Shown here in pieces: positions 1 through 64,000 of a DNA stretch of 64,000 nucleotides (positions are counted from its first letter, which is position 1; every line of letters starts with the position of its first letter). The translations under genes were made by a program, and so were the position numbers. The notes below the pieces were generated by a model. That model saw only the letters and a program-made list of their open reading frames with translations, was not told the origin of the DNA and did not search any database. Origin of the DNA: Rhizobium ecuadorense (GTDB taxonomy: Bacteria > Pseudomonadota > Alphaproteobacteria > Rhizobiales > Rhizobiaceae). The stretch lies in contig NZ_LFIO01001107.1 of the NCBI RefSeq assembly GCF_001187535.1, forward strand, positions 310,001-374,000, read 5' to 3'.

Positions 1-510
1 ATCGTCGTGCCGGTGCATGGCGAGGCGACGCATCTGACGGCGCACAAGGAACTTGCCGAGCAATCCGGCATCGCGATCGTGCCGCGTGTGCGCAACGGCG
101 ATATCCTGCGGCTGGCGCCCGGTCCCGTCGAGGTGATCGGCGAGGCGCCGCATGGCCGCATCTACAAGGACGGTACCCTGATCGGCGATTTCGACGAGAT
201 GGGGATCGGCGAGCGCAAGAAGCTCTCCTATGTCGGTCATGTCGCGGTCAGCGTTGTGCTCGACGCTCGCTATGACATCATCGGCGATCCCGATCTCGTT
301 TCGATCGGCCTGCCTGTTTTTGACGACGAGGGCGAGGAGATGGAAGATACGCTCTTCGAAGCGGCGATCAGCGCCATCGAAAGCATTCCGCGCGCCCGCC
401 GCAAGGATATCGACATGGTGCAGGAGGCAGTGCGCCGGGCGATCCGCGCCGCTGCCAACCATGCCTGGGGCAAGAAGCCCGTCGTCACCGCCTTCGTCAC
501 CAAGGTCTGA
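1..510 (+). CDS. rnj: Ribonuclease J, C-terminal part (5' truncated by window edge)
   Basis: The reading frame is open from base 1 and stops at 508-510, leaving about 169 residues. It begins inside the beta-CASP/metallo-lactamase core at a PVHGE-x-x-HL motif, which carries the conserved histidine of the nuclease family. It continues through the linker (motifs like GPVEVIGEAPHGRIYKDG) into the C-terminal domain that ends the RNase J family. RNase J is a 5'-3' exo- and endoribonuclease used in mRNA turnover and rRNA maturation in alphaproteobacteria. The catalytic N-terminal half lies outside the window. The stop is followed after 2 bases by the next start, so it is probably co-transcribed with the epimerase gene. 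The identification is by sequence recognition. Confidence 0.9.
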   Translation: MVVPVHGEATHLTAHKELAEQSGIAIVPRVRNGDILRLAPGPVEVIGEAPHGRIYKDGTLIGDFDEMGIGERKKLSYVGHVAVSVVLDARYDIIGDPDLVSIGLPVFDDEGEEMEDTLFEAAISAIESIPRARRKDIDMVQEAVRRAIRAAANHAWGKKPVVTAFVTKV

Positions 511-512
511 CC

Positions 513-917
513 ATGCTCGGCCGGGTAAACCACATCGCCATCGCCGTTGCCGATCTGGCAGCGGCGACGGCCGCCTATCGCGACACGCTGGGCGCTGCGG
601 TATCGCAGCCGCAGGCTCTGCCGGAACACGGAGTCACCGTCGTCTTCGTCGAATTGCCGAACACCAAGGTCGAATTGCTGCAGCCGCTTGGCGAAGCCTC
701 GCCGATCGCAGCCTTCCTCGAAAAGAACCCGTCCGGCGGCATGCACCACATCTGCTACGAGGTGGACGATATCATTCTCGCCCGTGACCGGCTGGTTGCG
801 GCCGGGGCGAGGGTGCTCGGCGATGGCCGGCCGAAGACCGGCGCGCATGGCAAGCCGGTGCTTTTTCTGCACCCCAAGGATTTTTTCGGCACGCTGATCG
901 AACTCGAACAGGCGTGA
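513..917 (+). CDS. mce: Methylmalonyl-CoA epimerase
   Basis: A 134-residue protein of the vicinal-oxygen-chelate (glyoxalase-like) fold. It interconverts (R)- and (S)-methylmalonyl-CoA in the propionyl-CoA to succinyl-CoA route. Two beta-alpha-beta modules are visible. The expected metal-site residues are H7 (VNHIA), H78/H79 (GGMHHICYEV) and E130 (GTLIELEQ), and the GxPVLFLHPKDFFGTLIELEQ ending is typical of the epimerase. The length is as usual for the family. It starts 2 bases after the RNase J stop, so the two are probably an operon. Confidence 0.92.
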   Translation: MLGRVNHIAIAVADLAAATAAYRDTLGAAVSQPQALPEHGVTVVFVELPNTKVELLQPLGEASPIAAFLEKNPSGGMHHICYEVDDIILARDRLVAAGARVLGDGRPKTGAHGKPVLFLHPKDFFGTLIELEQA

Positions 918-1058
918 CCCCCTGCGGCAGAATGCCCCCGAGGCGCTCAAGCGCATCATCCGCTTTGAGTTGGCTGCCATTCCGCCGTATAAGGGCGCCT
1001 AGCTCAAAGTGACAGAACGTCTGTTGCGTCCGTCGGCGCGACACTATCGGGAACCCCA

Positions 1059-1334
1059 ATGCTCCAGATTTTTCTACAGGGATTTGCCGTCTACTTCATC
1101 GTCTGGTGGATGACGCTTTTCGCTGTCCTGCCGATCGGCCTGCGCACCCAGGCTGAGGACAATGACGTCGTGCTGGGCACTGTTCCGAGCGCGCCGAGCC
1201 GCTTTCGCGCCGTCTTCACCTTTTCGCTGACGACGCTGATTTCGGCTCTGATCTACGGCACCTGGTATGTCTGCGACACGTATTTCGGCTGGGGCTTCGA
1301 TGCTCTTCCACAACTCGGGCCGAGCTTTTACTAA
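1059..1334 (+). CDS. DUF1467 family small inner-membrane protein
   Basis: A 91-residue protein with an N-terminal hydrophobic segment (about residues 5-27), a short polar linker (RTQAEDNDVVLGT) and a second hydrophobic segment (about 48-70). This is the DUF1467 pattern seen in many alphaproteobacteria next to mce and proS. Function unknown; the two helices suggest an inner-membrane protein. It lies 141 bases after mce on the same strand, with a plain non-coding gap between. It could be transcribed with the upstream genes, and no strong promoter was seen. Confidence 0.82.
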   Translation: MLQIFLQGFAVYFIVWWMTLFAVLPIGLRTQAEDNDVVLGTVPSAPSRFRAVFTFSLTTLISALIYGTWYVCDTYFGWGFDALPQLGPSFY

Positions 1335-1345
1335 GGGTCCGCTTT

Positions 1346-1362
1346 TGCCCAAACTTTGGGCA
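1346..1362. promoter_or_regulatory. 17-bp palindrome, operator-like
   Basis: TGCCCAAA-C-TTTGGGCA is a perfect 8+1+8 palindrome, 11 bases after the DUF1467 stop and followed by very AT-rich sequence (tatgtatattatt). A one-base centre cannot form a tight RNA loop, so a protein-binding site is more likely than a terminator. No regulator can be named. Confidence 0.4.
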
Positions 1363-1426
1363 TATGTATATTATTAAAAAGCGAACTTCGTCATACCAGC
1401 GTCATGCCATTGCGGCAAAGAGCTGG

Positions 1427-1455
1427 CGTAAGGGAATGAGGATCATTCCCTTACG
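1427..1455. repeat. Perfect 13-bp inverted repeat, 3-nt loop
   Basis: CGTAAGGGAATGA (1427-1439) pairs exactly with TCATTCCCTTACG (1443-1455). There is no U-tract, so it is not a standard intrinsic terminator. It lies in the roughly 590-bp gap between the DUF1467 gene and proS. The rest of that gap holds the palindrome at 1346, the candidate sRNA at 1498-1612 and the proS promoter. No coding region was seen in it. Confidence 0.6.
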
Positions 1456-1497
1456 GAAGTTGGCCGGATTTCCAGGATAGGGTGAAGTCTAAAAGCC

Positions 1498-1612
1498 AAA
1501 AAAAAACAAGGCCAGAAGCCTTGTTTTAAGTATCGCGTGATCCGTAACCGTTGCCGGGGCAGCGACGAGCGCGCCTAAGATCTGATCCTCCCAAGACTTG
1601 ACCGCGAATTTG
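1498..1612 (-). ncRNA. Candidate trans-acting sRNA upstream of proS (alpha-r9/Smr9C-like position)
   Basis: Read on the minus strand, AAAACAAGGC (from 1527) pairs with GCCTTGTTTT (to 1503) around a 5-nt loop and is followed by nine T (1506-1498): a textbook intrinsic terminator with no minus-strand protein gene in front of it. A possible sigma70-type promoter is TTAGCT (1649-1644), 18 nt, GATAAA (1625-1620), giving a transcript of about 115 nt. From memory, the Rhizobiales alpha-r9 sRNA (Smr9C of Sinorhizobium) lies beside proS. I could not align it, so the family name is a suggestion. The start is approximate. Confidence 0.5.
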
Positions 1613-1642
1613 GCAAGAATTTATCTCTCTTGCCTGTTTTGT

Positions 1643-1658
1643 GAGCTAAAGCTAGCTC
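1643..1658. promoter_or_regulatory. Palindrome at the candidate sRNA -35 region
   Basis: GAGCTA-AAGC-TAGCTC is a perfect 6-bp dyad with a 4-nt centre. It overlaps the proposed minus-strand -35 hexamer at 1644-1649, where a regulator could block or recruit polymerase. No further evidence. Confidence 0.3.
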
Positions 1659-1720
1659 AAACATTGGGCTTTGTCATCAGCTTTTTTTGCATTTTTGCTA
1701 CACTCTAGTAAAATTTTTCT

Positions 1721-1752
1721 GTTGACAGGACTTTCGTTCAAGTCCTTATAAA
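1721..1752 (+). promoter_or_regulatory. Promoter of proS, with a dyad inside the spacer
   Basis: TTGACA (1722-1727) is followed by CTTATAAA (1745-1752). Taking CTTATA gives a 17-nt spacer, close to the rhizobial sigma70 form. An AT-rich stretch lies upstream (1681-1720). The spacer contains GGACTT-N6-AAGTCC (1728-1745), an inverted repeat that would place a bound factor between the two hexamers. The implied leader to the proS ATG is about 165 nt. Confidence 0.6.
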
Positions 1753-1925
1753 CACGCGCTTTTTGACGCCCTTTCATTTTGTGGCTGCGTACATGCGCTT
1801 CGGGGAGGTTGCCGGCATCAGTTGCGGGTTTCCTTCCTGCCGCGAAGCGGCTATGAACCTCCCGACGTTAACCATTGTCTTTCGATTCCGCCCGCTGCGG
1901 GATCTCAACTGCTTCGGAATCCGCC

Positions 1926-3248
1926 ATGCGTCTGTCCCGTTATTTCATGCCCATCCTCAAGGAAAACCCCAAGGAGGCGGAAATCGTCTCCCACCGGCTG
2001 ATGCTGCGCGCCGGCATGATCCGCCAGCAGTCGCAGGGCATCTATTCCTGGCTGCCGCTCGGCAAACGCGTGCTCGACAAGGTCAACGCGATTATCCGCG
2101 ACGAGCAGAACCGGGCCGGCGCCATCGAGCTGTCGATGCCGACCCTGCAGTCGGCCGAACTCTGGCAGGAAAGCGGCCGCTACGACGCCTATGGCAAGGA
2201 GATGCTGCGCATCAAGGACCGGCAGGATCGGCCGATGCTCTATGGCCCCACCAACGAGGAGATGGTGACGGATATTTTCCGCTCCTCCGTCAAGTCCTAC
2301 AAGGACCTGCCGCTCAATCTCTATCACATCCAGCTGAAGTTCCGTGACGAGATCCGTCCGCGCTTCGGCACCATGCGCTCGCGCGAATTCATGATGAAGG
2401 ATGCCTATTCCTTCGATCTGACGCGCGAAGGGGCGGAGCATTCCTACAACAAGATGTTCGCCGCCTACCTCAGAACCTTCGACCGGCTCGGCCTGCGCGC
2501 CATCCCGATGCGTGCCGACACCGGCCCGATCGGCGGCAATCTCAGCCATGAATTCATCATCCTCGCCGACACCGGCGAATCCGAAGTCTTCTGCCACAAG
2601 GATTTCGTCGGCTTCGATATTCCCGACGACCGCACTGATTTCGACAGCATCGAGGGTCTGAAGTCGATCTTCGACAAGTGGACCTCGCTCTATGCGGCGA
2701 CCTCGGAAATGCACGACGAGGCGGCCTTCAACGCCGTTCCCGAAGGCGACCGCCTGTCGGCACGCGGCATTGAGGTCGGTCACATCTTCTATTTCGGCAC
2801 GAAATATTCCGAGGCGATGGGCGCGAAAGTGCAGGGGCCTGACGGCAAGGAACACTTCGTTCACATGGGTTCCTACGGTATCGGCCCGACACGCCTTGTT
2901 CCCGCCATCATCGAAGCATCGCATGACGACAACGGAATCATCTGGCCGGCATCGGTCGCGCCCTTCGATATCGTGGTGATCAACATGAAGGCGGGCGATC
3001 AGGCCTGCGACGATACCTGCGAGCTGATCTATGCCGCGCTGACCAAGGCCGGCAAGGATGTGCTCTACGACGATACCGACGACCGGGCCGGCACGAAGTT
3101 CGCGACCGCCGACCTGATCGGCGTGCCCGTCCAGATCATCGCCGGCCCGCGCGCGGTCGCCAACGGCGAAGTCGAGGTGAAGGACCGCAAGACCGGCGCC
3201 CGCGAAACGATGACCATCGAAGCGGCGATCAACAGGTTCGTGGCTTAA
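1926..3248 (+). CDS. proS: Prolyl-tRNA synthetase (short form lacking the INS editing domain)
   Basis: A 440-residue class II aminoacyl-tRNA synthetase that charges tRNA-Pro. The ATG at 1926 is chosen because the protein then begins [13 protein letters not shown], the usual alphaproteobacterial start. The frame is open upstream to 1875, but that part has no family similarity. Class II motifs are visible: motif 2 around residues 138-160 ([21 protein letters not shown]) and motif 3 near the [11 protein letters not shown] segment. The C-terminal anticodon domain follows. The roughly 180-residue INS editing insertion of E. coli ProRS is absent, as in other alphaproteobacteria, so clearance of Ala-tRNA-Pro would need a free-standing editing protein elsewhere. 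Confidence 0.95.
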
Positions 3249-3263
3249 GGAAACGGAGGCGAA

Positions 3264-4568
3264 ATGGCAGAGGCAGCAGTGGACCGGAGTTCAAAATCCG
3301 GCTTGGGTCCGGCTGGCAAGCCATTTTCCACCTTCGAACGCCTCGTGGCCTGGCGCTATCTGCGCGCCCGGCGCAAGGAAGCCTTCATCTCGGTGATTGC
3401 CGGCTTCTCCTTCGTCGGCATCATGCTCGGCGTTGCAACGCTGATCATCGTCATGGCCGTGATGAACGGCTTTCGTACCGAGTTGGTCTCGCGCATCCTC
3501 GGCATTAACGGCCATATGATCGTCCAGCCGTCGGATGGCCCCTTCACCGATTACGCCGACCTCTCCAGCAGGCTCGCTGCCGTGCCCGGCGTCAAGATGG
3601 CGCTGCCTTTGGTGGAAGGCCAGGTGCTCGCCTCCGCCCAGGCCGGCGGCAGCACCGGCGCGCTGGTGCGCGGTGCCCGCGCCGAGGACTTGACCAAGCT
3701 CAAAACAATCTCAGGGAACATCAAATCCGGCGACATGGTCGGTTTTGCCTCCGGGCAGGGCGTGCTGATCGGCACCGGCATGGCCAACCAGCTCGGCCTG
3801 AGCGTCGGCGACCTTATCACGCTGACGTCGCCGGATGGTGACATTACGCCGATGGGCGTCAGCCCGCGCGTCAAGTCCTACAAGATCTCCGGCCTCTTCG
3901 AGATCGGCATGTCGGAATATGATTCCTCGATCATCTTCATGCCGCTCGAGGAAGCGCAGCTTTATTTCAATGCCGAGGGATTGGTGCAGTCGATCGAGCT
4001 TTTCGTCGATCACCCCGACGATATCGACGCTTTGAGGCCGAAGGTGGAAGAGGCGGCTGGCCGCCAGATCAACCTCACCGACTGGCGCCAGCGCAATCAG
4101 ACCTTCTTCTCGGCGTTGCAGGTCGAGCGCAACGTCATGTTCATGATCCTGACGCTGATCGTGCTGGTGGCGGCGCTGAACATCATCTCCGGCCTGATCA
4201 TGCTCGTGAAGGACAAGAGCAGCGATATCGCCATTCTGCGCACCATGGGCGCCAGCGCCGGCGCGATCATGCGCATCTTCTTCATGACCGGGGCGGCGAT
4301 CGGGATCGTTGGCACTGTTGCCGGCGTGCTGCTCGGCGTCCTCGTCTGCGTCAACATCGAATCCATCCGCCAGTTCTTCTCCTGGATTTCAGGCACGGTG
4401 ATCTTCAATCCGCAGGTCTATTTCCTCAGTCAGCTGCCGGCCGAGATGCAGCTCAGCGAAACGATCTCGATCGTCGTCATGGCGCTGACGCTCTCCTTCA
4501 TCGCGACCATCTTCCCCGCCTGGCGCGCCTCCAGGCTCGATCCGGTGCAGGCCCTGCGCTACGAATAA
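3264..4568 (+). CDS. lolC: Lipoprotein-releasing ABC transporter permease (LolC/LolE family)
   Basis: A 434-residue inner-membrane permease. It has a cytoplasmic N-tail, a first membrane helix around residues 38-62 ([28 protein letters not shown]), a large periplasmic MacB-like domain (about 65-275), and three C-terminal helices (about 288-312, 333-365, 395-420) ending in [17 protein letters not shown], the FtsX/LolC signature end. With LolD it extracts outer-membrane lipoproteins and passes them to LolA. It starts 15 bases after proS and ends 14 bases before lolD. Only one permease gene is present, so it may work as a homodimer (a LolF-like arrangement). That last point is inference. Confidence 0.93.
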
Positions 4569-4582
4569 GGAATGCCGCCTTC

Positions 4583-5266
4583 ATGAAACGCAACGTCGTT
4601 CTCAAGCTTACCGGCGTCGAGCGCCATTACGGGCAGGGCGATACGCTGCTCCCGATACTGAAGGGCGCGGATTTTTCGATGTCGAAGGGCGAGATCGTCG
4701 CTCTTGTCGCTCCCTCCGGCACCGGCAAATCGACCCTGCTGCATATCGCCGGCCTGCTGGAGCATCCGGACGGCGGCGAGGTCAACATCAACGGCCATGC
4801 CTGTGATGGCCTGAGCGATGAGAAGCGCACGGCGATCCGCCGCAGTGAAATCGGCTTCGTCTACCAGTTTCACCACCTGCTGCCGGAATTCTCCGCGCTC
4901 GAAAACATCATGATGCCGCAACTGATCGCCGGGCTGTCCTGGAAGGAAGCCGGCGAGCGGGCCGGCCAGCTTCTCGATTATATGCGCATCGGCCACCGCG
5001 GCGCCCATCGGCCCGGCGAGCTTTCCGGCGGCGAGCAGCAGCGCGTGGCGATCGCCCGCGCCGTCGCCAATGCACCGACCCTGCTTCTTGCCGATGAGCC
5101 GACCGGCAATCTCGACCCGGAAACGGCAAGTTACGTCTTCGACGCGCTGGAGGCGCTGGTGCGCCAGTCCGGCCTCGCGGCCCTCATCGCCACCCACAAT
5201 CACGAGCTCGCCCGCCGCATGGATCGGCGTGTGACGATCTCGGATGGCAAGGTCGTCGACTTCTGA
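4583..5266 (+). CDS. lolD: Lipoprotein-releasing ABC transporter ATPase LolD
   Basis: A 227-residue ABC ATPase. Walker A is APSGTGKST (43-51), with Ala in the first Gly position as is common in LolD. The Q-loop is FVYQF (Q95), the signature LSGGEQQR (147-154), Walker [10 protein letters not shown] (167-175) and the switch His in ATHNHEL. The region [14 protein letters not shown] after the Q-loop is typical of the LolD/MacB subfamily, which couples to the preceding permease. It is co-directional with that gene and 14 bases from it, which fixes the assignment. It powers lipoprotein release from the inner membrane. Confidence 0.94.
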
Positions 5267-5274
5267 CACTGAAA

Positions 5275-5739
5275 TTAGGGGACGACCAATCCGCCGCGAT
5301 ATTCGAGCATATAGGCTTTCCTGAAGTCGACCATGATGCATTCATTGCCGCTGAACCGCTCGCAGTTCCCTTCGCTGCGATCGAGATAGCGGCCGAGCGG
5401 ATGGTCGAATTCCATGCCGCCGAGAAAGCGTCCCTGCCGATACATGGCTGAAAGTGCCGCCTTGATCACCGCACCGGCGGCAGCGCCGTCGATGAGCTCA
5501 GGCGCAACGATCCAACCGAAATAATTCATCACCCAGACGGGTTCGCCGGCAAACCAGACAACCTCCTGTCCGGCGAAATCGGTGCCGCCGAAATAACTGT
5601 CGAGATAGCGCCAGTCGCCGCGCTCATAGCCGATATCGTGAGCGCCCGGCCGGCAGGGCGCGCGCGCCACGCCGCCGCCGACATAGGTCGCAGCCTTGGC
5701 CTCCACGACGAATTCATTGAGCATCGCAATGTCGAACAT
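5275..5739 (-). CDS. DUF5680 domain protein
   Basis: A 154-residue protein starting MFDIAMLNEFVVEAKAATY at 5739, with a good GGAG ribosome site before it. The segments FVVEAKAATYVGGG, RPGAHDIGYERGDWRYLDSYFGG and GEPVWVMNYFGW match the DUF5680 domain as I know it, often found alone or fused to an XRE-type DNA-binding domain. No DNA-binding domain is present here. The final part (CERFSGNECI) carries two cysteines. The function is unknown. It converges on lolD with a 8-base gap and no clear terminator between. Confidence 0.8.
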   Translation of the reverse strand: MFDIAMLNEFVVEAKAATYVGGGVARAPCRPGAHDIGYERGDWRYLDSYFGGTDFAGQEVVWFAGEPVWVMNYFGWIVAPELIDGAAAGAVIKAALSAMYRQGRFLGGMEFDHPLGRYLDRSEGNCERFSGNECIMVDFRKAYMLEYRGGLVVP

Positions 5740-5979
5740 GCCGTTCTCCTCTCGACCGGATGCTGGCAAAGATGCTGTGGCATGTAAAGAACAAAAACAG
5801 AACGGAAGCCAAAAACAGGCGGTCGCCGTGAGAGGCGGTCGGGCGCTCGGGCAGCGTGTCCGAACCGTCACGGATCGGGAAGGGGAGGAGCCGCCCAATC
5901 GGATCGCTCGCTGCCGCCTGCCGATTCGCAATGCGCGTTTCGGGTTTTTCAAACGCAAGAAAGAAGGAAAAGATTCCTG

Positions 5980-6003
5980 TTGACAATGGAACATACATCG
6001 AAC
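5980..6003 (+). promoter_or_regulatory. LexA-controlled promoter (SOS box) of the 28-codon gene
   Basis: TTGACA (5980-5985) is a consensus -35. Immediately after it lies GAAC-ATACATC-GAAC (5989-6003), a perfect alphaproteobacterial LexA box (GAAC-N7-GAAC) placed in the -35/-10 spacer. A weak -10 (CAAATT, 6003-6008) would lie at 17-nt spacing. The next start codon is at 6037. Confidence 0.7.
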
Positions 6004-6036
6004 AAATTGAAAACATAACGAGTAAAGGAGAGCCAA

Positions 6037-6123
6037 ATGACTGACATGATCCGTGATATCGCAGCATTCACCTCCATCGCAATGTTCGTTGCCAGCTTCT
6101 CGCTCATCGTCATGGCGATCTAA
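6037..6123 (+). CDS. Small SOS-regulated membrane peptide, 28 residues (SidA-like candidate)
   Basis: An ATG at 6037 preceded by TAAAGGAG opens a 28-codon frame ending TAA at 6121-6123. The peptide starts MTDMIRDIAAFTS and continues as one hydrophobic helix to the end (AMFVASFSLIVMAI). Three things argue that it is real: the strong ribosome site, the LexA box and -35 just upstream, and a perfect hairpin right after the stop. Size, topology and regulation recall Caulobacter SidA (29 residues, SOS-induced, inhibits the divisome proteins FtsW/FtsI). I cannot show sequence homology, so the function is inference. It is not fused to or in operon with dnaE1, which starts 117 bases further. Confidence 0.72.
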   Translation: MTDMIRDIAAFTSIAMFVASFSLIVMAI

Positions 6124-6133
6124 AGTTTTCAGG

Positions 6134-6158
6134 GGACCGCATGGCAATCATGCGGTCC
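6134..6158 (+). terminator. Hairpin after the 28-codon gene
   Basis: GGACCGCATG (6134-6143) pairs perfectly with CATGCGGTCC (6149-6158) over a 5-nt loop, 10 bases after the stop. No U-tract follows, so it may be a Rho-dependent end or a stabilising 3' structure. Confidence 0.5.
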
Positions 6159-6240
6159 GGACGCGGGACTTCTTCTGGACATCATCGCCCTCTATGCCGA
6201 CAATGCGTTCGATTCATTCGGGTGATTGGGAAGGCATGAC

Positions 6241-9200
6241 ATGGCGGATACGGCAAAGGGTTCTACGGGTGAGGCGATCGGCGGCACGCCGGGCTTCATC
6301 CACCTGAGGGTCCACTCCGCCTATTCGCTTCTCGAAGGCGCCTTGCCGCTGAAGAAGATCCTATATAAGGCGACCGGCGACAGCCAGCCGGCGATCGCCA
6401 TCACCGACACCAACAATCTGTTCGTCGCGCTGGAATTCTCCCAGAAGGCGATGGATGACGGCCTGCAGCCGATCATCGGCTGCCAGGTCTCGATCGACAT
6501 GGAAGACGGGCTGGAAACGGAAAAGCGCGGCGGCCAGCAGGCGCTGGTCAAGCTGCCGTCGATCGTTCTTCTCGCTGCCACGGATGCCGGTTACGAACGG
6601 CTCGTCGATCTCGTCAGCCGCGCCTATCTCGGCGGCGACAGCAACCAGTCTATCCATATCCGTGCCTCCTGGCTGGAGGAAGCCGGCACGGAAGGGCTGA
6701 TCGCCCTGACCGGCGCCCTGACCGGGCCCGTCGACGCGGCGATCAGGGAGGGCCATCCCGCGCAAGGGGAGGCCCGGCTGCTGACGCTGAAACGTCTTTT
6801 CGGCGACCGGCTCTATGTCGAATTGCAGCGGCACGGCACCTACGACAAACGTCACGAGCAGAAGATCATCGCGCTTGCCTATGCCCATGACCTGCCGCTG
6901 GTTGCCACCAACGAGGCCTTCTTTCCGACACGCGACGATTACGACGCCCATGATGCGCTGATGGCGGTCGCCCACAATGCCATCGTCTCCGACGACAGCC
7001 GCTTTCGCCTGACGCCGGACCATTATCTGAAGAGCCGGGCCGAGATGGCCAAACTCTTCGCCGATCTGCCGGAAGCGCTGGAGAACACGATCGAGATCGC
7101 CAGGCGCTGTTCCTTCGTGCTGAAGACGCGAAAGCCGATCCTGCCGCGCTTCACCGGTGCGACCGACGATGCCGAGGAGGCCGAACGCGCCGAGGCGAGC
7201 GAGTTGCGCCGCCAGGCGGTGGAAGGGCTGGACATGCGGCTTGCAACGCTCGGCATGTCGCCGGGTTACGAGGAGAAGGAATATCGCGAGCGGCTGGATT
7301 TCGAACTCAGCGTCATCGAACGCATGCGTTTCCCCGGTTACTTCCTGATCGTTGCCGACTTCATCAAATGGGCCAAGCAGCATGACATTCCGGTCGGTCC
7401 CGGCCGCGGTTCCGGCGCTGGTTCCCTGGTCGCCTACGCTTTGACGATCACCGACGTCGATCCGCTGCGGTTTTCGCTGCTTTTCGAACGCTTCCTCAAT
7501 CCGGAACGCGTCTCGATGCCGGACTTCGACATCGACTTCTGCCAGGACCGCCGCGAAGAGGTGATCCGCTACGTCCAGGCCAAGTATGGCCGCGAGCAGG
7601 TGGCGCAGATCATCACCTTCGGTTCGCTGCAGGCGCGCGCCGCCCTTCGCGACGTCGGCCGCGTGCTTGAGATGCCCTACGGCCAGGTCGACAAGATCTG
7701 CAAGCTGGTGCCGAACAATCCGGCCAATCCGACGCCGCTCTCCAAAGCGATCGAGGAGGAGCCGAAGCTGCAGGAAGAGGCGGCGAAGGAGCCGGTCGTC
7801 GCGCGCCTGCTCGACATTGCCCAGAAGATCGAGGGGCTTTACCGGCATGCCTCGACGCATGCCGCCGGCATCGTCATCGGCGACCGCCCGCTGTCCAAGC
7901 TGGTGCCGATGTACCGCGATCCGCGCTCCGACATGCCTGTCACCCAGTTCAACATGAAGTGGGTGGAGCAGGCCGGCCTCGTCAAATTCGACTTCCTCGG
8001 CCTGAAGACGCTGACGGTCCTGAAGGTCGCCGTCGATTTCGTTGCCAAGCGCGGCATCAATGTCGATCTCGCGGCCATTCCGCTGGACGACAAGATAACC
8101 TACGAAATGCTGTCGCGCGGTGAGACGGTCGGCGTGTTCCAGGTGGAAAGCGCCGGCATGCGCAAGGCGCTGATCGGCATGAAGCCGGACTGCATCGAGG
8201 ACATCATCGCACTGGTGGCGCTTTACCGCCCGGGTCCGATGGAAAACATCCCGACCTACAATGCCCGCAAGCACGGGGACGAAGAGCTGGAATCGATCCA
8301 TCCTATGATCGACCACCTGCTCAAGGAAACCCAAGGCGTCATCGTTTACCAGGAACAGGTGATGCAGATCGCCCAGGTCCTGTCCGGCTACTCGCTTGGA
8401 GAAGCCGATCTTCTGCGCCGCGCCATGGGCAAAAAGATCAAGGCCGAGATGGACCAGCAGCGCGAACGCTTCGTCGTCGGCGCGGTCAAGAACGGCGTAT
8501 CGAAGCCGCAAGCCGACAATATCTTCGAGTTGCTGGCGAAGTTCGCCAATTACGGCTTCAACAAGTCGCATGCCGCCGCCTACGCCATCGTCTCCTACCA
8601 GACGGCCTATATGAAGGCGCATTATCCGGTCGAATTCCTCGCCGCCTCGATGACGCTCGACATGTCCAACACGGAAAAGGTCAATGATTTCCGCCAGGAT
8701 GCCAAGCGCCTCGGCATCGAGGTGATCGCCCCCTCGGTGCAGACTTCCTTCCGCCATTTCCAGACCGGCGACAACCGCATTTATTATGCGTTGGCCGCCC
8801 TCAAGGGCGTCGGCGAATCCGCCGTCGACCATATCGTCGAGGTGCGTGGCGATAAGCCTTTTGCCGGCATCGAGGATTTTTGCCTGCGCATCGATCCGCG
8901 CCAAGTCAACCGCCGCGTGCTCGAAAGCCTGATCTTTGCCGGCGCCTTCGATTGTTTCGGCACCGACCGCGCCCAGTTGTCAGCCGGCCTCGACCGCATC
9001 CTCGGTTATGCCCAGCGCGCCCAGGAAAACAAGCTGAGCGGCCAGTCGGACATATTCGGCAGCACTCTGACCTCGGGACCTGAAAAAATTTCCCTGCCGC
9101 CGTTTTCGCCCTGGCTTGCCTCCGAGCGGCTGCTCAAGGAATTTCAGGTGCTGGGCTTCTACCTCACCGCACATCCGCTCGATTCCTACAACAACCTCCT

Positions 9201-9738
9201 GCAGAAGATGCGGGTGCAGACCTTTGCCGAATTTTCCCAGGCGATCAAACAGGGCGCCTTCAATGCGCGCCTCGCCGGCACCGTCATTTCGAAGCAGGAG
9301 CGCAAGACCCGCACCGGCAACAAGATGGGCATCATCGTCTTTTCCGATTCCTCCGGCCAGTTCGAGGCGGTGCTGTTTTCAGAAATGCTCAACCAGTATC
9401 GCGACGTGCTGGAGTCGGGGAAATCCTTCGTGCTGACCGCGACGGGGGAGGAGCGGCCGGAGGGCATCGGCCTGCGCATCCAGACGATCCAGTCGCTGGA
9501 GGAAAAATCGCTGCAGATGCAGAAGGCGTTGCGCGTCTATGTCAGAGATTCCGGGCCGCTGAAGATGGTCGCCGGCCATCTCAACGCCAAGGGCGACGGC
9601 CTCGTTTCCTTCATCGTCATCAAGGAGGATGGCAAACGCGAGGTGGAAGTGGCGCTGGCGGAGAAATACCGCATCACCCCTGAGATCGCCGCCGCGCTTC
9701 GCGCCGCCCCCGGCGTCGTCGATGTCGAGCTTGTCTAG
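6241..9738 (+). CDS. dnaE: DNA polymerase III alpha subunit (replicative, DnaE1 type)
   Basis: A 1165-residue replicative polymerase. The ATG at 6241 is preferred over an in-frame TTG at 6226 because GGGAAGG sits 7-8 bases before it. The N-terminal PHP domain is recognisable (HLRVHSAYSLLEGA near residues 21-34). The palm carries GPGRGSGAGSLVAY and the catalytic-aspartate motif PDFDIDFC (about 427-434). The tandem helix-hairpin-helix region and a C-terminal OB fold (LAGTVISKQERKTRTGNKMG onward) follow. Length and the full PHP domain fit DnaE1, not the shorter DnaE2/ImuC mutagenesis paralogue. It lies between the SOS-type peptide gene and a convergent transpeptidase gene. Confidence 0.96.
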   Translation: MADTAKGSTGEAIGGTPGFIHLRVHSAYSLLEGALPLKKILYKATGDSQPAIAITDTNNLFVALEFSQKAMDDGLQPIIGCQVSIDMEDGLETEKRGGQQALVKLPSIVLLAATDAGYERLVDLVSRAYLGGDSNQSIHIRASWLEEAGTEGLIALTGALTGPVDAAIREGHPAQGEARLLTLKRLFGDRLYVELQRHGTYDKRHEQKIIALAYAHDLPLVATNEAFFPTRDDYDAHDALMAVAHNAIVSDDSRFRLTPDHYLKSRAEMAKLFADLPEALENTIEIARRCSFVLKTRKPILPRFTGATDDAEEAERAEASELRRQAVEGLDMRLATLGMSPGYEEKEYRERLDFELSVIERMRFPGYFLIVADFIKWAKQHDIPVGPGRGSGAGSLVAYALTITDVDPLRFSLLFERFLNPERVSMPDFDIDFCQDRREEVIRYVQAKYGREQVAQIITFGSLQARAALRDVGRVLEMPYGQVDKICKLVPNNPANPTPLSKAIEEEPKLQEEAAKEPVVARLLDIAQKIEGLYRHASTHAAGIVIGDRPLSKLVPMYRDPRSDMPVTQFNMKWVEQAGLVKFDFLGLKTLTVLKVAVDFVAKRGINVDLAAIPLDDKITYEMLSRGETVGVFQVESAGMRKALIGMKPDCIEDIIALVALYRPGPMENIPTYNARKHGDEELESIHPMIDHLLKETQGVIVYQEQVMQIAQVLSGYSLGEADLLRRAMGKKIKAEMDQQRERFVVGAVKNGVSKPQADNIFELLAKFANYGFNKSHAAAYAIVSYQTAYMKAHYPVEFLAASMTLDMSNTEKVNDFRQDAKRLGIEVIAPSVQTSFRHFQTGDNRIYYALAALKGVGESAVDHIVEVRGDKPFAGIEDFCLRIDPRQVNRRVLESLIFAGAFDCFGTDRAQLSAGLDRILGYAQRAQENKLSGQSDIFGSTLTSGPEKISLPPFSPWLASERLLKEFQVLGFYLTAHPLDSYNNLLQKMRVQTFAEFSQAIKQGAFNARLAGTVISKQERKTRTGNKMGIIVFSDSSGQFEAVLFSEMLNQYRDVLESGKSFVLTATGEERPEGIGLRIQTIQSLEEKSLQMQKALRVYVRDSGPLKMVAGHLNAKGDGLVSFIVIKEDGKREVEVALAEKYRITPEIAAALRAAPGVVDVELV

Positions 9739-9740
9739 AA

Positions 9741-9831
9741 GTGATGCGCCTCACCTTAAGTGACGCATATCACCCCGGGTGATGGTTATCGCCACGGGCG
9801 ATGGTTTATCCCGGGCGATGGTTAATCGCCC
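9741..9831. repeat. Array of five mini-hairpins between convergent genes
   Basis: The 102-bp gap between dnaE and the transpeptidase gene is filled by short dyads in series: GTGA-N6-TCAC (9741-9754), GTGA-N6-TCAC (9760-9773), GGTGAT-GGTT-ATCGCC (9778-9793), an imperfect GGGCGAT..ATCCC (9796-9812) and a perfect GGGCGAT-GGTTA-ATCGCCC (9813-9831). The last three share a GGGYGATGGTT core and look like diverged tandem copies. There are no U-tracts. The array may stop transcription from both sides. Confidence 0.6.
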
Positions 9832-9840
9832 TAGGGATCA

Positions 9841-11097
9841 TCAACCCCTTGTGATGGTGATGAAATCCGTGCCTTCGCCGGTCTCCCGGCCGAGGCCGGT
9901 ATCGGAGATCGTCAGCGTCGAGCCGGGCGCGATCAGCGCCTCGATCCTGCGGCGGGTCTCGTCGGGGATCGTGATGCGGCTGAGCGACCGGGCGATCGGC
10001 CTGCCGCTGACGATTGAGCTTTCCTGATTGGTGACGCCGAGCCGTTTCATCGTCTCGCGGGAGAGATTGTTTTGGAGCGTGATGCCGAGCCAATCCGCCG
10101 TACCGGCATTTTCATCGAGTGCATGCAGCGTGAAGAAATGCGTGCCGAGCGCCAGTCCGGGATCGGCAATCGTCACCGGGGCTTCGAAGATCGGCTTGAA
10201 CGCCTGGCGCACCATGATGACGCCGTTCGGCGGTTCACCCTTGCCGGTCGCCGCATAGACGGATTTGAGTAGCGTGTCGGAGACCAGGCTCCTGTCGCCG
10301 GCAAATTCCGCCGGCCGCAGCGTCTTGAAAGACTTGATCGCCTGCACGGTCGACGGCCCGAGCAAGCCGTCCGGATCGCCGGCGGAAAAGCCGAGCTGGT
10401 TGAGAAGTGTCTGGATGTCGATCACCGTCTCGCGCAGCGTGCGGCGGGCGATCAGCATGCTGATCGGCTCGGACGGCGGTTCGGCTTCGGGCGCGGCTAC
10501 CAGCGGCGCTGCCGGCATCGGCATCGCAGCCGTGTCGTTCATCGCCACCTGCACCGGTGTCCCCGCGCTGTCGGGCATCGAGGGCCGCAGTTCGACATCC
10601 GAAAGCAGCAGCATCGGCGTCGGCCCCTGCGGATGGAAAAGAGTCGGATGGTCGATCGGCTGCGGCACCACTTCGCCGTCGCTGATGATGACGGGAATGC
10701 CGGGCTCGGTCATCCCGTAAAGCTTTTTTGCAAAAGTTCCGGGCATGCGCACGCAGCCATGCGACGCCGGATAACGCGGCACGGAATTGGATTCGTGCAG
10801 CGCAATTCCCGACCATGTCAGCCTTTGCATGAAGGGCATCGGCGCGTTCGAGTAGAGATTGGATTCGTGGTATTTCTGCTTTTCCAGCACCGAGAAGATG
10901 CCGCTCGGCGTCGTGTGCCCGTCCTTGCCGGTCGAGACTTTCGACGTCGCGACGACCTCGGTGCCGTCATAGACCGCAAGCGACTGCTTGTCCTTCGAGA
11001 CGATGATCTGCAGCGTGCGCGCATCCGCCGCAAGAGCAGGGTGCACGAGTGCGGTGGCCGACAGCAAGCCGAGGCCGAAGACAAGACGCGAGAACAT
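9841..11097 (-). CDS. Secreted L,D-transpeptidase with C-terminal peptidoglycan-binding domain
   Basis: A 418-residue protein from the ATG at 11097 (a TTG at 11106 is also in frame). A signal peptide covers about residues 1-23, ending HPALA-AD. The YkuD catalytic domain follows (about 28-145) with IALHE and the active-site SHGCVRMPG (nucleophile C115, H113). The middle is a Pro/Ala-rich linker. A PG_binding_1 module (VIDIQTLLNQLGF..DGLLGPSTVQAIKSF) lies near 225-260, then a beta-rich tail. Such enzymes form 3-3 cross-links or anchor proteins to peptidoglycan in the periplasm. It is a single gene, converging on dnaE and 91 bases downstream of dinB. Confidence 0.9.
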   Translation of the reverse strand: MFSRLVFGLGLLSATALVHPALAADARTLQIIVSKDKQSLAVYDGTEVVATSKVSTGKDGHTTPSGIFSVLEKQKYHESNLYSNAPMPFMQRLTWSGIALHESNSVPRYPASHGCVRMPGTFAKKLYGMTEPGIPVIISDGEVVPQPIDHPTLFHPQGPTPMLLLSDVELRPSMPDSAGTPVQVAMNDTAAMPMPAAPLVAAPEAEPPSEPISMLIARRTLRETVIDIQTLLNQLGFSAGDPDGLLGPSTVQAIKSFKTLRPAEFAGDRSLVSDTLLKSVYAATGKGEPPNGVIMVRQAFKPIFEAPVTIADPGLALGTHFFTLHALDENAGTADWLGITLQNNLSRETMKRLGVTNQESSIVSGRPIARSLSRITIPDETRRRIEALIAPGSTLTISDTGLGRETGEGTDFITITRG

Positions 11098-11188
11098 GAT
11101 AGCCAACCATACGCAATACTAGCCGGCACATTATGGGACGAAGTTTAAGGAAGATTTTATAGGCCGCGCGGCGCGCACGGCTCACGCT

Positions 11189-12484
11189 TTAGTGATCGCG
11201 CTTGCCGCTGCCGAAGGTGTAGCCGGTTTCGACAGTGTTCTTGCCGAACTTGTCGCGCAGCTTGTCCATCGCCGCTTCGGCCGCCGCCCGCCGCCCCGAC
11301 TGCCGGTCGATGAGGTCGGGCGGATCGGCGCGTGCGGCATCGCCGAGATCGCTGACGCCGATGCCGAGCAGCCGGAACTTCGTGCCGTCGGTCTCCTTTT
11401 CGAGAAGCTCGAGCCCGATGCGAAAGATCCGGTCGGTAAGCTGGGTCGGGTCTTCGAGCTTGCGGTTGCGCGTCCGTATCTTGAAGTCTGCGGTCTTCAT
11501 CTTCAGGACCACGGTCTGGCCGGCGATGTCGTTTTTCTTCAGCCGCCAGGCGACCTTTTCCGAAAGATCGCGCAGGATCGGGACCAGATCGTCATAACGC
11601 CAGATGTCTTCGAAGAAGGTGGTCTCGGATGAAACGCTCTTGGCCGCATCGTTGAGATGCACTTCACGGTCGTCGATCCCGCGCGACAGCCGGGCGAGCC
11701 GCTGGCCGATGCTGCCGTAACGGCGCATCAGATCGTTCTCCTCCATCTGCTGCAACTGGCCGATGGTGCGGATGCCATCCGCCTCCAGCGTCGCCGCAAA
11801 GGCCTTGCCGACGCCCCAGATCGTGGTGACCGGACGCGGCGCCAGGAACTCGACGGCTTCTTCGCGGCCGATGACGGAAAAGCCACGCGGTTTCTGCAGG
11901 TCAGAGGCGACCTTGGCGAGGAATTTGCAATAGGAAAGCCCGACCGAAACGCTGATGCCGATTTCCTTTTCGACCCGGCGGGCGAATTTGGCGAGCGTGC
12001 GGGCCGGCGGGTCGTGATGCAGCCTCTCGGTGCCGCCTAGCTCCAGGAAGGCCTCGTCGATCGACAGCGGCTGCACCAGCGGCGTCAGATCCTGCATCAT
12101 GGCGCGCACCTGCCGTCCGACCCGGGCATATTTCTCCATGTCGGGACGAATGACGATCGCTTCGGGGCACGCTTCCAGCGCCTTGAACATCGGCATCGCC
12201 GAACGCACCCCGTGGATGCGGGCGATATAGCAAGCGGTGGAGACGACGCCGCGTTTGCCGCCACCGATGATCACCGGCTTGTCGGCAAGTTCAGGATTGT
12301 CGCGTTTCTCGACGGCCGCATAGAAGGCGTCGCAATCGATATGCGCCAGCGTCAATGCGTAGAGCTCTCGATGGCGTACCAGCCGCGGGCTGCCGCAGGA
12401 CACGCAGCGGCGCGCCTCGCCCTTCTGCTCGGCAAGGCAGTCGCGACAGAAGCCGGGTGTCTTGTCGGGCGCGGGCGTCATCAT
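11189..12484 (-). CDS. dinB: DNA polymerase IV (Y family) with N-terminal zinc ribbon
   Basis: A Y-family translesion polymerase, about 431 residues from the ATG at 12484. The frame is open to an ATG at 12511, but that codon lies inside the -10 hexamer and upstream of the LexA box, so it cannot be on the mRNA. A four-cysteine ribbon (C13-x2-C16 and C27-x2-C30) precedes the polymerase; E. coli DinB has none. Catalytic motifs are [13 protein letters not shown] (about 48-60) and [10 protein letters not shown]. The HhH thumb and little finger follow. The SOS box directly upstream supports damage induction. Confidence 0.93.
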
Positions 12485-12486
12485 GA

Positions 12487-12536
12487 GAACAAAGATTGAA
12501 CGCCGCGACATTACGCCCTAAGCTTCCGAGTCTCAA
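12487..12536 (-). promoter_or_regulatory. dinB promoter with LexA box
   Basis: On the minus strand TTGAGA (12536-12531), exactly 17 nt, then TAATGT (12513-12508), followed by GTTC-N7-GTTC (12501-12487; GAAC-AAAGATT-GAAC on the plus strand). The LexA box therefore covers the transcription start. It ends 2 bases before the ATG chosen for dinB, implying a very short leader. Confidence 0.8.
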
Positions 12537-12556
12537 GAGAGGCCGGGAGCTTTGCT

Positions 12557-13144
12557 TTGGATAACGATCTTCGTTTCGAGCCGGTAACGGCAGAACGCTG
12601 GGACGATTTCGAAACCCTGTTCGGGCCGCAGGGTGCCTTCTATAATTGCTGGTGCGTCGCGCTGCGCCTGCCGCATGCGGTAAGAACGAAGATGGCGGCC
12701 GATGAGCGCAAGCTGCATATGCACGACCGGATCAAGGCCGGGCCGCCGCCGGGCATTCTCTGTTATGCCGACGGCGCCCCGGTCGCCTGGGTGCAGGTCG
12801 GGCCGCGCCATGACGTGCCGCAGTTCAATTCGCCGCGCACAGTCTCGCGGCCGCTGGAGGAGGGCGATGCATACGATCCGTCGATCTGGGCCGTCAGCTG
12901 CTTCTTCCTGCTGCCGAGCTTACGCGGCAGGGGAATGAGCCGTCGCCTGCTTTCCCTAGCGATCGATCATGCGCGGTGCCAGGGCGCGCGGTTGCTCGAA
13001 GCCTGTCCGATCGATCATGTGAAGCAGTCGAAATCGGTGACCCTCTGCATCGGCTCGACGGCGATCTTCGATGCGGCCGGTTTCGAGACGGTGGCGCGGC
13101 GCAAGGATGGCCGTCCGCTCATGCGGCTGGAGCTGCGGGGTTGA
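12557..13144 (+). CDS. GNAT family N-acetyltransferase
   Basis: A 195-residue protein with GNAT character: the N-terminal beta-alpha unit, the acetyl-CoA loop region in LLPSLRGRGMSRRLLSLAIDHA (the Q/RxxGxG/A motif as RGRGMS) and the closing strands. The start is a TTG at 12557 with GGGAG 7 bases upstream. There is no ATG until about residue 45, so this start is likely but not certain. The substrate is unknown. It is divergent from dinB and overlaps the next, convergent gene by 26 bases at its 3' end. Confidence 0.78.
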   Translation: MDNDLRFEPVTAERWDDFETLFGPQGAFYNCWCVALRLPHAVRTKMAADERKLHMHDRIKAGPPPGILCYADGAPVAWVQVGPRHDVPQFNSPRTVSRPLEEGDAYDPSIWAVSCFFLLPSLRGRGMSRRLLSLAIDHARCQGARLLEACPIDHVKQSKSVTLCIGSTAIFDAAGFETVARRKDGRPLMRLELRG

Positions 13145-13796
13145 ACGCGCCGGCAAGGAAATGCGCCTCGATCAGCGCGGCCGCATGCGCCCAGTCGCTC
13201 ACGCGGGTGATGTCGTCGGCGGCGGCCGGCGCGAAACGATGGACGGGCGAATCGGGCATCAGGTGAATCAGCAGGCAATCGGCAACATGGTCCCTGACGG
13301 AATGCAGATTGCGCGCCATATCATCGATGAAGACGACGGGAAGGGAGCGGCTGGCATGCAATGCGTGAACGATCGGCCCCTTGGGCTCTTCGCTGGCAAG
13401 CAGCGGAAAAAGCAGGCCGATCCGGTCGAGCAGGCGGCGGCGCTGGTCCTGGAACCGCGGCTGCATGGCCGTCAGGAAAAGCACGTCGGCGGCTTGCGAA
13501 AGCCGGCCGAGCGTTTCGACGACGCGGTCGAGCGGCGTCTGCCACTGCTCCTGCGCCTCGAAAAATTCCTCGATCAGCCGGCTGACCTGCTGGTCCTCGA
13601 TCTCCGCGCCATCGGCCTGCGAGACGATGTTGCCGTGGAGCCGGAACGAGCGCGGCAGAAATGCATGACCCTGGCTTTGCAGGAAAAGCTGGAACGGGCC
13701 GATGAATTGCAGCACGACATCGTCGACGTCGCAGACGATCAGCGGCCTTTCGCCGAGCCGGATATGCGAGATATCGAATTCTCTTACGCCGGTCAC
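13119..13796 (-). CDS. HAD-like hydrolase domain protein
   Basis: A 225-residue protein. HAD-superfamily motifs are visible: motif I LIVCDVDDVV (about 19-28, nucleophile Asp in DVDD), motif II in DVLFLTAM, and motif IV in VVFIDDMARN. A helical cap-like stretch lies between motifs I and II (about 35-90). The substrate is unknown. It starts 2 bases after the DUF3572 stop on the same strand, so the two are almost surely one transcript. Its last 26 bases overlap the convergent acetyltransferase gene. Confidence 0.75.
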   Translation of the reverse strand: MTGVREFDISHIRLGERPLIVCDVDDVVLQFIGPFQLFLQSQGHAFLPRSFRLHGNIVSQADGAEIEDQQVSRLIEEFFEAQEQWQTPLDRVVETLGRLSQAADVLFLTAMQPRFQDQRRRLLDRIGLLFPLLASEEPKGPIVHALHASRSLPVVFIDDMARNLHSVRDHVADCLLIHLMPDSPVHRFAPAAADDITRVSDWAHAAALIEAHFLAGAFNPAAPAA

Positions 13797-13798
13797 CG

Positions 13799-14107
13799 TC
13801 AGTATTCCCCGGAATCGAGGCCGGGCGAGGAGAAATGCTGCCAGGCGGCGGTCACCGTCTCCGGGCTGATGCCGCTCGCCGCGCAGAAAGCCATCGCCGT
13901 CGGTTCGTGGTTCATCAGGAAATCCATCATGCCGGCGAGGAAGCCGGGATCGTTGACGGCGCTGCGCACCTGGCCGGGAGTCACGCCCGTCAGCGCAAGG
14001 AAGCGGCCGAACATGTCGGGATCGTCGGCAAGCCAGCCGAGCACGGCGATCGCGGTCGCGTGCGGGTCGGCGGCCTGTTGTTTCGAAGTCTTGAAGTTGC
14101 TTTGCAT
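13799..14107 (-). CDS. DUF3572 family protein
   Basis: A 102-residue, largely helical protein with the DUF3572 pattern (ATAIAVLGWLADDPDMFGRFLALTG near residues 17-41, and MNHEPTAMAFCAASG). It has no signal peptide or membrane helix. Function unknown; the family is common in alphaproteobacteria and often sits near divK-pleD. It is divergent from divK, with 133 bases between the two starts. Confidence 0.82.
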   Translation of the reverse strand: MQSNFKTSKQQAADPHATAIAVLGWLADDPDMFGRFLALTGVTPGQVRSAVNDPGFLAGMMDFLMNHEPTAMAFCAASGISPETVTAAWQHFSSPGLDSGEY

Positions 14108-14240
14108 TTCGAGGGGTAAGTTACCTTTTCTTCAACCAAATGCCGCTAGCGTGCGCTATCGGTTTCACGGAGCCATTGTCCGCATGTGCCTTTCTCATGG
14201 GGACCAACCGCTGCGCGAACGGACGTAGGGACAGCTTGTC

Positions 14241-14612
14241 ATGCCCAAACAGGTGATGATTGTAGAAGATAACGAGCTCAACATGAAGCTCTTTCGCGAC
14301 CTCATCGAGGCGTCCGGTTATACGACGATCCAGACCAGAAATGGCATGGAAGCGCTGGATCTGGCGCGCAAGCATCGCCCCGACCTCATTCTGATGGATA
14401 TTCAGCTTCCCGAGGTCTCGGGCCTCGAAGTCACCAAATGGCTGAAGGAAGACGACGAGTTGCACGTGATTCCCGTCATCGCCGTCACGGCATTCGCGAT
14501 GAAGGGCGACGAGGAGCGGATCCGCCAGGGCGGCTGCGAGGCCTATGTTTCCAAGCCTATCTCGGTTCCGAAATTCATTGAGACGATCAAGACCTATCTG
14601 GGCGATGCCTGA
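14241..14612 (+). CDS. divK: Single-domain response regulator DivK
   Basis: A 123-residue receiver domain without output domain. The acidic pocket is E9-D10, the phospho-acceptor D53 ([10 protein letters not shown]), the switch residue T83 (AVTAFAM) and the conserved K105 (YVSKP). The [17 protein letters not shown] segment is characteristic of DivK. In alphaproteobacteria DivK is phosphorylated by PleC/DivJ-type kinases and feeds into CtrA control of the cell cycle. It sits 18 bases before pleD, the same order as in Caulobacter, which confirms the name. Confidence 0.95.
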
Positions 14613-14630
14613 CGCATCGGAAAGACGATT

Positions 14631-16004
14631 ATGACTGCGCGAATACTGGTGGTTGACGATATTCCGGCCAACGTGAAGCTGCTCGAAGCACGGCTGCTTG
14701 CGGAGTATTTCGACGTGATGACCGCAGCCGACGGTTACACGGCGCTGGCGATCTGCGAGCGCAACCAGGTCGATCTCATCCTCCTCGATATCATGATGCC
14801 CGGCATAGACGGTTTCGAGGTCTGCGAGCGGCTGAAGGCCAGCCGCAAGACCGCCCATATTCCTGTCGTCATGGTCACGGCACTTGATCAGCCGGCCGAT
14901 CGCGTCCGCGGCCTGAAGGCCGGCGCCGACGATTTCCTCACCAAGCCGGTCAATGATCTGCAGCTGATCTCCCGGGTGAAGAGCCTGCTGCGGTTGAAGA
15001 CGTTGAGCGATGAGCTGCGCATCCGCGCCGACACTGCCCATACGATGGGCATCGACGACCTCATGCGGGCAGGCGAGGGCCGCGCCGACGAGACCGGCCA
15101 GATCCTGCTCGTCGACGGCCGCGCCAATTCGCAGGAGCGCATCATCAAGGCGCTGAAGCCCGTTGCCGACGTGCTTGCCCTTTCCGATCCGCAGGCAGCC
15201 CTCTTCGAAGCGGCTGAAAGCCCGTTCGATCTCGTCATCGTCAACGCCAATTTCGACGATTACGATCCGCTGCGCCTCTGCTCGCAGTTGCGCTCGCTGG
15301 AGCGCACGCGCTTTCTGCCGATCCTGATCATTACCGAGCAGGGTGCCGACGAGATGGTCGTGCGGGCGCTCGATCTCGGCGTCAACGACTACATCATTCG
15401 CCCGGTCGATCCCAACGAGCTGGTTGCCCGCAGCCTGACGCAGATCCGCCGCAAGCGCTGCAACGACCGCCTGCGCGCCAGCGTCAAGCAGACGATCGAG
15501 CTGGCCGTGACCGATCCGCTGACCGGGCTTTATAACCGGCGTTATCTCGACAATCACCTGAACGTGCTCTTCAACCGTTCGATGGCGCGGGGCCGGCCGC
15601 TCTCGGTGCTGATCACCGATATCGACCGCTTCAAGCAGGTGAACGACACCTATGGCCACGACGGCGGCGACGAAGTGCTGCGGGAATTTGCCAATCGCGT
15701 CCGCTCGACCATCCGCGGCGCCGACCTCGCCTGCCGCTACGGCGGAGAGGAGTTCGTCGTCGTCATGCCGGATACCTCGCCGGAAATTGCCGCCACTGTC
15801 GCCGAGCGCCTGCGCGCGGCCGTCGAAAGTGCGCCCTTCCGGCTGAAACATTCGGGAGAGGCGCTGAACGTTACCGCGTCCTTCGGCATCGCCTCGCGTA
15901 TCGGCTCGGTGCTGACCCCCGATCAGCTGATGAAGCAGGCGGATCTTGCGCTTTACGAAGCCAAGAACACCGGCCGCAATCGCGTCGTCGCTGCGGCCGC
16001 CTGA
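14631..16004 (+). CDS. pleD: Diguanylate cyclase response regulator PleD
   Basis: A 457-residue protein with two receiver domains and a GGDEF domain. The first receiver has D9/D10 and the acceptor D53 (LILLDIMMPGIDG). The second (about 155-275) is an adaptor that lacks the full acidic pocket. The cyclase domain carries the active motif GGEEF at 371-375, with the RGAD product-inhibition site (RxxD) five residues ahead of it. It makes cyclic di-GMP and links polar development to DivK signalling. It is in operon with divK. Confidence 0.95.
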   Translation: MTARILVVDDIPANVKLLEARLLAEYFDVMTAADGYTALAICERNQVDLILLDIMMPGIDGFEVCERLKASRKTAHIPVVMVTALDQPADRVRGLKAGADDFLTKPVNDLQLISRVKSLLRLKTLSDELRIRADTAHTMGIDDLMRAGEGRADETGQILLVDGRANSQERIIKALKPVADVLALSDPQAALFEAAESPFDLVIVNANFDDYDPLRLCSQLRSLERTRFLPILIITEQGADEMVVRALDLGVNDYIIRPVDPNELVARSLTQIRRKRCNDRLRASVKQTIELAVTDPLTGLYNRRYLDNHLNVLFNRSMARGRPLSVLITDIDRFKQVNDTYGHDGGDEVLREFANRVRSTIRGADLACRYGGEEFVVVMPDTSPEIAATVAERLRAAVESAPFRLKHSGEALNVTASFGIASRIGSVLTPDQLMKQADLALYEAKNTGRNRVVAAAA

Positions 16005-16466
16005 CGAATCATCTGCCGCCTTATGTGCCGTTTATGGGTTTTCCACCGTGGTAAGCGGATTGTTACACATTTTTAATGCTCGCCCGCACAGCGTGGCGTG
16101 AAAAGTTTGCGATCAAATAGCCCAAAAAAGGATTTTCGTCTTTGCTGCGGATGTGCCGCTGCCCGATAGTTTTGGAAGCGCCCGGCCATAGCTAAAAATG
16201 AAATTGCCACTATAAAAAGCGCTGTCTGCCGATTGGGGAAAATAGAGTGCCGCAGCCTCACCTCACCTAGGGGAAGGGGAGGTGTAAGTTATTAAGCTAT
16301 ATTGTCGAATTTCTTCGGTGGGTCGACGTCTAGGCTTCATCCCTAAGCAGAGTCGATAAATCTTTGTATGTACCAAAACTGCACTTTTAACCATAGAATC
16401 AAGTCCGCAAAAATCATCATTAAGAATTTGTTGATTTTCTTTCATTTTTGCGCAAATTATCGGCTC
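16005..16466. other. Non-coding gap after pleD
   Basis: This stretch is clearly more AT-rich than its surroundings and no convincing gene was found. A 62-codon minus-strand frame at 16073-16261 has only a GTG start and no ribosome site. A dyad CACCTC..GAGGTG lies near 16262-16287. TTGATT (16431-16436) with AAATTA (16454-16459) at 17 nt may be the promoter of the RNA described next. Confidence 0.5.
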
Positions 16467-16655
16467 ATAAGAGAAGCGCTCCCGCTGAGGAGTTGTCGAT
16501 ACCCCATGATGCTCAGGTCCGCCGCATCTCCTGGGTCGTGGGGTCGGTCGGCTAGTAGGCAAGTTATAGCGGTTCCTCGTGCCGTTTTGCATGCTGGCCG
16601 ACCCCCTTTCAAGAAAACGCCGCCACTTCCCGAAGATGGAAGGGCGGCGTTTTTC
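16467..16655 (+). ncRNA. Candidate structured small RNA between pleD and rpmG
   Basis: A perfect terminator hairpin closes the region: AAAACGCCGCC (16614-16624), an inner CTTCC/GGAAG stem, GGCGGCG and TTTTT (16650-16654). Upstream, GGGGTCGGTCGGC (16540-16552) pairs over 13 positions with GCTGGCCGACCCC (16593-16605), allowing G-U pairs. An alternative ACCCCA/TGGGGT pairing (16501-16506 with 16539-16544) would compete with that stem. A possible promoter lies at 16431-16459. No open frame looks coding. I believe the Rhizobiales alpha-r45 sRNA family may map to this pleD-rpmG position, but could not check. The terminator may also serve rpmG from the other side. Confidence 0.55.
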
Positions 16656-16694
16656 TGTTTGCGCTATCATCTTCAAGGAGGGCATTTCGGGCAA

Positions 16695-16728
16695 TAAAAA
16701 ACGCGCAACCCGAGGGCGCGCGCTTTTT
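16695..16728 (-). terminator. Terminator downstream of rpmG
   Basis: On the minus strand a GC-rich hairpin (GCGCGC..TTGCGCG) with an A-run before it is followed by six T. It lies 23 bases after the rpmG stop. Confidence 0.65.
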
Positions 16729-16750
16729 GCGAAATCCGCAGATCAAGTGA

Positions 16751-16918
16751 TTACTTGATCTTGGTTTCCTTGAACTCGACATGCTTCTTAGCAATCGGGT
16801 CGTACTTCGTCTTCGTCATCTTGTCCGTCATCGTACGGCTGTTCTTGGTCGTGACGTAGAAGAAACCGGTGTCGGCTGTCGACAGCAGCTTGATCTTGAT
16901 TGTTGTAGCCTTGGCCAT
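16751..16918 (-). CDS. rpmG: 50S ribosomal protein L33
   Basis: A 55-residue protein starting [21 protein letters not shown] at 16918, the usual L33 length and sequence. The frame is open further upstream but only this ATG gives a normal L33. The segment lacks the CxxC zinc pairs, so it is the zinc-independent form. It is a component of the large subunit near the E site. It lies 92 bases downstream of the MFS gene on the same strand, with its own terminator. Confidence 0.96.
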
Positions 16919-17010
16919 GGTCGTCCTGCCTTTAAGAAAATGAAAGCCGTGGAAGCCGGATGGGCTCCACGGCAAATTCTGGCGCGAAACTACGAATCCC
17001 GCCCGAAAAG

Positions 17011-18195
17011 TCAAGTCCGTTTTCGAATGAACATCAGTCTGATGCCGGAAAGTAGGGCGTAAAAGCCGAAGAAGGCGGCAATTGCCCAGGCAAAACCGTT
17101 ATTTCCGGCGACATCGATCGCTGCGCCGATCGCCTGCGGCCCGGCCACGGTTCCCATCGCATAACAGAAGACGAAGGCGGCATTGGCCGCGGCAAGATCG
17201 GAACCCGTCAGCCGCGAGCCGAGATGGCTGAGGCCGACCGTATAGAGACCGGAGACACAGCCGCCCCAGAAAAGCAGGAGCCCGGCCATCAGCAGCCAGT
17301 TGTCGAGCAGCAGGGGCAGCAGCATCGAGCCGATGAAGCCCATCAGCGCCATGCCGGCCAGAAGCGGCCGCTTGTCGGAGATGCGGTCGGAGAGCAGGCC
17401 GAGCGGGATCTGGAAGATGATGTTGCCGACGCCCATCATGGTGAGCAGAAGCGCTGCCTGTGATTCGGTGAAATGGGCGCGCACCGCAAAGATCGGGAAG
17501 AGCGACAGACCGCCGGCTTCGACCGCGCCGAAGATGAAAACCGCCGCCGTCGCCGTCGGAACCAGGAAAACGTAGCGCATGAAATGCAGCTCCGGTTTTT
17601 CCTCGAGCACAGGGCTTTCGTCGCGGGCGATGAAGATCGGAATGGCGGCAAGCAGGATGGCACTGGCGCCGATCAGGAAAGGGAAGATGCCGTCGCTGCC
17701 GAGGATCGAAAACAGCAGCGGCCCGGCTGCGAACCCGAGCGAAAGCACGGTCGCATAGATGCCGAGCACGAAGCCGCGTTTGGACGGCGGCGAGGCGGCG
17801 TTGATCCAGAATTCGGAGAGGATGAACAGCGTCGTCGTTGCCCCGTGGAAGGCGAAGCGCAGCGGAAACCACATCCAGAAATCCTCGGCATAATAGAAAC
17901 CGAGTGCGCTCAGTGCCGAAATCAGCACCGCCCAGAGCATGGTCGGCGCAACGCCGTATTTATGGGCGAGCTTGGTGGTGATGGGCGCGGCGGCCATCGC
18001 CGCGACTCCTGCCATCGCTGTGTTGAGCCCGATCAGGGTGGACGAGATGCCGCGTTTTTCCAGGATGATGCTGAGAAGCGGGAGTCCGAGGCCGATTGCT
18101 ATGCCGACGGCCGATATGGACGAGACGGCTGCCACCAGAGAAGGCCAATGGATTTCCTCGACATCGCCCGGTGTGCCGTTTCTCGGCTGAGACAT
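17011..18195 (-). CDS. MFS transporter
   Basis: A 394-residue protein with about 12 hydrophobic segments in two halves of six. The MFS loop motif is visible between helices 2 and 3 (TTKLAHKYG) and repeated in the second half ([15 protein letters not shown]). [21 protein letters not shown] around helix 4-5 resembles the UMF1/YcaD-like sugar-efflux group. The substrate cannot be told. It starts ATG at 18195. The 258 bases upstream of it hold no gene. Confidence 0.87.
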
Positions 18196-18453
18196 TTATC
18201 CATCCTTAGAAAGCTGCGCGAGCGAATCGGCCGGTTCCCGTCGAATAGATAGACACAGACGTGCCAAATCCGGGTGACGGATGCCGCTTCGCAGTATTTT
18301 CCGATGTGAGGGACCATCTGCGGAATGTAAAGCCCGTTCGGCCAAGAAATGCTTACCATGTCGGGTCGTTGAGGATCGTCGGCTGCCGCATTCAGGTGGT
18401 GGTCGGTGGAGCGCTGGCACTACACGTCAAATATGTCTGGAAGGTGAAGGCGC

Positions 18454-18906
18454 TCAATCCGGGCGTCCGGCAATGTCATAATCATCAGGTCCGTCGCTCT
18501 CGCCGCCGAAACCGTGCATGCGCAGCGCCCATTGCAGGCCGATGACGCCGCCCTTGATCGGCTGGATCGAGGCAAGCGCGGTGATGACGGTGATCGGCGC
18601 CCAGATGGCAATATGCGCCCATACCGGCAGCACGAAAGTCAGGTCCGTCAGCATATAGCCACCGACCACGACATGGCCGAGAACGAGGATGACGATATAG
18701 GGCGGCAGGTCGTCGGCGCGTTGATGATGCATCGCCTCGCCGCAGGACGCGCAATGATCGACCGGCTTCAGGAAGGCGCGGAAAAGTTTGCCGCTGCCGC
18801 AGGCCGGGCAACGGTTCATCAGCCCGCGCATGATGGAACGCCCCAGCGGCCGCTCGGTCTCCGGCCTATCGCCGTAGCGCACGGTCGGATCGGTCGATGT
18901 GCCCAT
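18454..18906 (-). CDS. DUF983 family membrane protein with zinc-ribbon-like Cys pairs
   Basis: A 150-residue protein. The N-terminal part has two CxxC pairs (RCPACGSG and HCASCGEA, about residues 33-56), likely a zinc ribbon facing the cytoplasm. Two membrane helices follow (about 70-88 and 94-113). RGLMNRCPACGSGKLF is the DUF983 signature. Function unknown; the family is widespread in alphaproteobacteria, often near rnr, as here (69 bases from the rnr stop, same strand, downstream in transcription). Confidence 0.85.
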   Translation of the reverse strand: MGTSTDPTVRYGDRPETERPLGRSIMRGLMNRCPACGSGKLFRAFLKPVDHCASCGEAMHHQRADDLPPYIVILVLGHVVVGGYMLTDLTFVLPVWAHIAIWAPITVITALASIQPIKGGVIGLQWALRMHGFGGESDGPDDYDIAGRPD

Positions 18907-18975
18907 GGTAAGTTCCTCTTTTAGGCCGAAAGCATGGGCCTGTGATGCATGCCCGATGCAGTTTCGCAGAATACC

Positions 18976-21348
18976 CTAACGCCGCCCGCGCGGCGGCCGC
19001 GTTCCGGGCTTCTTGCGGACCTGGCCCCTGTCGCGGCGCCCCGCCTTGTGGAAGGAGCGCGCCGCCGTCGGCATCTCGCGGCCCTCGCTGATCATCTCGA
19101 AGCGCAGCGCGCCGGCAAGCGGGATCGCTTCGGCAAGCTTCACCGTGACGTTGTCGCCAAGGCGATAGCCGAGCCCCGTTCTTTCACCCGAGAGCGCCTG
19201 ATGCGCCTCGTCATAGATGAAATAATCGGTGCCGAGCGTGGATATTGGAACGAAACCGTCGGCGCCATACTCCGGCAGGGCGATAAAAAGCCCGGATTTC
19301 GTAACGCCCGAGACCCGCCCGGCAAATTCCTCGCCGACGCGGCCGCTGAGATGATGCGCGATCAGCCGGTCGACCGTCTCGCGTTCGGCTGCCATCGCCC
19401 GGCGCTCGAAGGTCGAGATTTCGGCAGCGATATCGTCGAGAACAGCCTCTTCCTCAGTCGTGATGCCGCCGTCGCCGAAGCCGAGCGAGCCGACGAGGGC
19501 GCGATGCACGATGAGGTCGGCGTAACGGCGGATCGGTGAGGTGAAATGCGCGTATTTCATCAGGTTGAGGCCGAAATGGCCGATATTCTCCGGGCCGTAG
19601 ATCGCCTGGCTCTGCGAGCGCAGCACCATCTCGTTGACCATGGTCTGGTGCGGCGTGCCGTCCGCCTTTGCCAGAATGCCGTTGAAATTGTTGGCGCGCA
19701 TATTGCCGCCCTTGGCAAGGGGGATGCCGAGCGTCGCCAGGAATTCGCGCAGGATTTCCTGCTTGGCAAGCGTCGGGCCGTCATGGATGCGGTAGATCAG
19801 CGGCTGACGTTTCTTTTCCAGGGTCTCGGCGGCTGCGACGTTCGCCTGGATCATCATCTCCTCGATCAGCTTGTGCGCGTCGAGTCGCGGCGGCACGTGG
19901 ACCCGATCGACGGTGCCGTCGGGTTTCAGCAGGATCTTGCGCTCCGGCATGTCGAGTTCCAGCGGCTGGCGCCGGTCGCGTCCGCGCTTCATCACCTCAT
20001 AGGCGTGCCAGAGCGGCTTCAGGATCGGCTCGAGCATCGGCCCGGTCTTATCGTCCGGCTTGCCGTCGATCGCCGCCTGCGCCTGCTGATAGGAGAGCTT
20101 AGCCGCGCTCTTCATCATGATGCGATGAAACGTGTGGCCGATCTTGCGGCCTTCGCCGGAGAAGCTCATGCGCACGGCAAGCGCCGGCCGGTCGACGCCT
20201 TCCTTCAGCGAGCAGAGATCGTTGGAGATGCGCTCCGGCAGCATCGGCACGACGCGATCCGGGAAATAAACCGAGTTGCCGCGCTTCAGCGCCTCACGGT
20301 CGAGCGGCGACTTGGGGCGGACATACCAGGAGACGTCGGCAATCGCGACGGTGACGATGACGCCGCCGGGATTGTCGGGCGAGGGGTCGAGTTCGGCATA
20401 GACAGCGTCGTCGTGATCCTTGGCATCGGCCGGATCGATGGTGATCAGCGGCACGTCGCGCCAGTCCTCGCGATGCGACATGGTGGCGGGCTTTGCCTCC
20501 TCCGCCTCGGCGATAACGGCAGGCGGGAAGACATGCGGAATGCCATGCGCATGAATGGCGATCATCGAGATCGCCTTTTCCGAGCCGACCGAACCGACGA
20601 CGGAAAGCACCTTGGCGCGCGGCAGGCCGAAGCGGCCGAGGCGGGCGACTTCAATCTCGACCAAGTCGCCATCCGTGGCGCCGCCGGTGAAGTCTGGATC
20701 GATCACCATTTCCTCGCCGCGCCGCTCGATCGGCAGCAGCCGGCCGCCACCGCCGGGTGCGGCGCGGAAAACGCCCATCGAGGCGCCGCGGCGCTTGTCG
20801 ATTACCTTGATGATCCGCGCCGTATAGGCCGGTCCGCCGCGATCGACGGCCGGGAAAATCTTCGCCAGAATACGGTCGCCGAGGCCGGCGACGGGCGCCT
20901 TGCCCTTGCCCTGGCGGCCGGCCGGCGATTGCTGGCGGATGGCGACGGCGGGCGCGACACCCTGATCCTCAGGCCATTCCGCCGGCCGGCCGATCAGATC
21001 GCCGTCCTTGTCGCGCGTGGTGATATCGAGAACGGTGACCGGCGGCAGCGCGCCGGGACGGATCAGCGACTTGCGGTTCTTCTGCAGCATGCCTTCCTGC
21101 TCGAGCTCCTGCAGCATGTGCTTGAGCTCGACGCGGTTGTCGCCCTTCAGGCCGAAAGCCTTGGCGAGTTCACGCTTGGAAGCTTTCTGCGGATGATCGG
21201 CGATGAAGCGCAGGATCACCTCGCGCGACGGCAGCGCGCCATGGACAATGTTCAGCGGCTCGACGGCCGGAGCATCCTTGCCGGCACGGCCGATCTTGCC
21301 CGGGCGCTTGCCCGCGGGGTTCGTTCTGTCGCGCGGTATTCTGCTCAC
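18976..21348 (-). CDS. rnr: Ribonuclease R
   Basis: A 790-residue 3'-5' exoribonuclease of the RNase II/RNB family, which degrades structured RNA. There is an N-terminal winged-helix region (about 40-100), cold-shock-like domains (about 150-270), the RNB domain with the catalytic aspartates in TIDPADAKDHDDAVY (about 318-332), and a C-terminal S1 domain. A basic tail (RRDRGQVRKKPGTRPPRGRR) follows, likely binding RNA. It starts with GTG at 21348, one base past the topA stop (TGA-C-GTG), so it is translationally linked to topA. Confidence 0.95.
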   Translation of the reverse strand: MSRIPRDRTNPAGKRPGKIGRAGKDAPAVEPLNIVHGALPSREVILRFIADHPQKASKRELAKAFGLKGDNRVELKHMLQELEQEGMLQKNRKSLIRPGALPPVTVLDITTRDKDGDLIGRPAEWPEDQGVAPAVAIRQQSPAGRQGKGKAPVAGLGDRILAKIFPAVDRGGPAYTARIIKVIDKRRGASMGVFRAAPGGGGRLLPIERRGEEMVIDPDFTGGATDGDLVEIEVARLGRFGLPRAKVLSVVGSVGSEKAISMIAIHAHGIPHVFPPAVIAEAEEAKPATMSHREDWRDVPLITIDPADAKDHDDAVYAELDPSPDNPGGVIVTVAIADVSWYVRPKSPLDREALKRGNSVYFPDRVVPMLPERISNDLCSLKEGVDRPALAVRMSFSGEGRKIGHTFHRIMMKSAAKLSYQQAQAAIDGKPDDKTGPMLEPILKPLWHAYEVMKRGRDRRQPLELDMPERKILLKPDGTVDRVHVPPRLDAHKLIEEMMIQANVAAAETLEKKRQPLIYRIHDGPTLAKQEILREFLATLGIPLAKGGNMRANNFNGILAKADGTPHQTMVNEMVLRSQSQAIYGPENIGHFGLNLMKYAHFTSPIRRYADLIVHRALVGSLGFGDGGITTEEEAVLDDIAAEISTFERRAMAAERETVDRLIAHHLSGRVGEEFAGRVSGVTKSGLFIALPEYGADGFVPISTLGTDYFIYDEAHQALSGERTGLGYRLGDNVTVKLAEAIPLAGALRFEMISEGREMPTAARSFHKAGRRDRGQVRKKPGTRPPRGRR

Positions 21349-21349
21349 G

Positions 21350-24004
21350 TCAGCTCTTTTTCGATTTCGCGGGCGCTTTCGCCTTCGTTGCCTTCGGCTT
21401 GGCCGCCGTCTTGGTGGTCTTGGCTTCGGCGGCCGCCGCCTTCGGCTTGGCTTTCGCCTTGCTCGTTTTGCCGGCTGGCGCTTTGCCGGCCTTCTCCGTG
21501 ATCAGCGCGAGCGCCTCCTCGACGGTGATTGCCTGCGGATCCTTGCCCTTCGGCAAGGTGGCGTTGACCTTGCCCCAGTTGACGTAAGGCCCGTACTTGC
21601 CGTCGCGAACGGTGATGGCGCCGCCATCGGGATGATCGCCGAGCGTCTTCAGCGCCGCCGGCGTGCCGCGCGAACCCCGGCCAGGCGCCTGGTTTGCCTT
21701 TTCGGCAATGACGGTCACGGCGCGGTTGAGGCCGACCGAGAACACGTCCTCGATCGTTTCCAGATTGGCATAGGAACCGTCATGCAGAAGGAACGGCCCG
21801 TAGCGGCCGATGCCCGACGAGATCATCTTGCCGGATTCAGGATGTTTGCCGATATCGCGCGGCAGCGAAATCAAAGCCATCGCCTTTTCATAGTCGATAT
21901 CCTCAGGCTTCCAGCCCTTCGGCAGCGAAGCGCGCTTGGCTTCCTTGCCGTCGCCGCGCTGGATATAGGGGCCGAAACGGCCGGAACGCAGCGTCAGTTC
22001 CTCGCCGGTCGTCGGATCGGTGCCGAGGTTCTTCGGCTCGTTGAGCGCGGCACCATCCGCCTCTCCGCCGTTTTCGGAGGAGAGCTGGCGGGTGTAATTG
22101 CATTCCGGATAGTTCGAGCAGCCAACGAAGGCGCCGTATTTGCCGAGCTTCAGCGACAGGTTGCCGGTGCCGCAAACCTGACAGATCCGGGGATCGCTGC
22201 CGTCCTCCCGCTTCGGGAAGACCAGCGGCGCCAGCGCCTCGTTCAGCGAATCGAGCACATTGGTGACGCGCAGTTCCTTGGTGTCTTCGATCTGGGCGAA
22301 GAAATCCTTCCAGAAATCGCGCAGCACCTGCTTCCAGTTCAGCTCGCCGGCGGAAATCCGATCGAGCTTTTCCTCGAGATCGGCGGTGAAGTCGTATTCG
22401 ACATATTTGGTGAAGAAGCTTTCGAGGAAAGCCGTCACCAGACGGCCCTTGGCCTGCGGGATCAGCTTGCGCTTGTCGATCGTCACATAGTCGCGGTCGC
22501 GCAGCGTCGCCAGCGTCGCCGCATAGGTGGAGGGGCGGCCGATGCCGAGCTCTTCCATCTTCTTGATCAGCGAGGCTTCCGAATAGCGCGGCGGCGGCTC
22601 GGTGAAATGCTGGGTCGAATTGATCTTCTGCTTGGCGAGCGTCTCGCGCGCATTGATCTCCGGCAGGCGGCCATCCTCGTCGCCGTCGTCACTCTGCTCG
22701 CCGTCTTCCTTCTGATCGGTATAGGCAGCGATGAAGCCGTCGAAGCGGATGACCGAGCCGACGGCGCGCAGGCCGGCCTTCTCGCCCTTGTTGTCGGCGG
22801 TGATTTCAGCCGTCGTGCGCTCGATTTCGGCCGAGGCCATCTGGCTGGCGATGCCGCGCTTCCAGATCAGGTCATAGAGCCGGATCTGGTCGGCATCGAG
22901 GAATTGGCGCACGCGGTCGGGCGAGCGGTAGAAATCGGTCGGGCGGATCGCCTCGTGCGCCTCCTGGGCGTTCTTGGCCTTGGTGGAATAGAAGCGCGCC
23001 TTTTCAGGCATGTAACGCTCGCCGAACTGATCGACGATGGCGCGGCGCGCAGCATCGATCGCCTCGGGCGCCATCTGCACGCCATCGGTTCGCATATAGG
23101 TGATAAGACCGACGGTCTCGCCGCCGATATCGACGCCTTCATAAAGCTTCTGGGCGATCTGCATGGTGCGCGAGGCGGAGAAGCCGAGATTGGAGGAGGC
23201 GGCCTGCTGCAAAGTCGAAGTCGTAAATGGCGGTCCCGGGTTGCGCTTGACCGGTTTCGCCTCGACCGTGTCGACGACATAGCTCGCACCGTCCAGCAAG
23301 GCCTTCAGCCGGCCTGCATCCTCGCCGTTGCCGATCGCGCGGGGCGGCAGCCGTTTGCCGCTTGCCGAAACCAGTCTTGCCTCGAACTCGTCGCCGCGCG
23401 GCGTCTTCAGCAGCGCCGAGATGTTCCAGTATTCTTCCGAAATGAAGCGCTCGATCTCGGATTCGCGGTCGCAGACCAGGCGAAGCGCCACAGACTGCAC
23501 GCGGCCGGCCGAGCGCGCGCCGGGCAGCTTGCGCCACAGCACGGGGGAAAGATTGAAGCCGACGAGATAGTCGAGGGCGCGGCGGGCGAGATAGGCGTCG
23601 ACCAGCGGCACGTCGATGTCGCGCGGATCGGCCATCGCGTCGAGCACCGCCTTCTTGGTGATCGCGTTGAAGACGACGCGCTTGACCGGCTTGCCGTTCA
23701 GCACCCGCTTCTTGTTCAGCATGTCGAGGACGTGCCAGGAAATCGCTTCGCCTTCGCGATCCGGGTCGGTCGCGAGAAACAGGCCGTCAGAGGATTTCAC
23801 CGCGTCGGCGATGTCCTTCATCCGCTTGGCCGAGGCCCCGTCGACCTCCCAAAGCATTTCGAAATCCTGATCGGGGAGGACCGAGCCATCCTTGGCAGGC
23901 AGATCGCGCACATGGCCGAAGGAGGCGAGCACTTTGTATCCCGAACCCAGATACTTGTTGATCGTCTTGGCCTTGGCAGGCGATTCCACCACTACAACAT
24001 TCAT
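21350..24004 (-). CDS. topA: DNA topoisomerase I
   Basis: An 884-residue type IA topoisomerase that relaxes negative supercoils. Toprim motifs are VVESPAKAKTINKYLG (about 5-20) and DPDREGEA. The catalytic tyrosine is in GLITYMRTDG (about Y303). The gate domains follow. The C-terminus has one intact four-Cys zinc module (CQVCGTGN..GCSNYPEC), then repeats built on GRFGPYIQRG, GRYGPFLLHDG and GKYGPYVNWG, and a Lys/Ala-rich tail (about 835-884). The minus-strand CTTGAC at 24112-24107 could be its -35. Confidence 0.96.
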   Translation of the reverse strand: MNVVVVESPAKAKTINKYLGSGYKVLASFGHVRDLPAKDGSVLPDQDFEMLWEVDGASAKRMKDIADAVKSSDGLFLATDPDREGEAISWHVLDMLNKKRVLNGKPVKRVVFNAITKKAVLDAMADPRDIDVPLVDAYLARRALDYLVGFNLSPVLWRKLPGARSAGRVQSVALRLVCDRESEIERFISEEYWNISALLKTPRGDEFEARLVSASGKRLPPRAIGNGEDAGRLKALLDGASYVVDTVEAKPVKRNPGPPFTTSTLQQAASSNLGFSASRTMQIAQKLYEGVDIGGETVGLITYMRTDGVQMAPEAIDAARRAIVDQFGERYMPEKARFYSTKAKNAQEAHEAIRPTDFYRSPDRVRQFLDADQIRLYDLIWKRGIASQMASAEIERTTAEITADNKGEKAGLRAVGSVIRFDGFIAAYTDQKEDGEQSDDGDEDGRLPEINARETLAKQKINSTQHFTEPPPRYSEASLIKKMEELGIGRPSTYAATLATLRDRDYVTIDKRKLIPQAKGRLVTAFLESFFTKYVEYDFTADLEEKLDRISAGELNWKQVLRDFWKDFFAQIEDTKELRVTNVLDSLNEALAPLVFPKREDGSDPRICQVCGTGNLSLKLGKYGAFVGCSNYPECNYTRQLSSENGGEADGAALNEPKNLGTDPTTGEELTLRSGRFGPYIQRGDGKEAKRASLPKGWKPEDIDYEKAMALISLPRDIGKHPESGKMISSGIGRYGPFLLHDGSYANLETIEDVFSVGLNRAVTVIAEKANQAPGRGSRGTPAALKTLGDHPDGGAITVRDGKYGPYVNWGKVNATLPKGKDPQAITVEEALALITEKAGKAPAGKTSKAKAKPKAAAAEAKTTKTAAKPKATKAKAPAKSKKS

Positions 24005-24175
24005 GATGATTCTCTAAAAAAGGAAACGACGCCAGCGTTGAAGCCAGCGCAACACACACCGCAACATGGATACCGGCCCTCCGACATGGACAGGGAAATC
24101 GCTGCGGTCAAGGGGTTTGCTACAATTTTACGTCTTGCAGCTGCTGTAAAGCGGCCCGCTCGTATCGTGCAAGCC

Positions 24176-25318
24176 TCAGTCGGAAAGCGAGATGAGACCG
24201 CCCTGATGCCGGTGCAGCCTGCCTGCGATGTCGAGCTCCAGCAGGATGAGATAGACCGCCGATGCCGAGAGCCCGGTATGGCGGATAATATCGTCGATCT
24301 CGACCGGCGTCGGCCCGAGCGCATCGATGATGCGGTTGCGATCCGTATCGCCGGGCGGCATCGTCATTGCCCCGCCGTCACGCGGCGGTTCCTCGGCCAT
24401 CGACGACGGGAACAGCTCGAATTGCGCCAGCGGCGCCAAGGATTCGACGACATCGGCCGGTGTGGTGACGATCGAAGCCCCGTCCTTCAGCAGGCCGTTG
24501 GTGCCATGGCAGCGCGGATCGAGCGGTGAGCCGGGCACGGCAAACACCAGCCGGCCGAATTCGCCGGCAAGCCGTGCGGTGATCAGCGATCCCGAGCGCG
24601 TTGCCGCTTCGACGACCACGAGGCCGAGCGCGATGCCGGCGATCAGCCGGTTGCGGCGCGGGAAATCGCGGGCGCGGGGCTCCCAGCCGAAAGGCATCTC
24701 GCTGACCGCCAGGCCGTTGCCGCCGGTTATCTCCTCGAGCAGGCCGATATTCTCCGGCGGGTAGGGCTGGTCGAGACCGCCGGCAAGCGCCGCGATCGTG
24801 CCGGTATCGAGGCTTGCCCGGTGGGCCGATGTGTCGATGCCGCGCGCCAGGCCCGAGACCACGGTATATCCAGCCCGGCCGCAGTCGCGCGCCACCATCG
24901 CGGCGAACTTGGCGCCGGCGATCGAGGCGTTGCGCGAACCGACGATGCCGACGGCCGGCCGTTTGGCGGCGGCAAGCGCGCCTTTGACGGCCAGCAGCGG
25001 CGGCGCGCCGTCGATCTGCTTCAGCGCCTGCGGATAGTCCGGCTCGCCGATGCCGACGAAGCGGGCGCCGAAGCGATGCGCCGCCTCCAGCTCCCGATGC
25101 GCCTCGGCCTCGCTGGCGATGCGGATTGCCCGCGTGGCGCCGCCACGCGCCGAAAGCTCCGGCAGCGCCGCAAGCGCTGCCTCGGCCGAACCGAAATGAT
25201 TGATGAGGTCGCGAAAGGTCGCCGGGCCGATATTGTCGGAGCGGATCAGGCGCAGCCAGGCAATTCTCTGCCGTTCGCTCAGCACAGTGCCTTTTGGTCC
25301 CGCGCTCAGCGCATCCAT
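24176..25318 (-). CDS. dprA: DNA-processing protein DprA (DprA/Smf)
   Basis: A 380-residue protein. An N-terminal SAM/HhH-like region ([22 protein letters not shown], about 25-46) is followed by the Rossmann DprA core with [22 protein letters not shown] and [16 protein letters not shown], and a C-terminal winged-helix-like domain (about 315-380, [20 protein letters not shown]). DprA loads RecA on single-stranded DNA during transformation. In rhizobia its role is unproven. Its ATG overlaps the plsY stop by one base (TAATG), so the two are translated together. Confidence 0.93.
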
Positions 25319-25938
25319 TATCCCTTCGCCCCGATCTTGCTTTCCGTACCGCCCATCAGGCGGGAGATGTTCGCCCGGTGCTTCCAGTAGGAGATCAGCG
25401 TCATGATCGCCATGACGGCTGCAACCTTTTCATTGCCCAGTATCCACAGCGCAACCGGAATGACAAGCATGGCAACCAGCGCCGACAGCGAGGAGTAGCG
25501 GGTGGTGAAGGCGACGGCCAGCCAGATGGCGGCAAAGAGCACGACCATGATCGGCGCGACGCCGAGCAGGGTGCCGATATAGGTGGCGACGCCCTTGCCG
25601 CCCTTGAAGCCGATCCAGACCGGGAAGAGGTGGCCGATGAAAGCGAAGAAACCGGCGATGATCGCAGCCTCCTCACCGAGGAAATAACCGACGACCCAGG
25701 CCGCTGCCGATGCCTTCAGCGCATCGAGCAGCAGCGTCGCCGCCGCAAGCTTGCGGTTTCCGGTTCTCAGCACATTCGTCGCGCCGATATTGCCGGAGCC
25801 GATGCTGCGCACGTCGCCGAGGCCGGCGGCGCGGGTGAGGATCAGGCCGAAAGGAATGGAGCCGAAGAGATAACCGATGACGGCGGCGGCAAGCGCGACC
25901 GGCAGCGTGATCTGCCATGACATGAGATTGGATAACAT
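25318..25938 (-). CDS. plsY: Acyl-phosphate:glycerol-3-phosphate acyltransferase PlsY
   Basis: A 206-residue inner-membrane enzyme with about five helices. It transfers the acyl group from acyl-phosphate to glycerol-3-phosphate, the first step of phospholipid synthesis. The family motifs are present: GSIPFG (about 25-30), [14 protein letters not shown] (about 47-60), [18 protein letters not shown] (about 103-120). The start is taken at 25938; M6 (MSWQITL) is an alternative. It is co-directional and overlaps dprA by one base. Confidence 0.95.
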
Positions 25939-25983
25939 ATGCCGCCTCAGCCCCTCCGTGGCCTATCCCCAGTATGCCGTTTC

Positions 25984-27273
25984 CTAGAGTGCGTGGACAA
26001 GCTTTCCCGAGACATATGTCGCGATTGCCCGCCCGCTGAAGCGCGCATCTTCGAACGGCGTGTTCTTCGAGCGGGAGAGAAGCATGTCTTTGGCGACAAG
26101 CCAAGGCTCATCGAGATCGATGAGCGCGATATCGGCCGCCGCCCCCGGCTTCAGCGTGCCGGCGGCGAGGCCGAAAATCTCGGCCGGGCGGGTGGACATG
26201 GCGTCGATCAGGCGCATCAGGCTCACCTGGCCGCCATGGTGCAGCCTGAGAGCCGCCGCCAGCATGGTTTCCAGCCCGACCGCACCGTCTTCAGCCTCGC
26301 CGAAGGGCAGGCGCTTGGTATCGACGTCCTGCGGGTCGTGCGAGGAGACGATGATGTCGATCGCGCCGCTTGCCAGCGCCTCGACCATCGCCACCCGATC
26401 GTCTTCCGGGCGCAGTGGCGGATAGAGCTTGAAGAAGCTGCGGTATTCGCCGATGTCGTTTTCGTTGAGCGCCAGATTGTTGATCGAGATGCCTGAGGTC
26501 ACCTTGGCGCCGCGGCTGCGGGCGCGTTCGATCGCCTCGACCGATTGCGGCACCGAGATCATCGCGGCATGATAACGGCCGCGTGTCAGCTCCGCGATCC
26601 TGAGATCGCGTTCGAGCGGGATGAGTTCGGCTTCCCTTGGAATGCCGGAGAGCCCGAGCCAACTGGCGAAAAGCCCCTCATGCATGACGCCGTTGGCGCC
26701 GAGATATTTGTCACGCGTTTCGCAGCAGATGACGGCGCCGAATTCCCGCGCATAGGTCATGATCCGGCGCAGCACCTGCGTGTCGTGGACGCTGGAATGG
26801 GCATCGGTGAAGGCGACGGCGCCCGCCTGCATCAACAGGCCGATCTCCGTCATCTCCTCGCCGGCAAGGCCCTTGGTGATGGCGGCGGCCGGATAGACGT
26901 TGACCGCGGCGGTATCGCGCGCCGTCTTCTTGACGAATTCGACGAGCGCGATGTCGTCGAGGACGGGATCGGTGTCCGGCATCATGATGATCGAGGTGAC
27001 ACCGCCGGCTGCCGCCGCCCGGCTTGCCGAGGCGATCGTCTCGCGATGTTCGCCGCCGGGTTCGCCGATATGGACACGCGCATCGACGAGGCCAGGCGTG
27101 GCGACGAGGCCGGTGCAGTCGCGGATATCAGCACCTTCAGGCGCGCCCTGGTTCTGCGCTGCGCTGCCGGCGGCCAGGATCACGCCGTTTTCGGCGATGA
27201 TCGTGCCCACCTCGTCGAGATTGCGCGAGGGATCGACGATACGGACGTTCTGGAGGACGATCGGGTTGCTCAT
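25984..27273 (-). CDS. pyrC: Dihydroorotase-like protein (PyrC'), probably catalytically inactive
   Basis: A 429-residue amidohydrolase-fold protein of the PyrC family, whose ATG overlaps the pyrB stop (ATGA), so it is co-translated with pyrB. The fold is intact, but the metal-site motifs are largely gone. HxH near the start of the barrel is RVH (R66-V-H68). The HCED motif reads CCET, HxST reads MISVP, PHH reads INN, and TDHAPH reads SSHDPQ. This matches the degenerate PyrC' partners that hold PyrB in an active complex in Pseudomonas. A true dihydroorotase would then be needed elsewhere. The inactive call is inference from residues. Confidence 0.88.
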
Positions 27274-28226
27274 GCCTTCAATCCATCGGTTCGGGGACCC
27301 TGGTTCTGCGAGACGAGCAGCGTCTCCATCACCGCCATGCGCACAGCGACCCCCATTTCCACCTGTTCGGCGATCACGCTCTGCGGGCCGTCGGCCACCT
27401 CGGAGGCGATCTCGACGCCGCGGTTCATCGGGCCGGGATGCATGACCAGTGCATCCTCCTTCGCCGCTTTCAGTGTTTCGGCGTCGAGCCCATAGAAATG
27501 ATAGTATTCGCGCACCGAAGGCACGAAGGCGCCGGACATGCGCTCGCGCTGCAGCCGCAGCATCATCACCACGTCGGCGTCCTTTAGCCCTTCCTTCATC
27601 GAATGGAAGACCTCGACGCCCATATCGGCGATGCCGGCGGGCAGCAGCGTAGCGGGCGCGACGACACGCACGCGCGCACCCATGGCATTGAGCAGCAGGA
27701 TATTGGAGCGCGCCACACGTGAATGCAGCACGTCGCCGCAGATCGCCACGATGATGCGCGAGAGCTTGCCCTTGGCACGGCGGATCGTCAGCGCGTCGAG
27801 CAGCGCCTGGGTCGGATGTTCGTGCTGGCCGTCGCCGGCATTGACGACCGAGCAGGAGACCTTTTGGGCGAGAAGGGCGGCAGCACCGGCGCTGGAATGA
27901 CGGATGACCAGCACGTCGGGGCGCATCGCATTCAGCGTCATCGCCGTATCGATCAGCGTTTCGCCCTTCTTCACCGAGGAATTGCCGACCGACATGTTCA
28001 TCACATCGGCGCCGAGCCGCTTGCCGGCAAGCTCGAAGGAGGCCTGCGTGCGGGTCGATGCCTCGAAGAACAGGTTGATCTGCGTCAGTCCGCGCAGCGT
28101 CGACGTCTTCTTCTCGCGCTGGCGGCTGATCTTGACGGCTTCGTCGGCCTTGTCGAGTAGATAGGTGATATCCTGCTCGGTGAGGCCCTTGATGCCGATG
28201 AGGTGGCGGTGGGGGAAAAAGACCAT
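27270..28226 (-). CDS. pyrB: Aspartate carbamoyltransferase catalytic chain
   Basis: A 318-residue transcarbamoylase making carbamoyl-aspartate in pyrimidine synthesis. Carbamoyl-phosphate binding motif [13 protein letters not shown] (about 51-63), HPTQALLD (about 137-144) and the aspartate-side [10 protein letters not shown] are intact. The ATG at 28226 ([11 protein letters not shown]) is chosen for its AGAGGCAGGG ribosome site and family length; an in-frame start at 28283 adds 19 unrelated residues. It overlaps the degenerate pyrC by 4 bases. No pyrI regulatory chain is seen. Confidence 0.95.
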
Positions 28227-28405
28227 GACCCTGCCTCTTGCTGTCTCTGGCGGGTCTATAAAGAGTGCGGCCCGCCGGGGCAAGCATGCGCTGTGGGCAA
28301 AGGCTTATGTCCCCATGCATTTTCGCCAAAATTCCGATAGAGCAGAATGAACCGAATCATAACTTCCGGTTTCCCTTTGCCGGGTTCTTACACTAGAAGC
28401 GAATT

Positions 28406-30064
28406 ATGACCTCCGCCAACCGGACTGACGAAAAACTCGCAGAACTCAACCAGCCGAGCCTGTGGTCCGGCATCAACGCCTATCGGTCCGATCCGCTGAT
28501 CGTCGATCTGACGGCGGCCCTGCCGCGCGGCATCCGCGAAGACCTGGAAAACATGGGCCGCTACGTCACCTCGCCGGAGGCGCAGGAGTTGGCGCGCATG
28601 GCGAACCAGGGCACGCCGCAGCTGCGCACCCACGGTCCGCGCGGTGAGCGCCTCGATGTCGTCGAATTCCACCCCGCCTGGCATGCGCTGATGCGCCGCT
28701 CCATGTCGGTCGGCTTGCATTCCTCCGTTTGGGATCCGCAGGCCGATACCGATGCCAAGGATGAGGCCCACAAGGTTCGCGCCGCCCGCTTCTATCTGAC
28801 GGCGCAGCTGGAATCCGGCCATCTCTGCCCGCTGACGATGACCAGCGCCTCGGTTGCCGCGCTTTCAGCTTCGCCCGCGGTGCAGAAGGACTGGGCGCCA
28901 AAGATCCTCTCGCGCAAATATGATTCGTCCAACAAACCAGCCATGCAGAAATCCGCCGTCACCATCGGCATGGGCATGACGGAAAAGCAGGGCGGCACGG
29001 ATGTCAGGGCCAACCGGACCGCTGGCGAAAAGGTCAGCGAAGGCATTTACCGGCTGTCCGGCCACAAATGGTTCATGTCCGCGCCGATGAGCGATGCCTT
29101 CATCATGCTGGCGCAGACGAAGGAGGGCATGGGCTGCTTCCTGGTGCCGCGCCTGCTGGAGGATGGCTCCGCCAACGGCCTGCAGTTTCAGCGGCTGAAG
29201 GACAAGGTCGGCAACCGCTCCAATGCCTCCGCAGAAGTCGAATTTTCAGACACCTTCGGCTTCCTGCTCGGCGGCTCCGACGCCGGCATCCGCACTATCC
29301 TCGACATGGTGACGCTGACGCGGCTCGACTGCGCGCTGGCCTCGTCGGGTATGATGCGTGCCTCGCTGGCCGAGGCCGTGCACCACACCCGCGGCCGCAG
29401 CGTCTTCGGCAAGATGCTCGTAAACCAGCCGATCATGACGCGCGTGCTGGCCGACATGGCGCTTGATGTCGCTGCCGCCACCGCTCTCTCCTTCCGCCTT
29501 GCCGACGCCTTCGACAAGGCGCGCGGCAATGCCGAGCAGGCGGCCTATGCCCGCGTCATGACGCCGGTCGCCAAATACTGGTGCTGCAAGATCGCGCCGG
29601 CGCTGATCTATGAGGCGATGGAGTGCATCGGCGGTAACGGCTATATCGAAGAACGCCCGATCGCCCGCCATTACCGCGAAGCTCCGGTCAACGCCATTTG
29701 GGAAGGTTCCGGCAACGTCATGGCGCTCGACGTGCTGCGCGTGCTCAACCGCGGCAAGGATCTGTTCGAAACGGTTTTCGCGGGCCTTGCCCGCGATCTC
29801 GGCCCGGCCGGCAAGAAGACGATCGACGTGCTGCGCGCCGCAATTGCGCTGTGCGAACAGGATGAGGGGGCGGCACGCCTGCTCGTCGAGCAACTGGCGC
29901 TTGCCGCCGGCGCCGCAGAACTCTATCGGCTCGGGGCAGGGCGTATTGCCGATGCCTTCATCGAGACGCGCCTTGCCGGCGGCTGGCGCTCCACCTACGG
30001 CATGCTCGATTCCCGCTTCGACGCCAGCTACATCGTCGATCTGCTCTATCCGCCGGCGGCCTGA
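28406..30064 (+). CDS. aidB: AidB-like acyl-CoA dehydrogenase family protein
   Basis: A 552-residue flavoprotein-type acyl-CoA dehydrogenase. Features of the AidB branch are the longer N-terminal domain (to about 160), TIGMGMTEKQGGTDVRANRT in the FAD-contacting beta domain, GHKWFMSAPMSDAF, and the C-terminal helices with ECIGGNGYIEERPIARHYREAPVNAIWEGSGN. E. coli AidB binds DNA and protects against alkylation. Whether this one does is inference from family. It is divergent from pyrB. A near-consensus LexA site (GAAC-N7-TAAC, 28349-28363) lies upstream but has one mismatch. Confidence 0.88.
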   Translation: MTSANRTDEKLAELNQPSLWSGINAYRSDPLIVDLTAALPRGIREDLENMGRYVTSPEAQELARMANQGTPQLRTHGPRGERLDVVEFHPAWHALMRRSMSVGLHSSVWDPQADTDAKDEAHKVRAARFYLTAQLESGHLCPLTMTSASVAALSASPAVQKDWAPKILSRKYDSSNKPAMQKSAVTIGMGMTEKQGGTDVRANRTAGEKVSEGIYRLSGHKWFMSAPMSDAFIMLAQTKEGMGCFLVPRLLEDGSANGLQFQRLKDKVGNRSNASAEVEFSDTFGFLLGGSDAGIRTILDMVTLTRLDCALASSGMMRASLAEAVHHTRGRSVFGKMLVNQPIMTRVLADMALDVAAATALSFRLADAFDKARGNAEQAAYARVMTPVAKYWCCKIAPALIYEAMECIGGNGYIEERPIARHYREAPVNAIWEGSGNVMALDVLRVLNRGKDLFETVFAGLARDLGPAGKKTIDVLRAAIALCEQDEGAARLLVEQLALAAGAAELYRLGAGRIADAFIETRLAGGWRSTYGMLDSRFDASYIVDLLYPPAA

Positions 30065-30200
30065 CCGCAGGCGGGGGAATGATGGTTACTGCTCGCGCAA
30101 ATAGCCGCCCTCACACTAACCCGTCCTGCGGACCCTCGTAAAAACGAGGTGATGGGACGCACCCTGCGAGAGGCGAACGACGGACGGAGAGGTTGCCGCA

Positions 30201-30253
30201 ACCCTCTTCTCCCCAGCGGGGAGAAGGTGGCCCGCAGGGTCGGATGAGGGGGC
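30201..30253 (+). repeat. RIME-like intergenic element, copy 1
   Basis: CTTCTCCCC-AG-CGGGGAGAAG is a strong palindrome followed by GGTGGCCCGCAGGGTCGG and ATGAGGGGGCC. This is the core of the Rhizobium-specific intergenic mosaic element as I remember it. It forms a stable hairpin in RNA of either strand. Confidence 0.75.
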
Positions 30254-30390
30254 CACACGGCACATCCTTCACGTAAAACCTATTCCGCCACGCCGACGAT
30301 GACGCCGTTCCCTCGCGCCCTGAACGCCGTTGAGACAATGCCGGCTTGGTTGAAATCCGCCGGGCGTTGTTGAAAAAGACCGGCTTCGCC

Positions 30391-30441
30391 GGCCCCCTCA
30401 TCCGCCCTACGGGCACCTTCTCCCCGCTGGGGAGAAGAGGG
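30391..30441 (-). repeat. RIME-like intergenic element, copy 2 (inverted)
   Basis: The reverse complement of this stretch matches copy 1 at nearly all positions (CCTCTTCTCCCCAGCGGGG, then GAGAAGGTGCCCGTAGGGCGG). The copies face each other 137 bases apart, so the pair could fold into a large hairpin. Confidence 0.75.
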
Positions 30442-30627
30442 GATCGAGAGGTCGCGGCATGTCCCTTCGTCTGTTGGCGGGACGAAGGACAGAGACGAGT
30501 GGCTCAGGCAGGGTGGCAGCAGCCGGATGGGGCTGGTCTCGGCGATCTCCTTGGGCTGTGCGTCTTTTCAGACGCGAGAAAGACGCCGGATGGTCTCAAG
30601 ATCAATGACGATACCCTCGCCACAAAC

Positions 30628-30658
30628 AAAAATCCGGCCGCGTCGCCGCAGCCGGATT
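30628..30658 (-). terminator. Intrinsic terminator of rne
   Basis: On the minus strand AATCCGGC (30658-30651), a roughly 12-nt loop, GCCGGATT and a T-run. It lies 27 bases after the rne stop. Confidence 0.75.
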
Positions 30659-30684
30659 GATTATTTACGTCCAAAAATCAGCGT

Positions 30685-33555
30685 TCAAAAGAAGCCGCGG
30701 CGCTGCCACCAGCCGGCTTTCTTCGGCTTGCCGTCATCGCTTTCGCCACTTTCGCTGCGGGTGGATTTCACCGTCGGCTCGGAGGAGGTGATGTTGGATT
30801 CGCGGTTGGCGCGAACCGGCTTCGCTTCTTCCGGGGCCTCTTCCTGAGCGGGCGTTTCGAGATCGGCAGAGGCTTCGACCAACTCCGGTTCGGCCACGGC
30901 CGCAGGTGCCGTCTCTGCCACGGGCTCCTCGACCGGCGCTGCGGCGGCTTTGCGGCGGCCGCGGCCACGGGCGGGCTTCACATCCTCGGTGACGACGGCC
31001 GCAGCCTCGACAGCGGCGGCGGCCTGGTTTTCACCAGCCTGCTCGGCTACCGCTTCGACAGCTTCGGCTTCCCCGGGGGCGCCGTCGTTCGAAACGTCGT
31101 CGCCTTCGCCCTCATCACCGCCATTGTCTTCACCAGCTTCGCCGGCCGTCAGTTCGGAACCGTCCTCGGCGCGGTTGCGGCGACCGCCGCGCTTGCCACG
31201 ACGGCGACGCTTGCGGCGCTGCGATTCCTCGCTTTCAGCCAGCGTCTCGGACGTGCCTTCGGCGGTTGCATCACCTTCGCCACCCTCGTCGTCGCCGTCT
31301 TCATCCTCGTCGCCGGCTTCGCCAGCCGCCGATGCCGGCTGCTCGGCATTGCCGTTGCGGCCGCGCCGACGCCGACGGCGCTTGCGCTTGCGGTTGCCGT
31401 CACCTTCGCCTTCCGAGCGAGCCGCAACGGGTCGCTCGGCAGCGGCCGGCTTTTCCTCGAGTTCCTCGTCTTCGTCCTCATCCATTTCGATGACGATGTC
31501 GTCGTCGTCATCCTCGGGAATGGCTGCGAAGTTGAAGAGTGTCTCGATCTTGACCGGATTTTCCACGGCCTCGCCGCGATCGATGGCGAAATGCTGCGCG
31601 CCGACCGAACCATCCGCATCGATGACGATAGCGACGCCGAAACGGTTTTCGTAGTCGATGATCGTCTGGCGCTTGTGGTTGAGCAGGTAGAGAGCAATGT
31701 CAGGCGTGGTGCGCACGCTGATGTTGTGCGTGGTATTCTTGAGCAGATATTCCTCGATACCGCGCAGGACATGCAGCGCGACGGAGGACTGCGAACGCAC
31801 ATGGCCGCTGCCGCCGCAATGCGAGCAGACCTGCGTGGTCGATTCGAGAACCGAGGCGCGGATGCGCTGGCGCGACATTTCCAGCAGGCCGAAATGCGAG
31901 ATCCGGCCGACCTGGATGCGGGCGCGGTCGTTCTTCAGGCATTCCTTCAGCTTCTTCTCGACGGCGCGGTTGTTGCGCTTCTCTTCCATGTCGATGAAGT
32001 CGATGACGATCAGGCCGGCAAGGTCGCGCAGGCGAAGCTGGCGGGCGATTTCCTCAGCCGCTTCGAGGTTGGTCTGCAGCGCCGTGTCCTCGATCGAGTG
32101 TTCGCGCGTCGAGCGGCCGGAGTTGACGTCGATCGAAACCAGCGCTTCCGTCTGGTTCATGATCAGGTAGCCGCCGGAACGCAGCGTCACCTGCGGCTGC
32201 AGCATGCGGTCGAGCTGGGCTTCGATGCCGGAGCGCGAGAAGATCGGGTGAATGTCGCGATAGGGCTGAACCACCTTGGCATGGCTCGGCATCAGCATCT
32301 TCATGAAGTCTTTCGCTTCACGATAGCCATCCTCGCCGGCAACGATGATCTCGCCGATATCCTTGTTGTAGAGGTCACGGATCGAGCGCTTGATCAGCGA
32401 ACCTTCCTCATAAACGAGGCAGGGAGCGGTGGACGCCAGCGTCAGCGTGCGCACGTTCTCCCACAGGCGCATCAGATATTCGAAGTCGCGCTTGACCTCG
32501 ACCTTGGTGCGGTTGGCGCCGGCGGTGCGCAGGATGACGCCCATGCCCTGCGGCACCTCGAGCATGCGCGCGATTTCCTTCAGGCGCTTGCGGTCGGCAG
32601 GGTTGGTGATCTTGCGGGAAATCCCGCCGCCGCGCGCCGTGTTCGGCATCAGCACGGAATAGCGGCCGGCAAGCGACAGATAGGTCGTAAGCGCTGCACC
32701 CTTGTTGCCGCGCTCTTCCTTGGCGACCTGCACGAGCAGGATCTGGCGGCGCTTGATGACTTCCTGGATGCGGTACTGCTTGCGCGGCTTGCGCTGCACG
32801 CGATCCGGCACTTCTTCCATCGCGTCTTCGGCGCCGACGGATTCGATGACTTCCTCTTCGCCGTGATCGTCATCGTCGTCGTCATCATCGTGGCGACGCT
32901 TGCTGGTGTCGACGTCTTCGGAGATCGAGTCTGTTTCCACCATGGCGGCCATCGCGCCGCCGCTCGAACCGTCATCCTCGTTGTCGACGCTCGAAGCGCC
33001 TTCGGCTTCGACATCAGTGGGAACGGCGTCCTCGGTCGCGGTCGTCTCGGCAGCCTTCTTGCGGCTGCGGCGCGGTCTGGCCTTCTTGGCCGGCGCTTCC
33101 TCAGCGGCCTCGGGCGATGCAACTGCCTCTGCTGCTGCCGGCTCTTCCGTTACATCTGCAGTTTCCGGTGCCTCTGCCGGCACGATGCCGACATCCGGCT
33201 GTTCCTGCTTGGAAAGATCGACCATCGGCGCGGTTTCGACATGCTCGACGTCTTCGTCACGGCGATGCTCCTCGGCTTCGGCCCGAAGCAGCGCCTGACG
33301 GTCGGCAAGCGGTATCTGATAGTAGTCGGGATGGATTTCGGCGAAGGCCAGGAAGCCGTGCCGGTTGCCGCCGTAATCGACGAAGGCGGCCTGCAGCGAG
33401 GGCTCGACCCTCGTTACCTTTGCCAGATAGATGTTGCCGCGGATCTGCTTCTTGTGCTGGGACTCGAAGTCAAATTCTTCTATGCGGTTCCCGCGAACGA
33501 CAACGACGCGCGTCTCTTCCTCGTGAGACGCATCGATAAGCATTTTGTCTGCCAT
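30685..33555 (-). CDS. rne: Ribonuclease E/G family endoribonuclease (degradosome scaffold)
   Basis: A 956-residue RNase E. The S1 domain starts at about residue 38 (IRGNIYLAKVTRVEPSLQAA) and is split by a roughly 190-residue acidic, Ala/Glu-rich insert (about 90-275, with a run of Asp near 225-240). This insert is known in alphaproteobacterial RNase E. The catalytic domain follows, with the DNase I-like IVIDFIDMEEKRNNR and the zinc-link CSHCGGSGH. The C-terminal third is low-complexity, alternating acidic and Arg-rich blocks (RKRKRRRRRRG, RRKRRRRGKRGG), which would bind RNA and degradosome partners. It starts at 33555. Confidence 0.95.
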   Translation of the reverse strand: MADKMLIDASHEEETRVVVVRGNRIEEFDFESQHKKQIRGNIYLAKVTRVEPSLQAAFVDYGGNRHGFLAFAEIHPDYYQIPLADRQALLRAEAEEHRRDEDVEHVETAPMVDLSKQEQPDVGIVPAEAPETADVTEEPAAAEAVASPEAAEEAPAKKARPRRSRKKAAETTATEDAVPTDVEAEGASSVDNEDDGSSGGAMAAMVETDSISEDVDTSKRRHDDDDDDDDHGEEEVIESVGAEDAMEEVPDRVQRKPRKQYRIQEVIKRRQILLVQVAKEERGNKGAALTTYLSLAGRYSVLMPNTARGGGISRKITNPADRKRLKEIARMLEVPQGMGVILRTAGANRTKVEVKRDFEYLMRLWENVRTLTLASTAPCLVYEEGSLIKRSIRDLYNKDIGEIIVAGEDGYREAKDFMKMLMPSHAKVVQPYRDIHPIFSRSGIEAQLDRMLQPQVTLRSGGYLIMNQTEALVSIDVNSGRSTREHSIEDTALQTNLEAAEEIARQLRLRDLAGLIVIDFIDMEEKRNNRAVEKKLKECLKNDRARIQVGRISHFGLLEMSRQRIRASVLESTTQVCSHCGGSGHVRSQSSVALHVLRGIEEYLLKNTTHNISVRTTPDIALYLLNHKRQTIIDYENRFGVAIVIDADGSVGAQHFAIDRGEAVENPVKIETLFNFAAIPEDDDDDIVIEMDEDEDEELEEKPAAAERPVAARSEGEGDGNRKRKRRRRRRGRNGNAEQPASAAGEAGDEDEDGDDEGGEGDATAEGTSETLAESEESQRRKRRRRGKRGGRRNRAEDGSELTAGEAGEDNGGDEGEGDDVSNDGAPGEAEAVEAVAEQAGENQAAAAVEAAAVVTEDVKPARGRGRRKAAAAPVEEPVAETAPAAVAEPELVEASADLETPAQEEAPEEAKPVRANRESNITSSEPTVKSTRSESGESDDGKPKKAGWWQRRGFF

Positions 33556-34179
33556 GTAAGCTGTGCTCCTCGGCGTGGCCGCGAGAGCGCATTCCCGACT
33601 GCTGTTGAAACAGAAGGAATGCGGTCCACTGTAGCCGCGCCGAATAATGAAAGTCGCGCCTGATGCGAGGGGGAGGGCAGCAGCCAGACCGCAGCCGGAA
33701 CCATTTCGGTCCGGGGCCTGTACACTTCAGATAAAACCTGCTGCGAAACCATCAACAACCAAGCGTGATCGACAAATACGAAGACCCGTTCGGGTCCGAT
33801 GAATTTGCTCCCTGAGAGCGTGGTGGCTGATCCACCAATGAATTCCGACAATGAGCCGGAAAATCAGGATCCAGTTCTAGGGATGAAGCGCATGAGACGG
33901 CGGACGATGACCGGTGTGGCGCCAGGTCCTGATCTGGCTGGCAGCCTTTGCGGCGACTCTATCCCGTCAACACTTTACCCTAAAATTCGTTGTATGTTTT
34001 CTGTGTCACAATAGCAAGGGAAAAGCCAAATGTGCCATAATATTGATGGATTTCGTAACGCATAGAAGCTGGGGATAAAGTGATCGCGATTCGGCCGGCC
34101 GCAAAGGGTGTTTCGTCCAAGCGACGTTCGACGCGGCCGCGTCGGCTCCATCGCAATACAGATAGGGTGTGGCGGGTTA
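33556..34179. other. Divergent intergenic region rne / amidase
   Basis: It holds the long 5' leaders of both genes. A hairpin GACCCG-TT-CGGGTC (33783-33796) is clear. An AT-rich stretch (33975-34060) probably carries the amidase promoter. A 71-codon plus-strand frame at 33799-34014 has no ribosome site or family likeness and is not called. Long rne leaders are often used for autoregulation by RNase E; whether this one is cannot be seen. Confidence 0.5.
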
Positions 34180-35451
34180 TTGTTTAAGAGGGCTCGGATC
34201 GCGGCGAATTTCGCAGTGCGGCGATCGACATTCGCAAGAGCGGTTCTGACCGCGTTTCTGGCCGTCAGTCTGCTGCCTGCCGTTGCTGGTTCCGTCGAGG
34301 CTGGGGATCCGCTGCTTGCCTATGGCGCGCGCATCGTCGGCGACGATGCAAGGACCCGCATCGTCATCGATTTCGATCACGAACCGCGCTTCTCCATCCA
34401 CTATATCGCCAATCCGGAACGCATCGTCATCGACCTGCCGGCGACCGCCTTCGGTTTTCCGGCCAAGGATCTCGCTGCCCGCGGCCTGTTCAAGGATATC
34501 CGCTACGGCAAGATGGACGAGGAGAGTGCCCGCATCGTCCTGACGACGGCAGGGCCGGTGAAGTTGGCGCTCGCCAAGGTGCAGGCCGACGAGGCCGGCA
34601 AGGGGCATCGCCTCGTGCTCGATGCCGAGATGATCGACAAGCAGGCCTTTGCCGAACTGGTGAAAACGCAATCCTGGAACGATGGGGCCTGGAACGATGG
34701 GAGCGAGGTGGCCCAGACGACGAGCGCCATTCCGGCGCCTCAGAAAGCCGCCCCCGGCGATTTCGTCATCGCCGTCGACGCCGGCCATGGCGGCATCGAT
34801 ACCGGCGCGATTGGCGTCGACACCAAGACCGAGGAAAAGCAGGTGACGCTTGCCTTCGCCAAGGCCCTGACCGAGCGGCTGAACAAGGAGCCGGGCATCA
34901 AGGCTTTCCTGACGCGCGAAGACGACGAGTTCCTGTCGCTGTCGCAGCGCGTGCTGATCGCCCGCCAGAACCACGCCGGGCTGTTCATTTCTCTGCATGC
35001 CGACACGCTGAAGCAGAAGGATATCCGCGGCGCCACCGTCTACACCATCTCCGACAAGGCGTCCGACAAGCTCGCCGCCGACCTTGCCGAACGCGAAAAT
35101 CTCTCCGACCAGATCGCGGGCAAGGAGACGGTTGCCGAGCCGCCCGAGGTCGCCGATATCCTGCTCGATCTGACCCGGCGCGAGACTCAGGCCTTCTCGA
35201 TTTCGCTGGCCGAAAGCGTGCTGAATTCTTTCAGGGATCAGGTCGGTACCATCAACAATCCGCACCGCCATGCCGGTTTCCGCGTGCTGCAGGCGCCCGA
35301 CGTGCCGTCGATCCTTCTCGAGCTCGGCTTCCTCTCGAATGCCGAGGACGAGAAACTGCTGCTCGACGAGACCTGGCGCGGCAAGATCGTCGGTCTTTTG
35401 ACCGACGCAGTGAAGCGCTACCGCGCCGCTGTCATGGCCAATGGCGGCTGA
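34180..35451 (+). CDS. amiC: N-acetylmuramoyl-L-alanine amidase (AmiC type)
   Basis: A secreted cell-wall amidase that cuts the peptide from MurNAc in septal peptidoglycan. A signal-like hydrophobic segment (RAVLTAFLAVSLLPAVAG) ends near VEAG. An AMIN domain (about 50-150, RIVIDFDHEPRFSIHYIANPE) is followed by the zinc amidase domain with VIAVDAGHGGIDTGAIG (H203), ISLHAD and LLELGFLSN. The start is uncertain: a TTG at 34180 or a GTG at 34108 in the same frame. No ATG precedes the signal peptide. The gene is followed by a hairpin at 35461. Confidence 0.9.
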   Translation: MFKRARIAANFAVRRSTFARAVLTAFLAVSLLPAVAGSVEAGDPLLAYGARIVGDDARTRIVIDFDHEPRFSIHYIANPERIVIDLPATAFGFPAKDLAARGLFKDIRYGKMDEESARIVLTTAGPVKLALAKVQADEAGKGHRLVLDAEMIDKQAFAELVKTQSWNDGAWNDGSEVAQTTSAIPAPQKAAPGDFVIAVDAGHGGIDTGAIGVDTKTEEKQVTLAFAKALTERLNKEPGIKAFLTREDDEFLSLSQRVLIARQNHAGLFISLHADTLKQKDIRGATVYTISDKASDKLAADLAERENLSDQIAGKETVAEPPEVADILLDLTRRETQAFSISLAESVLNSFRDQVGTINNPHRHAGFRVLQAPDVPSILLELGFLSNAEDEKLLLDETWRGKIVGLLTDAVKRYRAAVMANGG

Positions 35452-35814
35452 TGTCTGCCGCCCCATGAAACCATGGGGTAACGGGTCGGCGGAATCCATG
35501 AAAACAAAGACTTAATGCGCGTTGCATGACTCAAATTCTGAGCAGGATGGCTCGGATGGGCGGCTGCGACGGGCGTTGCTTGGATGTGACAGTCCTGATC
35601 AAACGCGCCCGGAGCGATGAATGCGGCGGGCAGAGCCCTATTTTCCTCACAATCGCGCCGTTACTCCGGCTTATGTTTCGTAAGCCTGTGGCGCGGAATC
35701 GGCTTGTGGCGGTAGCGCTCATGGAGTAAGCCGCGCAACGTGCAAATTGCCTTGATCCGTGCAATCGTTGCGTTCTGCGCCGATTGAAGATCGAAGAGAC
35801 CGGTAGCTGAAAAT
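35452..35814. other. Gap between amidase gene and mrcA
   Basis: It starts with a hairpin CCCCATG-AAAC-CATGGGG (35461-35478) and otherwise should hold the mrcA promoter, which I could not place. Two frames of 67 and 77 codons on opposite strands (35526-35729, 35531-35764) look non-coding. Confidence 0.5.
35461..35478 (+). terminator. Hairpin after the amidase gene
   Basis: CCCCATG (35461-35467) pairs with CATGGGG (35472-35478) over an AAAC loop, 9 bases after the stop. No U-tract. Confidence 0.45.
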
Positions 35815-38274
35815 ATGGTTAGACTTTTTGGATATTTCTTCGGAATGGCCTGCGTCCTGTTTCTGGTCGCGGCGGCGGGTGTTGCCATCTATCTCGCCAA
35901 CGTCGCGAAGGATCTCCCGGACTATGCCGTTCTGAACAGCTATGCGCCGCCGGTGACCACCCGTGTCCACGCCGGCAACGGCGCGCTGATGGCCGAATAC
36001 GCCAAGGAAAAGCGTCTCTTCCTGCCGATCCAGGCCATCCCCGACCGCGTCAAGGCAGCTTTCCTGTCGGCCGAAGACAAGAATTTCTACAATCATCCGG
36101 GCGTCGATCTCACTGGTCTCGGCCGCGCCATCCTCGTCAACCTGCAGAATTTCGGTTCCGGCCGCCGCCCCGTCGGCGCTTCCACGATCACCCAGCAGGT
36201 GGCCAAGAACTTCCTTCTGAGCTCTGACCAGACGATCGACCGCAAGATCAAGGAAGCGATCCTGTCCTTCCGCATCGAGCAGGCCTACAGCAAGGACAAG
36301 ATCCTTGAGCTCTACCTGAACGAGATCTTCTTCGGCATGAATTCCTACGGCATCGCCGGCGCCGCGCTGACCTATTTCAACAAATCCGTCACCGAACTGA
36401 CCGTCGCCGAAGCCGCCTATCTGGCATCCTTGCCGAAAGGCCCGGCCAATTATCATCCTTTCCGCCATCCGGAAGCTGCGCTCGAGCGCCGCAACTGGGT
36501 GATCGACCGCATGGTCGAGAATGGCTATGTGAGCCAGAGCGACGGCGTGGAAGCCAAGAAGCAGCCACTCGGCGTCACCGCCCGCACGACCGGCCCCTCG
36601 CTTTTTGCTTCGGACTATTTCGCCGAAGCCGTGCGCCGCCAGCTGATCGACCAATATGGCGAGAAGGTCCTCTATGAGGGTGGCCTTTCAGTGCGCACTT
36701 CGCTCGATCCGCAGATGCAGCTCGCTGCCCGCAAGGCGCTGCAGGACGGTCTGGTGACCTATGACGAGCGTCGCGGTTTCCACGGCCCGGTCAAGCAGAT
36801 CGATGCCAGCGGTGACTGGGGCAAGGCGCTTGCCGATATTCCGGCACTTGCCGACGTGCCGGAATGGCGGCTTGCCGTCGTGCTCGCCGTCTCCGACAGC
36901 AATGTCGATATCGGCCTGCAGCCGGCCAAGGATGGAAGCGGCAAGGTTTCGCCGGACCGTCAACGCGGCACGATCGACGCCAAGAATATGCAGTGGGCCT
37001 TCCGTTCGGCCGACGCCGCCCGCAAGAGCACGAAATCGCCGGTCGGCGCCGTAGCCCCCGGTGACGTCATCTATGTCGCAAAGCTCGGCGACGACGCCTC
37101 GACCTCCTATCGGCTGCAGCAGCCGCCGAAGGTGCAGGGCGGCCTGGTCGCCATGGATCCGAAGACCGGCCGCGTGCTCGCCATGGTCGGCGGCTTCTCC
37201 TATTCGCAGTCCGAATTCAACCGCGCCACCCAGGCGATGCGCCAGCCGGGCTCCTCGTTCAAGCCCTTCGTCTACGCCGCGGCAATGGACAATGGCTATA
37301 CGCCGGCCTCCGTCATCATGGATGCGCCGATCGAGATCGTCTCCGGCGGCCAGGTCTGGAAGCCGGAAAATTACGGCGGCGAAGTCGGCGGTCCGTCGAC
37401 GCTGCGCTCGGGCATCGAGCATTCGCGCAACCTGATGACGGTGCGCCTGGCCAACGATCTCGGCATGAACATCGTTGCCGAATATGCCGAGCGCTTCGGC
37501 ATCTACGATCACATGCTGCCGGTTCTCTCCATGTCGCTCGGCGCCGGCGACACCACGGTGCTGCGTATGGTCTCGGCCTATTCGGTCATCGCCAACGGCG
37601 GCAAGCAGATCAAGCCGACATTGATCGACCGGATCCAGGACCGCTACGGCAAGACGATCTTCAAGCATGAGGAGCGTCTCTGTGAGGGCTGCAATGCCGG
37701 CGACTGGCAGAACCAGGAAGAGCCGAATGTCGTCGACAACCGCGAAACCGTTCTCGACCCGATGACCGCCTACCAGATCACCTCGATGATGCAGGGCGTC
37801 ATCCAGCGCGGCACTGCCGCCGGCAAGATCGATCTCGGCGGCCGCGACGTCGCCGGCAAGACCGGCACCACCAACGATGAGAAGGACGCCTGGTTCGTCG
37901 GCTTCACGCCGGATCTGGTCGCCGGCCTTTATATGGGCTTCGATACGCCGGCCCCGCTCGGCCGCGGCGGCACCGGCGGCGGTCTCTCCGCGCCGATCTT
38001 CAACGAATTCATGCAGGCTGCCGTCAAGGATGCGCCGGAATCGAAATTCGTCATTCCGCCGGGCATGAACCTGATTTCGATCGACCGCAAGACCGGCATG
38101 GCCGCCGTCGACGGTGATCCGAACACCATCATCGAGGCCTTCAAACCCGGCACCGGCCCAGCCGACAGCTTCAACGTCATCGGCATGGACAGCACCATGG
38201 CGCCGGAAGAGATCCTGAAGACCTCACCGCAGGCAAACCAGGCCGTCCAGACCGGCACGCCCGGCTTGTTCTGA
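35815..38274 (+). CDS. mrcA: Penicillin-binding protein 1A (bifunctional transglycosylase/transpeptidase)
   Basis: An 819-residue class A PBP anchored by one N-terminal helix (about 4-27). The GT51 glycosyltransferase domain (about 60-235) has the catalytic motif AEDKNFYNHPG and GASTITQQVAKN. The transpeptidase domain carries SSFKPF (about 480-485, nucleophile Ser), SRNLM as the SxN box and AGKTGTTND as the KTG box. An OB-like insert lies between them (about 325-440). It polymerises and cross-links peptidoglycan. It is followed by a strong hairpin and then prfB, as in other rhizobia. Confidence 0.96.
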   Translation: MVRLFGYFFGMACVLFLVAAAGVAIYLANVAKDLPDYAVLNSYAPPVTTRVHAGNGALMAEYAKEKRLFLPIQAIPDRVKAAFLSAEDKNFYNHPGVDLTGLGRAILVNLQNFGSGRRPVGASTITQQVAKNFLLSSDQTIDRKIKEAILSFRIEQAYSKDKILELYLNEIFFGMNSYGIAGAALTYFNKSVTELTVAEAAYLASLPKGPANYHPFRHPEAALERRNWVIDRMVENGYVSQSDGVEAKKQPLGVTARTTGPSLFASDYFAEAVRRQLIDQYGEKVLYEGGLSVRTSLDPQMQLAARKALQDGLVTYDERRGFHGPVKQIDASGDWGKALADIPALADVPEWRLAVVLAVSDSNVDIGLQPAKDGSGKVSPDRQRGTIDAKNMQWAFRSADAARKSTKSPVGAVAPGDVIYVAKLGDDASTSYRLQQPPKVQGGLVAMDPKTGRVLAMVGGFSYSQSEFNRATQAMRQPGSSFKPFVYAAAMDNGYTPASVIMDAPIEIVSGGQVWKPENYGGEVGGPSTLRSGIEHSRNLMTVRLANDLGMNIVAEYAERFGIYDHMLPVLSMSLGAGDTTVLRMVSAYSVIANGGKQIKPTLIDRIQDRYGKTIFKHEERLCEGCNAGDWQNQEEPNVVDNRETVLDPMTAYQITSMMQGVIQRGTAAGKIDLGGRDVAGKTGTTNDEKDAWFVGFTPDLVAGLYMGFDTPAPLGRGGTGGGLSAPIFNEFMQAAVKDAPESKFVIPPGMNLISIDRKTGMAAVDGDPNTIIEAFKPGTGPADSFNVIGMDSTMAPEEILKTSPQANQAVQTGTPGLF

Positions 38275-38291
38275 CCATCGCCGAATTTTGA

Positions 38292-38327
38292 ACGCCCGCC
38301 GCGGCTCTTTACATCCGCGGCGGGCGT
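38292..38327 (+). terminator. Perfect GC-rich hairpin after mrcA
   Basis: ACGCCCGCCGCGG (38292-38304) pairs exactly with CCGCGGCGGGCGT (38315-38327) over 10 nt, 17 bases after the mrcA stop. The following bases are TCTCTAT, a weak U-tract. Confidence 0.65.
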
Positions 38328-38374
38328 CTCTATGTCCACCAGCACCAGAAGAACCGAGACAGAGAAGCAGGAAA

Positions 38375-39506
38375 ATGCGAGCGGAAATCGAAAACGTGGT
38401 CGATGAAACCAAGCAGGCTATCACCCTGCTGAGGAGGCATCTTTGACTGGGACCAGGCGATAAGACGGCTGGACTGGTTGAACAACAAGGCAGAGGATCC
38501 GAACCTCTGGAACGACGCTACCGAAGCGCAGAAGCTGATGCGCGAGCGCCAGCAGCTCGATGACGGCATCAGTGGCGTCAAGCAGCTGGAACAGCAGCTG
38601 AACGACAATATCGAGCTGATCGAACTCGGCGAGGAAGAGGGCGACGAAGGCGTCGTCAAGGAAGCCGAGGATACGCTGAAGGCCTTGAAGGCCGAGGCTG
38701 CGCGCCGGCAGGTGGAAGCCATGCTCTCCGGCGAGGCCGACGGCAACGACACCTATCTCGAAGTTCATTCCGGCGCCGGCGGCACCGAAAGCCAGGACTG
38801 GGCGAACATGCTGCTGCGCATGTACACCCGCTGGGCCGAACGTCAGCGTTTCAAGGTCGAGCTTCTCGAAGTCCATGACGGCGAAGAGGCGGGCATCAAG
38901 TCCGCGACCCTGCTCGTCAAGGGACACAATGCCTATGGCTGGCTGAAGACGGAATCGGGTGTGCACCGGCTGGTGCGCATCTCGCCTTACGACAGCAACG
39001 CGCGTCGCCACACCTCCTTCTCGTCGATCTGGGTCTATCCCGTGGTCGACGACTCGATCCAGATCGAGATCAACGAAGGCGACTGCCGCATCGACACCTA
39101 TCGTTCGTCGGGCGCCGGCGGTCAGCACGTCAACACCACCGACTCGGCCGTGCGCATCACGCATATGCCGACCGGCATCGTCGTGCAGTGCCAGCAGGAG
39201 CGTTCGCAGCACAAGAACCGCGCCAAGGCCTGGGACATGCTGCGTGCCCGCATGTACGAAGCCGAGCTGAAGAAGCGTGAGGACGCCGCCAGCGCCGAGG
39301 CCGCCTCCAAGACGGATATCGGCTGGGGCCACCAGATCCGCTCCTACGTGCTGCAGCCCTACCAGCTGGTCAAGGATCTGCGCACCGGCGTCGCCAGCAC
39401 CGCGCCGGACGACGTGCTCGACGGCGAACTCAACGAGTTCATGGAAGCGGCTCTTGCCCACCGCATCAGCGGCGCTGCAGACGCGGTCGTCGACGACGTG
39501 GACTGA
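38375..39506 (+). CDS. prfB: Peptide chain release factor 2, with programmed +1 frameshift
   Basis: RF2 terminates translation at UGA and UAA. The first frame starts ATG at 38375 (ribosome site GCAGGAA) and runs 23 codons to a UGA at 38444. After a +1 shift the rest is read from GAC at 38445 to the stop at 39504-39506, giving about 376 residues, the normal RF2 length. The protein then reads without a break ([15 protein letters not shown]). Family motifs: the GGQ loop in [17 protein letters not shown], and [13 protein letters not shown] in domain 3. The SPF tripeptide region that reads the stop codon is altered to the alphaproteobacterial form. This is not a sequencing error: see the frameshift site. 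Confidence 0.95.
38432..38447 (+). promoter_or_regulatory. Programmed +1 frameshift site of prfB
   Basis: AGGAGG (38432-38437) is an internal Shine-Dalgarno sequence 3 bases before CTT-TGA-C (38441-38447). This is the classic RF2 autoregulatory slip site: when RF2 is scarce, the ribosome pauses at UGA and moves from CUU to UUU. Confidence 0.92.
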
Positions 39507-39532
39507 TAGACAAAAGCAGGGATTGAGACGAG

Positions 39533-39556
39533 AAAGCCCCGGAGACGGGGCTTTTT
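39533..39556 (+). terminator. Intrinsic terminator of prfB
   Basis: AAAGCCCCG (39533-39541), GAGA loop, CGGGGCTTT and a T-run. It stands between convergent prfB and the esterase gene and can work for both. Confidence 0.85.
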
Positions 39557-39562
39557 CGTTGT

Positions 39563-40582
39563 TCAGGCGATTGCTTTGACGTCGTTGCCCTGGAACAGCG
39601 CGGCCGACAGACCGGCAATCTCGTCGTGGATGGCGGCGCGCTCGATATCAGGGGGATCGGTGAAGAGCTCCGCCGCAAAGGCCATGCCGAGGGCGGTACC
39701 TTCAGGCACGAAGACATAATGCCCAAGCCCGCCGCCGAGGATTTTAAGACGGCTGTCGGGGAGCCGCGCATGCAGCCATGCCGAACATTCCTCGGCCGGT
39801 GCCGCCCTGTCGGCATCGCCGACCAGAATGAGGGCGGGCGCGTCGACGGTTTTCAGGCTTTCCTCGCTGAAACCGAGAACGGACCGGCCCGGCGCGCACA
39901 GGAGTGCGGCCTTGATTCTGTCGTCCCGGTAAGACGTCGACAGGCGCGACCATGAATCGCGAAACACGTCGCTGGTGCGAAGCAAGGTCGGGATATGATC
40001 GGCAAGGTCGGGAAATTCCCTCGGTCCGCGCGCCCCGCCCGGCTTCATCCTGGATGGGTCGAACTGCGAAGACTGGGCGACGGCGCCGAGAAGCAGCATG
40101 ACGCTGTAGGCTCCGGCCGAAAATCCGGCCGCGAACACGCGGGTGGTATCGATATAAGAGGAGAGATCGCCGAGCCAGTCATCGCTGTGGTCGAGCATGA
40201 AGCTCAGATCCGGCGCCCGCTCCCAAAGGCAGGCAAAGCCCTCGGCGCGATAAGGCTCGTTGCCGGTATTGCCGTGATGGTTGACGCCGAGCGCTGCAAA
40301 TCCGCGATCGGCGAGCCGTCGCGCCAGCCACTCCAATCCCGCCGCGGATCCGCCGGTGCCATGCGACAGCAGCACGAGGGGATAGGGCCGGGCCTGGGGC
40401 CGGATGGCTGCGTCGTGGGCGACGACCGCCTTCTTGAACCAGCTTCTTTCCGCCGTATCGTTTTCCCGCGCCGTATCGGCAGCGGGATACCACAGCGACC
40501 AACTGATGGGTCTGGGGCCGTTGGCGTCCCAGTTCGACCTGTTGTGGTCGTAAAGGACGCCGTCACGGAAGCCGAGTTTCAT
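39563..40582 (-). CDS. Alpha/beta hydrolase (dienelactone hydrolase-like, COG4188 type)
   Basis: A 339-residue protein with an alpha/beta-hydrolase core. The oxyanion region is in LVLLSHGTGGSAAG (about 70-83), the nucleophile elbow is GFSAGA (about 151-156, Ser in GxSxG form), an acid candidate lies in LILVGDADRAAP and the catalytic His in GGGLGHYVF. No signal peptide is present. Substrate unknown; the nearest family I know contains predicted dienelactone hydrolases and PAF-acetylhydrolase-like proteins. Single gene, with the prfB terminator at its 3' end. Confidence 0.82.
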   Translation of the reverse strand: MKLGFRDGVLYDHNRSNWDANGPRPISWSLWYPAADTARENDTAERSWFKKAVVAHDAAIRPQARPYPLVLLSHGTGGSAAGLEWLARRLADRGFAALGVNHHGNTGNEPYRAEGFACLWERAPDLSFMLDHSDDWLGDLSSYIDTTRVFAAGFSAGAYSVMLLLGAVAQSSQFDPSRMKPGGARGPREFPDLADHIPTLLRTSDVFRDSWSRLSTSYRDDRIKAALLCAPGRSVLGFSEESLKTVDAPALILVGDADRAAPAEECSAWLHARLPDSRLKILGGGLGHYVFVPEGTALGMAFAAELFTDPPDIERAAIHDEIAGLSAALFQGNDVKAIA

Positions 40583-40616
40583 CTCTCCTGCTCCTTCCCG
40601 AACGATTCCCAGCGGT

Positions 40617-41123
40617 TCAATTCGTCGCTTTCTCGACGGTGATGTCGCCGAATTCGTCGATCAGCACGGTCCAGCCATCCGGCTCGGCATTGGGGTCGGT
40701 CTTCAGATAGATCGTGGCGAACAGGCCGGGCTGCTTGATGATGCCGTTCGAATTCTCGGGGCGGATATCGGTGATATAAGGCTTCAGGTCGCTGATCTCC
40801 TGCAGCTCGACGGTAGAGGCGATCGCCGGGCCGGTCTCGGTCTGGGCAATCTGCTGCAGGTAGACCTTTGAGGTCCTGTCTGCCTGGCGGACGGCAAAGA
40901 GCTTGTAGTACCCGTGGCGCTGAGCCTTTGCTTGCGAGTTGGCAACGCTCTCGGCGGCTGTCGGCGCCCGCTCGACATCAGGTGCGTTGCCGTCATCCTC
41001 CCAATACCCGGTGCTGGTCGCGAAAATCACCGATGCCGGCAGGATGACGTCCTGCGCCGGCAAGGCTGCGGCCGACCATCCAATGAGGAAAGCGGTTGTC
41101 ATCACTATCCGTCGCATTGCCAT
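40617..41123 (-). CDS. Secreted hypothetical protein, cotranscribed with nadK
   Basis: A 168-residue protein with a signal peptide (MAMRRIVMTTAFLIGWSAA to about residue 23, ending LPA-QD). The mature part is polar, with no cysteines and no domain I recognise. The ATG at 41123 is supported by AAGGA 8-12 bases upstream, within the last codons of nadK; the nadK stop is only 4 bases away. It is therefore probably translated from the nadK transcript. Function unknown. Confidence 0.72.
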   Translation of the reverse strand: MAMRRIVMTTAFLIGWSAAALPAQDVILPASVIFATSTGYWEDDGNAPDVERAPTAAESVANSQAKAQRHGYYKLFAVRQADRTSKVYLQQIAQTETGPAIASTVELQEISDLKPYITDIRPENSNGIIKQPGLFATIYLKTDPNAEPDGWTVLIDEFGDITVEKATN

Positions 41124-41127
41124 CGTC

Positions 41128-41901
41128 TCAATCCTTGAACTGCTCGGCGAGAATACGGTCGGACCAGGAGCGGTCGGGATCGGAAAGAATACGCGCCGTC
41201 ATATGCTCCGACTGGGCAATGCGGACATGCAGCACCGATTTCACCTCGGTATTGTCGGCCACCGCATTGACCGGCCGCTTCACCGGCTCGAGAACGTCGA
41301 TATCGACGGTCACCTTGTTGGGCAGCAGTGCGCCCCGCCAGCGCCGCGGCCTGAAAGCGCTGACCGGCGTCATGGCGAGCAGCGGCGCCTCGAGCGGCAG
41401 GATCGGGCCATGAGCGGAAAGATTATAGGCCGTCGAGCCGGCGGGGGTCGCCACCATCAGCCCGTCGCAGATCAGCTCCTCCAGGCGCACGCGCCCGTCC
41501 ACCGTCACCCTCAGATTCGCCGCCTGATAGGACTGGCGGAAAAGATAGACCTCGTTGATGGCCAGCGCCGTCGAATTGGTGCCGTCGGCGTTGGCGGTCG
41601 TCATCTGCAACGGCCGGAAGACGTTTTCCACGGCGACGCAGATGCGCTCCTGAAGCTGTTCGCTGCGATAGTCGTTCATCAGAAAGCCGACCGAGCCGCG
41701 ATTCATGCCGTAGACCAGCTTGCCGGAGTTCATGGTGTTGTGCAGCGTCTGCAGCATGAAACCGTCGCCGCCGAGCGCGACGATGACATCGGCATCGTCG
41801 GCCGGCACGTCGCCATAGATGCGAATCAACTCCTCGCGCGCGGCGAGCGCCTCCGTCGTCGGCGAGGCGATAAAGGAAAGAGTCTGAAATGAACGGCCCA
41901 T
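41128..41901 (-). CDS. nadK: NAD kinase
   Basis: A 257-residue kinase that phosphorylates NAD to NADP. The GGDG motif is in VALGGDGFML (about 43-52), followed by NRGSVGFLMN, the NE motif in ALAINEVYLFR, and GSTAYNLSAHGPILPLEAP. The length is typical of the short alphaproteobacterial form. It is the first gene of a two-gene unit with the secreted protein. It is divergent from tRNA-Thr, with 156 bases between. Confidence 0.94.
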   Translation of the reverse strand: MGRSFQTLSFIASPTTEALAAREELIRIYGDVPADDADVIVALGGDGFMLQTLHNTMNSGKLVYGMNRGSVGFLMNDYRSEQLQERICVAVENVFRPLQMTTANADGTNSTALAINEVYLFRQSYQAANLRVTVDGRVRLEELICDGLMVATPAGSTAYNLSAHGPILPLEAPLLAMTPVSAFRPRRWRGALLPNKVTVDIDVLEPVKRPVNAVADNTEVKSVLHVRIAQSEHMTARILSDPDRSWSDRILAEQFKD

Positions 41902-42057
41902 GCAATGCCCTTTGTGAAGCTGCTCTAGCTAACGGATAAAGGGCTGGCGCGACAAGGACGTTTTCTATCGCCAGGCGTTTGAGCGGCAGCCGACCTGTCC
42001 GCACAGACACGAATTTTCCTTTACAGAACCATAGAATCTGCTAGTTGGGCACCTGTT

Positions 42058-42133
<76 letters not shown>

Positions 42134-42291
42134 TCTTTTTCCGCGTCATATCCCTGCCCAGACGATCGCTATGGTTCGACGTCGCTTCGCTCGATCGCAC
42201 CGGCAGATTTTTCCAGCCATCGCACATCGCTTGATGAACCTTGTCTGAAGGGCTGCTTCAGCGCCAATTCAGCCGCGCCGGTTTAACTTCG

Positions 42292-42308
42292 CCTCATCAT
42301 CAATGAGG
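42292..42308 (+). promoter_or_regulatory. Small hairpin overlapping the ribosome site of the Arg/Trp-rich gene
   Basis: CCTCAT (42292-42297) can pair with ATGAGG (42303-42308), which forms part of the GAGGAAG Shine-Dalgarno sequence. It could damp translation. Short and unproven. Confidence 0.35.
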
Positions 42309-42316
42309 AAGCAGCC

Positions 42317-42658
42317 ATGAAGCTCGCACATCTCTTTTTCGCCGCAACCATATCTGTCGGTGCGGCTTTGGCATCCGTCGCCCCGGCAACCGCCATGCCC
42401 GTCGACCGGCCGGCGGTGTCGGCCCAGGGCGATATCGTTCAAATTCGTGATGGCTGGCGCCATGATCGCGGCGGTGACGACCGTGGCTGGCGTGATGAGC
42501 GTGACGACCGCGGTTGGCGCCATCAGCGCGATTGGCGCCGGTCCGACTGGCGCGGTGATGACTGGCGCTGGCGCCGGTGGCGTGCCGAGCGTTGGCAGGA
42601 ACGCCGTGAGTGGCGCCATCGCGATCGTGACATGCCTTTCTGGCTCTACCGCGGCTGA
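42317..42658 (+). CDS. Secreted Arg/Trp-rich low-complexity protein
   Basis: A 113-residue protein with a clear signal peptide (MKLAHLFFAATISVGAALA to about residue 25, ending ATA-MP). The mature part from about 46 is built almost only of Trp, Arg, Asp, Glu, Gly and His, in imperfect repeats of the kind DDRGWRDE, DDRGWRHQ, RRSDWRGD. There are about a dozen tryptophans. The strong ribosome site GAGGAAGC and the terminator at 42707 support a real gene. No family recognised; such Arg/Trp-rich exported proteins occur in rhizobia. It may bind anionic surfaces such as LPS or nucleic acid, which is a guess. Confidence 0.75.
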   Translation: MKLAHLFFAATISVGAALASVAPATAMPVDRPAVSAQGDIVQIRDGWRHDRGGDDRGWRDERDDRGWRHQRDWRRSDWRGDDWRWRRWRAERWQERREWRHRDRDMPFWLYRG

Positions 42659-42706
42659 CGCCAGCTGCTACAGCATCCATTGCGCGCCCGAGACGCGCGG
42701 CGAGAG

Positions 42707-42734
42707 AACGGCCCGGATCATCCGGGCCGTTTTT
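42707..42734 (+). terminator. Intrinsic terminator of the Arg/Trp-rich gene
   Basis: ACGGCCCGGA (42708-42717), loop TCA, TCCGGGCCGT (42721-42730) and a T-run to 42734. The last T belongs to the stop codon of the convergent 45-codon gene. Confidence 0.9.
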
Positions 42735-42871
42735 CAATGACTGACGGGTTCGTTGACACTTGCCTCGAGCTTGTTGCCGTTGCCAGTCTGGCCGGCGCCC
42801 GACGGCGACAGGATTGCGATGCTGAGCACGGAGGCGACCATGAAGGCAACGACGGCAATCATTATGCGCAT
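42734..42871 (-). CDS. Small membrane/exported peptide with LexA box, 45 residues
   Basis: The ATG at 42871 opens a 45-codon frame on the minus strand ending TGA at 42736-42734. It starts MRIMIAVVAFMVASVLSIAI, one hydrophobic helix, followed by a polar tail of about 24 residues (GQTGNGNKLEASVNEPVSH). It could be a membrane anchor or uncleaved signal. A perfect LexA box ends 4 bases upstream of the start, and GAGGA lies within that box. Too short for usual gene finders. No family recognised. Real-gene confidence is moderate, since the ribosome site is 12 bases off. Confidence 0.58.
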   Translation of the reverse strand: MRIMIAVVAFMVASVLSIAILSPSGAGQTGNGNKLEASVNEPVSH

Positions 42872-42875
42872 AGGC

Positions 42876-42890
42876 GTTCAATCCTCGTTC
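42876..42890 (-). promoter_or_regulatory. LexA box upstream of the 45-codon gene
   Basis: GTTC-AATCCTC-GTTC on the plus strand (42876-42890), i.e. GAAC-N7-GAAC toward the gene. A perfect alphaproteobacterial SOS operator, but the promoter elements around it are weak (GTTAAT about 11 bases upstream is the only -10 candidate). Confidence 0.55.
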
Positions 42891-42933
42891 AGTGGGGATT
42901 AACGCACCATCGTCGTCCGCGTTCCTGTCGGGA

Positions 42934-43038
42934 CTAAAGCGCGCCGCATCGAATTTGATTCATGCTACGCGCTTTAGCCTTTTGTTTTTATGCATGTCGT
43001 TACTCCGGAACCGCTGCACACTTCCGGGCGACATGCAT
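42934..43038 (-). repeat. Rhizobium palindromic repeat element (two nested hairpins)
   Basis: Two dyads make up the element: CTAAAGCGCG (42934-42943) with CGCGCTTTAG (42968-42977), and ATGCATGTCG (42990-42999) with CGACATGCAT (43029-43038). The latter encloses CCGGAA/TTCCGG (43005-43027). From memory, AAAGCGCG..GCGCTTTAG next to GTGCAGCGGTT..CGACATGCAT is a very common intergenic repeat of Rhizobium genomes. Only one copy was noticed in this window. Confidence 0.65.
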
Positions 43039-43196
43039 TATTGCACCGTCCCCGGCGTCGCGGGGCCGGGCGCCGTCGGCGACAGCGGATCGGGCTGGTG
43101 GACCGGGTGCGAGGTGTCCACCCAGATGATGCTGAGAATGATCCCGACGAAGACCGCGATGAAGAGGATACCGAAAATCAGCGGTCGAATAGCCAT
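43038..43196 (-). CDS. Small single-helix membrane protein with Pro-rich tail, 52 residues
   Basis: The ATG at 43196 follows AAGGAAC at a usable distance. The frame encodes MAIRPLIFGILFIAVFVGII as a transmembrane helix that continues to about residue 24, then a tail rich in Pro and Thr (PDPLSPTAPGPATPGT). It ends with TAA at 43040-43038, inside the edge of the palindromic repeat, so the repeat supplies the stop. The organisation resembles other rhizobial small membrane proteins. No function known. Confidence 0.6.
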   Translation of the reverse strand: MAIRPLIFGILFIAVFVGIILSIIWVDTSHPVHQPDPLSPTAPGPATPGTVQ

Positions 43197-43402
43197 GATG
43201 GGGATCGTTCCTTCTTGCTTCCGACCGGTCGTTGCGATCGGTCATCGCCCGATCATAGTGCTCCAGGAGGTCTTTCCAAGGCAAAATCGAATTTCTCCGG
43301 CATCGCGCGAGCCTTGCGTGGCTGTCGCAGGCATCCGTTTTCCATCTGTCGCAGCGGGTTGAACTGTGTCAGGGATGCCTGAAACAGTTGGGGACGGACG
43401 TC

Positions 43403-44137
43403 GTGAAACGCACGGTTAAAGCATCGGTCATTGTCGCGGCATTCGTCTCCTTCGCCGGAGCCTCGGAAAACGCGCGAGCTTTCGACAAGCCGACAAAAGT
43501 CGATGTGGTCGCACTGCCGAAGGATGAGCTCAATCCCGATGCGAAACCGAAGATCACCTGCAACCGCTATCCCGCCTTCATGGTCAAGGAGGTCGATCTC
43601 GGCGAGGTCGGCGCCGACAAGCTGGCGCTGCTCGCTCCTGATGCGCCCTGTGAGCGCGCCGGCGCGCGCGAACGGGTGATCGCGGACGATACCGCCGGCT
43701 ATCTCATGGGCGTCAGCGGCGGTTTCGTCCTTTTTCGTGCCGCGGACGGGTGGAACGGCGGGCTGCCTTTCGTCGTCTACGATGCGGCGACGGGCGAGCG
43801 GCTGCTCGACGATTCCCTGGCGGGCGACGATTTTGCCGCGATAAGGAGCGGGAAGGGGGAGCTGAGCCTCGATTTTCGTCGCGTCTACACGGCGTCCTGT
43901 TCGCTCTATCTGGAGCGTGCTGCCTGCGCGAAGACGATCGCCGCCGATACCGGTCTGTCGCAACTGCCGGATTGCACCGCCGCCTACAAGGCGGAAATCA
44001 GACGCAGCCCCGGCCATGCCGGCGAAATCGAGAAACTGCCGAGCGTGATCGTCTATCCTGTCGAACTGACTTATGCGGCTGGTGACACGGCGCGCCGGCC
44101 CTTGGAAGGAACGACGGTCTGCCGGATACCGAGCTGA
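43403..44137 (+). CDS. Secreted hypothetical protein
   Basis: About 244 residues from a GTG at 43403, chosen because GGGGACGGA lies just upstream; a TTG at 43388 is the longest alternative. A signal peptide (VKRTVKASVIVAAFVSFAG to about residue 28, ending ARA-FD) is followed by a mature domain with six cysteines (at CNRYPAF, PCERAG, SCSLYLERAACAK, DCTAAY, TVCRIPS), suggesting disulfides in the periplasm. No family recognised. It converges on the inhibitor-like gene, with 34 bases between stops. Confidence 0.72.
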   Translation: MKRTVKASVIVAAFVSFAGASENARAFDKPTKVDVVALPKDELNPDAKPKITCNRYPAFMVKEVDLGEVGADKLALLAPDAPCERAGARERVIADDTAGYLMGVSGGFVLFRAADGWNGGLPFVVYDAATGERLLDDSLAGDDFAAIRSGKGELSLDFRRVYTASCSLYLERAACAKTIAADTGLSQLPDCTAAYKAEIRRSPGHAGEIEKLPSVIVYPVELTYAAGDTARRPLEGTTVCRIPS

Positions 44138-44171
44138 CCGGTGTGTTGGCGGATGCGCCGCTACTTTCGAA

Positions 44172-44864
44172 TCATTGACGCACGAGCGATAGCGGCTTGC
44201 CGCCTTCTTCCTTCGATTTGTCGAAATTGCCGTCGGCGCGCATGTCGAAGCCAAGCGATGAGCCGTCACCGCCCAGCAGCGTCAGGCCGAAACCCTCGAT
44301 ATGCCAGACCGCGAGTTTCAGCCTGGCGACATTGGCGGCGCAGTCGCCGGATAGCGACAGCGGCGCATTGCCGTCCGCATCGGCATGGCCGTCGAGCGTC
44401 AGACCGCAGAGCCTTTCGCCGTCCGGTCTTTGCATCGTCCAGGTTCCGGCAAGGCCGCTGAAGCTCGGCAGGCGATCGATGCCGTCAGGGGCGGCGATCA
44501 GCAAAAGCGGCGTGCCGTCCTGCGTCTTCATCGGCGAGCCCTCGTTCTCGACGAAACGGGCGAGCACCTTGCGCGTCGCATCGATCAGGATGACGCCGCC
44601 ATTGCCGTCGAAATTCCAGGCAGCGGCTTCGGCAAGAGCCGGCAGCGGCTTGGTGCAGGCGTCCTGGCCGGACAGCGAGTGACCGCCGATCGCCATGTCG
44701 GTTTCGAGCGTCATCCGGCATCCCGCGCGCCCGTCTTCCGGCGCGACGAGATAGGTTCCTGCCTGCGCCTTGAGAATATCGGCATCGATATCCTGTCCAT
44801 GGGCCATGCCGCAAAAAAGCAACGCAGCTACCGGAGCCGCGAGCCGAAGGACGAAACGGGTCAT
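44172..44864 (-). CDS. AprI/Inh-type metalloprotease inhibitor-like protein, two tandem domains
   Basis: A 230-residue secreted protein with a signal peptide (to about residue 23, ending AHG-QD). Two copies of an Inh-like unit follow. The first starts AGTYLVAPEDGRAGCRMTLE (about 35-54) with its second Cys at DAC. The second starts AGTWTMQRPDGERLCGLTLD (about 138-157) with its second Cys at GDC. Each unit thus keeps the disulfide pair of the serralysin inhibitor fold, an eight-strand barrel. In Pseudomonas and Dickeya single-domain members block secreted metalloproteases in the periplasm. A serralysin partner is not in the window. Confidence 0.75.
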   Translation of the reverse strand: MTRFVLRLAAPVAALLFCGMAHGQDIDADILKAQAGTYLVAPEDGRAGCRMTLETDMAIGGHSLSGQDACTKPLPALAEAAAWNFDGNGGVILIDATRKVLARFVENEGSPMKTQDGTPLLLIAAPDGIDRLPSFSGLAGTWTMQRPDGERLCGLTLDGHADADGNAPLSLSGDCAANVARLKLAVWHIEGFGLTLLGGDGSSLGFDMRADGNFDKSKEEGGKPLSLVRQ

Positions 44865-44902
44865 GACAGTTCCTCTTTGTCGCAGGCCTGCCGCGGACCG
44901 GC

Positions 44903-45793
44903 CTATGCTTTCAAAAAGAGCCGCGCCGCATAAAGCGCGATTGCCGCAGCATTCGAAACGTTCAGCGATTTGATCGCGCCCGGCATGTCGAGACGGGCAA
45001 GCGCGGTAACGGTCTCGCGCGTCTTCTGCCTGAGCCCCTTGCCTTCGGAGCCGAGCACCAGCACCACCTTCTCACCCGAAAATGTGCCCTCGAGCGGCGC
45101 CGGCCCTTCCGAATCGAGGCCGATGGTGGAGAAGCCGAGCTTGTGCAGTTCACCGAGTGCATCGGCGAGATTGGTCACCTGTATATAAGGTATCAGTTCC
45201 AGCGCGCCGGAGGCGGATTTGGCGAGCACGCCTGACTCGGTCGGGCTATGTCTCTGAGTGGTGATAACGGCGCCGGCATTGAAGGCGACGGCCGAGCGCA
45301 TGATCGCGCCGACATTGTGGGGATCGGTGACCTGGTCGAGGACGAGCAGGAGCGGGCTGTCCTTCAGGGCTTCGAGCCGGCGGACCGGCAGCGGCCGCGT
45401 TTCCAGCATGACGCCCTGATGGATCGCCTCGGGGCCGAGCACCTTGTCGATATCCTGCGGCGAGACGATCTCGAAGGGAATGCCGAGCGTTTCGGCGTCG
45501 ACTTCGAGCCGCGCCAGCGCGTTCTGGGTCACGAAGAGCTTGATCTTCTTGCGCTCGGGATTGTCGAGGGCGGCGCGCACTGTATGCAGGCCGTAAAGAT
45601 GCACCTGGTCTGGCGCCAGCGCCGGCGGCTTCCAATCGTCGCCGCCGCGCTTGCGCTTCTGCGGCTGAGGGGTCGGGATCTCGCCGCGTTCGCGCTTGGC
45701 GTCACGGTGGGCGCGCCGCAGCGTGGCGTAATGCGTATCCTTGGCCGATGGGTCTGTCGCGGCCGTGCCGCCGGGTTTTTTGTCTTTGCTCAT
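44903..45793 (-). CDS. rlmB: 23S rRNA (guanosine-2'-O-)-methyltransferase RlmB (SpoU/TrmH family)
   Basis: A 296-residue SpoU methyltransferase. An N-terminal Lys/Arg-rich extension (about 1-55) precedes the substrate-binding domain (LYGLHTVRAALDNPER, about 68-83) and the knotted catalytic domain. Motif 1 is DPHNVGAIMRSAVAFNAGA, motif 2 VVLVLGSEGKGLRQ and motif 3 SLNVSNAAAIALY. It likely methylates G2251 of 23S rRNA. It lies upstream of the tRNA-Tyr promoter, divergent. Confidence 0.92.
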   Translation of the reverse strand: MSKDKKPGGTAATDPSAKDTHYATLRRAHRDAKRERGEIPTPQPQKRKRGGDDWKPPALAPDQVHLYGLHTVRAALDNPERKKIKLFVTQNALARLEVDAETLGIPFEIVSPQDIDKVLGPEAIHQGVMLETRPLPVRRLEALKDSPLLLVLDQVTDPHNVGAIMRSAVAFNAGAVITTQRHSPTESGVLAKSASGALELIPYIQVTNLADALGELHKLGFSTIGLDSEGPAPLEGTFSGEKVVLVLGSEGKGLRQKTRETVTALARLDMPGAIKSLNVSNAAAIALYAARLFLKA

Positions 45794-45895
45794 GCGGCTT
45801 TATAGCCATGGCGCTCCCCGCCGCATAGGCTTTCTTTCATATGCCGGCTTTCGGCGGCGAATGAAATTTTTCGTGTTTTTTCCGTAGTCATCGTG

Positions 45896-45925
45896 TTGAC
45901 AGACTGAAATGCTCCGGTCATATAC
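45896..45925 (+). promoter_or_regulatory. Promoter of the tRNA-Tyr / tRNA-Gly cluster
   Basis: TTGACA (45896-45901), 17-18 nt, CATATAC (45919-45925), followed by a GC-rich stretch (GCGGCGCAG) of the kind found at stringently controlled stable-RNA promoters. The tRNA starts at 45997. Confidence 0.75.
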
Positions 45926-45996
45926 GCGGCGCAGACGACGGGCGGCAACGCTTCGAAGTCTGACAAACTTGGTCTTCTAGATCCGGACGAAAAACT

Positions 45997-46081
45997 GGAG
46001 AGATGCCCGAGTGGTTAAAGGGGACGGACTGTAAATCCGTTGGCTCAGCCTACGTTGGTTCAAATCCAACTCTCTCCACCA
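45997..46081 (+). tRNA. tRNA-Tyr (GUA)
   Basis: An 85-nt class II tRNA with a long variable arm. Acceptor GGAGAGA/TCTCTCC, anticodon GTA at 46031-46033, T-arm with GGTTCAAATCC, CCA encoded. It stands 24 bases ahead of tRNA-Gly. Confidence 0.97.
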
Positions 46082-46105
46082 TTCGTCATCGGATCGGACC
46101 ACCCC

Positions 46106-46179
46106 GCGGGTATAGCTCAATGGTAGAGCAGCAGCCTTCCAAGCTGAATACGCGGGTTCGATTCCCGCTACCCGCTCCA
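46106..46179 (+). tRNA. tRNA-Gly (UCC)
   Basis: A 74-nt cloverleaf with acceptor GCGGGTA/TACCCGC, anticodon TCC at 46138-46140, T-arm GGGTTCGATTCCC and encoded CCA. It is probably one transcript with tRNA-Tyr. Confidence 0.97.
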
Positions 46180-46181
46180 GT

Positions 46182-46526
46182 TCTTCCAAGCCCAATTCAT
46201 GTGACCGGCACCGCGGCGATCATTCGGCATGCGGATGTTTTCCGAAGACGCCGGCGATAGCGCTCATCGACCGGCAGGCGAGGGCGCTCGGCGCCGGGCG
46301 CGGTAGCCCATCTCCGCCAGCCCACGCGATTTTCTCCAAGGATTTCAGTGATTTTCGAGGGGGCTTCGGCGAATCACCTTGCAGGCGGCGAATTGTCCCC
46401 CATATGCGCTGTCACACCAAGAATGGCGTCTGCAATTAAGTCTTGCGCAATTTCGCCGAAAGCCTTAAACGGCGGCACTAAACCGGTTCGCCGGGGCCCA
46501 CCATTTCGTTCACAGGAAGCATTCAA
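46182..46526. other. Leader and promoter region of tuf
   Basis: No gene seen. TTGCGC (46443-46448) and TAAACG (46466-46471) are spaced 17 nt and could be the tuf promoter. The upstream part is GC-rich spacer after the tRNAs. CACAGGAAGC (46513-46522) is the tuf ribosome site. Confidence 0.5.
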
Positions 46527-47702
<1,176 letters not shown>

Positions 47703-47726
47703 TCCTGGGATTACCCGAAATTCAGG

Positions 47727-47757
47727 AAAAACCCCGCTGGAAACGGCGGGGTTTTTT
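47727..47757 (+). terminator. Intrinsic terminator of tuf
   Basis: AAAAACCCCGC (47727-47737), 8-nt loop, GCGGGG and TTTTTT (to 47757). Confidence 0.92.
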
Positions 47758-47906
47758 CGTTTTGATGCCTGTTTGAGGGTTTAACAGGTGTTGTAAAAAT
47801 ATCGTTAAATTCGCCCGTCACAGTATTTTGTTCATCTCACATTCAGAAACCGGTTGTGATTGGTTCATTTTAGTCCAGACTCCTTCATGCAAAGAGGAGA
47901 GCCCGG

Positions 47907-48041
47907 ATGATTCCAAAGGCCACGTTCGTTGCGACGATATTCGCAATGTATGTTTTCACGATGTTTTTCATTGCAGCCATCCCGCAGGAGGTTGTTCAGG
48001 CAGCCGGCGTGCAGATCGGCGACGTGAGCGTCGTTAAGTAA
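47907..48041 (+). CDS. Small single-helix membrane protein, 44 residues
   Basis: The ATG at 47907 is preceded by AAGAGGAG, a near-ideal ribosome site. It reads MIPKATFVATIFAMYVFTMF as a transmembrane helix (continuing FIAAIPQ), then a short polar part (VVQAAGVQIGDVSVVK), ending TAA. Codon choice and the ribosome site support a true gene. No family known. A near-miss LexA site (GTTC-N7-ATTC, 47830-47844) lies upstream. It stands alone between the tuf terminator and the epimerase gene. Confidence 0.68.
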   Translation: MIPKATFVATIFAMYVFTMFFIAAIPQEVVQAAGVQIGDVSVVK

Positions 48042-48209
48042 CGATTTAGCAGTTTGCCGCAGGCTTCTGCGGTGATCGGAAATGATCGGCCATGTGCCCT
48101 GATAGGGTGCACCTGGCGACGCGAGGGTGAACCCTTGCAGGACGCTCGCTTGCTCTTCGCGCGGAAGCGTCTAACTATGCCTCCGATTTGATGACGCGGA
48201 GGACATTCC

Positions 48210-49103
48210 ATGAAGAAGCGAATTCTGTTCACGGGCGGTTCGGGCAAGGCCGGTCGCCATACCGTGCCATGGCTCATCAATGCCGGTTACGAGGTTCACA
48301 ATCTCGATCTCGTGCCGCTGGACAGTCCCGGCGTCACCAATCTCATTGCCGATATCACCGACAGCGGTCAGGTTTTCAACGCGCTGTCGATGCACCGCGA
48401 TTTTCCCGATCTCGATGCGGGCAGGGGCGTGCAGCCCTTTGATGCCGTCGTGCATTTCGCCGCCATCCCTCGCATCCTGATCAAACCGGACAATGAGACT
48501 TTCCGCATCAACACGATGGGTACTTATAATGTCATCGAGGCGGCGGTGAAGCTCGGCATCAGGAAGATTATCGTCGCATCGAGCGAAACGACCTACGGCG
48601 TCTGCTTCGCCGAAGGCCATCGCGATTTCCACCAGTTCCCGCTGGAGGAAGACTACGACGTCAATCCGATGGATTCCTACGGGCTTTCCAAGGTGGTCAA
48701 CGAAAAGACCGCCCGCGCCTTTGCCGAACGGTCGGGTTTCGACATCTATGCGCTGCGAATCGGCAACGTCATCGAGCCGCACGAATATGAGCGTTTCCCC
48801 ACCTATTTCGCCAATCCCGAGATGCGCAAGCGCATCGCCTGGAGCTATATCGACGCCCGTGATCTCGGGCAGATCTGCCATCTCTGCATCGAAAAGGACG
48901 GTCTCGGCTACCAGGTCTTCAACGCAGCCAACGACACGGTCTCGGCCAACACGCCGTCGAAGGAGCTTGCGAAGCGATTTTATCCGAACGTGCCCTTCAC
49001 GCGCGAGATCGGCGAATATGAAGGCCTGCTCTCCAACCGCAAGATTCGCGAGGTGCTGGGGTTCAAGGAGGAGCACGATTGGCGTAAATATGTGAACGTC
49101 TGA
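48210..49103 (+). CDS. NAD-dependent epimerase/dehydratase (extended SDR)
   Basis: A 297-residue Rossmann protein. The nucleotide motif TGGSGKAGR (about 7-15) is a TGxxGxxG variant. The D in NLDLVPLD suggests NAD preference. The catalytic YxxxK is YGLSK (about 156-160), with the Ser in IIVASSETTYG. This is the general sugar epimerase/uronate-dehydrogenase-like type; the substrate cannot be told. It starts ATG at 48210 and is inserted between tuf and tRNA-Trp. Confidence 0.85.
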   Translation: MKKRILFTGGSGKAGRHTVPWLINAGYEVHNLDLVPLDSPGVTNLIADITDSGQVFNALSMHRDFPDLDAGRGVQPFDAVVHFAAIPRILIKPDNETFRINTMGTYNVIEAAVKLGIRKIIVASSETTYGVCFAEGHRDFHQFPLEEDYDVNPMDSYGLSKVVNEKTARAFAERSGFDIYALRIGNVIEPHEYERFPTYFANPEMRKRIAWSYIDARDLGQICHLCIEKDGLGYQVFNAANDTVSANTPSKELAKRFYPNVPFTREIGEYEGLLSNRKIREVLGFKEEHDWRKYVNV

Positions 49104-49271
49104 ACGGATCCTGGTGGGGCGATGAGCGAGCCGATCGTTCGCATATCCGCAGAATGGCTATGAAAAACGAAAATCGTGCTTGCCAATCCGCTGCCGTCGT
49201 CTTAAAGGGAGCGCCATGCTTTTCAGCAGCGATTTGCGGACCTTGGTCCATACGCTGATTGATCGGTATGA

Positions 49272-49347
<76 letters not shown>

Positions 49348-49440
49348 TTTTCCTCCAAGCGGGACAGCGCGGACATGCTCGCGGCATTCCGGCCGGGGAT
49401 TGATGGGTAAGACTAATTTCGTTAAACTTCGGTTTCCCTC

Positions 49441-49469
49441 TTGTGTATTCGGAAATCGGTGTTTATTTA
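49441..49469 (+). promoter_or_regulatory. Likely promoter of secE-nusG
   Basis: TTGTGT (49441-49446), exactly 17 nt, TATTTA (49464-49469), 71 bases before the secE start. Confidence 0.5.
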
Positions 49470-49540
49470 GGGTTCAACAGACACGCGGTGCGTGGGGCTG
49501 ATAGTTTCAGCTTTACGCGCCGTAATTGCGTGGGCAGTCG

Positions 49541-49741
49541 ATGGCATCCAAATCCAATCCGTTTGCGTTTCTGCAGCAGGTTCGCTCCGAGACGTCCAAA
49601 GTTACATGGCCGTCGCGCCGCGAGACGATGATCTCGACGGTTATGGTGCTTGTGATGGTGGTTTTCGCTGCGCTGTTTTTCTTTGCCGCTGACCAGCTGA
49701 TCGGCTGGGTTCTGAGCTTCGTGCTGAATACCGGCAACTGA
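49541..49741 (+). CDS. secE: Preprotein translocase subunit SecE
   Basis: A 66-residue short form with one membrane helix. The N-terminal amphipathic part (FAFLQQVRSETSKVTWPSRRE, residues 7-27) carries the conserved KVTWPSR motif, then a single transmembrane helix (about 33-56). The ATG at 49541 is preferred over a GTG at 49526. It clamps SecY in the translocon. It is followed 17 bases later by nusG in the universal order. Confidence 0.95.
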   Translation: MASKSNPFAFLQQVRSETSKVTWPSRRETMISTVMVLVMVVFAALFFFAADQLIGWVLSFVLNTGN

Positions 49742-49758
49742 TACGGGTGGAGATGAAA

Positions 49759-50289
49759 ATGGCGGCACGTTGGTACATCGTCCACGCATATTCAAATTTT
49801 GAAAAGAAGGTCGCTGAGGACATCGAGAACAAGGCTCGCCAGAAGGGGCTTGAGCACCTGTTCGAGAAGATCCTCGTGCCGACCGAAAAGGTGGTGGAAG
49901 TGCGTCGCGGCCGTAAGGTCGACAGCGAGCGCAAGTTCTTCCCGGGCTATGTCATGGTTCGCGCCAACCTGACGGATGAAGCCTACCACTTGATCAAGAA
50001 TACGCCGAAGGTCACAGGTTTCCTCGGCTCCGACAACAAGCCCGTTCCGATTCCGGATTATGAAGCCGAGCGCATTCTCGGCCAGGTCCAGGAAGGTGTC
50101 GAGCGGCCGAAGGCCTCCATCACCTTCGAGATCGGCGAGCAGGTCCGCGTTTCCGATGGTCCGTTCGCGTCGTTCAACGGCACGGTTCAGGATGTGGACG
50201 AAGAGCGTTCGCGCCTGAAGGTTGAAGTGTCGATCTTCGGCCGCGCAACGCCGGTCGAACTGGAATACGCTCAGGTCGAGAAGGTCTGA
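49759..50289 (+). CDS. nusG: Transcription termination/antitermination factor NusG
   Basis: A 176-residue protein with the NGN domain (RWYIVHAYSNFEKKVAEDI at the start, GYVMVRANLTDEAYHLIKNTP) and a C-terminal KOW domain (FEIGEQVRVSDGPFASFNGTVQDVDEE). The ATG at 49759 has GGGTGGAG before it; GTG at 49747 and ATG at 49753 are in frame but closer to or inside that site. It binds RNA polymerase and Rho, and links transcription to translation. Confidence 0.96.
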   Translation: MAARWYIVHAYSNFEKKVAEDIENKARQKGLEHLFEKILVPTEKVVEVRRGRKVDSERKFFPGYVMVRANLTDEAYHLIKNTPKVTGFLGSDNKPVPIPDYEAERILGQVQEGVERPKASITFEIGEQVRVSDGPFASFNGTVQDVDEERSRLKVEVSIFGRATPVELEYAQVEKV

Positions 50290-50465
50290 TTGTAAGAGAT
50301 TGGAAGCAGGCCTTGCGGCCGGTTTCCTGCGGACCTGGTCCGCACCCGCGTGGAAGGTGAGGGGTCTTAGCCGGACCCTAACGATCCGCACCACGCAACC
50401 GCAGCCGCCGGAGAGATCCGGCATCACGGGCCGGGCGACCGGCCGCTCATGAAAGGCAGAGAGAT

Positions 50466-50897
50466 ATGGCTAAGAAAGTTGCAGGCCAGCTCAAGCTTCA
50501 GGTCAAGGCAGGATCGGCAAACCCGTCCCCGCCGATTGGTCCGGCGCTTGGTCAGCGTGGCATTAACATCATGGAATTCTGCAAGGCGTTCAATGCCGCC
50601 ACGCAGGAAATGGAAAAGGGTATGCCGATCCCGGTCGTCATCACCTATTACCAGGACAAGTCCTTCACCTTCGCGATGAAGCAGCCTCCGGTCAGCTACT
50701 GGCTGAAGAAGGAAGCGAAGATCACGTCCGGTTCCAAGACGCCCGGCAAGGGCGCCAAGGCCGGCTCCCTCACCAAGGCTCAGATCAAGTCGATCGCAGA
50801 AGCCAAGATGAAGGATCTGAACGCAGCGGATATCGAAGGTGCAATGGCGATGATCGAGGGCTCTGCCCGCGCCATGGGCCTGGAAGTGGTGGGTTAA
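50466..50897 (+). CDS. rplK: 50S ribosomal protein L11
   Basis: A 143-residue L11. The N-terminal domain has the [24 protein letters not shown] signature (about 21-44) that binds thiostrepton and release factors, and the C-terminal rRNA-binding domain ends [14 protein letters not shown]. The ribosome site GGCAGAGAG precedes it. The 176-bp gap before it holds stem-loops such as GCAGG..CCTGC, likely the L1-binding leader. It is followed 4 bases later by rplA. Confidence 0.97.
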
Positions 50898-50901
50898 GAT
50901 C

Positions 50902-51603
50902 ATGGCTGGTAAGCGCACGCAGAAGATCAACGAAGGTGTTGATCCCACCAAGCTCTACGCTCTGAGCCTAGCCATCGGCATGGTCAAGGAACGGGCTGTC
51001 GCCAAGTTCGACGAAACCATCGAAGTCTCGATGAACCTCGGCGTCGACCCGCGCCATGCGGACCAGATGGTTCGCGGCGTCGTCAACCTGCCGAACGGCA
51101 CCGGCCGTACGGTTCGCGTTGCCGTCTTCGCTCGTGGCGTCAAGGCCGATGAAGCCAAGGCTGCCGGTGCCGATATCGTCGGTGCTGAAGACCTCGTCGA
51201 AATCGTCCAGGGCGGCAAGATCGAATTCGATCGCTGCATCGCCACCCCCGACATGATGCCGCTGGTCGGCCGTCTCGGTAAGGTTCTCGGCCCCCGCGGC
51301 ATGATGCCGAACCCGAAGGTCGGCACCGTCACCATGGATGTCGCCGGAGCCGTCAAGGCTTCCAAGGGCGGCGCTGTCGAGTTCCGCGTTGAGAAGGCTG
51401 GCATCGTCCATGCCGGCATCGGCAAGGCCTCTTTCGACGCCAAGGCTCTGGAAGAAAACATCCGCGCCTTCGCTGACGCAGTCATCAAGGCGAAGCCGGC
51501 TGGCGCCAAGGGCAACTACGTCAAGCGCGTGGCGATTTCTTCGACCATGGGCCCGGGCGTCAAGATCGAAGTCGGCTCCGTCACAGCAGCTCCGACTGCA
51601 TAA
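50902..51603 (+). CDS. rplA: 50S ribosomal protein L1
   Basis: A 233-residue L1 with the two-domain fold and signature [21 protein letters not shown] (about 123-143). L1 builds the stalk at the E site and represses its own operon by binding the leader mRNA. The stop is followed by a series of hairpins before rplJ. Confidence 0.97.
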
Positions 51604-51611
51604 GTTGATTG

Positions 51612-51680
51612 CCGGACCTCGGTCCGGTCACTGAATTCCGGCCTCGCAAGAGGCCGGAATATTCCGGAGAAATCCGGAAT
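51612..51680 (+). terminator. Three consecutive hairpins after rplA
   Basis: CCGGACC-TC-GGTCCGG (51612-51627), ATTCCGGCCTC-GCAA-GAGGCCGGAAT (51635-51660) and ATTCCGGA-GAAA-TCCGGAAT (51661-51680). The last two close on GNRA tetraloops. There is no U-tract, so processing or attenuation is more likely than full termination. Confidence 0.6.
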
Positions 51681-51932
51681 CCTGTCCGAGATTGCAGGTG
51701 GTTTTCCCTTAATCACTTTGCCTGCATGAGACGGGTAAGACCCGAATTGCTTGAAGTTCGCTTCATAGGAAATCGGTTCGAGCCTTGGATGCCTTGTGCC
51801 TCTCCAGCCTTCATTGGCGCGGGAGCGCGGGGGGACAGGATCCTCAAGCGTCGCTTGGGATCTCGCATGATCCCGGGAGGCAAAAGGCAACCCGGCGGGC
51901 CCGTTTTCGGTCCCGCCAACTGGAGATAGGCA
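51681..51932 (+). promoter_or_regulatory. L10 leader region of rplJL
   Basis: A 252-nt structured leader, in the place where L10(L12) binds the mRNA in other bacteria to control rplJL. A stem GATCC..CAAG with CTTG.GGATC (51839-51862) and GGGAGGCAAAAGGCAACCCGG-type purine loops are visible. No gene in it. Rfam L10-leader membership was not testable here. Confidence 0.55.
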
Positions 51933-52451
51933 GTGGAAAGAGCGGAAAAACGCGAATTCGTCACGGAACTGAACGAAGTCTTCAAGGCTTCGGGCTCAGT
52001 TGTCGTGGCCCACTATGCTGGTGCCACAGTCGCGCAGATGAACGATTTTCGTTCGAAGATGCGTGCAGCTGGCGGTACCGTCAAAGTCGCGAAGAACCGC
52101 CTGGCCAAAATTGCCCTTCAGGGTACGGAAGCGGAAGGGATCACCGATCTCTTCAAGGGTCAGACGCTGATTGCATACAGCACCGATCCGATCACCGCTC
52201 CGAAGGTCGTCATGGATTTCGCCAAGACCAACGACAAGATCGTTGTTCTGGGCGGCGCCATGGGAACAACCACGCTCAACGCCGATGCAGTCAAGTCGCT
52301 TGCGACCCTGCCTTCGCTCGATGAGCTGCGTGCGAAGCTGCTGGGCATGATCCAGACACCGGCTACCCGCATCGCTGGGGTTGTTGCAGCACCGGCAAGC
52401 CAGCTTGCCCGCGTGTTTGCGGCCTACGCCAAGAAGGACGAAGCCGCTTAA
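51933..52451 (+). CDS. rplJ: 50S ribosomal protein L10
   Basis: A 172-residue L10, base of the stalk that carries L7/L12. It starts with GTG at 51933, with TGGAGATAGG before it ([17 protein letters not shown]). [20 protein letters not shown] and the C-terminal helix that holds L12 dimers are recognisable. It is 58 bases ahead of rplL. Confidence 0.96.
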
Positions 52452-52509
52452 GGCGGTTTTTCGCTGTTTATAATCAACCGGTTCGAACCGAACAAAAGGA
52501 ACTAGTAAA

Positions 52510-52887
<378 letters not shown>

Positions 52888-52901
52888 TCTTGAAACGCTT
52901 T

Positions 52902-52927
52902 TGGGAGGCAGTCTCTGCTGCCTCCCA
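52902..52927 (+). terminator. Hairpin 1 between rplL and rpoB
   Basis: TGGGAGGCAG (52902-52911), 6-nt loop, CTGCCTCCCA (52918-52927), then TTT. A short U-tract makes partial termination plausible, lowering rpoBC relative to rplL. Confidence 0.7.
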
Positions 52928-52948
52928 TTTGCCGTTTTTCTGAACGAA

Positions 52949-52984
52949 TTACCCAAAAGCCGCGTCAAACCGGCTTTTGGGTAA
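52949..52984 (+). repeat. Hairpin 2 between rplL and rpoB
   Basis: TTACCCAAAAGCCG (52949-52962) pairs perfectly over 14 bp with CGGCTTTTGGGTAA (52971-52984), with an 8-nt loop. A long double-stranded RNA stem in this junction could be an RNase III site, as known in E. coli. No U-tract follows. Confidence 0.7.
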
Positions 52985-53148
52985 TGGGTTCTTCAAAAGG
53001 ATAGTCTCGCACCGAGGGCAGCACAGCAATCCGAGCTGAGCGTTTTCGGGTGTCGGACGAGATTGAACTACTCATTGATAGACGGGATCGACTGGCCATC
53101 GGTTCCCGTCCGTTGCAGGCCCGGGTGCAAGATTTTGAAGGAGCGACG

Positions 53149-57288
<4,140 letters not shown>

Positions 57289-57299
57289 GCACCTGATAG

Positions 57300-57327
57300 G
57301 GCGTGCGCTGCCAATGCGGCGCACGCC
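57300..57327 (+). repeat. Hairpin between rpoB and rpoC
   Basis: GGCGTGCGC (57300-57308), 10-nt loop, GCGCACGCC (57319-57327), 11 bases after the rpoB stop. No U-tract. The 191-nt gap contains no gene. Confidence 0.6.
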
Positions 57328-57479
57328 GGTCCCGCCGGGCGCCGTATCCGTATCGGCCCTGCAGGGAAGTTTCGCCGCAACTTGCGGTTATTCTCGTTTA
57401 AGCGAGGGAGGCGGCTCCCCGGGAATTTGCCGCCGGCCATCGCATTTTGAGGGCGCTTTAGCCCATGAAGGAGACAGGC

Positions 57480-61688
<4,209 letters not shown>

Positions 61689-61727
61689 TCCGCGGCCGAA
61701 GGCCACCACTTGGTGGCACACGAATTG

Positions 61728-61759
61728 AAAAACCGCCCGGAGGGATCCGGGCGGTTTTT
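61728..61759 (+). terminator. Intrinsic terminator of the rpoBC operon
   Basis: AAAAACCGCCCGGA (61728-61741), 4-nt loop, TCCGGGCGG and TTTTT. Confidence 0.93.
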
Positions 61760-61863
61760 CGTTTTTGGTCTGGATTGGCCAGTCTTGGGGCCAGTCTGGG
61801 GGAGGGCGCTGCTCCCGCTTATGCTGCCTTTGGGCGACCCCGCAGCGTCAGCGGCGGCTCCCT

Positions 61864-62157
61864 TCAGTTGAAGCGGATGATCGCGACCTCGCCATCGACG
61901 GCGCCCTGGTAGGCGGAGGCGTGCGGCTCTTCGGCGGGCACCTCGGTCAGCATGCCGATCTGGTCGAGATCGGCCTCGATGAAGCCTTCCTCGGCAAGGG
62001 CGTTCAGGGCCTCGCGTACCGCGGTATCGTCGTCGGGTGCCTTCAGCATGATGTGCAGGTCGATGCCGTCGCTGTCGTCGGACTCGTAGCCTTTGCCGAT
62101 GATGATGAAGATCATCGGCCCGTCGAAATTATTGTCGTTATCAGGTGTCGTAATCAT
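61864..62157 (-). CDS. Conserved hypothetical acidic protein
   Basis: A 97-residue, acidic cytosolic protein starting at the ATG at 62157 (MITTPDNDNNFDGPMIFIII) with GAAGGACAGG before it. Alternating beta strands and a helix (DTAVREALNALAEEGFIEADLDQIG, about 48-72) suggest a small alpha/beta fold. I know it as a conserved neighbour of rpoC-rpsL in rhizobia but know no function. Opposite strand to both. Confidence 0.7.
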   Translation of the reverse strand: MITTPDNDNNFDGPMIFIIIGKGYESDDSDGIDLHIMLKAPDDDTAVREALNALAEEGFIEADLDQIGMLTEVPAEEPHASAYQGAVDGEVAIIRFN

Positions 62158-62223
62158 CGCCTGTCCTTCGGCTCTTTGACGATTCGGTCGCTCGAATCCT
62201 GCTGTGAGGGCCGCACGCCGCAA

Positions 62224-62655
62224 TTGCTGATTCCTTAACTGCTTTTGCCGCGATGCCCAAGTTTTTATCTTGGTGCACGGCCGTGATTTCGTCTAGAAGG
62301 ATGAAATCATAGCGTTAGGCCCGCAGATCAAGGCGATACGGCGAGTTTATTTCTTAACCGGCCTTGACGAGAGGGGTGGAAACCAGTAGTACCCCGGCCA
62401 TCAGATCCCATGTGAGGCTTGGCTGTTCGGGGCGACGCGCCCTGAAGTTCACCTCAAACAAGGTTCTAAACGCACGTTGAAGTCATGATGCTGCACGCAC
62501 GACGCATATTTTATGCGTCCTCTGCTCCTTGTGGTCCATCTGCGGAAGCGGATCGGGCCATATTTTGCGCATTGACGGAAAGCGTGCGTCACTGCCGGAG
62601 ACGGCGCGAGTTCAAGCCCGCAAGGGTACTGAGATAAAACGTAAGGGATGGTTGA
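62224..62655 (+). other. Leader and promoter region of the str operon
   Basis: No gene. The best promoter is CTTGACG (62363-62369), 17 nt, TAGTAC (62387-62392), matching the rhizobial CTTGAC rule. That gives a leader of about 255 nt. A hairpin GACGCATA-TTT-TATGCGTC (62501-62519) stands in it. GTAAGGGATGG precedes the rpsL start. Confidence 0.55.
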
Positions 62656-63027
62656 ATGCCTACCGTAAACCAGCTGATCCGCAAGCCTCGCCAGGCGAAC
62701 GTAAAGCGTAACAAGGTTCCCGCACTCCAGGAGAACCCGCAGAAGCGCGGCGTTTGCACGCGCGTCTATACGACGACGCCGAAGAAGCCGAACTCGGCTC
62801 TGCGTAAGGTCGCAAAGATCCGCCTGACCAACGGCTTCGAAGTCATTGGTTACATCCCCGGCGAAGGTCACAACCTTCAGGAACACTCTGTCGTCATGAT
62901 CCGTGGCGGCCGCGTCAAGGACCTTCCGGGTGTCCGTTATCACATCATCCGCGGCGTTCTCGATACCCAGGGTGTCAAGAACCGCAAGCAGCGCCGCTCC
63001 AAGTACGGTGCGAAGCGTCCGAAGTAA
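62656..63027 (+). CDS. rpsL: 30S ribosomal protein S12
   Basis: A 123-residue S12. The streptomycin-relevant sites are wild type: K43 in [12 protein letters not shown] and K88 in [13 protein letters not shown]. It is part of the decoding centre. First gene of the str operon, 77 bases before rpsG. Confidence 0.98.
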
Positions 63028-63074
63028 TTCGGGTTTGAATAATCCGGCGCTGCGCGAGGTCCTCCGCGTGATGA

Positions 63075-63575
<501 letters not shown>

Positions 63576-63604
63576 TTCCGAACGGTATCGAAAGGCAGTC
63601 CACA

Positions 63605-64000
63605 ATGGCTCGCGAATATAAAATCGAAGACTACCGCAATTTCGGTATCATGGCGCATATCGACGCCGGCAAGACCACGACCACCGAGCGTATTCTTTAT
63701 TACACCGGCAAGTCGCACAAGATCGGCGAAGTCCACGACGGCGCAGCCACCATGGACTGGATGGAGCAGGAGCAGGAGCGTGGCATCACGATCACCTCTG
63801 CTGCCACCACGACCTTCTGGAAGGGCCGTGACGGCAAGATGCGTCGCTTCAACATCATCGACACCCCTGGCCACGTCGACTTCACCATCGAAGTCGAGCG
63901 TTCGCTGCGCGTTCTCGACGGCGCCATCGCGCTGCTCGACGCCAACGCCGGCGTTGAGCCGCAGACGGAAACTGTCTGGCGCCAGGCCGAGAAGTACAAT
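63605..64000 (+). CDS. fusA: Elongation factor G, N-terminal part (3' truncated by window edge)
   Basis: The first 132 residues of EF-G, the GTPase that drives translocation. G1 is [15 protein letters not shown] (about 17-31), switch I has [20 protein letters not shown] and G3 is [10 protein letters not shown]. The rest, and probably a second tuf copy, lies beyond base 64000. Confidence 0.96.

Follow-up and report, generated by a model that had tools for sequence, protein, structure and literature searches.

The locus upstream of dnaE

Directly upstream of dnaE in this Rhizobium, and divergent from a gene for a DUF5680 protein, lies a short frame for a hydrophobic peptide of 28 residues, preceded by a LexA box and followed by a hairpin. 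The features are given below with the basis of each; positions are those of the window, that is, the whole stretch of 64,000 nt that was analyzed.

5275–5739, minus strand: gene for a DUF5680 protein, the divergent neighbor (PF18931, E 6.4e-23)
5789–5803, no strand assigned: second LexA box, GAACAAAAACAGAAC, 49 nt 5' of the DUF5680 gene (motif scan; in the same place in 24/25 same-genus loci)
5980–5985, plus strand: −35 hexamer TTGACA of the putative SOS promoter (sequence; TTGAC is kept across the genus loci)
5989–6003, plus strand: LexA box GAACATACATCGAAC (motif scan; conserved in the orthologous loci)
6025–6030, plus strand: Shine–Dalgarno sequence AAGGAG, 6 nt 5' of the ATG (sequence; conserved in relatives)
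6037–6123, plus strand: sidA-like gene for a predicted single-helix membrane peptide of 28 amino acids, MTDMIRDIAAFTSIAMFVASFSLIVMAI, with ATG at 6037 and stop codon TAA at 6121–6123 (conservation; mean dN/dS about 0.12)
6134–6158, plus strand: 10-bp hairpin GGACCGCATG-GCAAT-CATGCGGTCC after the stop (perfect stem, 6134–6143 with 6149–6158)
6176–6204, plus strand: promoter-like TGGACA-N17-GACAAT (promoter scan; conserved in the genus alignment)
6241–9738, plus strand: dnaE (alpha subunit of DNA polymerase III), the constant neighbor on the downstream side (Pfam; synteny)

An earlier note on this DNA had described a complete SOS unit, and every part that it named was found in place: the consensus −35, the perfect LexA box (an exact GAAC-N7-GAAC), the strong ribosome site, the 28-codon frame for one hydrophobic helix, and the 10-bp hairpin after the stop. 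Two points are weaker than the note put them: no good −10 hexamer lies at 17 nt from TTGACA, where the closest sequence is CAAATT, and the hairpin has no run of T behind it. The hairpin, with a predicted RNA folding energy of −20.9 kcal/mol (z −2.5), is kept, with G-U changes, across most of the genus and is missing in one subclade. A role as intrinsic terminator was rejected, as the T-run is absent and the terminator scan was negative. The TGGACA-N17-GACAAT element between the peptide gene and dnaE is probably dnaE's own promoter.

Exact GAAC-N7-GAAC sequences occur seven times in the window, against 2.2 expected, and 190 times in the whole genome, where a reversed control motif occurs 142 times. 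On these counts an exact box by itself is weak evidence, and the matter was decided by conservation. Among 56 orthologous loci, 52 carry an exact box between −70 and −15 relative to the start codon, and the remaining four have near-match boxes in an unchanged position. An exact box of the same kind, GAACACATATGGAAC, lies 61 nt upstream of the lexA gene of the same genome, and a LexA box in a degenerate form lies upstream of recA. At seven loci, from several genera, two exact boxes stand in tandem before the peptide gene, 11 nt apart and with one GAAC in common, an arrangement that suggests tighter repression.

Conservation of the peptide

The peptide was found by sequence search in all 36 same-genus genomes. 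Within the family, a simple search recovered it in 61 of 109 genera and a profile search in 270 of 299 genomes (91/99 genera); among the listed family genomes without a profile match, several are very small (1.0–2.0 Mb). In the 56 loci, which were read in detail, a Shine–Dalgarno sequence precedes the ATG and dnaE follows in every case. The conservation in other Rhizobium and the synteny before dnaE, which the earlier note had proposed to check, were both borne out. In codon comparison, pairwise dN/dS averaged 0.12 within the genus and 0.17 within the family, the pairs being non-independent. Taken together, the conservation of the peptide, the box and dnaE and the low dN/dS indicate a translated peptide gene under selection.

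With 28 amino acids and a hydrophobic body, the product is predicted to form one transmembrane helix, in the same size class as the SidA of Caulobacter, and in profiles the helix shows a pattern, [RK][DE]xxAxxSxxxF, that is conserved across orders. No model of NCBIfam or Pfam matched when these were searched with the peptide. In some family genomes, two to four SidA-like profile matches were found on separate contigs, which suggests paralogues or mobile copies.

The gene had been said by the earlier note to be undescribed in Rhizobium, and this has to be qualified. Ribosome profiling of Sinorhizobium meliloti reported a translated small ORF, sORF25, in the 5' UTR of dnaE1, as a possible uORF (PMC10117765). 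It lies in the same position as the Rhizobium peptide gene and, by position alone, is presumably the same gene; the report makes no link to the SOS response or to SidA.

Relationship to the SidA of Caulobacter

Named Caulobacterales and Hyphomicrobiales genomes were retrieved with a Caulobacter CtrA query, and dnaE was then located in each. A peptide of this type was present in 41 of the 41 Caulobacter genomes searched. In the Caulobacter loci inspected it is usually of 29 amino acids, has degenerate LexA boxes, and is followed directly by dnaE; where the neighbor on the other side was visible, it is a divergent gene for an inosine-uridine nucleoside hydrolase (PF01156, E 7.8e-78). In C. crescentus, sidA is CCNA_02004 (PMC11034885), the nucleoside hydrolase is CCNA_02005 (PMC3667746), and dnaE is CC1926 (PMC1839093). 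These locus tags put sidA between the nucleoside hydrolase and dnaE, from which gene order we deduce that the peptide in the Caulobacter slot is SidA, a 29-residue inner-membrane protein acting on FtsW (PMC4211646). The Rhizobium gene therefore occupies the same chromosomal slot, directly upstream of dnaE, as is evident from the synteny and the locus tags of these papers (PMC11034885, PMC3667746, PMC1839093).

The Rhizobium peptide thus resembles C. crescentus SidA (CCNA_02004) in having about 29 residues, one hydrophobic helix, a LexA-type control that is predicted from its exact, conserved promoter box, and a place immediately 5' of dnaE. It also shares with the SidA-position peptide, in register, R6-[DE]7, A10, S13, and F17. 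The two are only about 25% identical over their length, however, and the C-terminal half has diverged; the LexA box is exact in Rhizobium and degenerate in Caulobacter, and the divergent neighbor is the DUF5680 gene in the former and the nucleoside hydrolase gene in the latter.

Used alone as a query, the Rhizobium peptide found no match in the Caulobacter genomes, and the pairwise similarity is modest (p about 0.01–0.04 against the shuffled Caulobacter peptide), so the link needs profiles and synteny. Profile–profile comparison (hhalign) aligned the Rhizobiaceae and Caulobacterales peptides in register with an E value of 2.6e-5. The comparison of Rhizobiaceae with other Hyphomicrobiales gave 3.7e-11, and that of other Hyphomicrobiales with Caulobacterales gave 5.4e-6; in each of the three, none of 200 column shuffles that kept the composition of head and body reached the observed score. 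Intermediates are found as well: a hydrophobic ORF of 28–34 codons, with a LexA box before it, lies 5' of dnaE in Afipia, Tardiphaga, Rhodopseudomonas, Devosia, Microvirga, Alsobacter, Methylobacterium, Aurantimonas, Hoeflea, Phenylobacterium, Brevundimonas, and others. In an unbiased draw at the level of the order (Hyphomicrobiales), box and hydrophobic ORF preceded dnaE in 18 of 29 loci, one of which looks like a chance ORF, and in a draw at the level of the class in 13 of 89. Neither control, be it the motif in reverse or the other strand, gave an exact match, with 0/29 for the order and 0/89 for the class; only exact boxes were counted, since boxes with one mismatch yield a few control matches.

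The likeness to SidA that the earlier note had seen in size class, topology, and control therefore extends to the same dnaE locus, the same class of operator, and an in-register similarity through intermediates. The slot, the intermediates, and the profile match together make the Rhizobium gene a positional orthologue of sidA, beyond a mere analogue.

Proposed function, breadth, and other LexA boxes

We consider it quite likely that the unit is the Rhizobium counterpart by descent of sidA, predicted from its sequence to encode a LexA-repressed, damage-induced membrane peptide that holds FtsW/FtsI/FtsN inactive. LexA bound to GAACATACATCGAAC, in and beside the promoter spacer, would repress a promoter of the sigma-70 type until DNA damage activates RecA and LexA is cleaved, after which the strong ribosome site would allow the 28-residue peptide to be made. 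The peptide would span the inner membrane as a single helix, with its short charged N terminus (TDMIRD) probably in the cytoplasm, and by holding the late divisome complex inactive it would delay septation until the genome is repaired. As a peptide of the SidA kind, it would bind FtsW/FtsN and stop division if overproduced. In Caulobacter, SidA leaves Z-ring assembly undisturbed and is suppressed by mutations in ftsW and ftsI, and the filamentation of a lexA deletion is owed to sidA (PMC4211646, PMC12700426). The FtsW of the Rhizobium genome retains F145 and A246, where SidA/DidA suppressors map, whereas position 31, at which the SidA-specific suppressor A31K was reported, is a Met and is not conserved; the contact surface may therefore have co-diverged. 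C. crescentus also has DidA, which, as would hold for the Rhizobium peptide by analogy, is a damage-induced division inhibitor of the single-helix type; DidA acts on FtsN/FtsW/FtsI but has 71 residues and is independent of the SOS response (PMC4211646).

That the ORF might instead be a leader peptide or uORF that tunes dnaE in cis, the peptide itself being inert, is suggested by the translation of the S. meliloti ORF within the annotated dnaE1 5' UTR (PMC10117765), by its invariable place 5' of dnaE, and by the post-stop hairpin, which could be regulatory. Such a leader would be expected to show hardly any selection on the peptide apart from particular codons, but the amino acid constraint is strong (mean dN/dS 0.12–0.17) and the [RK][DE]xxAxxSxxxF pattern persists between orders. 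Moreover, the LexA operator stands at the ORF's own promoter, dnaE has a separate promoter-like site 3' of the ORF, part of the genus lacks the hairpin, and some genomes have extra profile matches elsewhere. We regard this explanation as unlikely and a pure uORF as disfavored; a cis role on dnaE may be an additional function. It is less probable still that the peptide is an SOS-induced membrane depolarizer that promotes dormancy without a block of the divisome, as TisB, a small single-helix membrane peptide under SOS control, would exemplify; a toxin of this type has an antisense RNA partner. DinQ is another such peptide (PMC3567139). Size class, single helix, and SOS control would agree with this, but not the locus and the in-register similarity that are common to the SidA-position peptides. 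Finally, small membrane peptides at dnaE could have arisen independently in Rhizobiales and Caulobacterales, which would account for the weak pairwise similarity between the extremes; given the intermediates with the same layout of box, ORF, and dnaE and the in-register profile matches, we consider this very improbable.

One gene of 28–34 residues, with a conserved operator and locus, can be traced from Caulobacter to Rhizobium, and these observations suggest one tiny, largely overlooked checkpoint gene common to many alphaproteobacteria. To our knowledge, SOS-induced division inhibitors are generally viewed as lineage-specific. YneA, SosA, ChiZ, and DivS are Gram-positive or actinobacterial examples; they are membrane proteins directed against proteins of late division, larger than the SidA-like peptide and not known to be related to it in sequence. 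More tentatively, and with somewhat less than even confidence, SidA may be no peculiarity of Caulobacter but the division checkpoint that much of the Alphaproteobacteria inherited for the SOS response, with a fixed place next to the gene for the replicative polymerase and left unannotated for its size; in rhizobia it might serve beyond damage repair, e.g., in blocking the division of bacteroids as they differentiate. A literature search found no paper in which a small ORF of rhizobia is connected with SidA or in which SidA is described from other genera than Caulobacter, although the original SidA paper may already note its breadth. With this gene, the SOS division block of rhizobia and their relatives has a named candidate, and S. 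meliloti sORF25 can be read in a new way; the gene's natural sequence diversity could be used to map how so small a helix inhibits FtsW.

LexA boxes were also seen near two other genes of the window. With its box kept in 24 of 25 same-genus loci, the DUF5680 gene looks like an unrecognized SOS gene in rhizobia. An exact LexA-type box, GAACAAAGATTGAAC (12487–12501), lies at the start of a dinB-like gene (DNA polymerase IV, assigned by eye) at 11189–12511 on the minus strand, whose start codon is uncertain; the box suggests SOS control of this gene, too, in this Rhizobium.
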